Positions 1-64,000 of a stretch of 64,000 nucleotides of DNA are shown here, piece by piece (the stretch's first letter is position 1; each line of letters opens with the position of its first letter). The stretch covers positions 3,544,311 to 3,608,310 of the forward strand of contig NZ_CP069163.1 in the NCBI RefSeq assembly GCF_018802765.1, in the 5' to 3' direction. The notes under the pieces were generated by a model, which searched no databases, was not told the origin of the DNA, and was given only the letters and a program-made list of their open reading frames with translations. The stretch is from Paludibacterium sp. B53371. Its GTDB lineage: Bacteria > Pseudomonadota > Gammaproteobacteria > Burkholderiales > Chromobacteriaceae. Both the position numbers and the translations under genes were made by a program.

Positions 1-337
1 GAACAAATATCCGGCCCACCTGTCCGGTGGCCAGCAGCAGCGTGTGGCCATTGCCCGTGCCCTGGCCATGGAGCCGGAAGTCATGTTGTTCGACGAACCT
101 ACTTCGGCTCTCGATCCGGAACTGGTGGGCGAAGTGCTCAAGGTCATGCAGGCACTGGCGGAAGAAGGCCGTACCATGATCGTGGTGACGCACGAGATGG
201 GCTTTGCCCGCAACGTCTCCAACCACGTGATGTTCCTGCACCAGGGGCTGGTGGAAGAAGAAGGTTCGCCGCAGGAAGTCTTCGGCAACACCCGCAGCGA
301 ACGCCTGAAGGCCTTCCTCTCCGGCAGCCTGAAATAA
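1..337 (+). CDS. Polar amino-acid ABC transporter ATP-binding protein (3' part only)
   Basis: The reading frame is open from the window edge and holds only the C-terminal third of an ABC ATPase that would energise uptake of polar or basic amino acids. Visible are the signature motif LSGGQQQR, Walker B ([14 protein letters not shown]), the H-loop (VVTHEMGFA) and a HisP/ArtP-like tail ending in FLSGSLK. The HisP-type tail suggests histidine, arginine, lysine or ornithine as substrate; this is inference. Walker A and the partner genes lie upstream of the window. A bidirectional terminator follows the stop codon, so the gene ends its operon. Confidence 0.93.
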
Positions 338-350
338 GCCGCCGCCGGAC

Positions 351-381
351 AAAAAAAGGCCACCCTTGCGGTGGCCTTTTT
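351..381. terminator. Bidirectional intrinsic terminator
   Basis: A 7-bp perfect stem, GGCCACC at 358-364 and GGTGGCC at 370-376, is flanked by seven A on the left and five T on the right. It can therefore end transcription from the ABC operon on the plus strand and from the convergent hydrolase gene. Confidence 0.9.
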
Positions 382-392
382 GATTGTCCGTC

Positions 393-1520
393 TCAGGCAG
401 TCAGCAGCTTGCCCTGCTTGAAGGCATCCTGGCTGGCCACCTTGGCGATTTCCATGCCTGCCGTGGCATAGGTGCGGTGACTGGTGGCATAGAGCATGCC
501 GGGGCGCTGGGCGCGCACCTCGCTGCAGCGGTCGCTGATCGGATCAAAGATTTCGGCGATCAGGTCGCCACTTTTCACCGGCCTGCCGACCGGGGCGTGA
601 TAGACGATCACCCCGGCCTGGGGCGCGTACAGATCCTCCGAGCCAGCCAGCGGCGTGGCGGGGAAGGGCAGTTCCGGCAGCGGCGGGACCACATCGTCGA
701 TCACCCCGCGCAGACGCAGAAAGTTGAGTATTCCCTCGGCATCCTGCTCGGCCAGGGCGTGCTGCACCTCGCTCTGACCCCGCAACTCGACGGTGACCGC
801 CAGGCAGGCCATGTCGATGTTGACCTCCAGCCCCTCTGCCTGCGCCATGTCGCGCAACTGCCACCACGGCTGGCTGCAGGCTTCGTCAAAGGGATGGTCC
901 CCCGAGTCGGTCGCCAGCAGGCTGGCACAGGCGCCAAGGTAGTGTGCCAGCGGCTTGCACTGCGGCCAGAGCGGTGTGCCGGTGTAGAGATGCAGGCCGG
1001 CGCGGAAGTCACAATGCAGATCCAGCACCACATCGGCATCCACGGCCAGCTTCATCAGCGTCAGGCGCAGAGACTGCAGTTCGCTCTGGGCATCCAGCCG
1101 GGCCAGATGCTGACGCATCTGGCGGCGGATCAGACTGGTGTTGGCCGCGGCATCCTTGCCCAGCTGCGTGCGGATTTCGGGATAGATCACCTGGGCCAGT
1201 GCCGGGTAATGGCGGTTGAAATTCTGTCCGCTTTGCAGATCAAAACGACCGAGCAGGTTCAGGCTCTGGTTCTGGTTCAGACCGATCGGATTGGCCACCG
1301 GCACCAGGACGATTTCTCCCCGGATCTGACCGGAGGACTCCAGCGCCAGTAGCTGTTGCTTCAAATGCCAGGCCACCAGCATGCCCGGCAATTCATCAGC
1401 GTGCAGACTGGCCTGGATGTAAATTTTTTCTCCCTGACCAGGCTGACCGAAGTGGAAGCTGGTGACGGATCGCTGGCTGCCCAGGCTGGGGGACAGCAAC
1501 GGATGGTGATGGGTGTACAT
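393..1520 (-). CDS. AstE/AspA-family zinc hydrolase (succinylglutamate desuccinylase/aspartoacylase-like)
   Basis: A cytoplasmic protein of 375 residues in the M14-like AstE/AspA family, whose members hydrolyse N-acyl amino acids or remove acyl groups with one zinc. The N-terminal half carries the zinc motif H-x-x-E inside HADELPG (about residues 41-47), the substrate-binding NFNRHYP segment (about 100) and a third histidine in LDLHCDF (about 167). The C-terminal part is a beta domain typical of the family ([21 protein letters not shown]). The ATG start has a good AGGAG site. It converges on the basic amino-acid ABC genes, which fits a role in amino-acid derivative catabolism, but the true substrate cannot be read from sequence. 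It need not be AstE itself, since no other ast genes are present. Confidence 0.85.
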
Positions 1521-1664
1521 GATTTCTCCTCTTGCCCGCTCTTTTCGCTTTTGTGCTGTACATGGTATGTCAATTGCACGGTCTTGTGGTGGCGCAAGAT
1601 GCTGTCATGTGGTGTGCAGCGCGGTGGTAAACTCTGAGTGTCTTTTGTTCCCCTGATGGTTGCC

Positions 1665-2318
1665 ATGGCCAGAAAAGCCCTGACAGATGAACAGCGCCGG
1701 GCACGACGCACCACGCTGTTGCAAGCCGCACAGCGGCTGTACCGCCAGACCGGCCAGTTGCCGACGGTATCGCAGATTGCCGAGACCGCCGGTGTCGCCA
1801 AGGGCAGTGTCTATCTGTCGTTCCGGACCAAGGAAGCCATCTTCATTGCCTTGCTGGAGGCCGGTTTCGATCGCCTGCTGGACGGCTTTACTCCCCTGCT
1901 GCAAGCCATGCCCACCGAGCCGGTGGCGGCGGCCCGGCATATTGCCCCGGCCTTGTCGGCCTATCTGGAGCAACAGCGCGAGCTGCTGTCGCTGGCCGGC
2001 ATGGCCAATGCCGTGCTGGAGCAGAACCTGCCTCTGGATGAAATGCTCGATTTCAAGCGACGCCTGGCACAGGGGCTGGCCGAGAAAGGGGCGCTGCTGG
2101 AGCAAAAAGCACCGATCCTGCAAGGCCGTGGTGCGGCCTTCCTGCTGCAGGTATGGGGGTTGTGTGTCGGACTGTGGCAGGCGCTGGACGCCCATCCGGG
2201 GCTGCACGCCCTGCGTGACGAACCGGATCTGGCCATTCTGCGCCATGACTTCGGCACCGAGCTGCGCCATGCCCTGCACGCCCTCTGGCTCGGTGCGCTT
2301 ACAGGCCGTATTTCCTGA
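1665..2318 (+). CDS. TetR/AcrR-family transcriptional regulator
   Basis: A one-component DNA-binding regulator of about 217 residues. The N-terminal helix-turn-helix reads LPTVSQIAETAGVAKGSVYL and is followed by the family hallmark FRTKEAIF; the remaining 150 residues form the ligand domain and resemble no specific member. I chose ATG 1665 because the protein then begins MARKALTDEQR, normal for the family; ATG 1656 and GTG 1638 are in frame, and none has a strong ribosome site. It diverges from the zinc hydrolase across about 140 bp, so that gene is its most likely target. Its last 20 bp overlap the 3' end of the convergent dctD. Confidence 0.9.
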   Translation: MARKALTDEQRRARRTTLLQAAQRLYRQTGQLPTVSQIAETAGVAKGSVYLSFRTKEAIFIALLEAGFDRLLDGFTPLLQAMPTEPVAAARHIAPALSAYLEQQRELLSLAGMANAVLEQNLPLDEMLDFKRRLAQGLAEKGALLEQKAPILQGRGAAFLLQVWGLCVGLWQALDAHPGLHALRDEPDLAILRHDFGTELRHALHALWLGALTGRIS

Positions 2319-3618
2319 CCTTGTCGAACAGGGTGGTCTTGGGCATTTTCAATGATTCGCTGGCACGGCTCAGATTGCCGTCGTGACGGCGCAGTGCCTC
2401 GGCAATCAAGACCCGCTCGAAATCCTCCACACTCTGCGCCAGCGATGGCGTGTCGGCGCCGCGGGCCTCCGGTAACAGCGGCGTGCGGATCCCCAGGGCA
2501 AAACGCTCGGCGACATTGCGCAGTTCGCGCACATTCCCCGGCCAGTCATGGCCCAGCAGCAGCGCCTGTTCATCCGGCTCCAGCACCGGCGTGGGGCGGT
2601 CGAAGCGGGCACAGGCCTGCACCAGAAAATGCTCGAACAGCAGCGGGATATCCTCGCGCCGCTCGCGCAGGGGGGGCAATGTCAGCGAGACCACATTGAG
2701 ACGGTAGTAGAGATCGGAACGGAACTGACCGGCATCGCTCATGGCCTTGAGATCGAACTTGGTAGCGGCAATGATGCGGCAGTCCAGCGGCACCGGGGTA
2801 TTCGATCCCAGTCGTTCGAAGCTGCGCTCCTGCAACACCCGCAGCAATTTGATCTGCTGGGCAATCGGCATGCTTTCGATTTCATCAAACAGCAGAGTGC
2901 CGCCATTGGCGTACTCGAACTTGCCGATGCGCTTCTTCTTGGCATCGGTAAAGGCGTGCGCCTCATGGCCGAACAATTCGCTCTCGAACAGCGTGTCGCT
3001 CAGGCCGCCGCAATTGAGCGCGACAAAGGGACGTTCACTGCGCTTGCTCGCCTGATGCAGGCAGCGTGCCACCAGCTCCTTGCCACAGCCGGTCTCACCA
3101 TGGATCAGCACATTGGCCGCGGTGTCGGCCAGATCGGCAATCATGGCGCGAATACGTGCCATGGCCGGTGAGCGACCAATCAGCTGTGCTTCCAGGGTGA
3201 ACTTGCTTTGCAGCTGCTGCTCGAGATTGCGTACCGCCAGCCCGAGCCGGCGCTGTTCCAGGGCCCGGCGCGTGACGTCCAGCAGCCGTTCCGGCGAGAA
3301 CGGCTTTTCAATGAAATCGTAGGCGCCATCCTTCATGGCCTGTACCGCCAGACTGATATCACCGTGACCGGTGATCAGGATCACCGGCAGCTCTGCATCC
3401 CGCTGACGCAGCTTTTTCAGCAGCGCCATGCCATCGGTACCCGGCAGGCGAATATCACTCACCACCACCCCGGCAAAGCCCGAGCCGATCTGTTGCAGCG
3501 CTTCCTCCGCGCTGGCCGCCCCCTGTACCGGGATGCCCTCCAGCTCGAAAGCCTGCATGCATCCCAGCAGCACGCTGGGATCGTCTTCGACGATGAATAC
3601 CGACAAGCTGTCAGTCAT
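2299..3618 (-). CDS. dctD: Sigma54-dependent response regulator DctD
   Basis: Activator of sigma54 RNA polymerase, phosphorylated by the adjacent DctB. The receiver domain (1-120) has the acidic pair ED 11-12, phospho-acceptor D55 and K105. The AAA+ domain has Walker A GETGCGKE (174-181) and Walker B ending DE at 245-246. A Fis-type helix-turn-helix ends the protein (NLSRASESLKMPKTTLFDKV). The loop that contacts sigma54, normally GAFTGA, reads HAFTDA (221-226), with both glycines replaced. Everything else looks intact. Its start overlaps the dctB stop by 8 bp, so the two are translated together. The likely target is the symporter gene just upstream, which has a sigma54 promoter and matching upstream palindromes. 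Confidence 0.95.
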   Translation of the reverse strand: MTDSLSVFIVEDDPSVLLGCMQAFELEGIPVQGAASAEEALQQIGSGFAGVVVSDIRLPGTDGMALLKKLRQRDAELPVILITGHGDISLAVQAMKDGAYDFIEKPFSPERLLDVTRRALEQRRLGLAVRNLEQQLQSKFTLEAQLIGRSPAMARIRAMIADLADTAANVLIHGETGCGKELVARCLHQASKRSERPFVALNCGGLSDTLFESELFGHEAHAFTDAKKKRIGKFEYANGGTLLFDEIESMPIAQQIKLLRVLQERSFERLGSNTPVPLDCRIIAATKFDLKAMSDAGQFRSDLYYRLNVVSLTLPPLRERREDIPLLFEHFLVQACARFDRPTPVLEPDEQALLLGHDWPGNVRELRNVAERFALGIRTPLLPEARGADTPSLAQSVEDFERVLIAEALRRHDGNLSRASESLKMPKTTLFDKVRKYGL

Positions 3619-5473
3619 GGTGTGATTCTCCGGTCAATGCTGGCAGCAGCAGCGTAAAGATCGCCCCGCCCTGCGGATGATTGGCGGCCGACAGACTGCC
3701 GCCGGCTTCGGCCAGGATGCTGGCCGACAGGGTCAGACCCAGTCCCAGGCCGACCCCGGCTGGTTTGGTGGTATAGAACGGCTCGAACAGGTGTTGCAGG
3801 CTCTTGGCCGAAAAACCGTGGCCGTTGTCGTGCAGCGTCAGTTCGACGCGCTGATCCAGCCGTCGGCTGCGGATGATGATGCGGGCACCCGGCATGTCTT
3901 GCAGTGCATCGAGCGAGTTGGTCAGCAGATTCACCAGTACCTGCTCCAGCCGGTTGGGGTCACAATCCGCGACCAGATCGGGCGTTTCCTCGCGGATCAC
4001 CTCGACGGCCCCGTGGCGCAGGCGCTGGTCGATCAGGAACAGCGCATTATCGAGCGTACGCGTCAATGCCGCCTGGCCGCCGCTGGCCTGGGATTTGTGG
4101 GCGAAAGAGCGCAGTGCGCCGGTAATCTTGCCCATGCGTTCAACCAGCTGGCCGATGGTTTCCAGATTGCCGCTGGCGGTCGGCAAGTTGCCGCGCGCCA
4201 GATACTTGATGGTGTTGGCCGACAGGGTCGACAGGGCTGCCAGAGGCTGATTGAGTTCATGGGCGATTTGCGCCGACAGCTGGCCGACCACGGCCATCTT
4301 GCCGGCCTGAATCAGCTCGGCCTGGGTTTGACGCAAGTGAGTCTCGGCACGCGCCCGCTCGGTGACCTCGGCCTGCAGCTGCTGATTGGCCGACAGCAGA
4401 TCGGCGGTGCGCTCCTCGACCTTCTGCTCCAGCTGCCGGTAGGCACGCTGCAGGGCCTCGCGTGCTGCCAGTTTGTCGCGCAGGCGCCGGCGGCGCTCGT
4501 TGAGCAGCACCAGCCCGGTCAACAGCAGGATGGACAGCACGGCCGCCAGGCTGGCGCGGCTGTAAGCCAGGCTGTAGGCGGGGGCGAGGCTTTCCAGCAC
4601 CGACAGTTGCCAGTTGCTGCCTGCCAGTGGGCGCGTTTGTTCCAGATAGCGGTGCAAGGGCGAATCGGCCACCCCGGATGGCGCCATCCAGCGTACGACG
4701 CGGGCGTCGCTGGATTGCTGATGCAGTAAGTCGATCTTCAGCGGTCGCAACTTCAGACGGTTGTATTGGCGCGTTTCGTCCAGCCGTTGCTGGTCTTGTG
4801 GCGGCAAGGTGCCGAGGGAGGCGAATTTCCACTCCGGCCGCGAGGCCAGAATCACCACGCGGTTGGCGTCGGCCACCCATACCAGCGCCTTGTTCTGGCT
4901 CCAGGTGTGCTCCAGCCGGGACAGACTGATTTTGACGACCGCCACGCCGATGGCCTGTCCGTTATCATCCAGCGCCTGCGACAAGTAATAGCCCGGCTCG
5001 CTGCGCGTGGTGCCGATGCCGAAGAAGCGGCTGCTCTTGCCGATGATGGCTTCTTTGAAATACGGGCGGAAAGCGTCGTTTTCGCCGAGGAAGCTGTCAG
5101 GTTGCTGCCAGTTGCTGGTGGCGATGACCTGACCCTGATTGTCCATGATGTAGATGGCGGTGGCGCTGGTGCGCTCGGTCAGGTGTTCCAGATAACGATT
5201 GACCTGCTTCTGCAGGATCAGGTCCCGGGGGGCATGCAGCAGGCCGACGACCGCCGGCGACAAGCCCAATACCCCGGGCAGCCGGGCAAAACGCTCCACC
5301 TCACTGTCCAGCGTCGCGCTGTACAGATCCAGCCGCTGGTTGGCGCTGTTTTCCAGTTCCGCCAGCGAGGACGACAGACTGGCATTGAAGGCCCAGCAGG
5401 CAAAGCCGGCCACGATCAGGGCAATCAGCGCCAGATAGAGCAGGGTGCCTGACAGTGAGCGGTGTTTGGCCAT
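3611..5473 (-). CDS. dctB: C4-dicarboxylate-type sensor histidine kinase DctB
   Basis: Membrane kinase that senses an external carboxylate and phosphorylates DctD. From ATG 5473 the protein is 620 residues: a first membrane segment (about 9-31), a periplasmic double-Cache sensor of about 260 residues, a second membrane segment (LAAVLSILLLTGLVLL), a coiled coil (LEQKVEERTADLLSANQQL), the H-box AHELNQPLAAL with the phosphorylated His near residue 404, then N-box (NLLTNSLDAL), DNGHGF and a glycine-rich GVGLGLGL. The open frame runs to 5602, but the extra 43 residues would overlap the symporter terminator and precede the membrane helix, so I prefer 5473, although its ribosome site is weak. It lies downstream of the symporter gene in the same direction. 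Confidence 0.92.
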   Translation of the reverse strand: MAKHRSLSGTLLYLALIALIVAGFACWAFNASLSSSLAELENSANQRLDLYSATLDSEVERFARLPGVLGLSPAVVGLLHAPRDLILQKQVNRYLEHLTERTSATAIYIMDNQGQVIATSNWQQPDSFLGENDAFRPYFKEAIIGKSSRFFGIGTTRSEPGYYLSQALDDNGQAIGVAVVKISLSRLEHTWSQNKALVWVADANRVVILASRPEWKFASLGTLPPQDQQRLDETRQYNRLKLRPLKIDLLHQQSSDARVVRWMAPSGVADSPLHRYLEQTRPLAGSNWQLSVLESLAPAYSLAYSRASLAAVLSILLLTGLVLLNERRRRLRDKLAAREALQRAYRQLEQKVEERTADLLSANQQLQAEVTERARAETHLRQTQAELIQAGKMAVVGQLSAQIAHELNQPLAALSTLSANTIKYLARGNLPTASGNLETIGQLVERMGKITGALRSFAHKSQASGGQAALTRTLDNALFLIDQRLRHGAVEVIREETPDLVADCDPNRLEQVLVNLLTNSLDALQDMPGARIIIRSRRLDQRVELTLHDNGHGFSAKSLQHLFEPFYTTKPAGVGLGLGLTLSASILAEAGGSLSAANHPQGGAIFTLLLPALTGESHHD

Positions 5474-5562
5474 AAGGTGTAATAGCAAGAGAGGGTTACC
5501 ATCCCGGCGAGAATAGTCAGAATGCCCTGTGCTGGCAAACCGCCTGATCAAGCTTTGCCATG

Positions 5563-5586
5563 AAAAAAGGCCGCCAGCTGGCGGCC
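5563..5586 (-). terminator. Intrinsic terminator after the symporter gene
   Basis: On the minus strand a stem of GGCCGCCAG/CTGGCGGCC (5569-5586) is followed by six T, 18 bp after the symporter stop codon. It separates high-level transport expression from dctBD. Confidence 0.9.
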
Positions 5587-5604
5587 TCATTTTCGGTTTC
5601 AAGC

Positions 5605-6891
5605 TCAGGCTTCCTGGCTGACCAGTTGCACCACCGGTTCGGCGATGAGGCCATCCTGCTGCTCGGCCTGGGGCGCGCCCAGCATGTTCTCCATCTTGGC
5701 GACCGTGGCGGTGGCAATCGAGTTGGCCATCACATTGGTCGCGGTACGGAACATGTCGAGGAACTGGTCAATGCCAAGGATCAGCAGAATCCCGGCTTCC
5801 GGCAGATGGAACATCGGCAGCACAGCGGCGACCACCACCAGCGAGGCCCGCGGCACACCGGCGATCCCCTTGCTGGTAACCATCAGCACCAGCAGCATGG
5901 TCAGCTGGCTGCCCAGCGACATTGGCACGTTATAGACCTGGGAGATGAACAGGGCGGCGAAGGAGGCATACATCACCGAGGCGGCCAGGTTGAAGGAGTA
6001 GCCCAGCGGCAGTACAAAGCCGGAAATGCGGCTGTCGACCCCGAAGGCATCCAGTTGTTCCAGCACCTTGGGGAAGGCGGCTTCCGAGCTGGCCGTGGCG
6101 AAGCCCAGCATCATCGGGGCGCGAATCTTCTTCATCAGCACCATGACATCACGGCCGAGGTACAGATAGCCAATGGCCAGCAGGAAGGCCCACAGCGTGG
6201 CGATGGCGACCAGGAAAGCGCCGAGGAAACGGGCATAGATCATCAGGATGCCCAGACCCTGGGTGGTGATGGTGGCAGCAACGGCACCGAACACGCCCAG
6301 CGGGGCAAAGGCCATCACAATGCCGGTCAGCTTGAGCATGGTGTGTGCCACATCATCCAGCATATTGCGCAGCGTGGTCGGGAAGCGGTTTTTCAACTGC
6401 GCCATCGAAATACCGAAGAACAGCGAGAACACCACAATCTGCAGCATCTCGTTATTGGTCATGGCCTCAAAGAAGCTCTTCGGGAACATGTGCGAAATGA
6501 AGTCATGCAGATTCAGCGCGCTGGTTTTCAGGCCGGCACTGCCGGTCGGCATCGGCAGGTTATAGCCGACACCCGGTTGCAGTACGTTGGCGTAGAACAT
6601 GCCGATCAGCAGCGAGACCAGCGAAGCCAGGATGAACCAGACCATCGCCTTGCCGCCAACGCGGCCGACCGATTTGGTGTCGGAGCTGGCAATCCCGACC
6701 ACCAGCGTCGAGAACACCAGCGGCCCGATGATCATCTTGATCATGCGCAGGAAAACGTCGGTGAGGATGGACAAGTTGCTGGCCACATTCTTGGCCGCCT
6801 CAGCCGTCAGCGAGTTGTGACACAGGAAGCCGACAACGATACCAAGGATCAGCGCGATGCCGACCCAAAGGGTGATTTTGTTCGATTTCAT
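5605..6891 (-). CDS. Dicarboxylate/amino acid:cation symporter (DAACS; DctA/GltP type)
   Basis: Inner-membrane secondary transporter of 428 residues for C4-dicarboxylates or acidic amino acids. Family features seen: TM2-3 region (LRMIKMIIGPLVF), the serine-rich hairpin 1 (GFATASSEAAFPKV), hairpin 2 region (VTSKGIAGVPRAS) and TM8 (DMFRTATNV) with the aspartate and arginine that bind substrate carboxylate and amino groups in glutamate/aspartate homologues. This favours aspartate or glutamate over pure dicarboxylates. The TM7 motif, normally N-[ML]-D-G-[ST], reads NLAAS, losing the aspartate that coordinates sodium in the archaeal homologue GltPh. Regulation is well marked: sigma54 promoter and two activator palindromes upstream, dctBD downstream. 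The gene could be named dctA by context, but substrate is uncertain. Confidence 0.9.
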   Translation of the reverse strand: MKSNKITLWVGIALILGIVVGFLCHNSLTAEAAKNVASNLSILTDVFLRMIKMIIGPLVFSTLVVGIASSDTKSVGRVGGKAMVWFILASLVSLLIGMFYANVLQPGVGYNLPMPTGSAGLKTSALNLHDFISHMFPKSFFEAMTNNEMLQIVVFSLFFGISMAQLKNRFPTTLRNMLDDVAHTMLKLTGIVMAFAPLGVFGAVAATITTQGLGILMIYARFLGAFLVAIATLWAFLLAIGYLYLGRDVMVLMKKIRAPMMLGFATASSEAAFPKVLEQLDAFGVDSRISGFVLPLGYSFNLAASVMYASFAALFISQVYNVPMSLGSQLTMLLVLMVTSKGIAGVPRASLVVVAAVLPMFHLPEAGILLILGIDQFLDMFRTATNVMANSIATATVAKMENMLGAPQAEQQDGLIAEPVVQLVSQEA

Positions 6892-7081
6892 ACAATCTCC
6901 GGTTCAAAAAGCCGGCACGCGCTAACGGTGTCGATCCCTGATCCGTCATGGCGTAGCCCTGTCCTCCGGTCAGCCTCCCGCGAGAGGCGCCATCAGGTTG
7001 TGTGTGTGTGCACGATGCGGCGGCGTCTTGTCTGCCGCGAACGGCTCGTGGCCGTTTGTTGTCATCGCCCGGCTACTGATT

Positions 7082-7097
7082 AGCACATCGCGTGCCA
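7082..7097 (-). promoter_or_regulatory. Sigma54 (-24/-12) promoter of the symporter gene
   Basis: The minus strand reads TGGCACGCGATGTGCT. Against the consensus TGGCACG-N4-TTGCW this has a perfect -24 element, correct spacing and one mismatch in the -12 element. Transcription should start near 7070, about 180 nt before the symporter ATG. A DctD-type activator encoded nearby supports the call. Confidence 0.88.
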
Positions 7098-7167
7098 GCA
7101 TCATGGCGGAGGAAGTGGTTTTTAACTTGTTGATTTGTATGAATATAAAACCAGGCGGCTGGCGCGG

Positions 7168-7184
7168 CGTTTGGATTTCCGTAC
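7168..7184. promoter_or_regulatory. Secondary DctD-type activator site
   Basis: The minus strand reads GTACGGAAATCCAAACG, an imperfect copy of the stronger palindrome 20 bp farther upstream, sharing the core CGGAAATCC. It is centred about 80 bp upstream of the -24 element. Tandem strong and weak sites are known for rhizobial DctD. Confidence 0.7.
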
Positions 7185-7195
7185 CAGCCAGGGGG

Positions 7196-7223
7196 AATGA
7201 CGTTCGGAAATCCGAACGTCATT
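7196..7223. promoter_or_regulatory. Primary DctD-type upstream activator palindrome
   Basis: A perfect 13-bp inverted repeat, AATGACGTTCGGA, with a 2-bp AA spacer. The core CGGAAATCCG resembles remembered rhizobial DctD sites. It lies about 110 bp upstream of the -24 element and starts 4 bp before the stop codon of the MaoC-like gene. Confidence 0.82.
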
Positions 7224-7226
7224 GGG

Positions 7227-7682
7227 TCAAGACGGACGAATCGGCACGGACAAGCGAGAGGTCATGCTCTGTACCAGCGCGCCATCCTGGTTGCGGGTTT
7301 CGCTTTTCAGGGTAACCAGACCGCGCTCGGGGCGCGAAGGGGAAGTCTTGATGTCGATCACCTCGCTGGTGACCTGTAGACGGTCGCCGGGCCGGGTCGG
7401 GCGCGGCCAGCGCAGTTCGGCGCCCGCCCCCACCAGCCCGCCGGCAACCGGCAGGCCGCTGCCCACCAGCAAACGCATGGTGACCGCCGCGGTATGCCAG
7501 CCACTGGCCGCCAGTCCGGCGAACAGGGTGTTGCGCGCGGCGTCCTCATCCAGATGGAAGGGCTGCGGGTCGAATTGGGCGGCAAAGGCCTTGATGTCGG
7601 CCATCGTCATCTCGTGGGAGGCACTGACAAAGGTCTGGCCCAGCGTGAAATCCTGCAGATACATCGTTTCAGTCTTCGCCAT
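7227..7682 (-). CDS. MaoC-like hydratase-fold protein
   Basis: A 151-residue single hot-dog protein of the MaoC (R)-enoyl-CoA hydratase superfamily. The hydratase motif region is visible: DPQPFHLDEDAAR, with the catalytic-type Asp and His, followed by LAASGWHTAAVTMRLL. The C-terminal half has the usual RWPRPTRPGDRL beta strand. Such proteins hydrate enoyl-CoA in fatty acid or polyester metabolism, or act in ill-defined side pathways. I took ATG 7682, giving a normal family N terminus (MAKTETMYLQDFTLGQ); ATG 7664 is the alternative. No fatty-acid genes are nearby, so its pathway is unknown. It diverges from the flavodoxin-like gene. Confidence 0.85.
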   Translation of the reverse strand: MAKTETMYLQDFTLGQTFVSASHEMTMADIKAFAAQFDPQPFHLDEDAARNTLFAGLAASGWHTAAVTMRLLVGSGLPVAGGLVGAGAELRWPRPTRPGDRLQVTSEVIDIKTSPSRPERGLVTLKSETRNQDGALVQSMTSRLSVPIRPS

Positions 7683-7781
7683 GGCGGAATTCCGGGGCAT
7701 GTCAACGGATGGTCTATAAACAGACAACCGGTGCCGGAAGGCATCCTGATCGTCTTCCACAACAACAGGGAGTTTGCAGCC

Positions 7782-8354
7782 ATGACAACCATCGCCATTG
7801 TCTACTTCAGCGGTTACGGCCACACCGCCAAACAAGCCGAGGCCGTCCGCGACGGCGCGGCAGGCGTTGCCGGCACCCAGGTGGTGATGTATCGCATTGA
7901 TGCTGACGGCAATTTGCCGGATGGTACCTTCGACGCCCTGGCAGGGGCCGATGCCATCCTCTATGGGTCGCCGACCTATATGGGCGGTCCGGCCTGGCAA
8001 TTCAAGAAATTTGCCGATGCCTCATCCAAGGCGTGGTTTGTGCAGGCCTGGAAAGACAAGCTGGCTGCCGGCTTTACCACCTCGGCCTCCGTCAACGGCG
8101 ACAAGGGTGCCACCATTCAATACCTGTTTACCCTGTCACAGCAGCATTCGCAGATCTGGGTCGGCACCGGCCTGATGCCGTCCAATACCAAGGCGCATGG
8201 TCCGGCAGACGTCAACTGGACCGCCGGCTTTGCCGGTGCGCTGGCCATTGCGCCATCCGATGCCTCGCCGGACGAGGCGCCGCGTGCCGGCGATCTGGAA
8301 ACAGCCCGCCTGCTGGGCAAGCGGGTCGCCGAGCTGGCTGCCCGTCTGGCCTGA
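7782..8354 (+). CDS. Flavodoxin-fold NAD(P)H:quinone reductase-like protein (WrbA/NQO type)
   Basis: A soluble FMN-binding protein of 190 residues. The phosphate-binding loop is at the N terminus (VYFSGYGHTAKQAEAV, residues about 6-21); the isoalloxazine contacts are YGSPTYMGGPAWQFKKF near residue 70 and a TSASVNGDKGAT segment near 105. Length and motifs match WrbA-like flavodoxins that reduce quinones by two electrons and protect against redox cycling. The ATG follows an AGGGAG ribosome site. The reductase identity is family-level; the electron donor cannot be told. Confidence 0.88.
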   Translation: MTTIAIVYFSGYGHTAKQAEAVRDGAAGVAGTQVVMYRIDADGNLPDGTFDALAGADAILYGSPTYMGGPAWQFKKFADASSKAWFVQAWKDKLAAGFTTSASVNGDKGATIQYLFTLSQQHSQIWVGTGLMPSNTKAHGPADVNWTAGFAGALAIAPSDASPDEAPRAGDLETARLLGKRVAELAARLA

Positions 8355-8370
8355 TGCATTGTGCGGCTGA

Positions 8371-8398
8371 CCGGTCCGGCGGTTTCTTGTCGGACCGG
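8371..8398. terminator. Convergent hairpin between reductase and BLUF genes
   Basis: Perfect 8-bp arms CCGGTCCG and CGGACCGG with a 12-nt loop lie between two convergent stop codons. There is no T run, so it may only stabilise 3' ends or act weakly as a terminator. Confidence 0.5.
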
Positions 8399-8405
8399 CG
8401 CTGTA

Positions 8406-8831
8406 TCAGCCCCGCGTGCCGAGTGCGCCGGCCTCGGCCAGGGCTTCCAGCAACCGGGCCGTGCTTTCGCCGCTGACCGAGTACGGGTCGAGTTGCGGGC
8501 TGTCGGAGAAGCGCAGCAGCAGCGACATGTTCAGCTTGTCCAGCGCCACCCGGGCCATGGCCCAGTTGGCGTAACGCCGTTCGGCAATCTCTTCGTACTG
8601 CAGCAGCGTGACGTTCTGGTGGCGGGGATCCTTGGCCAGCAGCTGGAACAGACGGTTGACCTCGGTACGGCCACCCTCCAGCACCTGCACGAAAGTCTTC
8701 TGGCTGTAGCACAGCAGTCCGGTGATGCCGTTGGCCGGATTGTGTACCTGAGCCTGCGACAGAATGGCCTCGATCAGCTTGGCCGAAATGGTTTCTGCGG
8801 TCTGACTGGCGTAGATCAAACGAACCAACAT
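8406..8831 (-). CDS. BLUF-domain blue-light photoreceptor
   Basis: A stand-alone BLUF (blue light using FAD) protein of 141 residues. The photoactive residues are all present: Tyr7 in LIYAS, Asn31 in HNPANGITGLL, Gln49 in FVQVLEG, and the semi-conserved Trp90/Met92 in NWAMARV. The C-terminal 45 residues are a short helical cap with no output domain, so the signal must be passed by protein contact, as known for short BLUF proteins. Its ATG lies 2 bp after the folE stop codon, so both are almost surely co-transcribed and perhaps translationally coupled. The link between a flavin photoreceptor and pterin synthesis is unusual. Confidence 0.95.
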   Translation of the reverse strand: MLVRLIYASQTAETISAKLIEAILSQAQVHNPANGITGLLCYSQKTFVQVLEGGRTEVNRLFQLLAKDPRHQNVTLLQYEEIAERRYANWAMARVALDKLNMSLLLRFSDSPQLDPYSVSGESTARLLEALAEAGALGTRG

Positions 8832-8833
8832 GA

Positions 8834-9541
8834 TTATCCCCTGTGGATCAAAGACAGGAATTCACGACGCAAATTGGCATCGCGCAGGAAAGAGCCGCGC
8901 ATCACGCTATTGGTCATCTTGGACTGATCGTCCTTGACCCCGCGCCAGTGCATGCAGAAGTGGTCGGCTTCCATGACGATGGCCAGGCCATCCGGCTGCA
9001 GTTTGTTCATCAGCAGGTCTGCCATGTGGGAAACGGCTTCTTCCTGAATCTGCGGCCGGGTCATGACCCAGTCGATCAGCCGGGCGTATTTCGACAGCCC
9101 GATCAGGTTGGAGTGCTCGTTTGGCATCACGCCGACCCATACCTTGCCCATGATCGGGCACAGGTGGTGCGAGCAGGCGCTGCGCACCATGATCGGCCCG
9201 ACGATCATCAGTTCGTTGAGCTGTTCGACATTGGGAAATTCGGTCGAGGGCGGCATCGGCACATAGCGCCCCCTGAAGACTTCGCGTACGAACATCTTGG
9301 CCACCCGCTTGGCGGTTTCCTGCGTGTTGTGATCGTTCTCGGTGTCGATCACCAGGCTTTGCAGAACCTGCTGCATGTGCTGCTGCACTTCGGCCTGCAG
9401 TTGATCGAGTTCGCCTTCCTCAATGAAGTCGGCGATGTTGTCGTTGGCATGGAAACGCTTGCCGGCGGCGACCAGGCGGCTGCGGATGCGCACCGATGCC
9501 GGATGGCTGGCAAGGCTGTTTTCTTGATCAGATTTGCTCAT
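8834..9541 (-). CDS. folE: GTP cyclohydrolase I (FolE type)
   Basis: Converts GTP to 7,8-dihydroneopterin triphosphate, the first step of folate and biopterin synthesis. The 235-residue protein has the zinc ligands Cys123 (RSACSHHLCP), His126 and Cys196 (HFCMHWRG), and the family landmarks TQETAKRVAKMF, IGLSKYARLIDW and QPDGLAIVMEADH. It begins MSKSDQENS. No other folate genes lie near; instead the BLUF gene follows at 2 bp. A separate housekeeping copy elsewhere is possible, in which case this one may serve a special pterin need; that is inference. Confidence 0.95.
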   Translation of the reverse strand: MSKSDQENSLASHPASVRIRSRLVAAGKRFHANDNIADFIEEGELDQLQAEVQQHMQQVLQSLVIDTENDHNTQETAKRVAKMFVREVFRGRYVPMPPSTEFPNVEQLNELMIVGPIMVRSACSHHLCPIMGKVWVGVMPNEHSNLIGLSKYARLIDWVMTRPQIQEEAVSHMADLLMNKLQPDGLAIVMEADHFCMHWRGVKDDQSKMTNSVMRGSFLRDANLRREFLSLIHRG

Positions 9542-9692
9542 GAATGGAAGACCTGTTCTGAATCACGATGAGGCTGGCGGGAGTTGTCATCAGGCCGTCG
9601 GAGGGCACCGTCGGCACTGAACCAGCCTGTCGTGCTAATAATGAAAACATGTTTACTGCATATTGCATAAAAGTTGAGGGGAAGTATACGCG

Positions 9693-11456
9693 ATGAAAGC
9701 GTTGATTGGTGGCATTGCCAGAAAATTCAAACACTTGCTGGCAGTAGGGTTTTGGGCGCTCAGCAGCCTGCAGGGCGCCATGGCCGGCCCCGCCGCCCCC
9801 GAAGCAGCGACCGGGTATACCGAGCGGTCCGCCGTCACCCGGCCGCACCAGATGATCGTCACGGCCACGCCGCTGTCGAGTGCGGCGGGCATGGCCATGC
9901 TGCGGCGTGGCGGCAGTGCGCTGGATGCCGCTATTGCCGCCCAGGCCATGCTCGGCCTGACCGAGCCGCAATCCTCCGGCATCGGCGGCGGCGCCTTCCT
10001 GGTCTATTTCGACGGCGGCCGGGTCACGACCTTTGATGGTCGCGAGACCGCACCCGCAGCGGCGCGGCCGGACCGTTTCCTGGGCACCGATGGCAAGAGC
10101 ATGGACTTTTATCGTGCGGTTGTCGGCGGCCGCTCGGTCGGCGTCCCCGGTGTGCTGGCCATGCTGGCGCAAGCCCATCGGCGTTACGGGCGATTGCCCT
10201 GGGCGACGCTGTTCCAGCCTGCCATCCGGCAGGCCGAACAGGGATTCCCGATCTCTCCGCGCCTGTATGGGCTGTTGAGCCGTGAGCGCTTCCTGGCGCA
10301 GGACCCGGTTGCCCGGCAGTACTTTTACCGGCCTGACGGCAGTCCAAAGCCCATCGGCACCCGGCTGAAAAACCCCGACTATGCGGCTACCCTGCGACTG
10401 ATCGCCCGGCGGGGGCCGCAGGCGTTCTACCAGGGCAAGCTGGCGGCCGATATCGTCAAGGCCGTGAACCAGGCGCCCGGCAGTCCCGGTGACATGACCG
10501 CGGACGACCTGGAAAACTACCGGGCGATCGAGCGCGCGCCAGTATGTGGCAGCTATCGCGGTTATCGGCTGTGTGGCATGGGCCCGCCCAGTTCCGGCGG
10601 CATTGCAGTGCTGCAAATGCTGAAAACCCTGGAACGCTTTCCGCTGACAGATATGGCGCCGACTTCGGTACAGGCGGTGCACTTGTTCAGCGAAGCCGGC
10701 CGTCTGGCCTTTGCCGATCGGGCGCGCTATCTGGCTGATCCGGCTTTTGTCCCGGTACCGACCAGCGGTCTGCTGGATCCGGCCTATCTGGCGACACGCA
10801 GCCAGTTGATCCAGCCCGGGCAAAGCATGGGGCAGGCCAGTCCGGGACTGCCGCCGGGACAGGTGGCAGCCTGGGGCCGGGACCAGGCGGTGGAGCTGCC
10901 CTGCACCACCCAGATCGCCGTGGTCGACCGCTTCGGTCAGGCTCTCAGCATGACGACGACCATCGAGGATCAATTTGGCAGCCGCATCATGGTGCCGGGC
11001 CGAGGTTTCCTGCTCAACAATCAACTCACCGACTTTTCTTTCAGTCCGCAGGATCAGGGCAAACCAGTGGCCAACCGGATCGAAGGAGGCAAACGACCGC
11101 GCAGCGCCATGGCGCCGATGCTGGTGTTTGACCCATCTGGCAAGTTGTATGCCGTTACCGGCTCGCCGGGTGGCAGCGCGATCATCAATTACGTGGCACA
11201 GACCCTGATCGGCCTGCTCGACTGGCACCTGGATCCGCAGCAGGCGGTGTCGCTGCCGCATTACGGCAGCCGCAATGGCCCGACCGAACTGGAGTCCGGA
11301 CGTGGGCTGGGGACGCTGGTGCCGACATTGCAAGCGCTGGGTCACAAGGTGGTCATGACCGACATGACCAGCGGTCTGGCGGCCATCCTGCGCACACCGG
11401 GCGGCTGGACCGGCGGCGCCGACCCTCGGCGCGAGGGACGGGTGGAAGGGGATTGA
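9693..11456 (+). CDS. ggt: Gamma-glutamyltranspeptidase
   Basis: Periplasmic Ntn-hydrolase of 587 residues that cleaves or transfers the gamma-glutamyl group of glutathione. A signal peptide ends near residue 31 (LSSLQGAMAGP). The proenzyme would self-cleave before Thr405 (CTTQIAVVDR), giving large and small subunits; downstream landmarks are FLLNNQLTDFSF, KRPRSAMAPMLVF and GSPGGSAIINYV. The substrate carboxylate-binding arginine is in FDGRETAP (117). A GAGGGGAAG ribosome site precedes the ATG. It stands alone between folE (divergent) and the HD-GYP gene (convergent). The product probably supplies cysteinyl-glycine and glutamate from external glutathione. Confidence 0.95.
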   Translation: MKALIGGIARKFKHLLAVGFWALSSLQGAMAGPAAPEAATGYTERSAVTRPHQMIVTATPLSSAAGMAMLRRGGSALDAAIAAQAMLGLTEPQSSGIGGGAFLVYFDGGRVTTFDGRETAPAAARPDRFLGTDGKSMDFYRAVVGGRSVGVPGVLAMLAQAHRRYGRLPWATLFQPAIRQAEQGFPISPRLYGLLSRERFLAQDPVARQYFYRPDGSPKPIGTRLKNPDYAATLRLIARRGPQAFYQGKLAADIVKAVNQAPGSPGDMTADDLENYRAIERAPVCGSYRGYRLCGMGPPSSGGIAVLQMLKTLERFPLTDMAPTSVQAVHLFSEAGRLAFADRARYLADPAFVPVPTSGLLDPAYLATRSQLIQPGQSMGQASPGLPPGQVAAWGRDQAVELPCTTQIAVVDRFGQALSMTTTIEDQFGSRIMVPGRGFLLNNQLTDFSFSPQDQGKPVANRIEGGKRPRSAMAPMLVFDPSGKLYAVTGSPGGSAIINYVAQTLIGLLDWHLDPQQAVSLPHYGSRNGPTELESGRGLGTLVPTLQALGHKVVMTDMTSGLAAILRTPGGWTGGADPRREGRVEGD

Positions 11457-11463
11457 GGCGGAC

Positions 11464-12765
11464 TCAGGCCGCTGCGCTGGCCATGCGCCAGAACTCGTTC
11501 AGCTCCTCACCCTCCTGACGCTGGACTTCACGACACAACTGGCCGATGCGGTCGTGGTGGCGCTGCAGTGTCGCCACCACGGTCGGCTCCAGTTGCCCGG
11601 CTTCCACCAGCGACGCCAGATGGGCGAAGACTTCGGTTTCCGCCATGCCGGCCCGATAGGGGCGATCCTCGATCAGCGCCGTGTAAATATCGGCCACGGC
11701 CATGATGCGTGCCCCCAGGCTCAGATGCTCGGCACTTTTGTGGAAGGGATAGCCGCTGCCATCCAGGCGCTCGTGATGGTGGGAGGCCCATTCGGCGATA
11801 TCTGCCATGCCATTGATCTTGCTCAGAATGTCATGGGTGATATAGCTGTGCGCCCGCATGCGCGCCATTTCTTCCCGGGCCAGCGGCCCATTGCGGTTGA
11901 TGTACTCATTCGGGATGGCGAGTTTGCCGGTGTCGTGCAGATAGCCGGCAATGCGCATCCTGGTGGCCTCGATGTCACTCATGCCCATGTGGCGTGCAAT
12001 GGTTTCGGCGCAGATCGCCACCCCGGCGGAGTGGGTGGCGGTGAAATGACTGCGCGAGTCGATGATCAGGGCGAAAAATCGGGCAAACATCATCAGCTGG
12101 TTCAAATCCAGCTCGATATCCTCAAACGGGGCCAGGGCCTTGAGGATCTGATCCAGATTGACGGAAAACAGATCCAGCCAGAAACGCTCCGTGCGCGAGA
12201 CCTGAAGAAAGGCATCAACGTGTTCGGGATCAAACACCACGCCGGACTTCTCGCAGATGCGCTGCCGGATCTCTTCGCTGTCCGCCAGGATATTGGCGCG
12301 GGTCTGGGCCAGCACTTCGATACGATCGGCCAGGTGAATCAGATGACTCAGGCGAGGCACGGGCTGACCGTCAAAGTGGCTACCCTTGCCGTGGTCCCAG
12401 GGGACATGATGATAGGCCACCAGCGGCGCATGAGGCCGGAACGCTTCGAAGCGTATCAGTAACTGCGCCCCCATTTGCGCATGCAGGTGCGGGGCCGTCT
12501 CCTCGAACGCCAGCATGCTTAGCCGGTCATGCAGGGCCAGTGCTCCGATATCATGGAAAATTGAGGCAATGAACAGGCTGCGATAATCCGCCTGACTCAG
12601 TTGCAGGGCCAGGCCAATCTGCGCGGCGATCAGACAGGTGCGTTTCTGATGCGACCCTAACTGAGGGTCGAGAAGATCCAGCGTGGTGGAAAGCGCCGCG
12701 ACCATATCGAACAACCGTACCGACTGTGTGGCATGGTGGGAGGAATCAGCGTGCACGACGGCCAT
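11464..12765 (-). CDS. Tandem HD / HD-GYP domain phosphohydrolase
   Basis: A soluble 433-residue protein with two HD modules. The N-terminal module keeps H39, HD 71-72 and HH 119-120 but lacks a GYP motif. The C-terminal module is a full HD-GYP: H245, HD 277-278, HHERLDGSGYP (330-340) and ADIYTAL. HD-GYP enzymes degrade cyclic di-GMP; the first module is known in relatives as a possible sensor or degenerate copy. There is no receiver or membrane segment. I took ATG 12765, since upstream codons run into the AT-rich operator region and lack family similarity. It converges on ggt and diverges from the MFS gene across the operator at 12863-12892. Confidence 0.88.
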   Translation of the reverse strand: MAVVHADSSHHATQSVRLFDMVAALSTTLDLLDPQLGSHQKRTCLIAAQIGLALQLSQADYRSLFIASIFHDIGALALHDRLSMLAFEETAPHLHAQMGAQLLIRFEAFRPHAPLVAYHHVPWDHGKGSHFDGQPVPRLSHLIHLADRIEVLAQTRANILADSEEIRQRICEKSGVVFDPEHVDAFLQVSRTERFWLDLFSVNLDQILKALAPFEDIELDLNQLMMFARFFALIIDSRSHFTATHSAGVAICAETIARHMGMSDIEATRMRIAGYLHDTGKLAIPNEYINRNGPLAREEMARMRAHSYITHDILSKINGMADIAEWASHHHERLDGSGYPFHKSAEHLSLGARIMAVADIYTALIEDRPYRAGMAETEVFAHLASLVEAGQLEPTVVATLQRHHDRIGQLCREVQRQEGEELNEFWRMASAAA

Positions 12766-12862
12766 GGGGAGCTCGCAGTCTGTAAGAGATGGATATGCGA
12801 AGAGAATAGCTCTGCTTCCATTGTAGGCAGTGGTGCAAAAAGCCGCCCGAGCCTTGAAAATG

Positions 12863-12892
12863 TATCTAAAGATATATATCTTACGATATATT
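12863..12892. promoter_or_regulatory. YqjI-type operator upstream of MFS gene
   Basis: Contains the 17-bp string AGATATATATCTTACGA (12870-12886) followed by TATATTA, identical in its 17 bases to the site before the YqjI-like regulator gene at 17672-17688. The core AAGATATATATCTT is a palindrome. It sits about 120 bp before the MFS start codon and about 100 bp before the HD-GYP start, so either could be controlled. Confidence 0.7.
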
Positions 12893-12895
12893 AAG

Positions 12896-12916
12896 AGTCC
12901 GCCAGAGGGGCGGACT
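12896..12916. repeat. Stem-loop in MFS promoter region
   Basis: Perfect 8-bp arms AGTCCGCC (12896-12903) and GGCGGACT (12909-12916) with a 5-nt loop, directly after the operator. No T run follows, so a terminator is unlikely; it may be a second regulator site or a leader hairpin. Confidence 0.5.
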
Positions 12917-13007
12917 ATAGTGAACAAAACCAGTGATGTCGTCTGTCATGCCCTGCCGGTCCACGGCGTGGCGGGCGGGTCGCTCAAGAACCGGGAGCAG
13001 AACCTTC

Positions 13008-14255
13008 ATGGCAGACCTGTCCGCGGCGCATGAACGGCGCCTGTTGTGGCTGCTGGCGCTGACACAATTTACCGTGATCATGGATTTCATGGTCATGATG
13101 CCTCTGGGGCCGCAGATCATGCATGCCTTCCAGATTTCCCCGGCGCGCTTTGCCACGGCGGTTTCGGTCTACTCCTGGTGTTCCGGTCTGTCCGGCCTGC
13201 TGGCGGCGACCTATATCGACCGTTTCGACCGGCGCAGCCTGTTGCTGTGGGTCTATGCCTGGTTTGCCCTGTCCAACCTGGCCTGTGCCCTGGCGCCCGG
13301 CTATGGCTGGCTGCTGATGGCGCGTGCCTTTGCCGGCTTCTCCGGCGGCGTGATGGGCGCCATCGTCATGGCCATCGTCAGCGACGTGATCCCGCTGACC
13401 CGGCGCGGCACGGCCACCGGCATCGTCATGACCTCGTTTTCTCTGGCGGCGGTGCTGGGCGTGCCGGTCGGCGTACTGCTGGGGGCGCATTTCAGCTGGG
13501 CGGCACCCTTCCTGCTGCTGGTCCTGCTGTCGTCACTGATCTGGGCCGGCGGGCTGGCGCTGGTGCCTTCGCTGGCCGAACACCTGCGGGCCGGCCCCGC
13601 TCCCCTGTCCCGGGTACTGCCACAGCTGTGGCTGCTGCTGACCCGCAAGCCGCATCTCAAGGCCTTTTTGCTGACTTTCTGGATGCTGGTGGCGCATATG
13701 CTGGTGATTCCCTTCATTTCACCCACCCTGGTCGCCAATCACGGTGTCACTGCGCCCCAGCTATCCTTGATGTACATGCTGGGCGGCGGCGCCACCTTCT
13801 TTACTGCCCGCCGCTTCGGCAAGCTGACCGACCGGCTGGGGGCCAAACGCACGTTCCGGCTGCTGTGGCTGGTCTCCCTGTTGCCGGTACTCATGATCAC
13901 CCATTTGCCCGACGTGTCGTTCTACCTGTTTTTGCCGGTGTTCCCGTTCTTCATGGTGATGGTGTCCGGACGCATGATCCCGATGCAGACCCTGATGACC
14001 ACGGTGACCGATAAAACAGATCGCGGTGCGTTTCTGAGTGCCAACAGTGCCATCCAGTCACTGGGCTCGGGCTGTGGCGCCTGGATTGGCGGTCTGATGC
14101 TGAGCAGCGGCGCGCAAGGGCAGATTCTCGGCTACGGGCAGGTGGGCTGGCTGGCGGTGGCGCTGGCGCTGTTTGGCATGTGGTGGGTGGGGCGGGTGCC
14201 GTCGCAGCCGCCGGTTAGATCGACTCAGCCGGAGGCCCTGCCTGCCGAGGCTTAA
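13008..14255 (+). CDS. MFS transporter, DHA1-like drug/metabolite exporter
   Basis: A 415-residue inner-membrane protein with about 12 transmembrane segments. The first loop has the motif-A-like string YIDRFDRRSLLLW, and TM5 carries the antiporter-type glycine-rich segment (AAVLGVPVGVLLG), both typical of DHA1 proton-driven exporters. ATG 13008 is chosen because it follows GGGAGCAG at good spacing and gives a short cytoplasmic N terminus (MADLSAAHERR). The next gene, NAT, starts 13 bp after the stop codon and is surely in the same operon. The upstream palindrome matches that of the YqjI-like regulator, so expression may respond to iron or nickel. Substrate unknown. Confidence 0.85.
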   Translation: MADLSAAHERRLLWLLALTQFTVIMDFMVMMPLGPQIMHAFQISPARFATAVSVYSWCSGLSGLLAATYIDRFDRRSLLLWVYAWFALSNLACALAPGYGWLLMARAFAGFSGGVMGAIVMAIVSDVIPLTRRGTATGIVMTSFSLAAVLGVPVGVLLGAHFSWAAPFLLLVLLSSLIWAGGLALVPSLAEHLRAGPAPLSRVLPQLWLLLTRKPHLKAFLLTFWMLVAHMLVIPFISPTLVANHGVTAPQLSLMYMLGGGATFFTARRFGKLTDRLGAKRTFRLLWLVSLLPVLMITHLPDVSFYLFLPVFPFFMVMVSGRMIPMQTLMTTVTDKTDRGAFLSANSAIQSLGSGCGAWIGGLMLSSGAQGQILGYGQVGWLAVALALFGMWWVGRVPSQPPVRSTQPEALPAEA

Positions 14256-14268
14256 ACAGGAGAAGTCC

Positions 14269-15084
14269 ATGGATGCACAACAGCGCGCTGCCTACCTGGC
14301 CCGGCTGGAGATCAGCGAGGTCGGGCCCGCCTGCCCGGAAAGTCTGGCGCACCTGCACCTGCAGCACCTGCGGCACATTCCGTTTGAGAACCTCAGCCTG
14401 TTTCTCGATGAACCGCTGCGCCTGGATGAGGCCAGCCTGCTCGACAAGCTGCTGACGCGTCATCGCGGCGGCTTCTGCTACGAGCTGAACCAGGCTTTTT
14501 CCCTGCTGCTGACCAGTCTGGGCTTTCAGGTATCCCGGCTGTCTGCCCGGGTATTTGATGGCGAGGTGTTTGGCCCGCCCTTTGACCACCTGCTGCTCTG
14601 GGTGCATTTCCCCGAGGGCGACATGTTGGCCGATGTTGGTTTCGGCGATTGCTTCCTGCTGCCCCTGCCACTGGATGGCGAGGTACAGCGCCAGCCCAGC
14701 GGGCAGTTCCGCCTGCAGTCCGTGCATGGGCAGTGCGTCCTGCAGCGTCATGACGACGAACGCGGCTGGCAGCCGTTGTATCAGTTTGCCCTCGAGGCGC
14801 ATCCACTCGATGAATTCGTGCACATGTGCGATTTCCACCAGCACTCGCCCGCCTCGCACTTCACCGGCAAGCCCTTGTGTACCATAGCGCGCCCGGACGG
14901 GCGGCTGACCCTGTCCGGACAACGCCTGATCATCACCCTCGGCGCCGACCGGCTGGAGCAGCCGGTCAGTGATATCGCCATGTTGCGTCAATGCCTGCAG
15001 AAGCATTTTCAGATCGAACTGGAGGGCGAACTGGCCGCCCGCCTGTTCATGGCCGGTGCCACGGCCGCCGTTTCAGGGCGGTAA
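14269..15084 (+). CDS. Arylamine N-acetyltransferase
   Basis: Transfers an acetyl group from acetyl-CoA to arylamines, hydrazines or related amines in the cytoplasm. The cysteine-protease-like triad is complete: Cys70 in RGGFCYELN, His107 in PPFDHLLLWV and Asp122 in ADVGFGD. Length (271 residues) fits the NAT family, and the N-terminal helical bundle has the typical HIPFENLSL. ATG 14269 follows AGGAGAAG. It is co-transcribed with the MFS exporter, suggesting modification plus export of an aromatic amine. Its 3' end overlaps the convergent pirin gene by 12 bp. Confidence 0.93.
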   Translation: MDAQQRAAYLARLEISEVGPACPESLAHLHLQHLRHIPFENLSLFLDEPLRLDEASLLDKLLTRHRGGFCYELNQAFSLLLTSLGFQVSRLSARVFDGEVFGPPFDHLLLWVHFPEGDMLADVGFGDCFLLPLPLDGEVQRQPSGQFRLQSVHGQCVLQRHDDERGWQPLYQFALEAHPLDEFVHMCDFHQHSPASHFTGKPLCTIARPDGRLTLSGQRLIITLGADRLEQPVSDIAMLRQCLQKHFQIELEGELAARLFMAGATAAVSGR

Positions 15085-15939
15085 GGGAATCCACTCGTGC
15101 TCGCCGGCAATCTGGCCCATGCGCTGCGCCTGCCAGTCGGCCTTGGCCTGCTCGACGCGCTCGCGGCGTGACGAGATAAAGTTCCACCACATGGTGCGCG
15201 GACCATCCAGCGGCGCACCGCCGATCAGTACCGCCCTGGCCGCCGTGTGCGCCGTCAGCACCAGGGGCTGCGCATCCTCGATCACGGCCATGGTCCGGGC
15301 ATTGACCGCCTGGCCATCCAGTGCCACCTCGCCCTCTACGGCATACACGGCGCGCTCCGCCACATGGTGCGGCAGGGTCAGCGTCTGCCCGGCCTGCAAG
15401 GTGATGTCCAGATACAGGGTCTCGCTGAAGGTACGGACCGGCGAGCGGACGCCGTAAGCCTCGCCGATCAACACCCGCACGCTGACGCCATTGACGTCCA
15501 CTTGCGGCAAGGCGCTGGCCGGGGTATGGATGAAGGCCGGTTCGCACTCCTCATCGGCCTGTGGCAAGGCACACCATAATTGCAGACCGTGCAGGTCGTA
15601 GGTCTGATCCAGCAGGTCTTCCGGCTTGCGCTCGGAGTGCACGATGCCGCGACCAGCCGTCATCCAGTTGATGGCACCCGGTTCGATGCGCTGCACCGAA
15701 CCCAGGCTGTCGCGGTGCATCATCGCGCCGGCAAACAGGTAGGTCACCGTCGCCAGACCGATATGCGGATGCGGGCGAACATCATGCTGACTGCCCGGTG
15801 TTTCCCGTACCGGCCCCATGTGGTCGAAAAACACGAACGGACCGACCGCACGCCGTGCGGCGGCCGGCAGGCTGCGCCGGACCACGAAGCCACCCCCCAG
15901 GTCTTTCTCGTGGGTTTTCAACAAGGTGAGTGCGCTCAT
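15073..15939 (-). CDS. Pirin-family bicupin protein
   Basis: A 288-residue double-cupin protein. All four iron ligands known from pirin are present in the N-terminal cupin: His57, His59 (RPHPHIGLATV), His101 and Glu103 (GRGIVHSERK). Bacterial relatives include quercetin 2,3-dioxygenase (YhhW) and redox-sensing interactors; which applies here is unclear. The ATG overlaps the OsmC stop codon by one base (TGATG), so translation is coupled. The OsmC-pirin pair converges on MFS-NAT with overlapping 3' ends. Confidence 0.92.
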   Translation of the reverse strand: MSALTLLKTHEKDLGGGFVVRRSLPAAARRAVGPFVFFDHMGPVRETPGSQHDVRPHPHIGLATVTYLFAGAMMHRDSLGSVQRIEPGAINWMTAGRGIVHSERKPEDLLDQTYDLHGLQLWCALPQADEECEPAFIHTPASALPQVDVNGVSVRVLIGEAYGVRSPVRTFSETLYLDITLQAGQTLTLPHHVAERAVYAVEGEVALDGQAVNARTMAVIEDAQPLVLTAHTAARAVLIGGAPLDGPRTMWWNFISSRRERVEQAKADWQAQRMGQIAGEHEWIPLPP

Positions 15940-16343
15940 CAGGGCTTCCCCGCCAGGGTTTCGATTTCGGTCGTGACCTGAGTCATCAGCTTGTGAATCG
16001 GACAACGATCGGCAATGGCCAGCAACTTCTGCTGCGTGTCGGCGTCGAGCGCATCATCCAGCGTGATACTGGCCTGCAGTCGGTAAGTCCCCTGCGCCTC
16101 GGCACTGCTGTCTCGCGCCACCTCCACCCGGATATCGCCCATCTCGATCCCCTTGCGCTGGGCGTACCACAGCATGGTGAGCGCCTTGCAGGCACCCAGG
16201 GCCGCATCATAGAGATCGTGCGGATCCGGCCCGCTGTCACTGCCACCTGCCGTGGCCGGCATGTCCACCACCAGCTGATGCTGGCCAATCTGCACCGTAT
16301 GGCGCATCGGCGCCGAACGGTCACGCTGGATCACAATCGTCAT
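15939..16343 (-). CDS. OsmC/Ohr-family protein
   Basis: A 134-residue protein of the OsmC/Ohr fold, whose members reduce organic hydroperoxides with a cysteine pair. The two cysteines are at 52 (GACKALTML) and 114 (RCPIHKLM), the expected positions. It is closest in look to the YhfA-like OsmC branch rather than Ohr proper. Translationally coupled to pirin downstream; together they suggest a small oxidative or electrophile stress unit. It diverges from the second MFS gene over 90 bp. Confidence 0.9.
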   Translation of the reverse strand: MTIVIQRDRSAPMRHTVQIGQHQLVVDMPATAGGSDSGPDPHDLYDAALGACKALTMLWYAQRKGIEMGDIRVEVARDSSAEAQGTYRLQASITLDDALDADTQQKLLAIADRCPIHKLMTQVTTEIETLAGKP

Positions 16344-16433
16344 CGCGAGCTCCCAAATTTGTCTTCGAACCTCCGCACATTAGTGAAAGTTCGGCCATAT
16401 TGAAAGTGAATAAAACATTTACTGGAGCACACC

Positions 16434-17648
16434 ATGAGCGAACAGGCCGAGCAGCCGGCAGCGGGCGCGACAGCGAGCCTGATGCACAGTGTCGCCAGCC
16501 TGTTGCTGGGCTATGCCCTGCTGATGATCGGCAATTCGCTGGCCAATACCCAGACCTCGCTGGGTCTGCTGGCCGATGGCGTGCCGGTGGCGATGGCCGG
16601 GGTGATCCAGTCTGCTTATTACGCCGGCTTCTTTATTGGCGGCTTTGCCTTCAATGGCATGGTACGGGTCTATGGCCACCACCGTGCCTTTGCCGTGCTG
16701 GCGGCGGTGGTCTGTCTGGTCGCGCTGGCGCAATCGCTGCTGCATGGTCAGTGGATCTGGCTGCTGAGCCGCTTCTGTAACGGTCTGTCGATCTGTGGCG
16801 TGTTCATGGTGGTGGAAAGCTGGCTCAATGCCCGGGTCAGCAATGCCCAGCGCGGCCAGCTGTTTGCCCTGTACATGATCATTACCTACCTCGGTGCCAG
16901 CGCCGGGCAGTGGATGCTGCGCCTGCCGTTCAGCCAGCCCGGCTGGCAATTCATCGTGGTGGCGATGCTGTTTACCCTGGCCATCGTGCCGGTCACCCTG
17001 ACCCGTGAGCAGCCGCCGGATCAGCAGGAAGCTGTTGCCGACAGTGCCTGGCGTCAGACGCTGCGCGCCCTGTTGCAACTGAACCGGCGCGCACCGCTCG
17101 GCTGGGCTGGCGCCCTGGTGGCGGGCTGCTTCAACAGTAGTTTCTACGCCATGATGCCGGTGCTGCTGGCACAGCTGCATCACACCCCGGAGCGTGTCGG
17201 CGACATCATGGGGCTGGCCCTGCTGTCGGCACCCCTGTTGCAGTGGCCGATGGGCAAGTGGGCGGATCAGGGTAACCGGGCCGAACTGTTGTCACGCAGT
17301 GCGCTGGCCGTACTGGTGGTGGCCTTGCTGCTGAGCCAGTTGCTGTCGACCTGGCTGCTGGTGCCGCTGAACATGCTGCTGGTGTGCATCGCCTTCACGT
17401 TCTACAGCACCCTCAGCGGCATCGTGAACGATGCCATGCCGCCACACCGGCGCGTCGAAGCCAATGCCGTGCTGCTGATGCTGTATGCGCTGGGCGGCAC
17501 CCTTGGCCCGCTGCTGTGTTCCCTGTTCATGAGTTGGCTCGGGCCGTCCGGCTACTTTGTCCTGGATGCCCTGCTGGCTGCCGGCATGCTGGCGGCGGCG
17601 CGCATCTTCGCGGCGGTCAAGCCCTTGCCCCACCCCCTGTCCCCCTGA
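16434..17648 (+). CDS. MFS transporter, YcaD-like
   Basis: A 404-residue inner-membrane transporter with about 12 helices. The first 60 residues (MIGNSLANTQTSLG, VIQSAYYAGFFIGG) and the segment CNGLSICGVFMVVESWLNARV match the YcaD/YfkF-like MFS group of unknown substrate. A TGGAG ribosome site precedes the ATG. It lies upstream of the YqjI-like regulator in the same direction, but 71 bp with an operator palindrome separate them, so the regulator has its own promoter. Confidence 0.85.
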   Translation: MSEQAEQPAAGATASLMHSVASLLLGYALLMIGNSLANTQTSLGLLADGVPVAMAGVIQSAYYAGFFIGGFAFNGMVRVYGHHRAFAVLAAVVCLVALAQSLLHGQWIWLLSRFCNGLSICGVFMVVESWLNARVSNAQRGQLFALYMIITYLGASAGQWMLRLPFSQPGWQFIVVAMLFTLAIVPVTLTREQPPDQQEAVADSAWRQTLRALLQLNRRAPLGWAGALVAGCFNSSFYAMMPVLLAQLHHTPERVGDIMGLALLSAPLLQWPMGKWADQGNRAELLSRSALAVLVVALLLSQLLSTWLLVPLNMLLVCIAFTFYSTLSGIVNDAMPPHRRVEANAVLLMLYALGGTLGPLLCSLFMSWLGPSGYFVLDALLAAGMLAAARIFAAVKPLPHPLSP

Positions 17649-17661
17649 AAATAACTTGCAA

Positions 17662-17700
17662 ATATATCGCAAGATATATATCTTACGACATATCGTAAGA
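17662..17700. promoter_or_regulatory. YqjI-type operator before padR-like gene
   Basis: Two overlapping palindromes: CGCAAGATATATATCTTACG (17668-17687; one mismatch to symmetry) and TCTTACGA-CATA-TCGTAAGA (17681-17700; perfect). They lie 20-58 bp before the regulator ATG, the usual place for autorepression. The 17-bp core recurs before the MFS gene at 12870. Confidence 0.82.
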
Positions 17701-17719
17701 TGTTTTTTCAGGAGGCAAC

Positions 17720-18355
17720 ATGCCGCATCGTACTTGTCATCATGGCCACCGTGCTGGTCTGCGCCGCTTGCTCAGTCATGCCATGGGTCGCCATGGCCAT
17801 CATCGCCATCATGGCGGTGAGCCACACGACAGCGAGGCACTGACGCGCGGACGCAAATTCAGCGCCAGGGACCTGCAACTGATGTTCCTGTCCTTGCTGG
17901 CCGAACAGCCGCGCCATGGCTACGAGCTGATCAAGGAAGTCGAGCAGCGCTCGAAAGGTTATTACACCCCCAGCCCCGGCGTGGTGTACCCGGCGCTGAC
18001 CTATCTGGAAGAAACCGGTCTGGTTGAAGTGGAGGCCGCCGGCAACCGCAAGCTGTACCGCGTCTCGGCAGCCGGCCAGTCACAGCTGGCCGCGGAAAAA
18101 CACCAGGCGGAACTGATGCTGGCCAGCCTGGCGTACATGGGCAAGAAAATGGAAACCATGCGGCGTGCCATGGCGGGCGAAAGCGCCGAGGGCGACGAGT
18201 CCGGCTGGTTGCCCGAGTATCTGGCGGCGCGGCATGGTCTCAAGCGCTTGCTGGTTCTCAAGGCCGAGGCTGATGCGGATGAGCAGCGTCGAATTGCCGC
18301 CATTCTGCAGCGGGCCATCCGCGAAATCGAACAACCGGGAGTCAGCGATGCGTGA
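17720..18355 (+). CDS. yqjI: PadR-family metal-responsive regulator, YqjI-like
   Basis: A 211-residue repressor-type protein. The first 35 residues are histidine-rich (HRTCHHGHRAG, GRHGHHRHHGGEPH), followed by a PadR winged helix (LMFLSLLAEQPRHGYELIKEVE, GYYTPSPGVVYPALTYLEETGLVE) and a helical dimer domain. This architecture matches E. coli YqjI, which binds nickel or iron through its N terminus and represses itself and yqjH. Here the ferric-reductase gene overlaps its 3' end by 8 bp, reproducing that pair in one operon. An AGGAGG ribosome site precedes the ATG. Operator palindromes lie directly upstream. Confidence 0.9.
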   Translation: MPHRTCHHGHRAGLRRLLSHAMGRHGHHRHHGGEPHDSEALTRGRKFSARDLQLMFLSLLAEQPRHGYELIKEVEQRSKGYYTPSPGVVYPALTYLEETGLVEVEAAGNRKLYRVSAAGQSQLAAEKHQAELMLASLAYMGKKMETMRRAMAGESAEGDESGWLPEYLAARHGLKRLLVLKAEADADEQRRIAAILQRAIREIEQPGVSDA

Positions 18356-19157
18356 GGATCTGCAAATCCATCGTGTACGTCACCCCCTGCGTCTGCGTCT
18401 GGCCCAGGTGGTGGCAATTCATCCGCGTGGCGAGCATCGCGTACGGGTGACCTTTCGCGGGCCGGAACTGATCGGTTTTGACTCGCCCGGGTTCGACGAC
18501 CACGTAAAAGTCTTCTTTCCGGCACCTGGCGAAACCCTGCCGCGCCTGCCGTCGCTCGATGCGGATGGTCAGCCGCTGCGTGTGGCCGGCGCGGAACGAC
18601 CGATCGCCCGCGACTATACCCCGCGTCGCTTCAATGCCGAGCGCGGCGAGCTGGAGATCGAGTTCGTGCTGCACGGCGCCGGACCGGCGACCCGCTGGGC
18701 GGCTCAGGCCCGCATCGGCCAGACACTCGGCTTCGGCGGCCCGCGTGGCTCGATGCTGATTCCCCCGCATTTCGACTGGCACTGGCTGATCGGTGACAGC
18801 AGCGCCATGCCGGCCATCAGCCGACGGCTGGAAGACCTGCCGGCACAGGCGCGTGTCGATGTCGTGCTGATGGTCGAACCACCGGTCAAGCCGCTGGTCT
18901 TGCCCAGTGTCGCCCAGGTGACGCAGCACTGGCTGGCCGGCGTGGATCACGCCACGGACGACAGCCCGCTGCAGCAATTGCTGCGCCGCTTGCCCCTGCC
19001 GCCGGGCGAGGGTTTCATCTGGGTGGCGGGTGAACTGGCCACGGTCCGTGCGACGCGCCAGACCCTGCTGGCCAGAGGCATCGACAAGCAGCGCATCCGT
19101 GCGTCGAGCTATTGGCAGCATGGCACCGAGGCCAGCCACGAGACGCTGTCTGACTGA
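18348..19157 (+). CDS. yqjH: Siderophore-interacting protein / ferric-chelate reductase, YqjH-like
   Basis: A 269-residue cytoplasmic flavoprotein that reduces iron in ferric siderophores. The FAD-binding domain has the family motif RDYTPRRF (about residue 86) and HGAGPATRWA; the C-terminal SIP domain ends with GEGFIWVAGELATVRATRQTLL and the typical SSYWQHG. ATG 18348 overlaps the regulator stop by 8 bp, so the two are coupled. Presumably repressed by the upstream YqjI-like protein when nickel or iron is limiting. Confidence 0.9.
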   Translation: MREDLQIHRVRHPLRLRLAQVVAIHPRGEHRVRVTFRGPELIGFDSPGFDDHVKVFFPAPGETLPRLPSLDADGQPLRVAGAERPIARDYTPRRFNAERGELEIEFVLHGAGPATRWAAQARIGQTLGFGGPRGSMLIPPHFDWHWLIGDSSAMPAISRRLEDLPAQARVDVVLMVEPPVKPLVLPSVAQVTQHWLAGVDHATDDSPLQQLLRRLPLPPGEGFIWVAGELATVRATRQTLLARGIDKQRIRASSYWQHGTEASHETLSD

Positions 19158-19193
19158 AAAAACACAGCCTTCAGCCAGGACGTTGCCATCGGC

Positions 19194-19207
19194 TTGATTG
19201 CCGTCAA
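19194..19207. promoter_or_regulatory. FNR-like box upstream of hcp
   Basis: TTGATTGCCGTCAA differs at one position from the FNR/CRP-family consensus TTGAT-N4-ATCAA. It lies 91-104 bp before the hcp ATG. Anaerobic control of hcp by FNR-type proteins is well known, which raises the prior. Confidence 0.72.
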
Positions 19208-19297
19208 GCATTTCAAAAAGTTGTCGAGCCGGTGCCCTTTGGCCCCGGCGCGCTGGCTAGACTGTGGCCCATTCCGATCCCAAACAAGGAGTGAGTC

Positions 19298-20944
19298 ATG
19301 TTCTGTATTCAGTGCGAACAAACCATGCAGTCGCCGGGCGGCAAAGGGTGCAGTTTTTCTCAGGGGATGTGCGGCAAGAGCGCCGAAACCTCGGATCAGC
19401 AGGACTTGCTGGTTGCCGTTTTGCAAGGCTTGTCGGCCTGGGCACTGCAGGCCCGGACTCTGGACATCGTTGATCCTGCCGTGGATGCCTTCGTGCCGCG
19501 CACCTTGTTCGCCACGCTGACCAATGTCAACTTCGACAGCGAACGCATCATTGCCTATACCCGCGAGGCCGTGACATTGCGTGAGGCCCTGGCCGCACGC
19601 TGCCGCGCCCAGCAAGCGCAGATCAGCCTGAGCTTGCCACAGGCGGCCATCCAGCCGGCGGATACCCTGGCCGGCCTGCAGGACCAGGCCACTGAATGGG
19701 CACTGGATCGCGATCTGTTCGATGTCAGCGAAGAAGTGCACGGCCTGCGGCTGCTCTGCCTGTATGGTCTGAAGGGGGCTGCCGCCTATATGGAGCATGC
19801 CCGCGTGCTGGCGCGGCAGGACGCCGCGATTGCCGCTGATTTTCATCAGATGCTGGCGGCGCTGGCCGAGCCTTCTGACCAGGTGGAAAGCCTGCTGGCG
19901 CTGGCCATGTCGATCGGACAGCTGAATTTCCGCATCATGGCCATGCTGGATGACGGCGAAACTGCCATGTTCGGTCATCCGGTGCCGACCCAGGTCAACG
20001 TCAAGCCGGTGGCCGGCAAGGCCATCCTGATTTCCGGTCATGATCTGAAGGACCTGCGCGCCCTGCTGCAGCAGACCGAGGGTACCGGCATCCAGGTCTA
20101 TACCAATGGTGAAATGCTGCCGGCACACGCCTATCCGGAACTCAAGCGCTTCAAGCATCTGGCCGGCAATTACGGCAGCGCCTGGCAAAATCAGCAGCGT
20201 GAGTTCGCCGCCTTTCCGGGCCCGATCATCATGACCTCCAACTGCATCATTGATCCGAATGTCGGTCGCTATGCCGACCGGATTTATACCCGCAGCATTG
20301 TCGGCTGGCCGGGGGTGAAGCATCTGGATGGCGAAGATTTTTCCGCGGTGATTGCTCAGGCACAGGCCATGCCGGGCTTTGCCGCCAGCGAAACGCCGGA
20401 AATGATCACGGTCGGTTTCGGACGTCAGACCCTGTTGTCGGCTGCCGATACCGTGATCGACATGGTGGCGGCCAAGCAGCTGCGTCATGTCTTCCTGATC
20501 GGAGGTTGCGATGGCAGCCGTCAGGAGCGCAGCTATTTTGCCGACTTCGCCCGTGCCGTCCCGCAGGACTGCCTGGTGATGACGCTGGCCTGTGGCAAGT
20601 ACCGCTTCAACCGGCATGATTTCGGCACCATCAACGGTCTGCCGCGCCTGCTGGATGTCGGTCAGTGCAATGATGCCTACTCGGCCGTGATGCTGGCGGT
20701 GACGCTGGCGGAAAAACTCGGCTGTGGTGTCAACGACCTGCCGCTGAGCCTGGTGCTGTCCTGGTTCGAACAGAAGGCCATCGTGATCCTGCTGACCTTG
20801 CTGTCGCTGGGGGTACGCAACATCACTGTCGGTCCGACCGCGCCGGCCTTCCTCAACGATACGCTGCTGGGTGTGCTCAATGAGCGCTTCGGCCTGCGTC
20901 AGATCGGGACGGTGGACGCCGACATGGCGGCCATGCTGGCCTGA
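19298..20944 (+). CDS. hcp: Hybrid-cluster protein / hydroxylamine reductase (class II Hcp)
   Basis: Cytoplasmic iron-sulfur-oxygen enzyme, thought to remove nitric oxide and able to reduce hydroxylamine. The N-terminal cysteines are C3, C6, C18, C25 (C-x2-C-x11-C-x6-C), the class II pattern seen in facultative anaerobes. Hybrid-cluster residues are visible in [49 protein letters not shown] and [12 protein letters not shown]. The length, 548, is normal. GGAGTGAGTC precedes the ATG. No hcr reductase gene is adjacent, so electrons must come from elsewhere. An FNR-like box is upstream and a strong terminator downstream. Confidence 0.97.
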
Positions 20945-20955
20945 TGAGGTGTGGC

Positions 20956-20994
20956 GGCCAGGGGGCGGCATGACAGGCGCACCCTGGCCTTTTT
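20956..20994 (+). terminator. Intrinsic terminator after hcp
   Basis: Stem GGCCAGGG (20956-20963) and CCCTGGCC (20982-20989) followed by five T, 12 bp after the hcp stop. Confidence 0.88.
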
Positions 20995-20995
20995 C

Positions 20996-21877
20996 CTAGC
21001 CCTGATACAGTTTGATGATGGCCGAGAAGTCCAGACGGCCATCTCCCCGCTGGCTGAGTGCCTGATAAAGCTGCTGAGCCAGTGCGCCCATATAGGCTGG
21101 CTGATGCACCGAGCGGGCGGCCTCCGTGGCCAGTCCCAGATCCTTCAGCATCAGATCGGTGCCAAATCCTCCGCTGTAGCCTCTCCCTGCCGGAGCGGTC
21201 TCGACGACCCCCGGAAACGGGTTGTAAGTCTCCGAGCTCCAGCAGCGTCCGCTGGAAGTATTGATCACCCCGGCCAGCACCTTGCTGTCGATGCCCAGGG
21301 CATCGCCCAGTGCCATGGCCTCCGCCACGGCGGCCATGGAAATCCCCAGTACCAGGTTGTTGCAGATCTTGGCGGTCTGTCCCATGCCCACGGCCCCGCA
21401 GTGCACGATGTGCTTGCCCATGGCGCCAAGCAGCGGCCGGATCTGTTCGAACAGTGCGGCGCCGGCGCCGACCATGAAGGTGAGCGTCCCGGCGGCTGCG
21501 CCCCCGGTGCCGCCGGAGACCGGGGCATCGGCAAACGGGTTGCCCTGATGACCGGCCATGTCGGCAAAGGCCTGAGCACTCGCCGGGTCGATCGTACTGC
21601 AATCGATCAGCGGAATGCCGGGTGCCACCGCCGACAACACCCCCTCTTCGCCACACAATACGCTGCGCACGTGCGCCGCCGCCGGCAGCATGGTGATGAC
21701 GCATTCCACCCCGGCTACGGCCGCCCGCGGTGACGCGACCACCTGTGCGCCGGCCGCCTGCAGCGCCCGCAGGGCAGCGGGATTCAGATCGAACACCTGC
21801 AGGGCATGGCCGGCCTTGAGCAGGTTGTGTGCCATCGGGGCGCCCATATTACCCAGGCCGATAAAGGCGATCTTCAT
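20996..21877 (-). CDS. mmsB: 3-hydroxyisobutyrate dehydrogenase
   Basis: Oxidises 3-hydroxyisobutyrate to methylmalonate semialdehyde with NAD in valine breakdown. The Rossmann motif GLGNMGAPMA (7-16), the substrate motif DAPVSGGTGGA (about 117) and the catalytic lysine in GQTAKICNNLVLG (about 171) are intact over 293 residues. It follows mmsA by 11 bp in the same operon; mmsA uses its product. Confidence 0.95.
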   Translation of the reverse strand: MKIAFIGLGNMGAPMAHNLLKAGHALQVFDLNPAALRALQAAGAQVVASPRAAVAGVECVITMLPAAAHVRSVLCGEEGVLSAVAPGIPLIDCSTIDPASAQAFADMAGHQGNPFADAPVSGGTGGAAAGTLTFMVGAGAALFEQIRPLLGAMGKHIVHCGAVGMGQTAKICNNLVLGISMAAVAEAMALGDALGIDSKVLAGVINTSSGRCWSSETYNPFPGVVETAPAGRGYSGGFGTDLMLKDLGLATEAARSVHQPAYMGALAQQLYQALSQRGDGRLDFSAIIKLYQG

Positions 21878-21888
21878 GCTGAGGCTCC

Positions 21889-23409
21889 TTAGCGCAGACG
21901 GATGGTGGTGTTGACGCCATCGTTGACGGTCTCGTCATCGAACCAGCGCGCGGTCACGGTCTTGGTCTGGGTGTAAAACTGCACCACCTGCTTGCCATAG
22001 GGACCGAGGTCGCCCAGCTTCGAGCCGCGTGAACCGGTGAAGCTGAAGAAGGGCAGCGGTACCGGAATCGGCACATTGATGCCCACCTGGCCCACATCGA
22101 TTTCGGACTGGAACTTGCGTGCGGCAGCGCCGCTTTGCGTGAATAGCCCGACGCCATTGCCGAACGGATTGCGGTTGACCAGCTCAATCGCCTGGTCAAG
22201 CGTGTCCACCGTCATGACCAGCAGCACCGGGCCAAAGATCTCTTCGCGGTAGAGGGTCATCTCGCTGCTGACGTTGTCAAACAGGGTCGGGGCGATGAAG
22301 TTACCCTGCTCATAGCCCGGCACCTGCACATCACGACCATCCAGCAACAAACGGGCGCCTTCTTTCACACCGCTGTCGATCAGGCCGAGAATGCGTTCTT
22401 TGGCCGCACGCGACACCACCGGACCGATATCGGTACCCGGCTCATGGCCGGCATTGACCTTGAGCGTTTTGGTCTTGGCGATGATGTCCGGCAGCCATTC
22501 GGCGGCCCGACCGACCAATACCGCCACCGAGGTGGCCATGCAGCGCTGGCCGGCGGCACCAAACCCTGCGCCGACCAGGGCGTTCACCGTCTGTTCGCGG
22601 TGGGCGTCCGGCAGCACCACGGCGTGGTTCTTCGCGCCCATCATGCACTGCACCCGCTTGCCGTGTTCGCTGGCCAGTTGGTGGACATGGGTGCCGACCG
22701 CGGTCGAGCCCACGAAGGACACCGCCTTGATGGCCTCATGCGTACACAGGGCATCGACCACCTCTTTACCGCCATGCACCACATTGAGCACCCCCCTGGG
22801 GATGCCGGCCTCCAGCGCCAGTTCGACCAGCAGCATGGTGGACAGCGGGTCCTGTTCCGACGGCTTGAGCACGAAGGTGTTGCCGCAGACGATGGCCATG
22901 GGAAACATCCACAGCGGAATCATGGCGGGGAAGTTGAACGGGGTGATGCCGGCGCAGACCCCGATGGGCTGACGCAGGGTATAGGTATCGACACCCCCGG
23001 CGACATTTTCTGCAAATTCGCCCAATTGCAGGGTACCGACCGAGCAGGCATGTTCCACCACTTCCAGGCCGCGGAAGATATCTCCTTCCGCATCGGCCAG
23101 CGTCTTGCCCTGCTCTGCCGTCAGCGTGCGCGCGATCCGCGGCAAATGACAGCGGATCAGCTCCTGAAACTTCAGCATAATGCGCATGCGTGCGCTGATC
23201 GGCGTACTGCGCCATGCGGCAAATGCAGCCTGGGCAGCGGCGATGGCCGCCGCAACTTCGTCACGGGTGGCAAAGGGCACCAGGGCCAGCACCTGCTGAG
23301 TCGCCGGATTGACCACTTCGCGCCATGTCTGGCTTTGCGACTCGACAAACTCGCCATTGATCAACAACTTGACTCGGGAAGGTCCGGCTTGCAGCGGATA
23401 GGGGTTCAT
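21889..23409 (-). CDS. mmsA: Methylmalonate-semialdehyde dehydrogenase (CoA-acylating)
   Basis: A 506-residue aldehyde dehydrogenase that makes propionyl-CoA from methylmalonate semialdehyde in valine catabolism. Landmarks are GITPFNFPAMIPLWMFP, FVGSTAVG, the catalytic Cys290 in GAAGQRCMA, and EEIFGPVL. The GAAGQRCMA context is specific to MmsA rather than other aldehyde dehydrogenases. First gene of mmsAB; a LysR gene diverges 83 bp upstream and is the likely regulator. Upstream valine pathway genes are not in the window. Confidence 0.95.
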   Translation of the reverse strand: MNPYPLQAGPSRVKLLINGEFVESQSQTWREVVNPATQQVLALVPFATRDEVAAAIAAAQAAFAAWRSTPISARMRIMLKFQELIRCHLPRIARTLTAEQGKTLADAEGDIFRGLEVVEHACSVGTLQLGEFAENVAGGVDTYTLRQPIGVCAGITPFNFPAMIPLWMFPMAIVCGNTFVLKPSEQDPLSTMLLVELALEAGIPRGVLNVVHGGKEVVDALCTHEAIKAVSFVGSTAVGTHVHQLASEHGKRVQCMMGAKNHAVVLPDAHREQTVNALVGAGFGAAGQRCMATSVAVLVGRAAEWLPDIIAKTKTLKVNAGHEPGTDIGPVVSRAAKERILGLIDSGVKEGARLLLDGRDVQVPGYEQGNFIAPTLFDNVSSEMTLYREEIFGPVLLVMTVDTLDQAIELVNRNPFGNGVGLFTQSGAAARKFQSEIDVGQVGINVPIPVPLPFFSFTGSRGSKLGDLGPYGKQVVQFYTQTKTVTARWFDDETVNDGVNTTIRLR

Positions 23410-23492
23410 GCAACGGGTCTCCGGATGGGGCTTGTGATCGCAGTATATTTACTCTAATTTCAAGCTCATATAGATAAATAACCCCATCTGAT

Positions 23493-24425
23493 ATGCAAAA
23501 ATCCACAAGCCACACGGCCATGCTGGACTGGGACAATCTGCGCTTCTTCCTGGCGGTAGCGCGCAGTCAGACTGCCAGCGGGGCGGCACGCCGTCTGGGG
23601 GTCGATCACACCACCGTGGCTCGCCGCATTCGTGAGCTGGAGCTGGCCCTGGGCACGGTGTTATTCGAGAAGTCGCGCAGCAGCGGGTTTCTGCTCACGG
23701 CGGAAGGGCGTGAGCTGCTGGCCAGTGCCGATGCCATGGAGAGTCTGGTGCAGGCAGCGCATGAGCAGTTCCACGGCGCCGCGGATTCGCTGGCCGGCAA
23801 TGTGCGCATCGGCGCTACCGAAGGCTTTGGCAGCTATGTGCTGGCACCGCTGCTGGCCGCGTTCAGTGCGCGTCACCCGGCCATCAGCATCGACCTGCTG
23901 CCAGTGCCGCACTTTGTCAGCCTGTCCAAGCGCGAAGCCGATCTGGCGGTGCAGCTGGAACGTCCCGAGCGCGGTCAGTATGTGTCGGTCAGGCTGTGTG
24001 ATTACCGGCTGCGTCTGTATGCCACTCGCGAATACCTGCAAGACCATCCTCCTGTCGTGGTGCCGGCGGATGTCAGGCTGCACGACACCATTGGCTATGT
24101 GGATGATCTGGCCTTCAGCAATGAGCTGCTGTATCTGGAGCGCACCTTGCCCGGCGCTCAGCCGCGCTTTTGCAGTACCAGCGTGATTGCCCAGTATCAG
24201 GCCGTGCTGCAGGGGCGGGCGCTGGCGATTCTGCCCTGCTTCATGGCCGAGCAGGACCCGCGGCTGGTGGCGGTATTGCCGAACCAGATCGAGGTGACAC
24301 GGCATTTCTGGTTGTGTTGCCGCGAGGAGTTGCGCCAGCTGCGCCGCATCGCGGCGCTATGGGATTATCTGCGCACCGAGATGGCGGCGCGTCAGGCCTG
24401 GCTGATGGGCGAGTCGCCGGCTTGA
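23493..24425 (+). CDS. LysR-family regulator, probably of mmsAB
   Basis: A 310-residue LysR protein: N-terminal winged helix (LRFFLAVARSQTASGAARRLGVDHTTVARRI) and a periplasmic-binding-protein-like effector domain. An in-frame ATG at 23520 (MLDWDNLRFF) is the more usual family start; neither start has a clear ribosome site. It diverges from mmsA over an AT-rich 83-bp region, the standard LysR arrangement. Its last 34 bp overlap the convergent histidine kinase gene. Confidence 0.9.
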   Translation: MQKSTSHTAMLDWDNLRFFLAVARSQTASGAARRLGVDHTTVARRIRELELALGTVLFEKSRSSGFLLTAEGRELLASADAMESLVQAAHEQFHGAADSLAGNVRIGATEGFGSYVLAPLLAAFSARHPAISIDLLPVPHFVSLSKREADLAVQLERPERGQYVSVRLCDYRLRLYATREYLQDHPPVVVPADVRLHDTIGYVDDLAFSNELLYLERTLPGAQPRFCSTSVIAQYQAVLQGRALAILPCFMAEQDPRLVAVLPNQIEVTRHFWLCCREELRQLRRIAALWDYLRTEMAARQAWLMGESPA

Positions 24426-25288
24426 TCGCCCTGCCAGGGCAGGTGAAGTGCGGCACAGACACCGCCTTCCGGATTGGGCTGCAGCCGCAGGCGGCCAGCG
24501 GCACCATACAGGCTGTCCAGACGCTGCCGGACATTGGCCAGTCCGACACCGTGGCCGTGCCCGGACGGCGGCATGCCGACGCCGTTGTCGCTGACCGTCA
24601 GCACCAGTTCGTCACCGAGGTGACCGGCACGGATGTGCAGACGGCCGCCCAGCAGGGCGGGTTCGATGCCATGCTTCAGGGCATTTTCCACCAGCGGTTG
24701 CAGCAATAGCGGCGGCAGCGGGTGGGTCAGCAGGCCCGGATCGACTTCCATCTGCCACTGCAGACGCTCACCGAGCCGGATGCCGGCGATGAACAGCAGA
24801 TGGCGGATTACCGTCAGCTCGTCGCCCAGCGTACCCTGCGGCAGGCGTGTGCGCGTCAGCGTGGCGCGCAGGTAATCGTTGAGATGCGCCAGCATCTGCT
24901 TGGCGGTTGCGGCATCCTGGTCGATCAGGCTTTGCACATTGGCCAGCGTGTTGAACAGAAAGTGCGGTTCAATCTGCGCCTGCAGCATGGCCAGCTGGGA
25001 TGCGATTTCCGCCTGGCGTGCCGTTGCCGCTTTCTGCTGCATGACTGCCAGATTGGCGCGATCCGCTGCGGCGCGGTGGGCAAAGATCAGAAAGCCGGAG
25101 ATCGCCAGCGACAGGATCAGTGTCAGCAGCAGGATCGGCCAGCGACGGCCGGGCTGGCTCAGCAGCAGGGCCAGCAGATCGGTCGCACCCAGCCAGCCGG
25201 CCAGCGTCAGCACCAGGCCGATGCCGCAAAACAGCAGGGTGTGGGCCAGCAGCTCGCGCAGGCCGGACTTCAGTGTGGTGTGTCGCAT
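24392..25288 (-). CDS. LytS/AlgZ-type sensor histidine kinase
   Basis: A 298-residue kinase of the His_kinase (LytS/YehU) family. Two membrane segments occupy residues 16-45 and 51-70, with almost no periplasmic part, so it likely senses within the membrane or through a partner. The phosphorylated histidine is His109 in QIEPHFLFNTLANVQ; the ATPase has PLVENALKHG and DNGVGMP. The cognate regulator gene lies upstream in the same direction with a 126-bp gap. Its 3' end overlaps the LysR gene on the other strand by 34 bp. Confidence 0.92.
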   Translation of the reverse strand: MRHTTLKSGLRELLAHTLLFCGIGLVLTLAGWLGATDLLALLLSQPGRRWPILLLTLILSLAISGFLIFAHRAAADRANLAVMQQKAATARQAEIASQLAMLQAQIEPHFLFNTLANVQSLIDQDAATAKQMLAHLNDYLRATLTRTRLPQGTLGDELTVIRHLLFIAGIRLGERLQWQMEVDPGLLTHPLPPLLLQPLVENALKHGIEPALLGGRLHIRAGHLGDELVLTVSDNGVGMPPSGHGHGVGLANVRQRLDSLYGAAGRLRLQPNPEGGVCAALHLPWQGDQAGDSPISQA

Positions 25289-25414
25289 GGGACGCCCCCT
25301 TGATTCGGATCGAGTCTGCAGTCTGCCGTCCGTGCCGCCTGTCGGCAGGGCGATGGGATGAAGCGACCGCCAGGGGGGATGAGCGGTGGCCGGCGCCGAT
25401 GAATGGCGGCAGGC

Positions 25415-26146
25415 CTACATCTGGCGGAACTGTGCCACATAGGCGCGGCTGACCGGCAGGGTCTCGGGGCGCTGCTTCAAGTGCAGCAGCACCCGGCCGA
25501 AGACATCGCGCTCCAGACGCTCGACCGCTGCCAGACAGACGATCACTGAACGATGGATCTGGCTGAATCGTCCGGACGGCAATTGCGCCAGCAACGCCTT
25601 CAGCGGCGTGCGGATCAGGTGACACTCATGCGCGGTGATCACTTCGGTGTATTTGTCGCTGGCGCGGAAGTACAGCACTTCGTCCACCGCCACCAGCCGG
25701 GTGGTCTGGCCCTGGCCGACGGTCAGCCAGCGCAGGGCCTGATCATTCGCCGCGGGCAAGGCCGACGCCAGCTGCGACCAGTCAGGGCGCGGGCGGTCAT
25801 GTTGTTGCAGCCGGCTGACACATTGCGCCAGCCGCAGCTCGCTGACCGGCTTGAGCAGGTAGTCGACGGCGGCCGCCTCGAAGGCGGCCAGCGCGTACTG
25901 GTCGTAGGCGGTGACGAACACCACCCGGCAATCGCGCGCCGTGGCCGCCACCTGCAGTCCGGTCAGACCGGGCATGTGGATATCGAGAAAGGCAATGTCC
26001 GGCTGGTGTTGCGCCATGGCGGCCAGTGCTTCCACGCCATTGGCGGCCATGGCCACGATGTGCAGATCCGGCCACAGCGCCGCGAGCCGGCGCTGCAGGT
26101 CTTCCGCCAACCGTGGCTCGTCGTCGGCAATCAGCGCGGTGGGCAT
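25415..26146 (-). CDS. LytTR-family response regulator (AlgR-like)
   Basis: A 243-residue regulator: receiver domain with acidic pair DDE 8-10, phospho-acceptor D55 (FLDIHMPG), T/K positions VTAYDQYAL and LKPVSE, then a LytTR DNA-binding domain (DEVLYFRASDKYTEVIT, FSQIHRSVIV). Resembles AlgR/LytR regulators of surface and adhesion genes. It begins 8 bp after the heme-barrel gene stop codon, so both are one transcription unit with the kinase downstream. Confidence 0.93.
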   Translation of the reverse strand: MPTALIADDEPRLAEDLQRRLAALWPDLHIVAMAANGVEALAAMAQHQPDIAFLDIHMPGLTGLQVAATARDCRVVFVTAYDQYALAAFEAAAVDYLLKPVSELRLAQCVSRLQQHDRPRPDWSQLASALPAANDQALRWLTVGQGQTTRLVAVDEVLYFRASDKYTEVITAHECHLIRTPLKALLAQLPSGRFSQIHRSVIVCLAAVERLERDVFGRVLLHLKQRPETLPVSRAYVAQFRQM

Positions 26147-26154
26147 GACGGTTC

Positions 26155-26793
26155 TCAGCGTTCGGCCAGTGCCAGCGGGTTGGGGGTCGGCTCGCCGATT
26201 TTCTGCAGATGGTTGCGGTCGGTGTGATGGAACAGCTCGTCGCGGCCCATGATCTTCATCACCGTATCTTCGTCATAGGTCCAGCTGCCGTCGTCGTGCA
26301 GCGTCACCTGAATGCGGAACTCGACAGTATCGAAGGCATATTCCAGAAAGGCACTGGAACTGATGCCACAGCCGGCGCCACCCTTGGTGGCCACCAGTTC
26401 GAACTGGCGCGCATCGGCACTGGCCTTGCCGACCGCCAGCACGCTCATGCCGCGCGGGATGGTCAGCGTGTGCATCACCGTGCCGGTCGCCGGTTCCCAC
26501 AGCCAGTAGCCTACCTGGTCGTGATAGGTCTCCACTTCCCCCGGTTTGACGATATGGGTGTGATAACGCAGGCCATACAGCAGTTGCGGGCCGTTTGGCT
26601 GCGGGTCGATTGGCTGCAGTTCCATGCGCTCTACATAGGCCTGCTTCTCCCCGCCTTCCGCCACCGGTTTGACATCCAGGCCACGCTGGCTTTGCCAGAT
26701 ACCGGCCATCTGGGTCAGCGGCCCCAGATTATTCAGCGTGTTGACGTCACGGTCTTCGTCTTCGGTATAGATGTCGCGGGCAAATTGCTGCAT
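26155..26793 (-). CDS. Heme-binding beta-barrel (FABP/nitrobindin-like) protein
   Basis: A 212-residue soluble protein. After about 25 residues it has the lipocalin-like strand LTQMAGIWQSQRG, comparable to the GxWxGxG start of nitrobindin-type barrels, then repeated beta strands (YGLRYHTHIVKPGEVETYHDQVGYWLWEP, VMHTLTIPRGMSVLAVG) and a C-terminal strand with FHHTDRNHLQKIG. The family (once DUF1794/FABP) binds heme or small hydrophobic ligands. No signal peptide. It is the first gene of an operon with a LytTR regulator and LytS-type kinase, so it may be part of sensing; that is inference. Confidence 0.75.
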   Translation of the reverse strand: MQQFARDIYTEDEDRDVNTLNNLGPLTQMAGIWQSQRGLDVKPVAEGGEKQAYVERMELQPIDPQPNGPQLLYGLRYHTHIVKPGEVETYHDQVGYWLWEPATGTVMHTLTIPRGMSVLAVGKASADARQFELVATKGGAGCGISSSAFLEYAFDTVEFRIQVTLHDDGSWTYDEDTVMKIMGRDELFHHTDRNHLQKIGEPTPNPLALAER

Positions 26794-26994
26794 GGCAAAC
26801 CTTTCTCTACAGGAATGTCATGAATTCTACCCATCCGCCCAGTGAATGGGGATTTTCCTTTTGAGAGAGAAACTGTCTTGCCCACCAGCCACTGGTTCAC
26901 CCGTCCTCCGGCGCGCAAGCTGTGGCAACAGACCCCTCTGCCGTGACCTTGATCCGCTCACGCGCAGCCTCCTGACCCTCTCGAGAGAAACGCC

Positions 26995-28008
26995 ATGAAA
27001 GCCGTTGCCTATTACCAGAATTTGCCCATTGAGGCCGAGCCGTCTCTGCTGGACATCACCCTGCCTGAGCCGGTGCCGGGAGCACATGATCTGTTGGTCG
27101 AAGTCCATGCCGTCTCGGTCAATCCGGTGGATGTCAAAATGCGCGCCGGCAGCACGCCGCCGACCGGTCAGCCCCGTGTGCTGGGCTGGGATGCCGCCGG
27201 TGTGGTGCGCTCGGTCGGTGCTGACGTGACCCTGTTCCGCCCCGGTGAACGGGTGTGGTATGCCGGTGATCTGCTGCGCCCGGGCAGCAATGCCGAGTTG
27301 CAGCTGGTCGATGAACGGCTGGTCGGCCCCATGCCGCAAACACTGGATTTTGCCGCCGCGGCCGCTCTGCCCCTGACCACCATTACCGCCTGGGAGCTGT
27401 TGTTTGACCGATTGCAGATTGCCGAGGGGACGGCGGCGACCGGTCAGGTGCTGCTGATTATCGGAGCGGCCGGCGGGGTCGGTTCGATCCTGGTCCAACT
27501 GGCACGCCAACTGACCGGGCTGACCGTCATCGGTACCGCCTCGCGTGCGGAAACCGCCGAGTGGGTGCGGGATCGTGGCGCGCACCATGTCATTGATCAT
27601 CATCGCCCCTGGCTGCCGCAGTTGCAGGCGCTCGGTATCGGGCAGGTGGATTGCATTGCCGGTCTGAACCAGTCAGACCAGCATTTTGACCAGATGGTCG
27701 AGGTGATCCGGCCGCAGGGACGCCTGGCCCTGATTGATGATCCCGAGTCGCTGGATGTGCGCAAGCTCAAGCGCAAGAGTGTGTCGCTGCACTGGGAACT
27801 GATGTTTACCCGCTCGATGTACCAGACCGACGATATGATTCGGCAGCATGCACTGCTGGAGCGGGTGGCTACCCTGGTGGACGACGGTATCCTGAAAACC
27901 ACGCTGGCCAGCCATTTCGGCACCATCAATGCCAGCAATCTCAAGCGTGCCCATGCGCAGATTGAGCGCAATGCCACGCGCGGCAAGATCGTGCTGGCCG
28001 GGTTCTGA
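26995..28008 (+). CDS. Zinc-type alcohol dehydrogenase-like / quinone oxidoreductase
   Basis: A 337-residue medium-chain dehydrogenase. The N-terminal GroES-like domain (VDVKMRAGSTPPTG, GWDAAGVVRSVGADV) lacks the catalytic zinc cysteine; the Rossmann domain has IIGAAGGVGSILVQLARQ (about 159). It fits the NADPH quinone or enone reductase branch (SERP1785-like). A GAGAGAAACGCC site precedes the ATG. It is convergent with a LysR gene. Physiological substrate unknown. Confidence 0.88.
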   Translation: MKAVAYYQNLPIEAEPSLLDITLPEPVPGAHDLLVEVHAVSVNPVDVKMRAGSTPPTGQPRVLGWDAAGVVRSVGADVTLFRPGERVWYAGDLLRPGSNAELQLVDERLVGPMPQTLDFAAAAALPLTTITAWELLFDRLQIAEGTAATGQVLLIIGAAGGVGSILVQLARQLTGLTVIGTASRAETAEWVRDRGAHHVIDHHRPWLPQLQALGIGQVDCIAGLNQSDQHFDQMVEVIRPQGRLALIDDPESLDVRKLKRKSVSLHWELMFTRSMYQTDDMIRQHALLERVATLVDDGILKTTLASHFGTINASNLKRAHAQIERNATRGKIVLAGF

Positions 28009-28031
28009 ATACTGAACGGACAAGGGGCGGG

Positions 28032-28934
28032 TCAGCCCGCCTGCAGGTAATCGGCGATGTGCTGCTGAAGAAAACGGCGCAGGCTGTCGATGGCCGGTGA
28101 CAGCATCATGCGGTGTGCGCATAGCAGGTATAGCGGTGCCGCCTCGCCCTGCCAGTCATCCATGACGGTGTGCAGGCGGCCGCTGCGCAGATCATCCAGC
28201 ACGTCGAGCCGTGACTTGTAGGCCAGGCCATGGCCTTGCAGCGCCCAGCGCCGCACCTGTTCGCCGTCATCGGCAGTGCGGTCGCCACTGACGCGCACGC
28301 TGCTGGCATGCCCGTCGCGCCAGAAGGTCCATTGCTGGTGGGTGACATCATCCAGTGCAAAGCGCAGACAGTTGTAGCGGGGCAGCTCGGCGGGCTCTCC
28401 CGGCTGACCATGCTGGCGCAAAAATTCGGCCGAGGCACACAGCACGCGGCGGTTGTCCGCGGCCAGCGGCACGGCCACCAGTGTTGAGTCGGCCGGCTGC
28501 CCGTAACGAATGGCCAGATCGACCGGCTGTTTGAACAGGTCGCTCAGGCGGTCGCCGAGCCGGATCTGCAGACGCAGCCCCGGGTGCTGCTGCAGGAAGG
28601 TATTCAACAGATCGCTCAGCAGATGGCGCCCCAGATCCGAGGGCACGGACAAGGTCAACTTGCCGCCGATCGCCTGTTGCTCGCGGGCCAGACCGTCGCG
28701 TCCGGCCTGCAGGGCATCCAGTGCCGTACGGGCATGAGGCAGGTACTGCTCACCCTGGCGTGTCAGCCGCAGGCTGCGGGTGGAGCGCGCCAGCAGACGG
28801 GCCCCCAGATCCTGCTCCAGACGCTTGATGGCCGCGCTGGCGACCGCCGGGGTAATGTCCAGCGCACGCGCCGCAGCCGACAAACTGCCGTTGTCGGCTG
28901 CCAGTACGAAGATATTCAGGTCCTCGGCACGCAT
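28032..28934 (-). CDS. LysR-family regulator
   Basis: A 300-residue LysR protein with N-terminal helix-turn-helix (GSLSAAARALDITPAVASAAIKRLEQDLGARLL) and an effector domain of CrgA/DmlR flavour. Its ATG directly abuts the nitroreductase stop codon (28935), so it is in one operon with nfsB. Possible targets are nfsB itself or the neighbouring dehydrogenase. Confidence 0.92.
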   Translation of the reverse strand: MRAEDLNIFVLAADNGSLSAAARALDITPAVASAAIKRLEQDLGARLLARSTRSLRLTRQGEQYLPHARTALDALQAGRDGLAREQQAIGGKLTLSVPSDLGRHLLSDLLNTFLQQHPGLRLQIRLGDRLSDLFKQPVDLAIRYGQPADSTLVAVPLAADNRRVLCASAEFLRQHGQPGEPAELPRYNCLRFALDDVTHQQWTFWRDGHASSVRVSGDRTADDGEQVRRWALQGHGLAYKSRLDVLDDLRSGRLHTVMDDWQGEAAPLYLLCAHRMMLSPAIDSLRRFLQQHIADYLQAG

Positions 28935-29591
28935 TTACAGGCGGGTGATGATGCGCTCTGCCGGCAGACGCGACTTCGGCAGCGCGGCGTTGAAGTCGTC
29001 GTCGCTGCGGTAGCCGAGCGCAATCATCAGGCTGCTGGTCAGGCCCTGGGCGCGCAGGCCCAGCTCGGCATCCATGGCCGCCTGGTCGAAGCCCTCGATC
29101 GGGCAGGCATCGATTTGCAGCATGCCGGCGCCGAGCAACAGCGTGCCGGCTGCCAGATAAACCTGCTTTTCCATCCAGTGCTGGGCATCGCGCCGCTCAA
29201 AACGGTGCATGTCGACATAGAAGGCTCGGGCACGCTGTGCATTGGCGCGCGATTCGTCACTGCGTACGCGGCCGTCGACGGTTTCCTGATCCAGCAGTTC
29301 GGCCAGATAGTCGTCCTGAATGCTGGCACGGGTGCAGAACAGCACCACATGCGACGCGTGACGGATTTTCGGCGAATTGGCGCTGTAGGGGCCTTCGGCG
29401 GCCTTGGCCAGCCGCGCCTTGCCCTCCTCGCTCGAGGCAATCACGTAATGCCAGGGCTGCGAGTTGATCGAGGACGGGCTGAAGCGCAGCAGGGTTTCGA
29501 TCTGCGCGACCTGCTCGTCGGATAATTTGCGCGCCGGGTCGAAGGCCTTGGTGGCGTGGCGGGTCTGAACAATGTCGGCCAGGGTGTGCAT
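28935..29591 (-). CDS. nfsB: Oxygen-insensitive NAD(P)H nitroreductase (NfsB-like)
   Basis: An FMN-dependent dimeric enzyme of 218 residues that reduces nitroaromatics and quinones by two electrons. Family landmarks are RHATKAFDPARKLSDEQV, LLRFSPSSINSQPWHYVIA, MEKQVYLAAGTLLLGA and a C-terminal LPKSRLPAERI. ATG 29591 is preferred to an in-frame codon 5 residues upstream. It is first in an operon with a LysR gene. Confidence 0.93.
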   Translation of the reverse strand: MHTLADIVQTRHATKAFDPARKLSDEQVAQIETLLRFSPSSINSQPWHYVIASSEEGKARLAKAAEGPYSANSPKIRHASHVVLFCTRASIQDDYLAELLDQETVDGRVRSDESRANAQRARAFYVDMHRFERRDAQHWMEKQVYLAAGTLLLGAGMLQIDACPIEGFDQAAMDAELGLRAQGLTSSLMIALGYRSDDDFNAALPKSRLPAERIITRL

Positions 29592-29715
29592 GGTTTTTCC
29601 TCGCATCAGGGAGATTGGTCCACGAAGATCATTACTGGATCGTGCAGGATGGCATAGTGCGGATCCGGCGAATCAGTTTCGTGTTTTTTTTGAAAATATA
29701 AGCCAATTTTCAATT

Positions 29716-30228
29716 TCATGGTGTGGCGGGACGCCGCCGGGCCATGCGCAGGGCCTGTACATACCGACCCTGACTGAAGGCAAAGCCCGGACACGTGGCC
29801 TCGCACTGAAAACCGCACTGCTGGTACAGCGCCAGGGCCGGCAGATTGTCATCGTTGACCGCCAGCTCCAGGCGGCGCAGTCCCAGTGTCTCATCGGCCA
29901 GCTCAATGGCGGCCTGCAGCAGGCGGCGGCCAATGCCCTGTCCTTGCCAGGCGGGCGCCACCGCCAGCACCAGCATACCGGTGTGCTGTCGCGGTGCGGC
30001 CTGAACCTCCAGCACGACCTGACCGATGACCTGCCCGATGACCTGCCCGGCCTGCTCCGCCACCAGAATGTGGATGGCGGGCGGGATGGCCTGCAGGCGC
30101 CGGTGCCAGCCTTCGACGCTGCCGTGAGGCAGTTGCAGCGTACCGGCCAGCACGCCGTCGCTGGCATAGAGTGCCGCCAGGTCGGCCGCGTCGGCCGGCC
30201 TGACGGTGCGGAGCTGCAGCGTGGGCAT
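29716..30228 (-). CDS. GNAT-family N-acetyltransferase (YhhY paralogue)
   Basis: A 170-residue acetyltransferase. The acetyl-CoA motif reads VAPAWQGQGIGRRLLQAAI, and the C-terminal NLPALALYQQCGFQCE is typical GNAT. It is clearly paralogous to the gene directly upstream (shared TLQLP, GMLVLAV/GTIGMGV, LRRLELAV/LSRLELEV). A 12-bp DNA repeat, three units at 30016-30051, encodes VIGQ repeats in the strand before motif A. Its ATG abuts the stop codon of the upstream copy. Substrate unknown. Confidence 0.87.
   Translation of the reverse strand: MPTLQLRTVRPADAADLAALYASDGVLAGTLQLPHGSVEGWHRRLQAIPPAIHILVAEQAGQVIGQVIGQVVLEVQAAPRQHTGMLVLAVAPAWQGQGIGRRLLQAAIELADETLGLRRLELAVNDDNLPALALYQQCGFQCEATCPGFAFSQGRYVQALRMARRRPATP
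30016..30051. repeat. 12-bp tandem repeat inside GNAT gene
   Basis: Three near-identical 12-bp units (GACCTGACCGAT, GACCTGCCCGAT, GACCTGCCCGGC) encode repeated VIGQ-like tetrapeptides. The repeat is in frame, so slippage would add or remove four residues. Confidence 0.8.
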
Positions 30229-30726
30229 TTAGCGTCCCTTGATGCGTGCCATGAAGTAGCTGTTGACCAGCTCGCCGTTGCGGAAAGCGTGTTCAACCGC
30301 CTCGCCCTCAATCACGAAGCCGCACTTGCGATAGAGCGCGATGGCCGCCTGGTTGTCGGTGTACACCTCCAGCTCCAGCCGTGACAGATTGAGCCAGTTG
30401 TCGGCCATATCGACGGCGGCGGCGAGCAACTGGCTGCCGATGCCTTGTCCCTGAAAACGGTCGTGCACGCCCATGCCGATGGTACCGACATGCTTGCGAC
30501 GGACTTGCGGACATTGTTGCAGTGAGAGCTGGCCGACCACCTGGCCATCGAGTTCGGCCACCAGATTGGTCATGCCTGCCGGGATCTCGGTCAGGCGTTT
30601 TTGCCACAGGGCGAGTGAGGGATAGGGCAGCTGCAGGGTCCCGGCCATGGCTTTGGGACTGCTGTAGATCGCGTGGATGGCATCGAGGTCACGCGGCTCG
30701 GCGTGGCGGATGGTGACGTGGCGCAT
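30229..30726 (-). CDS. yhhY: GNAT-family N-acetyltransferase, YhhY-like
   Basis: A 165-residue acetyltransferase resembling E. coli YhhY along its length: IRHAEPRDLDAIHAIY, GTLQLPYPS, HVGTIGMGVHDRFQGQGIGSQLL (acetyl-CoA site), MADNWLNLSRLELEVYTDN and YRKCGFVIEGEAVEHAFRNGELVNSYFMARI. YhhY acetylates some free amino acids and has been linked to antibiotic tolerance. The tandem paralogue follows with no gap. Confidence 0.87.
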   Translation of the reverse strand: MRHVTIRHAEPRDLDAIHAIYSSPKAMAGTLQLPYPSLALWQKRLTEIPAGMTNLVAELDGQVVGQLSLQQCPQVRRKHVGTIGMGVHDRFQGQGIGSQLLAAAVDMADNWLNLSRLELEVYTDNQAAIALYRKCGFVIEGEAVEHAFRNGELVNSYFMARIKGR

Positions 30727-30808
30727 GATCTGCCCTTTCTGTTTTTTGTCGTGGGCAGATCATCCTAACGCGCCGAATTTGTCTATGCAAATAAAATATT
30801 GCGCTGCA

Positions 30809-32074
30809 TCATCCGTAGCGGCGTGCCGCTTCCAGCGCCAGCCCGCAGCCAATACTGCCGAAACGGTTGCCTTCGACATGGCGTGCCGACGGGAACAACT
30901 GGGCGATGCGCTGGCGCAACCAGGGGATGGCACTGGCGCCACCGGTGAAGTACAGGGTGTCGATCTGGTCGTCACGCAGACCGGCATCCTGCAATACCAC
31001 GTGGGCGGTACGGCCGATGCTGTCGATCAGCGGCGTCAGGGCCTGTTCCATCAGACTCTGTTCAAAGCGGGCAATCAGGCCCGTTTCAAGATGGGTCAGA
31101 TCCAGTGCCGCGCTCGGCGCGGCGCATAGGTCGATCTTGGCCTGCTCGACCTGCATCGCCAGGCGGTGCCCGGCGCGCTGGTTGATCAGGTTGAACAGGC
31201 GATCGATCAGCGGCAGCGCCACGGCATCGCGATAGACATCCTGCAGCTCCATCCACACCTTGCGGGTATACAGGGTGTTGATGCTGTGCCAGGTCGCCAG
31301 GTTGAAGTAATAGCCGGAGGGCATCTCGGCGCCATTCTTCAGTTGCGTGCGGTAACCGAACAGCGGCATGGCCTGCGACAGACTCAGCACGCGGTCGAAG
31401 TCGGTGCCGCCGATATGCACCCCGCCGGTGGCGAGGATATCGGACTGGCGGTCGCTCAATGCACGGCGTTCCGGTGCCAGGCGGATCAGGGTGAAGTCCG
31501 AGGTACCGCCACCGATATCCACCACCAGCACGCGCTCTTCGCGCTCAATCACCGATTCGTAATCCATGGCCGCGGCAATCGGTTCCAGCTGGAAACTGAC
31601 TTCCTGGAAGCCGATGGCACGGGCGATCTCGGCCAGCGTGTCTTCGGCCAGCTTGTCTGCCCTGGGGTTGTCGTCGACAAAGAACACCGGGCGGCCCAGC
31701 ACGGCGTGCTCGAAACGTCGCCCGGCATGCGCTTCGGCACGGCGCTTGAGTTCGGCGACGAACACCGTCAGCAGCTGGCGAAATGGCAGGGCGCGTCCCT
31801 GCACCTCGGTCTGGCCATCCAGCAGGCTGGAACCGAGCAGGCTCTTGAGCGAGCGCATCAGCCGGCCTTCGTCACCCTGCATGTAGATTTCCAGCGCATG
31901 GCGGCCGAAATGCACGCAGTCCTCTTCGTAGTCGAAGAACACGACCGAAGGCAGGGTGTCCTCGCCGTTTTCCAGCGGAATCAGCGGAGCGTGGCCAGCA
32001 TGGTGCCAGCCGACGGTCGAATTGGAAGTGCCAAAGTCGATGCCACAAGCCTTGGCGGCGGTCGGGAGCGTCAT
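30809..32074 (-). CDS. yegD: Hsp70-family ATPase, YegD-like
   Basis: A 421-residue actin-fold ATPase related to the DnaK nucleotide-binding domain without a substrate-binding domain. Phosphate loop 1 is GIDFGTSNSTVG, phosphate loop 2 VVDIGGGTSDF (about 213) and adenosine loop YFTGGASAIPWL (about 383). This matches E. coli YegD in architecture. ATG 32074 gives a start just before phosphate loop 1; longer frames have no similarity. Function of the family is not settled. It diverges from the transglutaminase-like gene over 212 bp. Confidence 0.9.
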   Translation of the reverse strand: MTLPTAAKACGIDFGTSNSTVGWHHAGHAPLIPLENGEDTLPSVVFFDYEEDCVHFGRHALEIYMQGDEGRLMRSLKSLLGSSLLDGQTEVQGRALPFRQLLTVFVAELKRRAEAHAGRRFEHAVLGRPVFFVDDNPRADKLAEDTLAEIARAIGFQEVSFQLEPIAAAMDYESVIEREERVLVVDIGGGTSDFTLIRLAPERRALSDRQSDILATGGVHIGGTDFDRVLSLSQAMPLFGYRTQLKNGAEMPSGYYFNLATWHSINTLYTRKVWMELQDVYRDAVALPLIDRLFNLINQRAGHRLAMQVEQAKIDLCAAPSAALDLTHLETGLIARFEQSLMEQALTPLIDSIGRTAHVVLQDAGLRDDQIDTLYFTGGASAIPWLRQRIAQLFPSARHVEGNRFGSIGCGLALEAARRYG

Positions 32075-32286
32075 GATATGAGCAGGCGAGGGAAAAGGTC
32101 GGCGATGATACGCCTTATGTCTCTGATCGACAAGGAAATGATGTGTATGGAACGCCGGAAACGGCTTTCCCCTGCCGGCATGGTCAGGCACGCGGTTTCG
32201 CAGTATATTCATTCCAAAGTCATATTTATCGCTCAATAACCATGCCATTTTGGGCATCAGATCACGTCCAACCGGAGGGAGAGTGC

Positions 32287-32988
32287 ATGGCGCTCATGGA
32301 AACCCTGCAGCATCTGCAACGCACCGTGCCGTTTGACAGTCAGCGCGAGCGCGCCGTGGCGATCCACGACTATGTGCGCGATCACATCGCCTTCGGCTTC
32401 ACCACCTGGTTTGAGACCGTCACCCCGGCACAAACCCTGCTCAGAGGCCGTGGCCACTGCAATGCTCAGGCCGACCTGATGTGTGCCTTGTTGCAGGCGG
32501 CCGGCCTGGCTGCCCGGTTACGCTTTGTCCAGCTCGACAAGCGGGTGTTGCGTCATGCCGTGCCGGCGCTGGTCTATCAGTGCCTGCCTCCGGATCTGTT
32601 TCATGCGGTGATTCAGGTCGAGATCGATGGTGTCTGGCGGCATTGCGACAGTTACATCTTCGAGCCCGAGGTGTTTGCCGCTCAGCAGAAAAAGCGTCTG
32701 GCTGCCGGTCTGCCGCTGGGTTATGGCGTGACCAGCGAAGGGACCTGCCATTGGTCGGGCGACGCCGATGCCTTCAGTCAGGCGCGTCCGACCGATCTGC
32801 ACGCGCAGGACCCCCTGTTTGCCTCGCTGGCTGAGGCCATGGCAGCACGGGCCGGCAATAATCATCTGATGGGGCTGCACTTCAATCAGTGGCTGGGCGC
32901 GGTGCCAGCGCCGCTGCAGCACGCGGCGGAGCATTATCTCAACAGTCGTCTGCCACATCCTTCCGCGCCGGCAGAAAAGGAGCACTGA
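32287..32988 (+). CDS. Transglutaminase-like cysteine protein
   Basis: A 233-residue soluble protein with the transglutaminase/protease-like core: Cys58 in RGRGHCNAQADLMCALLQAAG, His106 in DLFHAVIQVEIDG and Asp121 in RHCDSYIFEP. Members can be peptidases, peptide N-glycanase-like or amidases. No signal peptide. ATG 32287 follows GGAGGGAGAG, an excellent ribosome site, so the longer frame to 32143 is rejected. No neighbour suggests a substrate. Confidence 0.85.
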   Translation: MALMETLQHLQRTVPFDSQRERAVAIHDYVRDHIAFGFTTWFETVTPAQTLLRGRGHCNAQADLMCALLQAAGLAARLRFVQLDKRVLRHAVPALVYQCLPPDLFHAVIQVEIDGVWRHCDSYIFEPEVFAAQQKKRLAAGLPLGYGVTSEGTCHWSGDADAFSQARPTDLHAQDPLFASLAEAMAARAGNNHLMGLHFNQWLGAVPAPLQHAAEHYLNSRLPHPSAPAEKEH

Positions 32989-33065
32989 GCGGCAGTACGA
33001 CGGCGTTGTCATGACACGGTGTTTGGGCTACCAATGAAGGACAGCCATTCATCGTGAGAACTGCC

Positions 33066-34007
33066 ATGCGCTTCGGTTGCCTGCTGCCCCTGCTGCTGTT
33101 CGTCCCTGTCTGGGGGGCGGATTGCATCGAGGTGGTCTCGGCCGGCGGCAGCCCCAGTTTCTGGGGGGCCGTTGGCGAGGGCGCCATGGCGGCCGGTCGC
33201 GAGCTGGGCGTCGCCATCCATTACCTCAATCCGAGCGAAGAAACCGATAAACAGGGGCAGGATCAGCTGATTCGCCAGTTGGCGAGCCTCAAGTGTCGAG
33301 CCCTGGTGCTGGCGCCCAATGCGCCGGAGCGCGCGCGCCAGAGTGCGCTCTTGATGCAGCAGGGGACGCCGGTGGTCTTCATCGATCGTACCGAGGCCGA
33401 TGCCCGTCCGCTGGCCTTGGTCGGTACCGACAATGATGCCGCCGGCCGATTGGCCGGGGAGCAGATGGTGCGCCGCCTGCGCGGAACCGGTCTGCACCGG
33501 GTGGTGCTGATGCGCTTCAAAAAGGGCGTGCAATCGACCGATGAGCGTGAGCAGGGGTTTCTTGACGTGGTGCGCAAGGCAGGACTGACCGTGGTGGCCG
33601 ACCCCTATCTCGGGCCGGCCGAGAGCGATGCCCGGCTCCGGTCCGAGCAGGTACTGCGTCGCTTGGGCAAGGGCTTCGACGCGATTTTCACCCCGAACGA
33701 AACCACCACTTCGGGGACCTTGCAGACCGTGCAGAAACTGGGTCTGGCCGGCAAGGTCATGTTGATCGGATTCGACATCAATCCCCTGCTCTACGAGGCC
33801 ATCCGCCAGCGCACCATCTCGGTGCTGGTGCTGCAGCGGCCATTCCAGATGGGCTATGTCGGCGTGACGCTGGCCTGGCGGGCCGCGCATGGCGCCAGAC
33901 CGAGTGCTGCCAGAGTCGACAGCGGCGTCACGCTGCTGACCCACGACAACATGAACCAGAAAGACATCCTGTTCTTTTCCAACTATCGCGGCGTCAAGCC
34001 GCAATGA
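33066..34007 (+). CDS. Orphan sugar-type periplasmic binding protein (RbsB/LacI-like fold)
   Basis: A 313-residue secreted protein: signal peptide MRFGCLLPLLLFVPVWGA, then a class-I sugar-binding fold (VSAGGSPSFWGAVGEGAMAAGRELG, LALVGTDNDAAGRLAGEQMV, VLMRFKKGVQSTDEREQGFLD, FTPNETTTSGTLQTV). These features match ribose/galactose-type ABC receptors, but no ABC permease or ATPase is near. It converges on a PfkB sugar kinase gene with 3 bp between stop codons. It may deliver a sugar to a distant system or feed a signalling protein. Confidence 0.85.
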   Translation: MRFGCLLPLLLFVPVWGADCIEVVSAGGSPSFWGAVGEGAMAAGRELGVAIHYLNPSEETDKQGQDQLIRQLASLKCRALVLAPNAPERARQSALLMQQGTPVVFIDRTEADARPLALVGTDNDAAGRLAGEQMVRRLRGTGLHRVVLMRFKKGVQSTDEREQGFLDVVRKAGLTVVADPYLGPAESDARLRSEQVLRRLGKGFDAIFTPNETTTSGTLQTVQKLGLAGKVMLIGFDINPLLYEAIRQRTISVLVLQRPFQMGYVGVTLAWRAAHGARPSAARVDSGVTLLTHDNMNQKDILFFSNYRGVKPQ

Positions 34008-34010
34008 CGC

Positions 34011-34916
34011 TCAGTCGTTGAGGCGAGCCGCCACCTGCGCCAGGGTCGGGGCGTGAAAACCGTGTTGTTCGGCACAGCAGGCGGCGCAGGCCCGCGCCAG
34101 TTGCATCTGATCGGTGGCGGAGGCTTCGGGCTGCATCAGACGGCTGGCCAGCCAGCCGCCGAAAGCCGCGTCACCGCAACCGAGCGTATCCCTGACGCTG
34201 ACCGGCAGGGCATTGGCATGGCTGACCTGACCCTGGCTGATCAGGCTCAGGCCGCTGGCGCCGCGGGTCAGCAGAATCTGCGCCTTCGGCGCCAGGGCCT
34301 GCAGGCGATCCAGCGCCCGTGCTTCGTCGGCATCGGGAAACAGCCCGGCCAGATCTTCTTCCGAGACTTTGACAAAATCACTCAGTGCGGCCATGGCGGC
34401 GAAGCGGGCGGGATAGTCTGCCGCGCGCATCGGCAGGCGGAAATTCGGGTCAAAGGCAATCAGGGTGCCACGGGCCGCCAGTTGTCCGGCGATGGCCAGC
34501 AGGCGGTCGGCCAGCGGCGGACGGGCCAGGCTGATGCCGCCGAAGCAGGCGATCCTGGCGGCCTCCATCCAGCCGTCCGGCAGGGCCGCCGGGTCGAAAT
34601 GCAGGTCAGCGCTGTTGTCGCCGACGAAGAAATATTGTGGAGGCTCGGTTGCCGGCACCATGGCCAGCAAGGGCGTGTGCGGCAGGCGCTGCAGGAAGCG
34701 TGTGTCGAGACCGGCGGTCGTGGCCTCATGGGCCAGCTGCAGGCCAAAGTAATCGTCGCTGATGGCACCGGCAAAGGCGGCGGAAAGACCCAGGCCGGCG
34801 GCGATGCGTGCCAGATTCAGCCCGGCACCGCCGGGGCAGGCTTGCCAGCGATCATCAGGCTGGCGGATGAAGTCGGTCAGGGCGTCACCGAAGACAACAA
34901 AACGGGGCAGGGACAT
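34011..34916 (-). CDS. PfkB-family carbohydrate kinase (fructokinase-like)
   Basis: A 301-residue ribokinase-fold enzyme that phosphorylates a sugar. The N-terminal glycine motif is GGAGLNLARIAAGLG, and the ATP/catalytic motif DTLGCGDAAFGGWLA contains the base Asp. Motif order and GDALTDFI start resemble fructokinase (ScrK) more than ribokinase. The frame extends to a TTG at 34931, but ATG 34916 (MSLPRFVVFGDAL) is the natural start. It may be last in the dapA-like/gntR transcript. Confidence 0.88.
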   Translation of the reverse strand: MSLPRFVVFGDALTDFIRQPDDRWQACPGGAGLNLARIAAGLGLSAAFAGAISDDYFGLQLAHEATTAGLDTRFLQRLPHTPLLAMVPATEPPQYFFVGDNSADLHFDPAALPDGWMEAARIACFGGISLARPPLADRLLAIAGQLAARGTLIAFDPNFRLPMRAADYPARFAAMAALSDFVKVSEEDLAGLFPDADEARALDRLQALAPKAQILLTRGASGLSLISQGQVSHANALPVSVRDTLGCGDAAFGGWLASRLMQPEASATDQMQLARACAACCAEQHGFHAPTLAQVAARLND

Positions 34917-34978
34917 GGTGGTATCCGGCAATCAAGAAAGACGGTGCAGGATAAGGCCGGCTGCACCCGGCTGAACAG

Positions 34979-35677
34979 TCAGCGGCGCTGGCGGGTTCGC
35001 CTGGCCGGTTTGGCCTGGGCCTGGCTGCGATACCAGGCTTCGAGCGCTGCTTCGGCATGCAGGATGTGCTGGCGCAGAAAGGCGGCGGCACTGATGGCAT
35101 CCTTGGCCTTGCACAGTGCCAGCAGCTGGCTGTGCTCCTGATGGGCACGCTCGTTGAAGCCGGTCAGCAGAATCTGCATGCGGGTATAGCGGTCGGTGCG
35201 GTTATGCAGCTGCTCGATCAGGGCCAGGGTCTGCGGCCGTTCGGCAGCGCGATAGAGCGCCAGATGAAAGCGGGCGTTGAGCACGCCCCAGGAGGCGATG
35301 TCACGGTCGTTCAGCGCCCGCTCGAAGTCGGCCAGCAGCGCCTCGGCGGCGGCAATGTCTGCGGCACACTGACGCGGTATCGCTTCCAGCAGCACATCGC
35401 ATTCCAGCAGCACCCTGACCCGCAGCAGCTCGACGATTTCCGGCAGGGACAGCTCGGACACCACCGCGCCGCGATTCTCGATGATGGTGACCAGCCCTTC
35501 GGCCTCCAGCTGACGCAGCGCCTCGCGAATCGGCACCCGGCTCATGCCCAGTTCGCGCGACAGGGCTTCCTGGCGCAACTGGCCGCCATCGGCCCATTCC
35601 CCGGCCAGAATACGCTGGCGCAGGGTTTCGGTGGCGATGGCGGTCAGGCTTTGTGGGGTGTCGTTGCTGGTGGTCAT
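34979..35677 (-). CDS. GntR-family (FCD subfamily) regulator of hydroxyproline genes
   Basis: A 232-residue regulator: N-terminal winged helix (LRQRILAGEWADGGQLRQEALSRELGMSRVPIREALRQLEAEGLV) and FCD effector domain with metal-ligand histidines (NARFHLALYRA, QEHSQLL, LRQHILHAE). It follows the DapA-like gene in the same direction and sits in the hydroxyproline cluster, as HypR-type regulators do. ATG 35704 is an alternative start. TTGTATACAA palindromes, typical of this subfamily, occur in the divergent promoter region at 36694 and, imperfectly, 36872. Confidence 0.88.
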   Translation of the reverse strand: MTTSNDTPQSLTAIATETLRQRILAGEWADGGQLRQEALSRELGMSRVPIREALRQLEAEGLVTIIENRGAVVSELSLPEIVELLRVRVLLECDVLLEAIPRQCAADIAAAEALLADFERALNDRDIASWGVLNARFHLALYRAAERPQTLALIEQLHNRTDRYTRMQILLTGFNERAHQEHSQLLALCKAKDAISAAAFLRQHILHAEAALEAWYRSQAQAKPARRTRQRR

Positions 35678-35724
35678 GATGGCGGCTCGCTCTGGGGCAT
35701 CCATCTTACCATTGCCGCACAGGC

Positions 35725-36627
35725 TCAGTGCGGCGACAGGGTCGGCCGAGTCGCCAGTCCGCTGCGGATGATGGCTTCCACCTGTTCGCGCTCGCGGCCG
35801 CTCAGCGGCAGGCGTGGGGCCCGCACATGCTCGCTGCCCTGTCCGACCATGGCCTGCGCCAGCTTCAGGTTCTGCACCAGCTTCATCGACACATCCAGAT
35901 GCAACAACGGTGCAAACCAGCGATACAGTGCGCGCGCCTCCTGCCAGCGCCCTGCCTGGGCCAGACGCCAGATCGCCACCGTTTCCGCCGGGAAGGCCAC
36001 CACCAGACCGGCCACCCAGCCATCCGCGCCCATCATCAGGCTTTCCAGCGCCAGGTCATCCACGCCGCTGAACAGGGCAAAGCGCTGGCCGACGGTATTG
36101 ATGATGTTGGTCAGGGTGCGGATATCGCCGCTGGATTCCTTGATGGCGACGAATTTTGGTTCATGAGCCATTTCGGCATACATCTCGGGCGTGATGTTGA
36201 CGCCATAGGCCACGGGGTTGTTGTAAATCATGATCGGCAGGGGGCTGGCATCCGCCACGCGCTGATAGTGATGGAGCGTTTCACGCGCGTCCGACACATA
36301 GCGCATGGCCGGCAGCAGCATGATGCCGTCGGCCCCCGCTGCATGCGCAGCCTGGGCCAGGGCACGGGCGGCACGCGTGCTGTCTTCCGCCACGGTCAGC
36401 AGCACCGGCTTGTCGCCGGCCACTTCTTTGGCGGTTCGGAGGATGGCCAGCTTTTCCTCTGCCGTCAGGGTCGAAGCCTCGCCCAGCGAGCCACAGACGA
36501 TGATGCCATCGACGCCGTTGTCGAGCTGCCAGGCGATATGCCGGGCGGTCGCCGCCAGATCAAGCGATTCATCGGCATGGAATTGGGTGGTCACGGCGGG
36601 AAAGACCCCGCGCCAAAGGTGGGTCAT
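35725..36627 (-). CDS. DapA-family lyase, probable 1-pyrroline-4-hydroxy-2-carboxylate deaminase
   Basis: A 300-residue TIM-barrel Schiff-base enzyme. The catalytic Lys163 (FVAIKESSGD) and Tyr135 (IYNNPVAYG) are present, with GSLGEASTLT as the pyruvate-carboxylate loop. In hydroxyproline catabolism a DapA-family enzyme converts 1-pyrroline-4-hydroxy-2-carboxylate to alpha-ketoglutarate semialdehyde (LhpC/HypD-type); its position facing the epimerase and dehydrogenase genes supports that role. ATG 36627 is preferred over TTG 36633 because AGGAG is then 8 bp away. A true dihydrodipicolinate synthase is less likely given context. Confidence 0.87.
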   Translation of the reverse strand: MTHLWRGVFPAVTTQFHADESLDLAATARHIAWQLDNGVDGIIVCGSLGEASTLTAEEKLAILRTAKEVAGDKPVLLTVAEDSTRAARALAQAAHAAGADGIMLLPAMRYVSDARETLHHYQRVADASPLPIMIYNNPVAYGVNITPEMYAEMAHEPKFVAIKESSGDIRTLTNIINTVGQRFALFSGVDDLALESLMMGADGWVAGLVVAFPAETVAIWRLAQAGRWQEARALYRWFAPLLHLDVSMKLVQNLKLAQAMVGQGSEHVRAPRLPLSGREREQVEAIIRSGLATRPTLSPH

Positions 36628-36690
36628 GGTCAACGCTCCTGAGTCTGGATCGGGCAGCCCGGTGCTGCCTCCTGTTTTCCATGCTAGGAA

Positions 36691-36706
36691 TTTTTGTATA
36701 CAAAAA
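36691..36706. promoter_or_regulatory. GntR/FCD-type operator, DapA-like side
   Basis: Perfect 16-bp palindrome TTTTTGTATACAAAAA centred 71 bp before the DapA-like ATG. TTGTATACAA is a common binding core of FCD-type GntR proteins, and such a regulator is encoded two genes away. Confidence 0.75.
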
Positions 36707-36871
36707 GCAAAGATTTTGCATGCAATTCATGCCGTGAAAGCAGGCGGCACTGCATGAGTGATTTTTTGCAACATCGCCAATTATTCAATAAATAAAAGGC
36801 TTTTGATTAGTTTTTACCTGGGTTTTGTCATGTTGCAGATTGTCGTATTTTGACAAATATCAATGGTTTTA

Positions 36872-36881
36872 TTGTATTCAA
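36872..36881. promoter_or_regulatory. GntR/FCD-type operator, epimerase side
   Basis: TTGTATTCAA, one base from TTGTATACAA, lies 49-58 bp before the epimerase ATG. It would allow joint control of both arms of the divergon. Confidence 0.6.
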
Positions 36882-36929
36882 AAATGCGCAGTTCTAGAGT
36901 GAAAGCATTCAGGGTAAGGAGAAGGCCAG

Positions 36930-37931
36930 ATGGCAGTCAGCGAATTTGAATGCATTGACGGACACACTTGCGGCAATCCGGTGCGACTGGTGACCCGGGG
37001 CGCACCGGCGTTGAATGGCCGGACCCAGGCCGAGCGCCGGCTGGATTTTCTGGCGCGCTATGACTGGATCCGTACTGGTCTGATGTATGAGCCGCGCGGG
37101 CATGCCCAAATGTCCGGGGCATTTCTCTATCCGCCAACCCGCGACGATTGCGATGTGGCGGTGCTGTACATCGAGACCAGCGGTTGTCTGCCAATGTGTG
37201 GCCACGGCACCATCGGTGTGGTGACCATGGCCATCGAACATCAACTGGTACAGCCGAAAACCCCCGGGGTGCTGAATCTCGACACGCCGGCCGGCAAGGT
37301 GGTGGCCAGCTACCGGCAGGAAGGCGGCAAGGTCAAGTCGGTCAAGCTGAGCAATGTGCCCTCCTTCCTGCTGCTGCGCGATGTCGAGGTCGAAGTGCAG
37401 GCCCTGGGCCGACTCAAGGTGGATATCGCCTATGGCGGCAACTTCTATCCGATTGTCGAGACGCAGGCCAACTATCGCGACATGGCCGATTACACCCCGG
37501 CCCAACTGGTCAGCATGGGCAACGAGCTGCGTGACTTCATCAATGCCCACTACGACATCGTGCATCCGCTGGACCCCAATATTCGCGGCGTTCGCCATGT
37601 GCAGTGGACCGGCGCGCCGAAAACGCCCGGCTCGCATGCCGCCAACGCGGTGCTCTATGGCGCCGCCGCGCTGGATCGCTCCCCCTGTGGTACCGGCACC
37701 TCGGCCCGTCTGGCGCAGCGCTATGGGCGCGGTTTGATGAAAAAGGGCGATGTGCTGGTGCATGAGAGTCTGATCGGCAGCCAGTTCACTGGCACCATCG
37801 AGGAAGAAACCGAGGTTGCCGGCCTGCCGGCCATCGTGCCCGGCATTGCCGGCTGGGCCATCGTCACCGGCTATAACCGCATCCTGCTGGACGATGCCGA
37901 TCCCTATGTACACGGCTTCGTGGTGGGCTGA
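36930..37931 (+). CDS. lhpA: 4-hydroxyproline 2-epimerase (proline racemase family)
   Basis: Interconverts trans-4-hydroxy-L-proline and cis-4-hydroxy-D-proline. The 333-residue protein carries both acid/base cysteines: Cys90 in LPMCGHGTIGV and Cys253 in SPCGTGTSARLA. Having both excludes the trans-3-hydroxyproline dehydratases, which replace one of them. Further landmarks are GNPVRLV, HPLDPNIRGVRHVQ and VHESLIGSQFTG. GGAGAAGG precedes the ATG. The stop codon abuts the start of the dehydrogenase gene, so both are translated from one message. Confidence 0.93.
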   Translation: MAVSEFECIDGHTCGNPVRLVTRGAPALNGRTQAERRLDFLARYDWIRTGLMYEPRGHAQMSGAFLYPPTRDDCDVAVLYIETSGCLPMCGHGTIGVVTMAIEHQLVQPKTPGVLNLDTPAGKVVASYRQEGGKVKSVKLSNVPSFLLLRDVEVEVQALGRLKVDIAYGGNFYPIVETQANYRDMADYTPAQLVSMGNELRDFINAHYDIVHPLDPNIRGVRHVQWTGAPKTPGSHAANAVLYGAAALDRSPCGTGTSARLAQRYGRGLMKKGDVLVHESLIGSQFTGTIEEETEVAGLPAIVPGIAGWAIVTGYNRILLDDADPYVHGFVVG

Positions 37932-39200
37932 ATGAACGCTCGCAGCGCTATCGGGCTCAAGCCCTCGGTCATCGTGGTCGGTGCCGGTATTGTCGGTATC
38001 GCCTGTGCCCTGCAACTGCGTCTGGCCGGCTGTGCCGTCACCCTGATCGACCGCGGCGAGCCGGCGCGCGAGACCAGCTTCGGCAATGCCGGGGCACTGG
38101 CGGTCAGCGATGTCATCCCCCTGGCCGAGCCCGGCGTGCTGGCCAAGGTGCCGCGCTGGCTGCTTGATCCGCTTGGCCCGCTGGCGGTGCGCTGGCGCTA
38201 TCTGCCGAGCCTGGCGCCCTGGCTGCTGCGTTTTGTGGCCGCCAGTCGCCCCGCCCGGGTGGCGACCCTGACCACTGCGCTGTCTGCGCTGCTGGAACGT
38301 GTCAACGATGACTATGCCGCACTGGTCGACGCCGCTGGCATCGGTCATCTGTGGCGCCGCCACGGTGCGCTGACACTCTATCGCAGCGAAGCCGAATTCC
38401 GTGCGGCCGAACCGGCCTGGCAAAGCAAGCAGCGGCATGGCGTGCAGTGGCGCAAGCTCAGCGGACCGGCGCTGGCGGCGCTGGCGCCACCGCTGGACCC
38501 GCGCTGGCAAGTGGCGGTCGAAGTGCCGGCCTGGTCGCATGTCGACGATCCCTATCTGTTCAGCCTGGGGTTGTTCGATGCCTTTGTGCGCGCCGGCGGA
38601 CAATTCATCCAGGACGAGGTTCTGGCCACGACCGGAGACGGACAGGTGGTCCGCGGCGTTGACACCAGAGCGCAGGGTGTCCTGGCGGCCGATGCCGTGC
38701 TCATCGCCTGTGGTATCTGGAGTGATCGCTTCTTTCGCCAGCATCGCTATCGCGTGCCGCTGGAGAGCGAGCGCGGCTACCACGTCACCCTGCCACATGC
38801 CGGGGTGGCACTGCACCATTTCCTGCAATGCGCCAGCGAGAGTTTTGTCATCCTGCCGATGGCCAATGGCGGGCTGCGTCTGGCCGGCACCGTTGAACTG
38901 GCGCACCGGGATGCGCCGCCAGACTGGCGTCGCGCCCATCTGCTGGTTGACAAGGCGCGGCAGATCCTCGGCGACTTCGAGACCCGTGACATGAGCGTGT
39001 GGATGGGCAATCGCCCCTCCTTGCCGGACACCGTGCCGCTGATCGGCCCGGCGCCGGATCGGCCCGGACTGTACTTTGCCACCGGTCACGGCCATCTCGG
39101 CTTGACCCTGGCCGCGACCACCGGCGCCCTGCTGACCGAACAAATCTGCCAGCGTCCGGCCACGCTGGATCTGACCCCTTACCGACTAGGCCGTTTCTGA
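37932..39200 (+). CDS. lhpB: FAD-dependent D-amino-acid (D-hydroxyproline) dehydrogenase
   Basis: A 422-residue DAO-family flavoprotein. The N-terminal dinucleotide motif is VVGAGIVGIACALQL with ERG-type follow-up (LIDRGEPARETSFGNAG); C-terminal landmarks are RLAGTVELAHRD, GNRPSLPDTVPLIGPAP and FATGHGHLGLTLAATTG. It would oxidise cis-4-hydroxy-D-proline from the epimerase to 1-pyrroline-4-hydroxy-2-carboxylate, likely feeding electrons to the respiratory chain. It starts directly after the epimerase stop codon. General DadA activity is possible but context favours hydroxyproline. Confidence 0.9.
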   Translation: MNARSAIGLKPSVIVVGAGIVGIACALQLRLAGCAVTLIDRGEPARETSFGNAGALAVSDVIPLAEPGVLAKVPRWLLDPLGPLAVRWRYLPSLAPWLLRFVAASRPARVATLTTALSALLERVNDDYAALVDAAGIGHLWRRHGALTLYRSEAEFRAAEPAWQSKQRHGVQWRKLSGPALAALAPPLDPRWQVAVEVPAWSHVDDPYLFSLGLFDAFVRAGGQFIQDEVLATTGDGQVVRGVDTRAQGVLAADAVLIACGIWSDRFFRQHRYRVPLESERGYHVTLPHAGVALHHFLQCASESFVILPMANGGLRLAGTVELAHRDAPPDWRRAHLLVDKARQILGDFETRDMSVWMGNRPSLPDTVPLIGPAPDRPGLYFATGHGHLGLTLAATTGALLTEQICQRPATLDLTPYRLGRF

Positions 39201-39245
39201 GCGCAGTAGCACAACCACGGTGATACACCAGGAGGAGCATCGCAG

Positions 39246-40373
39246 ATGAAGCAGAAAACATGGGCTGCATGGTTGGCCGGCGGTTCGCTGGCCTTGTCGC
39301 TGCCGGTTTACGCCGACACCACGGTGAAGATCGGTTTTGCCTCGCCGCTGTCCGGGCCGCAGGCACACTATGGCAAGGACAACGAGAATGCCATCAAGAT
39401 GGCCGTCGACGATCTCAATGCCAAACCGATGACGGTCGGCGGGCAGAAAATCCACTTCGAGCTGGTATCGGAAGATGATCAGGCCGACCCGCGCATCGGT
39501 ACCCAGGTCGCCCAGCGTCTGGTCGATGCCGGTGTGAAGGCGGTCATCGGCCACTTCAACTCCGGCGTATCCATCCCGGCATCGCGTTTGTATGCCGAAG
39601 CCGGTATCCCGCAATTGTCGGTATCGACCAACCCCGCCTATACCAAGTCCGGCTACAAGACCACCTTCCGGCTGGTCGGCAGCGACAGCCAGATCGGTGG
39701 CGCGCTGGGCCGCTATGCCGTGCAGCAGCTCAAGGCCAAACGCATCGCGGTCATCGATGATCGCACCGCCTATGGCCAGGGCATTGCCGATGAATTCGTC
39801 AAAGCCTTGCAGGGCATGGGCAAGCAACCGATCGCCCGGCAATACACCACCGACAAGTCGACCGACTTCGCCGCCATCCTGACCGCGCTCAAGGCACAGC
39901 GTCCGGATGTGATCTTCTATGGCGGGGCCGATGCCCAGGCCGCACCGATGGCGCGCCAGCTGAAACAACTGGGGATCAATGCCCGTCTGATGGGCGGAGA
40001 CATGCTCAACACCCCGACCTTCATCCAGCTGGCAGGGGCCGATGCCAATGGCCACTATTCGGCGGTAGCGGGGGGCTTGCTGGAAGCACGTCCGGCCGGC
40101 AAGGCCTGGGTGGCGCGCTACAAGGCGCGCTTCAATCAGGATGTCGTCTTGCTCGGACCGCAGTTCTACGATGGCATGATGCTGGTGGCCGATGCCATGA
40201 AGCGGGCCAACTCGACCGAGCCGGCCAAATTCCTGCCGATGATTGCCAACAGCCGTTACAAGGGGGTGACCGCCGACTTCAGCTTTGACGCCAGCGGCAA
40301 TCTGCAAAACGCCCCGGTGACGCTGTCACGGGTCGAGGGCGATCACTGGAGCGTGGTCAGCGTGGTGCACTGA
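39246..40373 (+). CDS. Branched-chain-type ABC substrate-binding protein (LivJ-like), likely hydroxyproline receptor
   Basis: A 375-residue secreted protein with signal peptide ending LPVYADTT. The mature part is a LivJ fold: KIGFASPLSGPQAHYGKDNENAIKMAVDDLNA, VIGHFNSGVSIPASRLYAEAGIP, DDRTAYGQGIADEFVKAL and YDGMMLVADAMKRA. It follows lhpB by 45 bp with GGAGGAG before the ATG. Liv permease and ATPase genes are absent here, so it presumably feeds a shared transporter elsewhere. Confidence 0.9.
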   Translation: MKQKTWAAWLAGGSLALSLPVYADTTVKIGFASPLSGPQAHYGKDNENAIKMAVDDLNAKPMTVGGQKIHFELVSEDDQADPRIGTQVAQRLVDAGVKAVIGHFNSGVSIPASRLYAEAGIPQLSVSTNPAYTKSGYKTTFRLVGSDSQIGGALGRYAVQQLKAKRIAVIDDRTAYGQGIADEFVKALQGMGKQPIARQYTTDKSTDFAAILTALKAQRPDVIFYGGADAQAAPMARQLKQLGINARLMGGDMLNTPTFIQLAGADANGHYSAVAGGLLEARPAGKAWVARYKARFNQDVVLLGPQFYDGMMLVADAMKRANSTEPAKFLPMIANSRYKGVTADFSFDASGNLQNAPVTLSRVEGDHWSVVSVVH

Positions 40374-40385
40374 TCCACGGGGTCC

Positions 40386-41255
40386 CTAGTGCGGCCACCA
40401 CCAGCTGGTATCGGTTGGCGGTGTACCGGCAGGGAGTTGCGGGTTGGTCAGCAGAATGACCCGGCGATGCTCGCGTCGCAGGCGGGCGATTTCCTGCTGA
40501 TGGTACTGCTGGAACAGGGCCTTCAGGCTGCCATCGGCCAGCGCGGCGTTGAGCCCGCGACCAATGCGCTCGGCCAGCGCGGCATTGCTCTGGTTGACCC
40601 AGAAATACACTGGCAAGGGAAAAAACAGTGCCAATCCGGGCTCGGCGACCAGCCCGGGATACTTGGCCCGGAACATCTCCAGTTCCGGGCCAATCTCATT
40701 CAGCCCGCGCGGCAGGGCATCGAAGCGCCCGGCGGCCAGCATGGCAAACAACTCCTCATAACCCACCGTGGGCGTCACGCGGAAACCATTGGCGATCAGA
40801 ATCGGGTAATCGGCCCATTGGCTGTTGAAGCCCAGCAGGATCTGCTGCCTGAGCTGGCGATCAGACAGCCGGGCAAAGCGCGTCTGTTCTTCCGCGCGCA
40901 CCATCAGGATGCGGTAACCCAGCATGCCGCGCAGGATATCGAAGCGCACCGGGCGCAGGATTTTCTCACGCACCGGGGAGCAGGGAATGGCCACCACATC
41001 CAGTTGCGCACGTTCCAGCAGGGTGATGGCCCGCGACTGACTGACCGGGGGGCCTTCATAGGGCTGCAGCCGGTACGGGCCGTCTGTGGCGCGGGTATGC
41101 GACAACGCCAGATCCAGCACGCGCCAGCGATATTCATTGATCGGGCTGACGGGGCCATAGCGCACGACCAGCGTGCTTTGTGCGGCCAGCGGCAGACAGC
41201 TTGCTGCCATCCAGCATGCAATAACGATGCGTCCGAGCCAGTGTCTGGCAGTCAT
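40386..41255 (-). CDS. Periplasmic solute-binding-like protein (SBP_bac_3 type)
   Basis: A 289-residue secreted protein: signal peptide from ATG 41255 (IVIACWMAASCLPLAAQ), then a type-2 binding fold (VRYGPVSPINEYRWRVLDLAL, LLERAQLDVVAIPCSPVREKIL, GYEELFAMLAAGRFDALPRGLNEIG, YFWVNQSNAALAERIGRGLNAAL). No transporter genes are near. This branch of orphan binding-like proteins is often found alone or fused to diguanylate cyclases; function unknown. Confidence 0.78.
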   Translation of the reverse strand: MTARHWLGRIVIACWMAASCLPLAAQSTLVVRYGPVSPINEYRWRVLDLALSHTRATDGPYRLQPYEGPPVSQSRAITLLERAQLDVVAIPCSPVREKILRPVRFDILRGMLGYRILMVRAEEQTRFARLSDRQLRQQILLGFNSQWADYPILIANGFRVTPTVGYEELFAMLAAGRFDALPRGLNEIGPELEMFRAKYPGLVAEPGLALFFPLPVYFWVNQSNAALAERIGRGLNAALADGSLKALFQQYHQQEIARLRREHRRVILLTNPQLPAGTPPTDTSWWWPH

Positions 41256-41661
41256 GACCGGGGTGGCCTTGTGCAGTGATGCTTTGATGGATACTTGCAG
41301 CCTACATGATGTGTATTGCAAAAAGGAAACAGTGCGGCCTTTGTGGCATGCGGCTGTGGTGCACTTGACCCGCTTAATGACAAAAAAATACAATGCGATA
41401 CCGTTTTAATTCTTGGGGTTATACCTTGGACAGTCAGAGTTGTCAGTCAAACCGGCTTTCCCGTTAATCCTGGCCTGACCGCTGCCCTCTCTTGCGCCGC
41501 CGTCTTGTCCAGGCAGGCGGTGCGTATCCTGATCGTCGATCCGTACCTGAAAACACGTGTTTGAGCACCCGAGCCGAGCCCGGTGCGCAGTGTCTTGTGC
41601 TGCGTCCGCCCGGCGGGCGACCTGCTGCCATGGCCCGAATCTGCCAGATAAGGAGCATGCC
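41256..41661. other. 406-bp region with mgtC promoter and leader
   Basis: No full gene is supported. A sigma70-like promoter at 41365-41394 would give a leader of about 260 nt before mgtC. The leader includes a GC-rich hairpin near 41604-41620 and an 11-codon open frame ending on the mgtC start codon. Confidence 0.55.
41365..41394 (+). promoter_or_regulatory. Sigma70-like promoter upstream of mgtC
   Basis: TTGACC (41365-41370), an 18-bp spacer, and TACAAT (41389-41394). The predicted start near 41401 leaves a 260-nt untranslated leader. Confidence 0.6.
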
Positions 41662-41665
41662 ATGA
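41630..41665 (+). CDS. Possible 11-codon leader peptide overlapping mgtC start
   Basis: ATG 41630 opens a frame MARICQIRSMP whose TGA (41663-41665) overlaps the mgtC ATG. It has no clear ribosome site. Leader peptides regulate Salmonella mgtCBR, but this one is not similar to those. Chance is quite possible. Confidence 0.25.
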   Translation: MARICQIRSMP

Positions 41666-42378
41666 GCTTGATGCCGCATTTCGGTGAAGCCGAATTCTGC
41701 AAATCCCTGATCAGCCTGATCACCGCCTTCGTCATGGGGACGGCCATCGGCTATGAACGACAATTCCGCCAGCGGACCGCCGGACTGCGCACCAATACAC
41801 TGGTGGCCGTCAGCGCTGCCGCCTTTGTCGATATGGCAGTGCGCATGGATGGTGCCGCCAGTGCCATGCGGGTCGCCGCCTATGTGGTCTCCGGGGTCGG
41901 TTTCCTCGGCGCCGGCACCATCATGAAAGAGGGCCTCAATGTACGCGGGCTGAATACCGCCGCCACGCTGTGGGGCTCGGCGGCGGCCGGGGCCTGCGCC
42001 GGTGCCGGTCTGCTGGACTCCGCCTTGCTGACCACCCTGTTCGTACTGGCCTCCAACACCCTGCTGCGTCCGGTCGTCAATTCGATCAACCGCCAGCCGA
42101 TTGACGACCAGACCAGTGAAGTCACCTATCAGCTGTGCGTCATCTGCGACCGCGAAGAGCAGAAGCAGACCCTGACGCTGATCGACGATTTGCTGGAGGC
42201 CGCCCACTACCCCCTGGGCGACATGGATGTCGAGCCCTTTGGCGACGAGGAGGTCGAGCTGACCGCCACCCTGTTGTCGACCTCGGTCAAATCAGAAGAG
42301 CTGGACCGCATTGCCGATGTACTCAAGCAACTGCCACATATCAAGCAGGCCTTCTGGAACCCCAGCACCACCGAGTAA
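41662..42378 (+). CDS. mgtC: MgtC/SapB-family membrane protein
   Basis: A 238-residue inner-membrane protein with four to five N-terminal helices and a soluble C-terminal ACT-like domain. Family signatures are GTAIGYERQFRQRTAGLRTNTLVAV, AAYVVSGVGFLGAGTIMKEG and VRGLNTAATLW. MgtC proteins help growth at low magnesium and, in pathogens, in macrophages, partly by affecting ATP synthase. ATG 41662 follows AAGGAG. It stands alone; the long leader hints at RNA-level control. Confidence 0.92.
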   Translation: MSLMPHFGEAEFCKSLISLITAFVMGTAIGYERQFRQRTAGLRTNTLVAVSAAAFVDMAVRMDGAASAMRVAAYVVSGVGFLGAGTIMKEGLNVRGLNTAATLWGSAAAGACAGAGLLDSALLTTLFVLASNTLLRPVVNSINRQPIDDQTSEVTYQLCVICDREEQKQTLTLIDDLLEAAHYPLGDMDVEPFGDEEVELTATLLSTSVKSEELDRIADVLKQLPHIKQAFWNPSTTE

Positions 42379-42588
42379 GACAGCTTGTCGCTGATTCGGG
42401 ACAGGGAAAGCGCTGGAAAATCAGTGGTTTGCGTTTTAAGTGCGACCAGCTGTCGCTCTCAGGAGACAAAACGGCGACCTGTGTCGGTGGGGGGGATGGC
42501 TAACTGACTGATTAAAAAGGATTCGTTCGGGCTGGCACGCCGTTTGCAATCAGGGTCGTGCATTGTTAACAAACCGAAAGGTAACCCG

Positions 42589-42768
42589 ATGAAAAAAATC
42601 CTGATGGCCTTTGCCCTGATCGCTTCACTGCTGGCCTGCTTCAGCTGGGCAGCACAAAGTACCCCGGCAAACCAGGCCGGCTCGGCCTCCCAGCCGCATG
42701 CTGAAGCCAGCGCCGCCATGCCATCGGCCGACGCACCCGCTCAGGGTGACAGCAGCGTGAAGCCATAA
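42589..42768 (+). CDS. Small secreted protein of unknown function
   Basis: A 59-residue product: signal peptide MKKILMAFALIASLLACFSWA, then a short Ala/Ser/Pro-rich tail (STPANQAGSASQPHAEASA). SLLAC is only a poor lipobox, so signal peptidase I cleavage after SWA is more likely. AAAGG precedes the ATG and a strong terminator follows, supporting a real gene. No homologue recognised. Confidence 0.6.
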   Translation: MKKILMAFALIASLLACFSWAAQSTPANQAGSASQPHAEASAAMPSADAPAQGDSSVKP

Positions 42769-42811
42769 TCGCCATGGCTTGAACACGCATCGAACTTGGG
42801 AGCATCAAGCG

Positions 42812-42838
42812 GGGCAGCCAGATGGCTGCCCTTTCCCT
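42812..42838 (+). terminator. Terminator after small secreted protein gene
   Basis: Stem GGGCAGCC (42812-42819) and GGCTGCCC (42824-42831) followed by TTTCCCTT, 44 bp after the stop codon. Confidence 0.75.
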
Positions 42839-42926
42839 TGAGTGGGGCGGCTGGCGCGTCACAACGGGGACATCATCCGTGCCGTGGTTGGCGTTTTCGC
42901 CCTGCGGTGCAGAGGGTTTTCCACAG

Positions 42927-42960
42927 TCAAAAGGGGCCGCCTGATGGCTGCCCCTTTTGA
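42927..42960. terminator. Bidirectional terminator of the pnt operon
   Basis: Long near-perfect stem TCAAAAGGGGC (42927-42937) and GCCCCTTTTGA (42950-42960), with T-rich flanks of the stem on both strands. It lies 23 bp after the pntB stop codon. Confidence 0.82.
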
Positions 42961-42983
42961 CTTTCAGAAAAAACGGTAAAAGC

Positions 42984-44357
42984 TTAGTGCTCTGCCGCCT
43001 TGACCAGGTCTTCGACCACCTTCTTGGCATCGCCGAATACCATCATGCTCTTGTCCATATAGAACAGATCATTGTCCAGACCAGCGTAACCCGTGCTCAT
43101 CGAACGCTTGACGATGATCACCGTGCGCGCCTTGTAGGCTTCCAGAATCGGCATGCCGTAGATCGAGCTCGACTTGTCCTTCTGGGCCGCCGGGTTGACC
43201 ACGTCGTTGGCGCCGATCACCAGGACCACGTCGGTATTGGAGAAGTCGGAGTTGATCTCTTCCATTTCCAGTACCTGCTCGTAGGGCACGTCGGCCTCTG
43301 CCAGCAGCACGTTCATGTGCCCCGGCATGCGGCCGGCGACCGGGTGAATGGCGTAACGGACATTCACGCCCTTCTCGGTCAGCATGGTGGCAAACTCCTG
43401 CAGCGCATGCTGGGCACGCGATACCGCCAGACCATAGCCAGGCACGATGATCACCGAGTCGGCATTGGCCATCAGGAAGGCCGCATCTTCGGCCGAGCCC
43501 GAACGATAATTCTTCGGGCCGGACGGGCCGGCCGAGCCACCGCCGGCTTCCGCACCAAAGCCGCCCAGCAGTACCGAGACGATCGAGCGGTTCATCGCCT
43601 TGCACATGATGTAGGACAGAATGGCACCGCTGGCGCCGACGCAGGCGCCACCGATGATCAGTACCGGGTTATTGAGGGTGAAGCCGATACCGGCCGCTGC
43701 CCAGCCCGAGTAGGAGTTCAGCATCGAGACCACCACCGGCATGTCGGCGCCGCCGATCGGGATGATCAGGGTCACGCCCAGCACCAGGGCAACCGCCACC
43801 ATGGCCAGGAAGGCGGCATGGCTGTCACTGACAAAATAGGCGACGCCGAAGCCGACCATCACGATGGCCATCAGCAGGTTCAGCAGGTGCTGACCGTTGA
43901 ACACCACCGACTTGGCGCCGAACTTGCCCGACAGCTTGCCGTAGGCGATCACCGAGGCCGTGAAGGTAATGGCACCGATGAAGGCACCGATGAACAGCTC
44001 GACCTTCTGGTCGGCACTGTGGGTCAGGCCGCTGTGGAACACCGAGGCCACGGCAATCAGCACCGCCGACAGACCGACCAGCGAGTGCATGGCGGCGACC
44101 AGTTCCGGCATGCCGGTCATTTCCACCGTGCGCGCCTTCCAGGCACCGATGGCGGCACCGGCGGCCATGGCCACGGCGATCAGGCCGAGGACCGGCTTGT
44201 CCATGATCAGGAAGGTGGTGCCGATGGCAATCACCATGCCGATAACGCCGAACAGATTACCGCGTCGCGCCGTCACCGGCGAAGACAGTCCCTTCAGTGC
44301 CAGCACAAACAGCACGGCGGCGATCAGGTACAACATCGCAGAGAGGTTTTGCATCAT
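42984..44357 (-). CDS. pntB: NAD(P) transhydrogenase subunit beta
   Basis: A 457-residue membrane subunit that, with PntA, couples proton flow to hydride transfer between NADH and NADP+. The N-terminal half has about nine helices (MHSLVGLSAVLIAVASVFH, GADMPVVVSMLNSYSGWAAAGIGFTL); the C-terminal NADP domain has VIIVPGYGLAVSRAQHALQEFA, HPVAGRMPGHMNVLLAEADVPY, VLVIGANDVVNPAA and KRSMSTGYAGLDN. The start lies 6 bp after the pntAb stop codon. Confidence 0.97.
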   Translation of the reverse strand: MMQNLSAMLYLIAAVLFVLALKGLSSPVTARRGNLFGVIGMVIAIGTTFLIMDKPVLGLIAVAMAAGAAIGAWKARTVEMTGMPELVAAMHSLVGLSAVLIAVASVFHSGLTHSADQKVELFIGAFIGAITFTASVIAYGKLSGKFGAKSVVFNGQHLLNLLMAIVMVGFGVAYFVSDSHAAFLAMVAVALVLGVTLIIPIGGADMPVVVSMLNSYSGWAAAGIGFTLNNPVLIIGGACVGASGAILSYIMCKAMNRSIVSVLLGGFGAEAGGGSAGPSGPKNYRSGSAEDAAFLMANADSVIIVPGYGLAVSRAQHALQEFATMLTEKGVNVRYAIHPVAGRMPGHMNVLLAEADVPYEQVLEMEEINSDFSNTDVVLVIGANDVVNPAAQKDKSSSIYGMPILEAYKARTVIIVKRSMSTGYAGLDNDLFYMDKSMMVFGDAKKVVEDLVKAAEH

Positions 44358-44363
44358 CGTTCC

Positions 44364-44657
44364 TTAGCGTTTCTTCTTGAACATTTCGAGCATGCGCTGG
44401 GTCACCATGAAGCCGCCGAAAATGTTGATACTGGCCAGAAAAATCCCGACGGCGCCGAGCACCGAGGTCAGCGTGATCGACTGACCGTTGATGTCGACCA
44501 CCTGCAGCAGCGCACCGACGATGATCAGGCCGGAAATGGCATTGGTCACCGCCATCAGCGGGGTATGCAGGGCCGGGGTGACGTTCCAGACCACGTGGTA
44601 GCCCACGAAGACCGCCAGAACGAAAATGGTGAAACTGGTGATGAACGGATCAACCAT
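44364..44657 (-). CDS. pntAb: NAD(P) transhydrogenase subunit alpha part 2
   Basis: A 97-residue protein with three to four helices ([60 protein letters not shown]) corresponding to the membrane end of E. coli PntA. It is a separate gene here, as in Rhodospirillum and many betaproteobacteria. It lies between pntAa and pntB; GGAGTTACACACT precedes the ATG. Confidence 0.96.
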
Positions 44658-44693
44658 AGTGTGTAACTCCTGTTCCTTTGAATGCCGGGGCCA

Positions 44694-45818
44694 TCAGCCC
44701 TGAGCCTTGCCGAAGCGCACTTCGCCGTTGTGGGTCACCAGCGTGGCGTCGAGCAGGTCATCGGCCAGATCAATGGCAAAACCTTCCTTGCTGAGCATCA
44801 GGCTCAGGAAGGTCAGCAGGTTGCGGGCATACAGGCTGGAAGCATCCGCGGCCAGCAGGCCAGGCAGATTGTGCGTTCCGACCAGCGTGACGCCATGCTC
44901 GGTCTGGAACACTTCGCCACTGCGCGTCAGCGCGCAGTTGCCGCCACTTTCCGCGGCCATGTCGATCACCACCGAGCCCGGCTTCATGCCCAGCACGGTG
45001 TCTTCCGACAGCAGACGCGGCGCCGGGCGTCCCGGAATCAGCGCGGTGGTAATGATGATGTCGGCCTGGCGGGCGTGCTTGTCGACCAGCTCGGCCTGAC
45101 GACGCTTGTAGTCCTCCGACATTTCCTTGGCGTAGACGCCGTCGTTTTCCGCCTTTTCCTCATCGGTCATCGGGACTTCGACGAACTTGGCCCCCATCGA
45201 CTCGACCTGTTCCTTGGTGGACGGACGCACGTCGAAGGCTTCCACCACCGCGCCCAGGCGCTTGGCGGTGGCAATCGCCTGCAGACCGGCGACACCCACC
45301 CCGAGGATCAGTACGCGGGCCGGCTTCACCGTCCCGGCCGCCGTCATCAGCATCGGCATGAAATGCGGGTAGTACTGGGTAGCCAGCAGCACGGCGCGAT
45401 AGCCGGCAATATTGTTCTGCGAGGACAGCACATCCATGGACTGAGCCCGCGTCGTACGCGGCAGCAGTTCCATGGCAAACGCCGACAGCTTCTTTTCCGC
45501 CATCAGCGGGAAAGTCGGGTTGGCATAGGGGTTCATCAGCGAAATCAGCGCGGCACCGGGCTTCATTTCCGCCAGCTCCTCGGCGGTGGCCGGGCGAACC
45601 TTGAGCACAATGTCACCCTGAGCCAGCGCAGCCTGACGGTTGTCCGCCAGCGTGGCACCGGCCGCGACATAGGCCGCATCCGGAATGGCCGACTTCAGAC
45701 CCGCACCTTGCTCGACCACCACAGGGTGCCCCATGGCCACCAGCTTTTTCACCGTTTCCGGTGTCGCGGCCACGCGCGTCTCGCCAGCCGTATACTCGGC
45801 CGGAATTGCGATCTGCAT
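44694..45818 (-). CDS. pntAa: NAD(P) transhydrogenase subunit alpha part 1
   Basis: A 374-residue soluble NAD(H)-binding subunit of the alanine dehydrogenase/PNT fold. N-terminal IAIPAEYTAGETRVAATPETVKKLV, NAD motif LILGVGVAGLQAIATAKRLGA and mobile-loop region ITTALIPGRPAPRLL are clear. ATG 45818 (MQIAIPAEY) follows GAAAGGAAG. First gene of pntAa-pntAb-pntB, providing NADPH for biosynthesis and redox defence. Confidence 0.96.
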   Translation of the reverse strand: MQIAIPAEYTAGETRVAATPETVKKLVAMGHPVVVEQGAGLKSAIPDAAYVAAGATLADNRQAALAQGDIVLKVRPATAEELAEMKPGAALISLMNPYANPTFPLMAEKKLSAFAMELLPRTTRAQSMDVLSSQNNIAGYRAVLLATQYYPHFMPMLMTAAGTVKPARVLILGVGVAGLQAIATAKRLGAVVEAFDVRPSTKEQVESMGAKFVEVPMTDEEKAENDGVYAKEMSEDYKRRQAELVDKHARQADIIITTALIPGRPAPRLLSEDTVLGMKPGSVVIDMAAESGGNCALTRSGEVFQTEHGVTLVGTHNLPGLLAADASSLYARNLLTFLSLMLSKEGFAIDLADDLLDATLVTHNGEVRFGKAQG

Positions 45819-45877
45819 CGTCTTCCTTTCACATAAAGTCAAATAGCATTAAAACCACGAAGCGGAGAATTCTGGCG

Positions 45878-45905
45878 CCCGAACGCGGCTTTTATTACGT
45901 TCGGG
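45878..45905. repeat. Inverted repeat upstream of pntAa
   Basis: Perfect 8-bp arms CCCGAACG and CGTTCGGG with a 12-nt loop, 60-87 bp before the pntAa ATG. It could be an operator or leader hairpin; no regulator can be assigned. Confidence 0.5.
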
Positions 45906-46111
45906 TAAACAAATCTAGTTTATGCCGGAATCCGGCGCAATACGTTTCCTGAATAGCTTGGCGTGAAGTTTTATCGCGCTTGCCGGGCAAACGAGAAAAA
46001 CCACTGCTGGAGTAATAATCGTATAGCGACTGTTAGGTATGATAACCAAGAAAGCCGGTGAATATTGCATCGCAAAATATTTTCGCCCTGCAGGTGTTGA
46101 AATCGCGCGAC

Positions 46112-46127
46112 GTTGTCGTTCGACAAC
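46112..46127. repeat. Short palindrome between pntAa and ugpQ
   Basis: GTTGTCG-TT-CGACAAC, 7-bp arms with 2-bp spacer. The form suits a dimeric regulator site; owner unknown. Confidence 0.45.
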
Positions 46128-46303
46128 AGCAGGCCTGACCGCGCAAACGCCCTGTCCGGCTGTCTGACAAGGAAAAGCGCCGACAGGCTGGTTGGCTCGT
46201 CGTAAGACTTTGGAAAAAATGGCAATATTCCGTTCGAATTCGATTAGTATTTTGACAATGTCGTTAAACCGGCAATTGCCGACGCCATTCACAAGGATCA
46301 AGC

Positions 46304-47038
46304 ATGCAGTCCTGGCCTTACCCGCGCATTTTTGCCCACCGCCTCGGTGGCGCCCTGGCCCCTGAAAATACCCTGACCGGGTTGCGGCGTGGCTACAAGA
46401 TCGGCGCCCGTGCCGTCGAGTGTGACGTCAAGCTGTCTGCCGATGGGGTACTGTTCCTGCTGCATGACGATACCCTTGAGCGCACCACCAACGGCCAGGG
46501 CCTGGCCGGGGCGCTGACCATGGCCGAATTGCGCCAGCTCGATTGCGGCATCAAGCATCACAAGGCCTACCGTGGCGAGGTGCTGCCGACACTGGAAGAA
46601 CTGGCCGCCTTTTGTGTCGAACATGGCGTGGCGGTGAATCTGGAAATCAAACCCAACCCGGGGCAAGACGAAGAAACCGGCCGCAAGGTGGCGCTGGCTG
46701 CCCGCGCGCTGTGGCAAGGCGCCGCCATCCCGCCCTTGTTGTCGTCGTTCTCCCCCGCCGCCCTGCGCGCCGCCCGCCAAGCCGTGCCCGAGCTGCCGCG
46801 TGGTTATCTGGTTGAAGAGATCCCGCTGGATTATTTGAGTGAAATGAGCCAGTGCGCCGCCGCGGCGCTGCATGCCGATCACCAGCATCTGACGCAGGCG
46901 CTGGTGCAGAAGCTGCACGGCCAGGGCTACCGGGTGATGGCGTATACGGTGAATGAGCCGCTCCGGGCTCGCAAGCTGCTGTCCTGGGGGGTCGACATGA
47001 TTTGCAGCGACCGGCCGGATTTGTTGCTATCGCTGTAA
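46304..47038 (+). CDS. ugpQ: Cytoplasmic glycerophosphodiester phosphodiesterase
   Basis: A 244-residue TIM-barrel enzyme that cleaves glycerophosphodiesters to glycerol-3-phosphate and an alcohol. Catalytic His12 (IFAHRLGG), Glu21 (APENTL), Glu39/Asp41 (VECDVKL) and His54 (LLHDDTLERTTNG) are all in place, with NLEIKPN as the third metal motif. There is no signal peptide, so it is the UgpQ type rather than periplasmic GlpQ. AAGGATC precedes the ATG; a terminator follows. Confidence 0.95.
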   Translation: MQSWPYPRIFAHRLGGALAPENTLTGLRRGYKIGARAVECDVKLSADGVLFLLHDDTLERTTNGQGLAGALTMAELRQLDCGIKHHKAYRGEVLPTLEELAAFCVEHGVAVNLEIKPNPGQDEETGRKVALAARALWQGAAIPPLLSSFSPAALRAARQAVPELPRGYLVEEIPLDYLSEMSQCAAAALHADHQHLTQALVQKLHGQGYRVMAYTVNEPLRARKLLSWGVDMICSDRPDLLLSL

Positions 47039-47062
47039 GCGCGGCGAGTCGCCGGGCTGATG

Positions 47063-47097
47063 ACGCGCCCCGCCGCGAGACGGCCGGGCGCGTTTAT
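47063..47097 (+). terminator. Terminator after ugpQ
   Basis: Stem ACGCGCCC (47063-47070) and GGGCGCGT (47086-47093) followed by TTATTGTT. It touches the stop codon of the convergent binding-protein gene. Confidence 0.65.
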
Positions 47098-47876
47098 TGT
47101 TCTACCGGGGCCAGCAGACGGTGAATTTCTCCGGATTCCACCATTTGCCGCAAGGCTTTCTGCAGTTTGTCCTTCATGCCGTAATGCTGCGAATGTCTGG
47201 CCAGGACCACATTGCGCGGTCCGGTCTTGATCGGCGGGCCGGCCAGCACCAGACGATGGCGAAATTCCGGGCGTTCCAGCAGCAATTCGGCCTCGCCACA
47301 CACCATGATGGCCACATCGACACGACTGGCCACCAGCTTGCGCAGATTGGACAGCTTGTCCGGCGCGCCATCCTTGAGCAGATTCTTGTCCTGATCGAAG
47401 CGCGGGAAGTAGTGCGCCCCGTTGGTGACGCCGATATGCAGGCGCTGCAGATCACTGTAAAGCTCGACGCGCGAGTCAGGATCATTCTGCCGGCGATAGA
47501 AGCAGACCGTGCTGCCCTCGGCAAAAGGCGGGCGCAGAAAATCGACGATCGCGTCGCGATCCGGTCCGGGTGCGATGCCGATGCCCAGGTCGGCATCGCC
47601 GCGCTTGAGCATTTCCAGGCAGCGCATCAGCGGGCAGGGGCGTACCTCCAGCGGCACGCCGACCCGGTCGGTCAGCTTGCGGATGATGTCCAGATAGGGA
47701 CCCGATGTCGTGCCCTGGGCGTCAATCACCTTCCAGGGGGGCAAGGGACTGAATGCCAGCACCAGCGGCTGAACCGCGGGCGTGGCAAGGGGTGCGGCCA
47801 ACAACGGGGGCGCTGACAGCGCCAGCAGGCTGGCCAGCAGAAAACGCTGAATGAGGCGTATGGCGATAGCCGGCAT
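47094..47876 (-). CDS. Orphan amino-acid-type periplasmic binding protein
   Basis: A 260-residue secreted protein of the SBP_bac_3 fold. From ATG 47876 the signal peptide is IAIRLIQRFLLASLLALSAPPLLAA; the mature part has LAFSPLPPWKVIDAQG, PYLDIIRKLTDRVG, PCPLMRCLEMLKRGDADLGIG and a C-terminal MKDKLQKALRQMVESGEIHRL. No ABC genes adjoin it. Two cysteines in RPCPLMRCLEML could form a disulfide. Ligand unknown. Confidence 0.82.
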   Translation of the reverse strand: MPAIAIRLIQRFLLASLLALSAPPLLAAPLATPAVQPLVLAFSPLPPWKVIDAQGTTSGPYLDIIRKLTDRVGVPLEVRPCPLMRCLEMLKRGDADLGIGIAPGPDRDAIVDFLRPPFAEGSTVCFYRRQNDPDSRVELYSDLQRLHIGVTNGAHYFPRFDQDKNLLKDGAPDKLSNLRKLVASRVDVAIMVCGEAELLLERPEFRHRLVLAGPPIKTGPRNVVLARHSQHYGMKDKLQKALRQMVESGEIHRLLAPVEQ

Positions 47877-48192
47877 CGTGCTGCTTCTCGAGTGACCCAC
47901 CTGGCCCTGTCAGACCGGTGGGCGGGTTCCAATGGCACTGGGCTGCCAGTACTTGCTTCAAGTCGCGGCCAAACCGCGGATTGCCCCGGCATGGGCCGCC
48001 GGGAACAACACCCTACTCGGGGTTCCCCTAGTATGAGGCAAGGCGCCCGCGACAGCAGGATTGTGATGGAAATTAGTAATGATAAATGACAGCAGAATCA
48101 AGCTTTTTGGGTTTTTGCCACAATCAACCGCCTGATGGCGCTGGCGGGCACCGGCACAGCCTGCCCGGGAAGGGCAGGCTGCCGTGTCGGAC
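47877..48192. other. 316-bp intergenic region
   Basis: Between the orphan binding protein and the chemoreceptor, both on the minus strand. Contents are a hairpin after the chemoreceptor gene (48158-48180) and a GC-rich stretch near 47980-48045 with a CCCGGC/GCCGGG repeat. No gene is seen. Confidence 0.5.
48158..48180 (-). terminator. Hairpin after chemoreceptor gene
   Basis: Perfect 9-bp arms AGCCTGCCC and GGGCAGGCT with a 5-nt loop, 13 bp after the stop codon. It lacks a T run, so termination efficiency is uncertain. Confidence 0.55.
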
Positions 48193-49848
48193 TTATCCCT
48201 GCAGCCGGAAATGACCGGCCTTGCTGCGCAGTGAACTGGCCAGCTCGATCAGCTGGTCCGCCGAGGACGACACCGACAGCACGGCCTGACTGTTTTCCTC
48301 GCTCATGCGCGCGATTTTTTCCACATTGTCGGCGATGTCATGGCTGGCCGAGCGCTGCTCGCCCAGGGCCTCGGAAATGCTGGCGACTGCAGACAGTACC
48401 TTGCGCACCCCGCCTTCGATCTGCTCCATCGCCTCGCCGGCGCGCTCCGCCATCGCGACACCGTCCCTGACCTTGTCGCTGCCGGTTTCCATGCTGAGCA
48501 CCGCTTGTTGCGTGCCCTGCTGGATGGCGCTGATCATGTCGCCGATTTCCTTGGTCGAACGGGAGGTTTTCTCCGCCAGCTTGCGTACCTCATCGGCGAC
48601 CACGGCAAAACCGCGGCCGGCCTCTCCGGCACGTGCCGCCTCGATCGCGGCATTCAGCGCCAGCAGATTGGTCTGATCGGCAATTTCCTTGATCACATTG
48701 ATGATCTGCGAGATGCGGTCCGACTGGCTGCCAAGCTGGTGGATCACCTCGGTCGAGCGCTGAACTTCGTCGGCAATCAGATTGATCTCGCCGATCGTGC
48801 CATGGAACAGCTCTCCGCCCTGCACCGACAGTTCGCCGGCATCGCGGGCGATGCCATGAGCGTCCTGGGCGCTTTCCGCCACATGATTGATGCTGACACT
48901 CACCTGTTCGACCGAGGCCGCCACCGCGGAGGCGGCCTCACTCTGCTCGCGAGCCCGGCCGGAGACGTCCGCGGAGGCGCCGGACAGATCCCTGGCCGAG
49001 TGCAGCAACTGATCGGCGGCCGACTGGATGTCGCCGATCAGCTGACGCAAAGCCCTCTGCATCACCACCAGCCCGGCCAGCAGGCTGTCATGATCACCGG
49101 GGCGCAGCACGATCTCCGCCGACAAATCACCGCTGGCAATCGTCTGGGTCATGCGGGTGGCGAACTCCGGCTCGCCGCCCAGGCTGCGCGTCAGCCCGCG
49201 CACGATGATGGTGGCCACCACGATGCCGGCCAACAGCGCCAGCAGCAAGATGGCCAGCATCAGCAGGGTGGCGTTATGGATCTTGTCCTGCGCCGAGGCC
49301 AGGTCGGCGGCGGTTTTCTTGTTCACCTGCTCCACCACCTTGAGGATGGTCTGCTGGTGTACCTCATACGAGGCCTTGATCAGGGGCATCACCGACTGGA
49401 TGCCATCCCGGTCGCCCTTCTGTACTGCCGGGACCAGCTGGCTGAACACCTGATCGTAAAAATCCTCGACCGACGCATGCGATTCCTTGAGGAAAGACTG
49501 CTGCAAATCGCTGTCCAGCCCCTGATTGGTCCAGTAGCGATAGCGCGCTTCATAGCGCTTGTGCAGGGCGTTCAGCTTGTCGAGCAGACGTCCCTGCTGA
49601 CCCGGATCCGTCGTGTCGGCCAGCTGCATCGTCACCAGATAGGATTCGATGATGTTTTCCGGCGGCGGCTGCACCTCCGCCACCAGGTCCTTGCTCTGAA
49701 CGATACGGTTATACAACGGGCCGTTGACCTTGAGATCGTTGAGTGTCTTGAACGACCAGACACCATAAAGTGCAAAACCCAGGGCAAAAACGGCGAGGAG
49801 AATGGCGAAGCGATGCGCCAGCTTGAGCGTGCGACCTTGATGGTTCAT
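48193..49848 (-). CDS. Methyl-accepting chemotaxis protein
   Basis: A 551-residue membrane chemoreceptor. From ATG 49848 it has TM1 ([20 protein letters not shown]), a periplasmic helical sensor of about 180 residues with [18 protein letters not shown]2 ([22 protein letters not shown]), a HAMP-like segment, and a signalling domain whose tip is [41 protein letters not shown]. No C-terminal CheR pentapeptide. Frame upstream to 50055 is unrelated. Ligand unknown; monocistronic. Confidence 0.94.
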
Positions 49849-50173
49849 GACGACATCCGGGTTGATGAGGGGCGGCAAGGCAGTCTTGCCGGAGGCCAAT
49901 AATAAATTATCTTTATCTGAAAATACCAGTGTCATCAAGCGGCCGGCCGTCAGATCGGTTGGAACCAGATGTTCTATGACAGGCAAATGGCTTTTATACC
50001 AATAAATGCAACTCACCCGCGCCGAAGGTGCCTTTCCGGCGATCACACCATACAATATGCAGTTGCTGCATGATTAACGACTACCCTATGTGCCGATGCC
50101 GCGGCATCGGTGCCATCGCACCCGCTGGCGGATGATGCGCCCGAAAAGAAGGAATTGGTGAAGTGAGTCAGGC
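49849..50173. other. 325-bp divergent intergenic region
   Basis: No gene is seen; in particular no binding-protein gene for the YehYXW transporter. It contains a perfect 18-bp palindrome (50093-50110) and an AT-rich stretch near 49900-49925 suitable for the chemoreceptor promoter. Confidence 0.55.
50093..50110. repeat. 18-bp palindrome upstream of yehY
   Basis: CCGATGCCGCGGCATCGG is perfectly symmetrical, 64-81 bp before the yehY start. Possible operator or leader hairpin. Confidence 0.5.
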
Positions 50174-51316
50174 ATGGCCGTGTTGAAGCGGCGTTATAGC
50201 CCGGTGCAACTGGGACTGTTGATCCTGTTAGGTGCCGCCTTGCTGGCCCCCCTGCTGGGGCAGGCGAGTACAGCGCAGTCGGGCGACCAGGCAAGGTATC
50301 TGCCGGCCCTGCTGCAGGGGACGAACTGGCTGTGGCTGCTGGTGCTGATCGTACCAGCCTGGGCGCCCTGGCGCCGCCAGGACGGGCGGCTGCACCTGTG
50401 CCTGCTGCTGGCCGTGGTGCTGCTGGACTACGCCATGCTGCGACTGGCCGGACAGACCGCACAGCGCTTGCTGCCCGACGATGCGGCCGCGGGACGTGTC
50501 TCGCTGGGTGCCGGCTTCTGGTTGTTGCAACTCTATGCCGTGCTGCAGGGGCGCGAATCCTTGCGCCAGCTCGAACTGTCCCGCCCGCTGTGCTGGCTGA
50601 CAGCATGCTTGCTGTGCCTGCCGCTGATCTGGCTGCTGCACAGCGGACAATGTGACCAGCTGTCCCTGCTGCGGGCCTATCGCCGCCACGCAACGACAGT
50701 TGATCAGGCACTGTGGCGCCATCTGCTGCTCCTCCTCCTGACCATGTTGCCCGCCACGGTGCTCGGAACCGTACTGGGCCTGGCCTGCGACGAGCACCCC
50801 CGCATGGCGCGGCAACTGCTTGCCGTGCTCAAGGCGCTGCAGACCCTGCCCGCCCTGGCCGTATGTGCCGTGCTGTTCGTGCTGCTGGGGCCGGGCAGCC
50901 ATGACGCTGCCCGAGTCAGCATCATGCCCTCCCTGCTGGTTCTGTTGCTGTTTGCCTTGCCGCCCGTCGCGCAGGGCACGCTGGCGGCCCTGCGGCAGAT
51001 TCCCCGGACCGCGCGCGACAGTGCCCGCGGCATCGGCCTGACCGAGTGGCAATGCTTTCGCCAGGTCGAGCTGCCGCTTGGCCTGCCGGTCTACCTGTCT
51101 GCCCTGCGCACCACCACCCTCCAGACCATCGGTCTGGCTGCCGTGGCCGCACTGATCGGCGCCGGGGGCTTGGGCACCTTGCTGTTCGAGGGCCTGTCGG
51201 CCCGCGCCGTTGACCTGATCGGGCTGGGCGTGCTGCCCATCGTGCTGCTGGCCATGCTGGTCGACGCCAGCTTCCGGCTGGCCATTTCCCTGATAGGGGT
51301 TCCCCCACATGATTAA
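50174..51316 (+). CDS. yehY: Osmoprotectant-type ABC permease, YehY-like
   Basis: A 380-residue inner-membrane protein. As in E. coli YehY, an N-terminal half with several extra helices precedes a BPD-type permease core (ATVLGTVLGLACDEHPRMARQLLAVLKALQTLPALAVCAVLFVLLG) and the EAA-like loop (TARDSARGIGLTEWQCFRQVELPLGLP). It would form a heterodimer with YehW. The yehX start overlaps its stop by 8 bp. The cognate binding protein YehZ/OsmF is not next to it. Confidence 0.88.
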   Translation: MAVLKRRYSPVQLGLLILLGAALLAPLLGQASTAQSGDQARYLPALLQGTNWLWLLVLIVPAWAPWRRQDGRLHLCLLLAVVLLDYAMLRLAGQTAQRLLPDDAAAGRVSLGAGFWLLQLYAVLQGRESLRQLELSRPLCWLTACLLCLPLIWLLHSGQCDQLSLLRAYRRHATTVDQALWRHLLLLLLTMLPATVLGTVLGLACDEHPRMARQLLAVLKALQTLPALAVCAVLFVLLGPGSHDAARVSIMPSLLVLLLFALPPVAQGTLAALRQIPRTARDSARGIGLTEWQCFRQVELPLGLPVYLSALRTTTLQTIGLAAVAALIGAGGLGTLLFEGLSARAVDLIGLGVLPIVLLAMLVDASFRLAISLIGVPPHD

Positions 51317-52241
51317 GATTTCCGGCGTCAACAAGCGGTATGGCGGCTGGTCGGCCGTCACGGACCTCAACCTGAAAATACCGGCTGGCCAATTCACCTC
51401 CCTGATCGGTCCGCCCGGTTCGGGCAAGTCCACCCTCCTGAAACTGATCAACCGGCTGGTCGAACCGGATACCGGCCTGATCACGGTCGATGGTCACGAC
51501 ATCAACAGCCAGGCCCCGGAGATGCTGCGGCGTCAGATCGGCTATGTCATCCAGTCGGTCGGCCTGTTTCCGCACTGGACCGTGGCGCAAAACATCGCGG
51601 CCGTGCCGGCCCTGCTGAAATGGCCCGCATCACGCATCGACCAACAGGTCGACAGCCTGATGGCTCTGCTGGAACTGCCGCCGGAGCGCTTCCGCCAGCG
51701 CTATCCGCATCAGCTGTCCGCCGGGCAACAGCAGCGGGTCGCACTGGCGCGGGCAATGGCGGCCGAACCATCCGTCCTGCTGCTGGACGACCCGTTCGGC
51801 GGGGTCGATGCGCTGACACGCCAGAGCCTGCAGCAGGCCCTGGTCCGCATTCACAAGCAGTACGGCAAAACCGTGCTGCTGGTGACCCATGACCTGGACG
51901 AGGCGCTGCGCCTCGGGGAAAGAATCGTGGTGATGGATCAGGGGCAGGTGGTGCAGCAGGGCACCCCGCGCGAGGTTCTGTTGGCACCTGGCTGCGCGTT
52001 TCTGCGCCAGTGGGTCGATCAGAGTGATGTCGGTGTGCGTCTGCTGGCCCTGGATCGTGTCGAACATCTGGTACGGCGCAATGTGCACAGCAGCGGACAG
52101 CCAATTGCCGCCGACTGCACGCTGCGCGAAGCCTTGTCGATTTTCATCGCTCGCCATGTCAGTTGCCTGCCGGTGGCCGATGCGCAGGGACAGATGCTCG
52201 GCACCCTGCACTTTACCGATTTGCTGGATGTGACCCGATGA
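51309..52241 (+). CDS. yehX: Osmoprotectant-type ABC ATPase, YehX-like
   Basis: A 310-residue ATPase of the glycine betaine/choline/proline group. Walker A GPPGSGKST, Q-loop (YVIQSVGLFPHWTV), Walker B LLLDDPFGGVD and H-loop VTHD are intact; the signature is LSAGQQQR rather than LSGGQ. The C-terminal 60 residues form a CBS-like module (IFIARHVSCLPVADAQGQMLG), which in OpuA senses ionic strength. Overlaps yehY by 8 bp and yehW by 4 bp. Confidence 0.92.
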   Translation: MIKISGVNKRYGGWSAVTDLNLKIPAGQFTSLIGPPGSGKSTLLKLINRLVEPDTGLITVDGHDINSQAPEMLRRQIGYVIQSVGLFPHWTVAQNIAAVPALLKWPASRIDQQVDSLMALLELPPERFRQRYPHQLSAGQQQRVALARAMAAEPSVLLLDDPFGGVDALTRQSLQQALVRIHKQYGKTVLLVTHDLDEALRLGERIVVMDQGQVVQQGTPREVLLAPGCAFLRQWVDQSDVGVRLLALDRVEHLVRRNVHSSGQPIAADCTLREALSIFIARHVSCLPVADAQGQMLGTLHFTDLLDVTR

Positions 52242-52948
52242 GGCTTTCGATTGGCAAACCCTGGCGCCCCCTGCTTGGCTGTCTCTGCCTGCTGCTGATC
52301 TGGCTGCTGCTGTTTCCCGGCCAGGCCGGGCAGGGGTTTGCGACGCTGCTGTGGTACCAGCTGTCTCTGGCCGCTGCCGCCTCGGGGCTGGCGCTGCTGG
52401 CCGGCGTCGGGCTGGGCGTGCTGGTGACCAGACCGCAAGGCCGGGCCTGGCGACCCCTGCTGCACAGCCTGCTGGCCATGCTGCAATGGTTTCCGCCCCT
52501 GGTCCTGCTGGCCGTGGCGGCACTGCTGATGGGTGGTGGGGTGGGGCCGGCGCTGCTGGCCCTGATGCTCGGCGGGATGTTGCCGGTGGCACAGGCTACC
52601 CTGGACGGGCTGGATGCGGTGCCGGAGGCGACGCGTGAGGTCGGGCGCGCCATCGGCATGACACACTGGCAGCGGCTTTGGCAGATCGAACTGCCGCTGG
52701 CCGCGCCCGTCATGCTCGGCGGCATGCGCCGTGCGGTGATGCTCATCCTCGGTGGCGCCGCCCTGGCCGCGACGCTGGGGACATCGACCCTGGGTCTGCC
52801 TATCATCGCCGGACTCTCCGGCTTCCAGGCCGCCCCGGTGTTTCAGGCAGCGGTGCTGCTGGTTCTGCTGGCGCTGTGTGTCGACCAGCTGTTCGAATTG
52901 CTGGCCCAATCCCTGTCACGCCAGGTGCCCGGCGACACCCCCACCTGA
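52238..52948 (+). CDS. yehW: Osmoprotectant-type ABC permease, YehW-like
   Basis: A 236-residue permease with six helices and the conserved core (LLHSLLAMLQWFPPLVLLAVAALLMGGG, ALLALMLGGMLPVAQATLDGLDAVPEATREVGRAIGMTHWQRLWQIELPLAAPVM). The ATG overlaps the yehX stop (ATGA), completing yehYXW. It ends 1 bp from the convergent amino-acid ABC ATPase gene. Confidence 0.9.
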   Translation: MRLSIGKPWRPLLGCLCLLLIWLLLFPGQAGQGFATLLWYQLSLAAAASGLALLAGVGLGVLVTRPQGRAWRPLLHSLLAMLQWFPPLVLLAVAALLMGGGVGPALLALMLGGMLPVAQATLDGLDAVPEATREVGRAIGMTHWQRLWQIELPLAAPVMLGGMRRAVMLILGGAALAATLGTSTLGLPIIAGLSGFQAAPVFQAAVLLVLLALCVDQLFELLAQSLSRQVPGDTPT

Positions 52949-52949
52949 A

Positions 52950-53717
52950 TCAGGCTTGCTGCGGCAGCTGTTGCGCCCCGGTCAGGGTGGAGACGAAATC
53001 CACCGTCCGCGGATGCTGCGGTTGCCCGAACAGCGCCTGCGGACTGCCCGACTCGATGACCTGACCATCTTCCAGAAACACCACGTGCTGGGCGATGTTC
53101 GCCGCCAGACGCAGATCGTGGGTGGCCATCAGCATGGTCATGCCTTCCTGCGCCAGCTGGCGCAGCACCTCGACCACCTCGCCGGCCAGCTCCGGATCCA
53201 GTGCCGACGTCGGCTCGTCACACAACAGCACCTGCGGTTGCGGCGCCAGCGCACGGGCAATCGCCACACGCTGCTGCTGCCCGCCCGACAGCGTGGCCGG
53301 CCAGGCATCGGCCTTGTGTGCCATGCCGACCTTTTCCAGCAGACTCATCGCCCGGACCCGCGCCTCGGCCTTCGGCACCTTCTGCACGGTGACCAGTCCT
53401 TCCATCACGTTCTCGATCACCGTACGGTGGGGAAACAGCTGGAAGTTCTGAAAGACCATGCCGGTCTGACGCCGCAAGGCCTGCACGGCATGGCGCGAAT
53501 GCTGACCGCGATGATCGAAGTCGATGCGATGCTCGCCCACTTCCACACTGCCGTGCTGCGGGATTTCCAGCAGGTTGACACAGCGCAGCAGCGTACTCTT
53601 GCCACTGCCGGACGGCCCAATCAGCGCCGTGACGGTGCCGGACTCCAGCGCCAGGTCGATGCCCTTGAGCACCGGGTTGTGGCCGAATTGCTTGTGGATC
53701 TGCGTCAGGCGAATCAT
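52950..53717 (-). CDS. Polar amino-acid ABC transporter ATP-binding protein
   Basis: A 255-residue ATPase of the HisP/GlnQ/TcyN group: Walker A GPSGSGKST, signature [15 protein letters not shown], Walker [16 protein letters not shown]-loop ATHD. ATG 53717 follows AAGGAG and overlaps the permease stop by 4 bp. Last gene of the binding protein-permease-ATPase operon. The C-terminal tail is short. Confidence 0.95.
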   Translation of the reverse strand: MIRLTQIHKQFGHNPVLKGIDLALESGTVTALIGPSGSGKSTLLRCVNLLEIPQHGSVEVGEHRIDFDHRGQHSRHAVQALRRQTGMVFQNFQLFPHRTVIENVMEGLVTVQKVPKAEARVRAMSLLEKVGMAHKADAWPATLSGGQQQRVAIARALAPQPQVLLCDEPTSALDPELAGEVVEVLRQLAQEGMTMLMATHDLRLAANIAQHVVFLEDGQVIESGSPQALFGQPQHPRTVDFVSTLTGAQQLPQQA

Positions 53718-54394
53718 GGTCGCGCTCCTTCCTGCGTCAGATGCTGGCCAAAGCGCAGCTCGAGCTTCTGCTGCCACCAGGACAGCACCGAGCTGAACAG
53801 CAGATAGATCAGCGCGGTTTCGGTATAGAGAATCAGCGGTTCATAGGTGACCGACGCAATGCGTTGCGCGGCCTGAAAGATTTCCGGCACCGTCAGTACG
53901 GCGGCCAGCGAGGTGTCCTTGATCAGCGAGATGAAGGTATTGGCCAGCGGCGGCACGGCCACGCGGGTGGCCTGCGGCAGAATGGTACGCTGCATCGCCT
54001 GACGCCAGGTCATGCCAATCGAGTAGGCCGCTTCCCACTGCCCCTTGGGCACCGACTGAATCACCGCGCGGATCACCTCCGAGGTGTAGGCGCCGACATT
54101 GAGCGAGAAGCCGATCAGCGCCGCCGGGAAGGGATCGAACACGATGCCCACCTTCGGCAGACCGTAGAAAATCAGGAACAGCTGCACCAGCAGCGGCGTC
54201 CCGCGGATCAGCCAGACGTAAAAGCGCACGATGGCCACCAGCGGGGCCGGCGCAAACAGCCGCACCAGCGCCGTGACGAAGCCCAGGCTCAGGCCCAGCG
54301 CGAACGACAGCAGCGTCAGCGGCACGGTAAACACCACCCCGGCGTAGAGCAGGGAAGGCAGGGAGTCCAGCATCAGTTTCAACCAGTCCGGCAT
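53714..54394 (-). CDS. Polar amino-acid ABC transporter permease
   Basis: A 226-residue HisM/YecS-type permease with five helices and the EAA-like loop (GQWEAAYSIGMTWRQAMQRTILPQATRVAVPPLANTFI). RFYVWLIRGTPLLVQLFLIFYGLP is diagnostic for the family. A single permease gene implies a homodimer, as in cystine importer YecS. Coupled by a 4-bp overlap to the ATPase. Confidence 0.94.
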   Translation of the reverse strand: MPDWLKLMLDSLPSLLYAGVVFTVPLTLLSFALGLSLGFVTALVRLFAPAPLVAIVRFYVWLIRGTPLLVQLFLIFYGLPKVGIVFDPFPAALIGFSLNVGAYTSEVIRAVIQSVPKGQWEAAYSIGMTWRQAMQRTILPQATRVAVPPLANTFISLIKDTSLAAVLTVPEIFQAAQRIASVTYEPLILYTETALIYLLFSSVLSWWQQKLELRFGQHLTQEGARP

Positions 54395-54433
54395 GATGTC
54401 CTTTCAACAGAGTGGTCGGGCACAAAAGCAAAC

Positions 54434-54455
54434 ACCCCGGCGCATGCGCCGGGGT
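54434..54455 (-). terminator. 22-bp perfect palindrome between binding protein and permease
   Basis: ACCCCGGCGCATGCGCCGGGGT lies 22 bp after the binding-protein stop codon and is followed on the minus strand by a T-rich GTTTGCTTTTG. Probably an attenuating terminator or 3' stabiliser that keeps the binding protein more abundant than the permease. Confidence 0.75.
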
Positions 54456-54477
54456 CGTCGGTGCCTGTTGCGGCAGC

Positions 54478-55245
54478 TTACTTGGAAACGTCGGCGCCGA
54501 AGTACTTGTGCGAAATCTTCTTGTAGGTACCGTCAGCGCTCAGCTCAGCCAGCGCCTTGTTGATGGCGGCCTGCAGTTGCGGGTTGCCCTTGCGGAAGAT
54601 CACGCCGGAGGAATCGGCATTGGCATCGGTCGCCACGATTTTCACCTTGGCATTCGGCTGATGCTTCTTGAAGTCCAGGAAGGACAGGCTGTCGTTGATG
54701 GTGGCATCGACGCGGCCGGAAGCCAGCAGTTCGATGGCGTCATTGAAGCCTTGTACCGGCACGATTTCGGCACCGTTGGCCTGGGCGATCTTGCCGAAGT
54801 TGCTGGTCAGGGTGTTGGCCGATTTCTTGCCCTTCAGATCGGCAAACGACTTGATGCTGCTGTTGTCGCTGCGCACGATCAGCGCCGCCTTGGAGACGAT
54901 GTAGGGATTGGAGAAATCGTACTTGGCCTTGCGGGTTTCCGTGATGCCGACTTCGTTGATCACGGCATCGTAGCGCTTGGCATCCAGACCGGCGATCAGG
55001 CCGTCCCACTTGCCTTCGACAAACTCGGCCTTCACGCCCAGACGCTTGGCGATAGCCTGACCCAGTTCGACATCGAAGCCGACCAGCTTGCCGCTGGCGT
55101 CATGGAAGGTGAACGGGGCATAGGTGCCTTCGGTACCGAACTTGATGACACCGGCAGACTTGATGGCGGCCAGATCATCGGCGAGGGCGGAAGTCGCTGC
55201 CAGCGGCAGGGACAGGGCGAGTAACAGGGTCGGGACGAGTTTCAT
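54478..55245 (-). CDS. Amino-acid (probably cystine) ABC substrate-binding protein
   Basis: A 255-residue secreted protein: signal peptide ending ATSALA, then an SBP_bac_3 fold with GVIKFGTEGTYAPFTFHDASGKLVGFDVELGQAI, KWDGLIAGLDAKRYDAVINEVGIT and KYDFSNPYIVSKAALIV. These strings resemble TcyJ/FliY cystine-binding proteins, so cystine is the best guess; other polar amino acids are possible. First gene of the operon, with a palindromic attenuator downstream. Confidence 0.93.
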   Translation of the reverse strand: MKLVPTLLLALSLPLAATSALADDLAAIKSAGVIKFGTEGTYAPFTFHDASGKLVGFDVELGQAIAKRLGVKAEFVEGKWDGLIAGLDAKRYDAVINEVGITETRKAKYDFSNPYIVSKAALIVRSDNSSIKSFADLKGKKSANTLTSNFGKIAQANGAEIVPVQGFNDAIELLASGRVDATINDSLSFLDFKKHQPNAKVKIVATDANADSSGVIFRKGNPQLQAAINKALAELSADGTYKKISHKYFGADVSK

Positions 55246-55318
55246 GGATGCTCCTGGATTTTGGTTGGTTTTGCAGTGACTTTAACAGCAATAAATTAGT
55301 TCTAGAAATAATAATAAC

Positions 55319-56239
55319 TTATGTTTTTATTTCGGGAGGGTATATATCGCGGCTGTCCTGAGCCAGAAACGCCCGCAAGGCAGAGAGAAAGACATCGACC
55401 TTTCGAGGCCGCAAACCCTGCTGTGGCAGCACCGCGCTCAGCGGCGTGCGCTGTCGTCCGCTCAGGGTGAACGGTGTCAGCACCGCCTGCAACTGGCCCT
55501 GCCGCAGCGCCTCGGCCAGCAACCAGTCGGGCTGTCGCAGCAGCCCTTCGCCTGCCAGCGCCCAGGCAAGCAGCGCCCGGGCATCATTGCTGACATGCCG
55601 GCCAGACACGGCCACTTCCAGCATTTCTCCTTCATGCTGGAAGCGCCAGCGGCTGTGGCGGCGGTAAGTCAGGCAGGTGTGTGCCGCCAGCTCGCGCGGA
55701 TGCTGCGGTACGCCGTGTCGTGCCAGATAGGCCGGACTGGCACAGGTCAGATGATGATAGTGCAACAAGGGCAGGGCAATCAGGGAAGAGTCGGCCAGAT
55801 GGCCGGTGCGCAAGGCCAGATCGATGCCTTCGCCCTGCAGGTCGAGTACCCGGTGATCGATGAGCAGCTCGACCTCGATGTGCGGATAATCGTGGCAAAA
55901 ATCCGCCAGCCAGGGATAAATGAAATGCGCCGCCACCCCAGGCGTGGTCGTCACCCGCAACTGACCATGCGGCTCGCGCGCATGACGCCGTACCGCCTCC
56001 TCGGCCGCCTGAGCCTGCTGCAAGATCTGGCGTGCCTGACCGTACCACAAGCGGCCAGCTTCGGTCATGGCCAGCGCCCGGGTACTGCGCTGTAACAGAC
56101 TGACGCCGAGATGGCGCTCCAGCCGGGAGATGGTGGCAGTCACACTGGCCGGGGCCAGATCCAGCACCCTTGCCGCGGCCGCCATGCTGCCGGCGTCCAC
56201 CACCTGACAGAACACCCGCATCGCCTGAAGCTGATCCAT
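55319..56239 (-). CDS. LysR-family regulator (CrgA/DmlR-like)
   Basis: A 306-residue LysR protein with MRVFCQVVDAGSMAAAARVLDLAPASVTATISRLERHLGVSLL as DNA-binding region and effector-domain strings LRVTTTPGVAAHFIYPWLADF and GIDLALRTGHLADSSLIALPL. It diverges from the NADP-dependent reductase over 112 bp and probably controls it. Confidence 0.93.
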   Translation of the reverse strand: MDQLQAMRVFCQVVDAGSMAAAARVLDLAPASVTATISRLERHLGVSLLQRSTRALAMTEAGRLWYGQARQILQQAQAAEEAVRRHAREPHGQLRVTTTPGVAAHFIYPWLADFCHDYPHIEVELLIDHRVLDLQGEGIDLALRTGHLADSSLIALPLLHYHHLTCASPAYLARHGVPQHPRELAAHTCLTYRRHSRWRFQHEGEMLEVAVSGRHVSNDARALLAWALAGEGLLRQPDWLLAEALRQGQLQAVLTPFTLSGRQRTPLSAVLPQQGLRPRKVDVFLSALRAFLAQDSRDIYPPEIKT

Positions 56240-56351
56240 GCTGCCCCTGAATTCTTCACAAAAAACGAATAATCAATCCATATTGCATGACTTTATTCGC
56301 CATGGCCAGTGACCTAGCCTGAGCACTTTCCCCCGAGATGGAGAACGAGTC

Positions 56352-57350
56352 ATGCAAGGACAATGGTTTCACCTGATTCGCCGCCCAGACGGCATGCCGC
56401 GCCCGGAAGACTTTGCCCTGGTCAGCGGACCCTTGCCGGATCTGGCGGCTGACGAGGTGCTGGTCGAGAACCTGTTTCTGTCTGTTGATCCCTATATGCG
56501 TGAATGCATGGATGCCGAATGGGCATTGCATCAGCCGCTGGAAGGCCGCAGCCTGGGGCGGGTCATCGCCTCGCGAGCCGCCACGCTGCCGGTCGGTTCG
56601 CTGGTGTACCACCGCCAGGGCTGGCGCAGCCATGCCGTCCTCCCCGCCGCCGGGGCCGTGGTGCTGACGCCGCCACCGGGTGTACCGCTGCGCGCCTGGC
56701 TCGGCCTGCTGGGCGGCACCGGCCTGACCGCCTATGTTGCCCTGACCCGTATTGCCCGGTTGCAGCCCGGCGAAGATGTTTTCATCAATGCCGCCGGAGG
56801 AGGGGTCGGCATGGCGGCGGCACTGATGGCACGCCGCTTGGGCGCGGGGCGCATCGTCGGCAGCACCGGCTCCGCCAGCAAGGCGCAAGCGCTGATGGCT
56901 CAGGGGATCTTCGATCAGGTGGTGGATTACCACGATGCCCATGCCACAGAAGCCTTGCAGGCCGCGTTGCCGGGGGGCGCGCAGATTGCGCTGGAAAATG
57001 TCGGCGGACAACAACTGGATCAGACGATCTCGCTGATGGCCGAGCGGGGACGTATCGCCTGGGTCGGTGCGGTCAGTTTGTACAACGGGTCCGGCGCCCC
57101 GCCTCAGCCGAAGTTATACGATATCGTTGGCAAGAGCCTGACCTTGCAGGGTTTCCTGGTGCGGGATTACCGCCCCGTACAGGGCGAACTGGAAGACTGG
57201 CTGCTGCCGGCACTGCAACAGGGGGAACTGCCGCTGGCCGATACCGTGGTGCATGGCCTGGAACGGTGCGCCGATGCGCTGATCGCCATGCTGCAGGGAA
57301 AAAACCTCGGCAAGATGGTGCTGGCTCTGCAAGGCGCGGCGGCTCAATAA
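56352..57350 (+). CDS. NADP-dependent enone/alkenal reductase (CurA/YncB-like)
   Basis: A 332-residue medium-chain reductase of the leukotriene B4 12-hydroxydehydrogenase group, reducing alpha,beta-unsaturated aldehydes and ketones with NADPH. Landmarks: FLSVDPYMRECMDAEW, GGTGLTAYVALTRIA, nucleotide motif NAAGGGVGMAAALMARRLGAGRIVGSTGS, ENVGGQQLD, and QGFLVRDY. GGAGAACGAGTC precedes the ATG. Likely a detoxification gene induced through the divergent LysR protein. The 3' end overlaps zntB by 7 bp. Confidence 0.92.
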   Translation: MQGQWFHLIRRPDGMPRPEDFALVSGPLPDLAADEVLVENLFLSVDPYMRECMDAEWALHQPLEGRSLGRVIASRAATLPVGSLVYHRQGWRSHAVLPAAGAVVLTPPPGVPLRAWLGLLGGTGLTAYVALTRIARLQPGEDVFINAAGGGVGMAAALMARRLGAGRIVGSTGSASKAQALMAQGIFDQVVDYHDAHATEALQAALPGGAQIALENVGGQQLDQTISLMAERGRIAWVGAVSLYNGSGAPPQPKLYDIVGKSLTLQGFLVRDYRPVQGELEDWLLPALQQGELPLADTVVHGLERCADALIAMLQGKNLGKMVLALQGAAAQ

Positions 57351-58360
57351 CGGTCGCGTCCGCGGAATGCCCACCAGCCTGCCAGCCCGGTGAAGCTGGC
57401 CACCAGCAGCACCAGAATCCAGAAACCGTGCGGGTGGCTGGACAAGGGCACGCCGCCGACATTCATGCCGAAAAAGCCGGCCACGATATTGATCGGCAAA
57501 GCCAGCACCGTCACCACCGTCAGGGTGAACAGCGTGCGGTTGGTTTGCTCGTCCAGACGGGTGGCCAGCTCCTCCTGCAACAGCTTGATCCGTTCCACCA
57601 GTCCATCCAGATCGCTCAGCACCAGGGAAAACTCCTCGGTCGAGGTGCGCAGCGCCTGCACATCGGCCTCGGTCAGCCAGACCGGCGGGCGATTGAGCAG
57701 GCGCAGCAGCACACCCGGCTCCGGTGCCAGCAGGCGCCGGAAACGTACCAGCACCCGGCGCATGGCCGCCAGATCCGAGCGGTGGTGGCTCAGACGCTGT
57801 GCCAGCAGATTGTCCTCGATCACGTCCACCCGGGTGGTGGTCTCGCGCACCATGCCGACCAGCACATCCGCCTGATCCTGCAGCAAATGCACCATCAGGC
57901 TGACCGTGGAAGGAAACACCGTACCCTGCCGGACCGCAATGCGCAGCATGTCCACCGATCGCAGCGGCTTGAGGCGCGCGGTCACCAGTACCCGCTGGCT
58001 GGCATAGGCCCAGAGTGTGGAAATGTCCGAAGACAGCAGGTCGGCGCTGAAGGTCACGTCGTTGACCACCGCCAGCAAATCCGGCCCGAGCTGCTCGATA
58101 CGGGTCGAGCGCGAGCCGGCATGGCGCGCCTCGTAGAACTCGTCCGGCAGCGGCAAGTGCTGGCGCAGCCAGCGCTCGGCCGCCGCATTGGCCAGATTGA
58201 AATGCAGCCAGACGAACACCCCTTCCTCGCGGGCGGCCAGACAAGCCTGCGCTTCACTGGCGTCAAGCGGCTCGCCGGGTGTCCCGGGGCGAAAGCGGTA
58301 CGCCGTGATCAGACCGGCCTCGTCCGAGCCGTATTGGGAAGGTGCAATCAGATTTGCCAT
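57344..58360 (-). CDS. zntB: CorA-family zinc transporter ZntB
   Basis: A 338-residue protein: large cytoplasmic alpha/beta domain, long stalk helix (LDGLVERIKLLQEELATRLDEQTNRTL) and two C-terminal helices with the CorA-family GMN motif (AGFFGMNVGGVPLS). The loop after GMN and the short C terminus (FRGRDRY) suit ZntB, a proton-driven zinc importer, rather than CorA. It faces away from the manganese-controlled operon, so metal transport genes flank the region 58361-58734. Confidence 0.9.
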   Translation of the reverse strand: MANLIAPSQYGSDEAGLITAYRFRPGTPGEPLDASEAQACLAAREEGVFVWLHFNLANAAAERWLRQHLPLPDEFYEARHAGSRSTRIEQLGPDLLAVVNDVTFSADLLSSDISTLWAYASQRVLVTARLKPLRSVDMLRIAVRQGTVFPSTVSLMVHLLQDQADVLVGMVRETTTRVDVIEDNLLAQRLSHHRSDLAAMRRVLVRFRRLLAPEPGVLLRLLNRPPVWLTEADVQALRTSTEEFSLVLSDLDGLVERIKLLQEELATRLDEQTNRTLFTLTVVTVLALPINIVAGFFGMNVGGVPLSSHPHGFWILVLLVASFTGLAGWWAFRGRDRY

Positions 58361-58474
58361 GCCGAGAGACGATCCTGCACTGGTTAGGGTGATCGGGGAG
58401 TGTATCCGCGCCAGATTACCATGTTTGTAGATTGTTCCATGCAGTCCGGATAGACGGATGCAGCAAGATAATAC

Positions 58475-58503
58475 TTGACGAAAACCGTTGGCTTTTCTAT
58501 CTT
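58475..58503 (+). promoter_or_regulatory. Sigma70 promoter of the riboswitch-terC operon
   Basis: TTGACG (58475-58480), 17-bp spacer, TATCTT (58498-58503). The start would be near 58510, exactly at the 5' edge of the riboswitch. Together with riboswitch and terminator it accounts for most of the 374-bp gap between zntB and terC. Confidence 0.82.
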
Positions 58504-58510
58504 GGCACTA

Positions 58511-58640
58511 TCCCAAGGGGGAGTAGCTCTTCGCTGTGGTGTCGTCACGACGGATTGCCGGAAACGGCCATCCCGGCATCCCAGGCAGCCCGTGTGCTGC
58601 GAGCAAGACCTTTGCTGCGTAAGCTGAGGTCCCCCTGTCA
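58511..58640 (+). ncRNA. yybP-ykoY manganese riboswitch
   Basis: The two conserved metal-binding segments of this class are present: AAGGGGGAGTAGC (58515-58527) and GCAAGACCTTTGC (58603-58615). The outer stem P1 pairs AGGGGGA (58516-58522) with TCCCCCT (58630-58636). A CGTCA-containing arm (58542-58552) matches the variable middle region. Known examples bind Mn(II) and turn on mntP or alx exporters. Here an intrinsic terminator follows at once, and a terC gene comes next, so Mn should relieve termination. Confidence 0.95.
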
Positions 58641-58647
58641 GGCAGAA

Positions 58648-58686
58648 AACGGCCCTCAGTCCGCAATGGATCCGGGCCGTTTTTTC
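58648..58686 (+). terminator. Riboswitch expression-platform terminator
   Basis: Stem AACGGCCC (58648-58655) and GGGCCGTT (58674-58681) followed by T residues, with inner TCC/GGA pairs. It starts 7 bases after the riboswitch and 49 bp before the terC ATG. Confidence 0.88.
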
Positions 58687-58734
58687 GTGCGCCATGGTGG
58701 TGCCGCGGCCATTGTCTGACCGGGAGCGTCAAGT

Positions 58735-59727
58735 ATGGAAACCATTGGTACCTGGTGGATGTGGGCAGGCTTCTTTGCCCTGGTCCTGTTTATGTTGCTG
58801 GTTGATCTGCTGCTGGTCGGCGGCGGGCGCGAACATCGCGTCAGCTTTCGCGAGGCGGCGAGCTGGTCGGTGATCTGGGTCGCCACGGCCCTGGGCTTTG
58901 CCGGTCTGCTGTGGTGGCATCTGGATGGCCAGTATGGCCGCGAGATGGCCGATACCAAGACACTGGAATTCATCACCGGCTACCTGATCGAAAAATCCCT
59001 GGCCGTTGATAACGTCTTTGTCTGGCTGATGCTGTTTGCTGCCTTCGCCGTGCCGCCCAGCCTGCAAAAGCGCGTGCTGGCCTTTGGCATCCTGGGCGCC
59101 ATCGTGATGCGCACCGGCATGATCTTTGGCGGCGTCTGGCTGATCAACCAGTTCCACTGGCTGCTGTATGTCTTCGGCGCCTTCCTGCTGCTGACCGGCA
59201 TCAAGATGTGGCGCACCGTCGACCAACCTGCCGATCCGGCCAACAATCGCCTGCTGCAATGGCTGCGGCGTCGCCTGAATGTCACCGAACAACTGCAGGG
59301 CGAGCGCTTTGTCGTCATGCAGCACAAAGATGGGCGGCTGACACGTTTTGTCACCCCGCTGTTTCTGGTGCTGATCCTGGTGGAAGTCTCCGACCTGGTG
59401 TTTGCCGTCGACTCCATCCCGGCGATCTTTGCCGTGTCGCGCGACCCCTTCATCGTGCTGACTTCGAACGTGTTCGCCATTCTCGGCCTGCGCGCCATGT
59501 ACTTCCTGCTGGCCGGCCTGGCGGATCGCTTCGTTCTGCTCAAGTATGGCCTGGCCGTGGTGCTGGTATTCATCGGCGCCAAGATGCTGCTGCTGGATGT
59601 GTGGCCGATCCCGGTACTGTTCTCGCTCGGGGTGGTGGCCGCCATCATCGGCACCTCGATCGTGTTGTCGCTGCGCAAGACCGCGCCCGGCGTGCCGCCG
59701 GCCAGCGGCTGGCGAGATGAAGTCTGA
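58735..59727 (+). CDS. alx: TerC/Alx-family manganese exporter
   Basis: A 330-residue integral membrane protein with about nine helices. TerC motifs are VDLLLVGG, the metal-site stretch [20 protein letters not shown] and [43 protein letters not shown], with acidic residues inside helices. E. coli Alx exports manganese and is controlled by the same riboswitch class, matching the leader found here. Followed by htpX after 29 bp. Confidence 0.95.
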
Positions 59728-59756
59728 CCCGGTCTTCCGCTGAAAGGAGCACAGAC

Positions 59757-60638
59757 ATGAAACGTATCGTGTTGTTTGTCCTGACCAACCTGGCGGTGCT
59801 GCTGACCCTGTCGGTCACCGCCCGCCTGCTCGGCGCCGATCGCTTTCTCGGCGCCCAGGGCATGCAGTTTGGCAGCCTGCTGGTGTTTGCTGCCCTGTTC
59901 GGTTTCGGCGGCGCACTGATCTCCCTGGCCATGTCGCGCTGGGTGGCCAAAATGTCGGTCGGCGCCCAGGTCATCACCCAGCCGCAAAACGAGCTGGAGG
60001 CCTGGCTGCTGGGCACGGTTCGCCGCCTGGCACAGCAGGCCGGCATCGGCATGCCCGAAGTCGCCATCTATGACGCGCCGGAGGTGAATGCCTTCGCCAC
60101 CGGCATGCGGCGCGACGCCAGCCTGGTCGCCGTGTCCAGTGGCTTGCTGCACACCATGAGCCGCAGCGAGGCTGAGGCCGTGCTGGCGCACGAAGTGTCG
60201 CATATCGCCAATGGCGACATGGTGACCATGACCCTGCTGCAGGGCGTGATCAACACTTTTGTCATCTTCGTCGCACGTGCCGTCGGCTGGGCGGTCGAAC
60301 GCATGTTGCAGGGCGAAGGACGGCAGGCGAGCTGGGCCTATTTCCTGACCTACTTCGTCCTGGAAATCGTGCTCGGCCTGCTGGGTTCCCTGATCGTGAT
60401 GTGGTTCTCGCGCCAGCGCGAATTCCGTGCCGATGCCGGCGCGGCAAGGCTGGTGGGGCGAGAGGCCATGATTGCCGCCCTGCGCCGGCTGCAGGGCGGG
60501 CAGGCGGCCAGCCTGCCAGCGCGCATGGCGGCCCTGGGGATCCACGGTCTGCCCGGCGGCAGACTGGGCCGGCTGTTTTCCTCCCACCCGCCGCTGGCGG
60601 CGCGGATAGCCGCCCTGCAATCCTGGCGTGCCGTCTGA
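59757..60638 (+). CDS. htpX: Membrane zinc metalloprotease HtpX
   Basis: A 293-residue M48 protease that degrades misfolded membrane proteins. Two N-terminal helices (4-24, 40-60), active site HEVSH (145-149) in [15 protein letters not shown], third zinc ligand in [11 protein letters not shown] (about 222), and two more helices between. AAAGGAGC precedes the ATG. Its place 29 bp after alx puts it under the manganese riboswitch unless an internal promoter exists. Confidence 0.96.
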
Positions 60639-60681
60639 TCCTGCGTCAGCATGCGCTACCCACTAAACATGGAATGGAACC

Positions 60682-61161
60682 ATGACGGAAACCTACACCG
60701 TGCTCGCCATCCTGATGATCGCCGCCGGTTTTGCCGGCATTCTCCTGCCGCTGCTGCCGGGCGTGCCGCTGATCTTTGGCGGACTGTGGCTGCTGGCCTG
60801 GCACGATGGCTATCAGCATGTCGGTCTGGCCCCGCTGCTGCTATTGGGCCTGCTGGCTCTGCTGGGCTGGCTCGCCGATTACCTGGCCTCGGCCTGGACC
60901 GTACGCAAGAGCGGTGCCAGCTCCCGTGCCATGTGGGGTGCCGGCCTCGGCAGTGTGCTGGGTGTGTTCGGCGGATTGGCGGGCCTGCTGCTCGGCCCGC
61001 TGCTGGGCGCCCTGCTGGGCGAACGCAGCAGCGGCCGCGACTGGCGCCAGGCCGGACGGGCGGCGCTGGCCGCCGGCAGCGGGCTGATCGTCGCCACCCT
61101 GGCCAAATTGCTGCTCGGGTGCCTGATGCTGGCAGTGTTCGGGCTGGCCTGGCTGTGGTAA
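60682..61161 (+). CDS. DUF456-family membrane protein
   Basis: A 159-residue hydrophobic protein with four to five helices (AILMIAAGFAGILLPLLPGVPLIFGGLWLLAW, LLLLGLLALLGWLADYLASAW). PLLPGVPL and the glycine-rich GLGSVLGVFGGLAGLLLGPLLGALLGE match DUF456. It follows htpX by 43 bp in the same direction, so it probably belongs to the terC-htpX transcript. Function unknown. Confidence 0.85.
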   Translation: MTETYTVLAILMIAAGFAGILLPLLPGVPLIFGGLWLLAWHDGYQHVGLAPLLLLGLLALLGWLADYLASAWTVRKSGASSRAMWGAGLGSVLGVFGGLAGLLLGPLLGALLGERSSGRDWRQAGRAALAAGSGLIVATLAKLLLGCLMLAVFGLAWLW

Positions 61162-61164
61162 GGC

Positions 61165-61170
61165 TATAAT
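61165..61170 (+). promoter_or_regulatory. Likely -10 element of the sirtuin gene
   Basis: A perfect TATAAT starts 4 bp after the DUF456 stop codon. It would start RNA near 61177, which excludes ATG 61169 and supports ATG 61205 as the sirtuin start. The -35 region is weak. Confidence 0.5.
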
Positions 61171-61204
61171 GACGGCATCAAACCGTCTTGCCAGAAAAAA
61201 CACC

Positions 61205-61939
61205 ATGTCCCCCGCGCTGACTGCCTTGCGTCAACTGATCGATCAGGCCAACCACATCGCCGTGCTCAGCGGAGCCGGCATGAGCACCGAGTCCGGCATT
61301 CCGGATTTCCGCTCCGCCAAAGGGCTGTGGACCCGCAACATGAGCCTGCCCGAAGTCGTGTCGATCGATTATTTCCAGCGCGAACCGGAGGCCTTCTGGC
61401 AGGCGTTCCGCGAGATCTTTCATCTCAAGATGGTCGGCGGCTATCTGCCCAACGACGGCCACCGCTTTCTGGCCGAACTGGAGCAGGGCGGCAAACAGCT
61501 CACCATCCTGACCCAGAACATCGACGGCCTGCATGGCCGGGCCGGCAACAGCCAGGTGCTGGAATTGCACGGCACCCTGCTGACCGCCAGCTGCCCGGCC
61601 TGCGGCAGCAGCCATGCCCTCGACTATGTCCAGCATCACACTCTGCCGCTGTGCCGCCGCTGCCATGAAGTGCTCAAGCCGGATGTGGTGCTGTATGGCG
61701 AAGCCGTGCCCCTGATCGAGGCCGCATTTCATGCGGCACTGGAGGCCGATCTGCTGCTGGTGCTCGGCTCCTCGCTCGAGGTGTCGCCGGTGAACCTGAT
61801 CCCGGTCGAGGCGGCGCGCGCCGGCATCCCCTGCGCCCTGATCAACTACACCCCGACCCGCTTCGACGAGCTGTTCGACCCCTGCATTCACGCCGGCATC
61901 GGCGAAACCTGCCGCCAGCTGGCGGCGCTGGCGGCCTGA
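61205..61939 (+). CDS. cobB: Sir2-family NAD-dependent protein deacylase
   Basis: A 244-residue sirtuin that removes acyl groups from lysine using NAD. Motifs: GAGMSTESGIPDFRS (23-37), TQNIDGLH (103-110), catalytic His122, zinc cysteines 130, 133, 150 and 153, and LGSSLEVSPVN. The Tyr-x-x-Arg pair of desuccinylases is not seen in the expected place, so deacetylation is favoured. The start is set by the TATAAT at 61165. It converges on lysP with 6 bp between stop codons. Confidence 0.92.
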   Translation: MSPALTALRQLIDQANHIAVLSGAGMSTESGIPDFRSAKGLWTRNMSLPEVVSIDYFQREPEAFWQAFREIFHLKMVGGYLPNDGHRFLAELEQGGKQLTILTQNIDGLHGRAGNSQVLELHGTLLTASCPACGSSHALDYVQHHTLPLCRRCHEVLKPDVVLYGEAVPLIEAAFHAALEADLLLVLGSSLEVSPVNLIPVEAARAGIPCALINYTPTRFDELFDPCIHAGIGETCRQLAALAA

Positions 61940-61945
61940 GTCCGC

Positions 61946-63421
61946 TCAACGGTCGGCGCGTGCCGCCGAGAAGTCGATATCGCCCAGCGCAATCAGCGGC
62001 CGGCGATGCTTCCACTTGTAGCCCAGCCAGAACAGCAGGAACAGCGGAATGCCGATATAGGTGGCCAGCACGCCGTTCCAGTCGATGTGCGCACCGCTGA
62101 AGGCCCCGACGTTCTGCCCCAGCATGATCACCAGACACAGCACAAAGGCGAACAGCGGACCGAAGGGGAACCACCTGGCACGATACGGCAGCACCGACAG
62201 ATCCTTGCCCTGGGCGACCAGCGCCCGGCGGAAGCGGTAGTGGCAGATGGCGATGCCCAGCCAGGCGATGAACCCCGTCATGCCGGCACAGTTCAGCAGC
62301 CACATATACACCTTGCTGTCACCCCACAGCGAAGTCAGGAAACACAGCGCCGCCACGGCAGTCGTCAGATACAGCGCGTTGCGCGGCACCCCGTTGCGCG
62401 ACACCTTGCCCAGCGCCCGCGGCGCCATGCCATTTTGCGCCATGCTGTAGAGCATGCGCGTGCAGGCATAGATGCCGGAATTCCCCGCCGACAACACCGC
62501 CGACAGAATCGTGGCGTTGACCACGCTGGCCGCCGCCGCCATGCCGGCACGCTGGAACACCAGGGTGAACGGGCTGGCGCCGACATCGCTCATCTCATTC
62601 TTCAGCAACAGCGGATCGTTGTAGGGCAGCAGCAGGCCGACCACCAGAATCGACAGCATGTAGAACATCAGGATGCGCCAGAAAATCTGTCTTGCCGCAC
62701 GCGGCAAGGTTTGAGCCGGATCATCCGCCTCGCCGGCGGCCACACCGATCACCTCGGTGCCCTGATAGGCAAAGCCGACCACCATCGAAACACTGATAAA
62801 AGCAGCAAAACCGCCGACGAAGCCGTTGCCGCTGGCAAAAAACACCGGCAGGCCCGCCGCCAGACCGTGATACACCGGGCGGGTCATGATGCCGACAATC
62901 ATCAGCAGACCGATGACGATGAAGGCGATGATGGTCAGCACCTTCAGCAGCGAGAACCAGTATTCCGCCTCGCCGAACCCCTTCACCGACACAATGTTCA
63001 GCGCCACGATCAGCGCCAGGGACAGCGCACTCCACACCCAGCCCGGCGTGGCGGGGAACCAGTAATGCATGATCAGCCCGGCCGCCACCAGCTCGACGGC
63101 GATCACCACCGCCCAGTTGAACCAGTAATTCCAGCCCAGCGCAAAGCCGAAACCCTCGTCGACAAAGCGGCTGCCATACACCTGAAACGAACCGGTCTGC
63201 GGCATATAGGCCGCCATCTCCCCCAGACTGGTCATGAGGAAATACACCATCAGACCGCACACCGCATAGGCCAGCAGCGCGCCGGCCGGGCCGGCACTGG
63301 CAATGGTGGCACCGGAAGCCAGAAACAGCCCGGTGCCGATCGAACCGCCAATGGCAATCATCGACAGATGGCGCGCGCGCAGGGCGCGGCGCAAGCCGCC
63401 GTTAGCTTGGTTGTCTTGCAT
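61946..63421 (-). CDS. lysP: Lysine-type amino-acid permease (LysP-like APC)
   Basis: A 491-residue, 12-helix APC-family proton symporter. It closely resembles E. coli LysP: RALRARHLSMIAIGGSIGTGLF, GLMVYFLMTSLGEMAAYMP, VDEGFGFALGWNYWFNWAV, ISVSMVVGFAYQGTEVIGVAAGE and NSGIYACTRMLYSMAQNGMAP. Lysine is therefore the likely substrate. The next 250 bp upstream are AT-rich promoter DNA without a known riboswitch. Convergent with the sirtuin gene. Confidence 0.9.
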   Translation of the reverse strand: MQDNQANGGLRRALRARHLSMIAIGGSIGTGLFLASGATIASAGPAGALLAYAVCGLMVYFLMTSLGEMAAYMPQTGSFQVYGSRFVDEGFGFALGWNYWFNWAVVIAVELVAAGLIMHYWFPATPGWVWSALSLALIVALNIVSVKGFGEAEYWFSLLKVLTIIAFIVIGLLMIVGIMTRPVYHGLAAGLPVFFASGNGFVGGFAAFISVSMVVGFAYQGTEVIGVAAGEADDPAQTLPRAARQIFWRILMFYMLSILVVGLLLPYNDPLLLKNEMSDVGASPFTLVFQRAGMAAAASVVNATILSAVLSAGNSGIYACTRMLYSMAQNGMAPRALGKVSRNGVPRNALYLTTAVAALCFLTSLWGDSKVYMWLLNCAGMTGFIAWLGIAICHYRFRRALVAQGKDLSVLPYRARWFPFGPLFAFVLCLVIMLGQNVGAFSGAHIDWNGVLATYIGIPLFLLFWLGYKWKHRRPLIALGDIDFSAARADR

Positions 63422-63610
63422 GTCAAAACCTTTGGATCGGGATATCGCTATCTTGGGTCATGCCGCGCTGCGGCGGGCATCAGTCTAGACAGATCAATCA
63501 GATAAAATGAAATATTTCCAAAAATATGCAAAAAAGCTGAAATCAGCACGAAAAACGGCAAAAATCACATAAAAATCGTGGTTTGGAAAAATCTAGCATA
63601 AAGCAGGAAA

Positions 63611-63637
63611 ACTAGACAAATGTTTAATTTGTCTAGT
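63611..63637. repeat. Inverted repeat between lysP and small membrane protein gene
   Basis: Perfect 10-bp arms ACTAGACAAA and TTTGTCTAGT with 7-bp spacer TGTTTAA. It lies 39 bp after the small gene's stop codon on the minus strand and about 190 bp before lysP. It could be an operator of lysP; the stem is AT-rich for a terminator. Confidence 0.55.
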
Positions 63638-63675
63638 CATGTGAGCGAGGGGAAGCGCGAGACCCGGGGCAGCCG

Positions 63676-63864
63676 TCAGCCGATGGCTTTGCCCGGGCGG
63701 GACGTTTGTACGGATAGTTCGGCGGGCGCCGACAGATGTTCGCCGGCAGTGGTTGCCGCCAGATGGGACGGCATGTGCAGGAACACCATGACGATCAGGG
63801 GCAGCAGGGTCGCCATGACCGTGCCGATGAATTGCCGGACGAATTGGTCGAGTGCCGGATGCAT
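63676..63864 (-). CDS. Small membrane protein downstream of rubredoxin
   Basis: A 62-residue protein with one hydrophobic segment (FIGTVMATLLPLIVMVFLH, about 12-30) and a polar Ser/Ala-rich tail. ATG 63864 follows AGGAGAAAAGT, a strong ribosome site, which supports a real gene. It follows rubredoxin by 64 bp in the same direction, with a hairpin (63882-63912) between. No homologue recognised. Confidence 0.6.
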   Translation of the reverse strand: MHPALDQFVRQFIGTVMATLLPLIVMVFLHMPSHLAATTAGEHLSAPAELSVQTSRPGKAIG

Positions 63865-63881
63865 ACTTTTCTCCTGTATCG

Positions 63882-63912
63882 CTGGCGGACGGCGCAAGCC
63901 GCCATCCGCCAG
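63882..63912 (-). terminator. Hairpin between rubredoxin and small membrane protein genes
   Basis: Arms CTGGCGGA (63882-63889) and TCCGCCAG (63905-63912) with further inner pairing. No T run follows on the minus strand, so it may reduce rather than stop read-through. Confidence 0.45.
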
Positions 63913-63928
63913 CAGTCAAATGGCCGGC

Positions 63929-64000
63929 CTAACAAGCCAGGGGGACAAAATCACGCTTGGTGACACCACACTCCGGGCAGCGCCAGTCATCCGGAATGGC
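63929..64000 (-). CDS. Rubredoxin (C-terminal part)
   Basis: The last 23 codons are in the window and read IPDDWRCPECGVTKRDF followed by VPLAC and a stop. The second C-x-x-C-G iron motif and the W-x-C-P hallmark identify a rubredoxin, a small one-iron electron carrier. The N terminus with the first cysteine pair lies beyond the window edge. Confidence 0.93.
   Translation of the reverse strand, partial: AIPDDWRCPECGVTKRDFVPLAC

Follow-up and report, generated by a model that had tools for sequence, protein, structure and literature searches.

The window analysed here is a stretch of 64,000 nucleotides from the genome of Paludibacterium sp. B53371, in which two adjacent open reading frames were studied together with their flanking features (Table 1). 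The first frame matched the Pfam GTP cyclohydrolase I family over its whole catalytic domain (152 bits, E 1e-44), and in the FolE alignment the zinc ligands C123, H126 and C196 as well as the remaining core were invariant. The second frame matched the Pfam BLUF family at residues 2-93 (107 bits). The preliminary description of the locus, a complete folE followed 2 bp later by a BLUF gene with all photoactive residues, was borne out by the open reading frames and the Pfam matches, and Y7, N31, Q49, W90 and M92 were confirmed. The protein had also been described as lacking an output domain; this held in that no second Pfam domain was detected, but residues from about 94 to 141 form a conserved PixD-type tail.

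Table 1 Features of the folE-BLUF locus (positions are those of the window)
Feature	Position	Strand	Remark
folE, GTP cyclohydrolase type IA, 235 aa	8834..9541	-	Pfam GTP_cyclohydroI PF01227
PixD-type short BLUF photoreceptor gene, 141 aa	8406..8831	-	Pfam BLUF PF04940
Gap between folE and BLUF gene, 2 bp	8832..8833	-	Same strand for both ORFs
C-terminal extension of BLUF, residues 94-141	8409..8552	-	Kept in the subfamily, aligns with the PixD tail
FolE loop MPNEH, residues 139-143, before the GLSK motif	9113..9127	-	Suggestive only
GC-rich inverted repeat CCGGTCCG/CGGACCGG, 3' of the BLUF stop	8371..8398	-	
Intergenic region upstream of folE, divergent from ggt	9542..9692	-	Presumed promoter region

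The inverted repeat possibly marks the end of the operon. It was not called as a terminator in the pattern scan of the operon, where the sole terminator-like match lay inside folE on the opposite strand. No sigma-70 promoter consensus was matched in the operon, including the region upstream of folE, and no Rfam match to a THF or other riboswitch was obtained near folE in the 12 loci scanned. Some light-regulator and ECF-sigma motifs, searched in loose versions upstream of folE at 131 loci, were not more frequent than in shuffled sequence.

The source genome, a single contig of 3.63 Mb, was searched for a second folE, and none of either type was found (FolE-IA, one copy; FolE-IB, none). The FolE encoded in the window is therefore the housekeeping enzyme. 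Four BLUF genes were present in the genome, one of them adjacent to folE. The nearest named relative was Paludibacterium purpuratum, whose BLUF protein is 87% identical. Elsewhere in the source genome (C1:834500-843500, locus L260), two BLUF ORFs were observed in tandem on the minus strand (3851-4324 and 4716-5195), both unlike the folE-linked type, and BLUF genes were also seen in close clusters in congeneric species and in further orders (L175, L193).

The best solved relatives found by profile search were Tll0078 and Slr1694, the PixD proteins of cyanobacteria, and the match to PixD/Tll0078 extended over the full length (E 1.5e-35). The single-chain AlphaFold2 model of the BLUF protein (mean pLDDT 87) was superimposed on PixD with a Z score of 22.9 and 1.3 A over 136 residues, the tail being covered, so that sequence and fold are shared along the whole chain including the C-terminal tail. 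The five residues named above, equivalents of the flavin-site residues of PixD, were invariant in 127/127 members of the folE-linked subfamily, the hallmarks of which include R10, C41, G54, N101 and a tail ending in R140. With its invariant flavin site and PixD fold, the protein has therefore been kept by selection as a PixD-type light sensor. Like PixD, it is a single-domain BLUF protein that must act through a partner protein. However, the target of PixD, in phototaxis, is the response-regulator-like protein PixE, whereas the constant genetic partner of the folE-linked BLUF protein is FolE, and no PixE-like response regulator gene was seen among the ORFs flanking the pair. In the crystal, the PixD decamer is built from a pair of pentamer rings stacked on each other, and PixE is released from the complex upon illumination (PMC5899715).

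The conservation of the pair was surveyed in 61 genomes of the Chromobacteriaceae. FolE-IA was found in 53 of them, and in 48 of these 53 the BLUF gene lay directly downstream on the same strand; all genomes without FolE-IA (8/8) carried FolE-IB. The genes flanking the pair differed between genera, while the folE-BLUF pair itself was constant. No other GTP cyclohydrolase I (IA or IB) was present in 34 of the 48 paired genomes, and the partner of BLUF is thus an essential enzyme. One unpaired exception (G001) had a quite different FolE (24% identical). The other four belonged to one genus with the same FolE type and no BLUF, the FolE being 78-79% identical in the two of the four that were aligned; the remaining two were scored in the comparison of paired and unpaired FolE proteins described below. 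Since the flanks of two of these four genomes (L018 and L019) match those of the paired relatives L015 and L016, the BLUF-less genus looks like the result of one BLUF loss. At three loci of one genus (L214, L237 and L238), an unpaired FolE was located inside an ORF of about 780-830 aa, which might represent either a fusion or simply an extended reading frame upstream.

A score model was built from the folE-linked BLUF proteins of the family and applied to every BLUF protein. In 59 BLUF regions sampled from other families of the order Burkholderiales, proteins scoring at least about 180 bits were always encoded directly behind folE, those at or below about 120 bits never, and nothing fell between. 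Applied to some 140 additional loci, which represent 12 families or more, the same model split folE-linked from unlinked BLUF proteins at about 170 bits. Over all loci, every BLUF gene at or above 170 bits directly followed folE and none below did, when three apparent exceptions were explained by a contig end (L208) and by over-long ORF calls (L132 and L152). The highest-scoring unpaired BLUF proteins (157-163 bits) came from other orders of the class. In public genomes, the best 80 named loci, all of which are nearest relatives of the query and therefore leave the fringe of the subfamily unsampled, were paired in 80/80 cases, with a gap of mostly 1-15 bp and at most 316 bp; they include Acidovorax, Polaromonas, Ramlibacter, Variovorax, Herbaspirillum, Duganella, Vogesella and Chromobacterium.

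Beyond Burkholderiales, paired copies turned up in other orders of the class (G706, G595, G785) and in a second class of the phylum (G1087, L217), a distribution that would agree with joint transfer of the two genes as one unit. Among 130 sampled genomes of the order, FolE of the same type occurred in 24 and the BLUF subfamily in 16, all within the 24; several lineages have the same FolE type without BLUF. None of the loci and genomes surveyed yielded a member of this BLUF subfamily separate from folE. A transporter and some upstream genes recurred at many of the named loci and look like ordinary local synteny; among the flanks compared, no third gene was constant with the pair beyond single-family synteny, and no natural FolE-BLUF fusion was present among the loci examined. 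Taken together, the adjacency is conserved in the family, at the named loci and across a clean split of scores, to a degree that chance would not produce; absence of the adjacency in all relatives is decisively contradicted, and the proposal that ties this short BLUF protein to FolE is supported as a conserved functional link. The original observation holds, and with far greater strength than could be known from the single locus. No published account of the pair was found in a literature search that covered few subscription journals, and a prior description is possible.

Two loci with other BLUF proteins were observed alongside. At L224:2520-7911, a distant BLUF gene lies between genes for glutathione peroxidase and DNA photolyase, followed by 2-thiouracil desulfurase/DUF1722, with a lipocalin gene nearby; this is a compact light-stress cluster. 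At L172:1468-2454 (minus strand), outside the order, a BLUF gene stands directly behind a lipocalin gene with no gap, possibly another BLUF partner pair. Separately, a metagenome-assembled genome labelled Chitinophaga pinensis (L143) carried a betaproteobacterial folE-BLUF pair placed beside Malikia in the FolE tree, and it is probably a mislabelled or contaminated bin.

Sequence differences between paired and unpaired FolE proteins (126 and 30, respectively) were largest at two positions four residues apart, ahead of the active-site GLSK motif. M139 occurred in 84% of paired but in 2/30 unpaired proteins, which otherwise have L, and H143 in 94% against 8/30. The loop 139-143 seems to exceed its counterpart in the E. 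coli or human enzyme by two residues. In lineage comparisons, 9 of 11 unpaired lineages departed at M139 from their closest paired relatives and the reverse was seen in none; this signal was lost after correction for about 225 columns, and the poorly conserved column 217 exceeded M139 on the same measure. In the tree-aware test of the loop, 8 state changes were counted and supported branches yielded only 3 independent pairs, a number insufficient for significance. Given so few changes and the roughly 225 columns compared, the loop is a lead and not a proof, and the sequence contrast is suggestive of a candidate BLUF contact site.

Two studied systems are relevant to the function of the pair. 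In Cupriavidus metallidurans CH34, the FolE gene on the chromid (L196, NC_007974.2, at about 558 kb) is followed by a BLUF gene of the same subfamily, and since this is the chromid's FolE-IA gene, we infer that L196 holds Rmet_3990 (FolE_IA). The gene table of NC_007974.2 has no entry in the L196 stretch. It has been reported that FolE_IA of this strain is active when purified alone, that its activity is Zn-dependent, and that folE_IA is not transcribed from RpoD promoters (PMC10882993). The enzyme type and the neighbouring BLUF subfamily are thus the same as here; however, metal dependence is the sole subject of that study, which makes no mention of the BLUF neighbour. In Pseudomonas mendocina, folM-folE-folX adjoins genes for a short LOV protein and LitR (PmlR2), and folE is 1.6-3.3-fold up in light (PMC9758184). 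There too a blue-light receptor without an output domain sits beside pterin-synthesis genes, but it is a LOV and not a BLUF protein and acts via the LitR transcription regulator, whereas the folE-BLUF pair has no conserved regulator neighbour.

FolE is the most likely target of the BLUF protein, given that the symmetries match, that the pairing is exclusive and that no other neighbour is constant. We give about an even chance to the reading that folE and BLUF are a conserved two-gene module in which FolE would be the dedicated partner of BLUF and its activity would be set by blue light. GTP cyclohydrolase I is a D5 decamer, and in animals its five-fold faces are capped by the pentameric GFRP (PMC7750480). 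A more specific model, which we hold only tentatively, would make the BLUF protein a light-dependent allosteric subunit of FolE and the counterpart of GFRP, whose PixD-like pentameric or paired-pentameric ring would cap the five-fold faces of the decamer and place the first folate step under light control in non-phototrophic Betaproteobacteria. On the main, even-chance reading, the BLUF protein would assemble, like PixD, into five-fold rings or dimers and in one light state would dock on the five-fold faces of FolE; blue light would then rearrange the ring and change the activity, feedback or stability of FolE. The likeness to GFRP concerns the proposed logic only, in which a small five-fold-symmetric protein docks on a D5 decamer and sets its activity. 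GFRP senses phenylalanine and BH4 and belongs to another protein family, to which the small protein here does not belong (its sole Pfam match is BLUF), and the docking of BLUF is predicted by analogy. In an AlphaFold2 model of a read-through FolE-BLUF pseudo-fusion from in-frame loci (26 rows), pTM was 0.45 with no usable interface, and the linker and part of FolE were below pLDDT 50.

Because several lineages keep the same FolE type without BLUF, the BLUF protein is dispensable for the enzyme, and because the BLUF-linked FolE_IA of C. metallidurans is active alone, it can only modulate FolE. The likeliest sense of control would be that light relieves or stimulates FolE; the finding that folE is induced by light in P. 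mendocina suggests that folate rises under illumination. The extra folate might replace what is lost to photodamage, or serve photolyase (as methenyl-THF) and repair.

The BLUF protein might instead signal to some other protein in the manner of PixD and PixE, with folE merely co-expressed in a shared light or stress programme. Known BLUF proteins have diverse targets (PMC5899715), and the nearest ones outside the subfamily have other partners, as in the L224 cluster and with the lipocalin of L172. A shared programme, however, leaves unexplained why no member of the subfamily was found separated from folE in many families, although the flanks change, and no third gene accompanies the pair beyond single families; we consider this reading unlikely, though one to be taken seriously. 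Control of expression would work differently again: E. coli BluF acts through BluR, and the BLUF protein here might similarly control the expression of folE and of its own gene via an unlinked repressor and leave the FolE protein untouched. The induction of folE by light in P. mendocina (PMC9758184) and the transcription of C. metallidurans folE_IA without RpoD promoters (PMC10882993) would fit. But no regulator gene is conserved beside the pair, no shared upstream motif was seen, and the second position in an operon is odd for the regulator of an unlinked partner, so that this explanation appears quite improbable.

It is also true that linked genes persist by descent and that BLUF-less lineages exist, as would be expected if the adjacency were an accident of inheritance with no functional coupling. 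Yet the pair has stayed intact while every neighbour was reshuffled, it is present in many families and it reaches distant classes, and we leave only a very small chance to such an accident. Pterins and folates are generally known to absorb near-UV and blue light and to serve as photolyase antennae, and a role of FolE-made pterins as antenna or cofactor for BLUF had been suggested for this locus. This idea found no support and was rejected for that reason: the BLUF protein has an ordinary PixD fold with a standard flavin site and all its residues, other BLUF proteins need no pterin, and FolE supplies just the first intermediate of the pathway, a compound required everywhere. The probability left to it is minimal. 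Light control of FolE is the best available reading, though unproven.

To our knowledge, very few short BLUF proteins have a target that has been identified. The genome comparisons made here link a whole BLUF subfamily to one partner, the first enzyme of folate synthesis and often the cell's only copy, and suggests that light acts on folate production in non-photosynthetic bacteria. If the coupling is real, such a naturally light-switched enzyme would be a useful tool, and in ordinary bacteria of soil and water a central vitamin pathway would be controlled by light.
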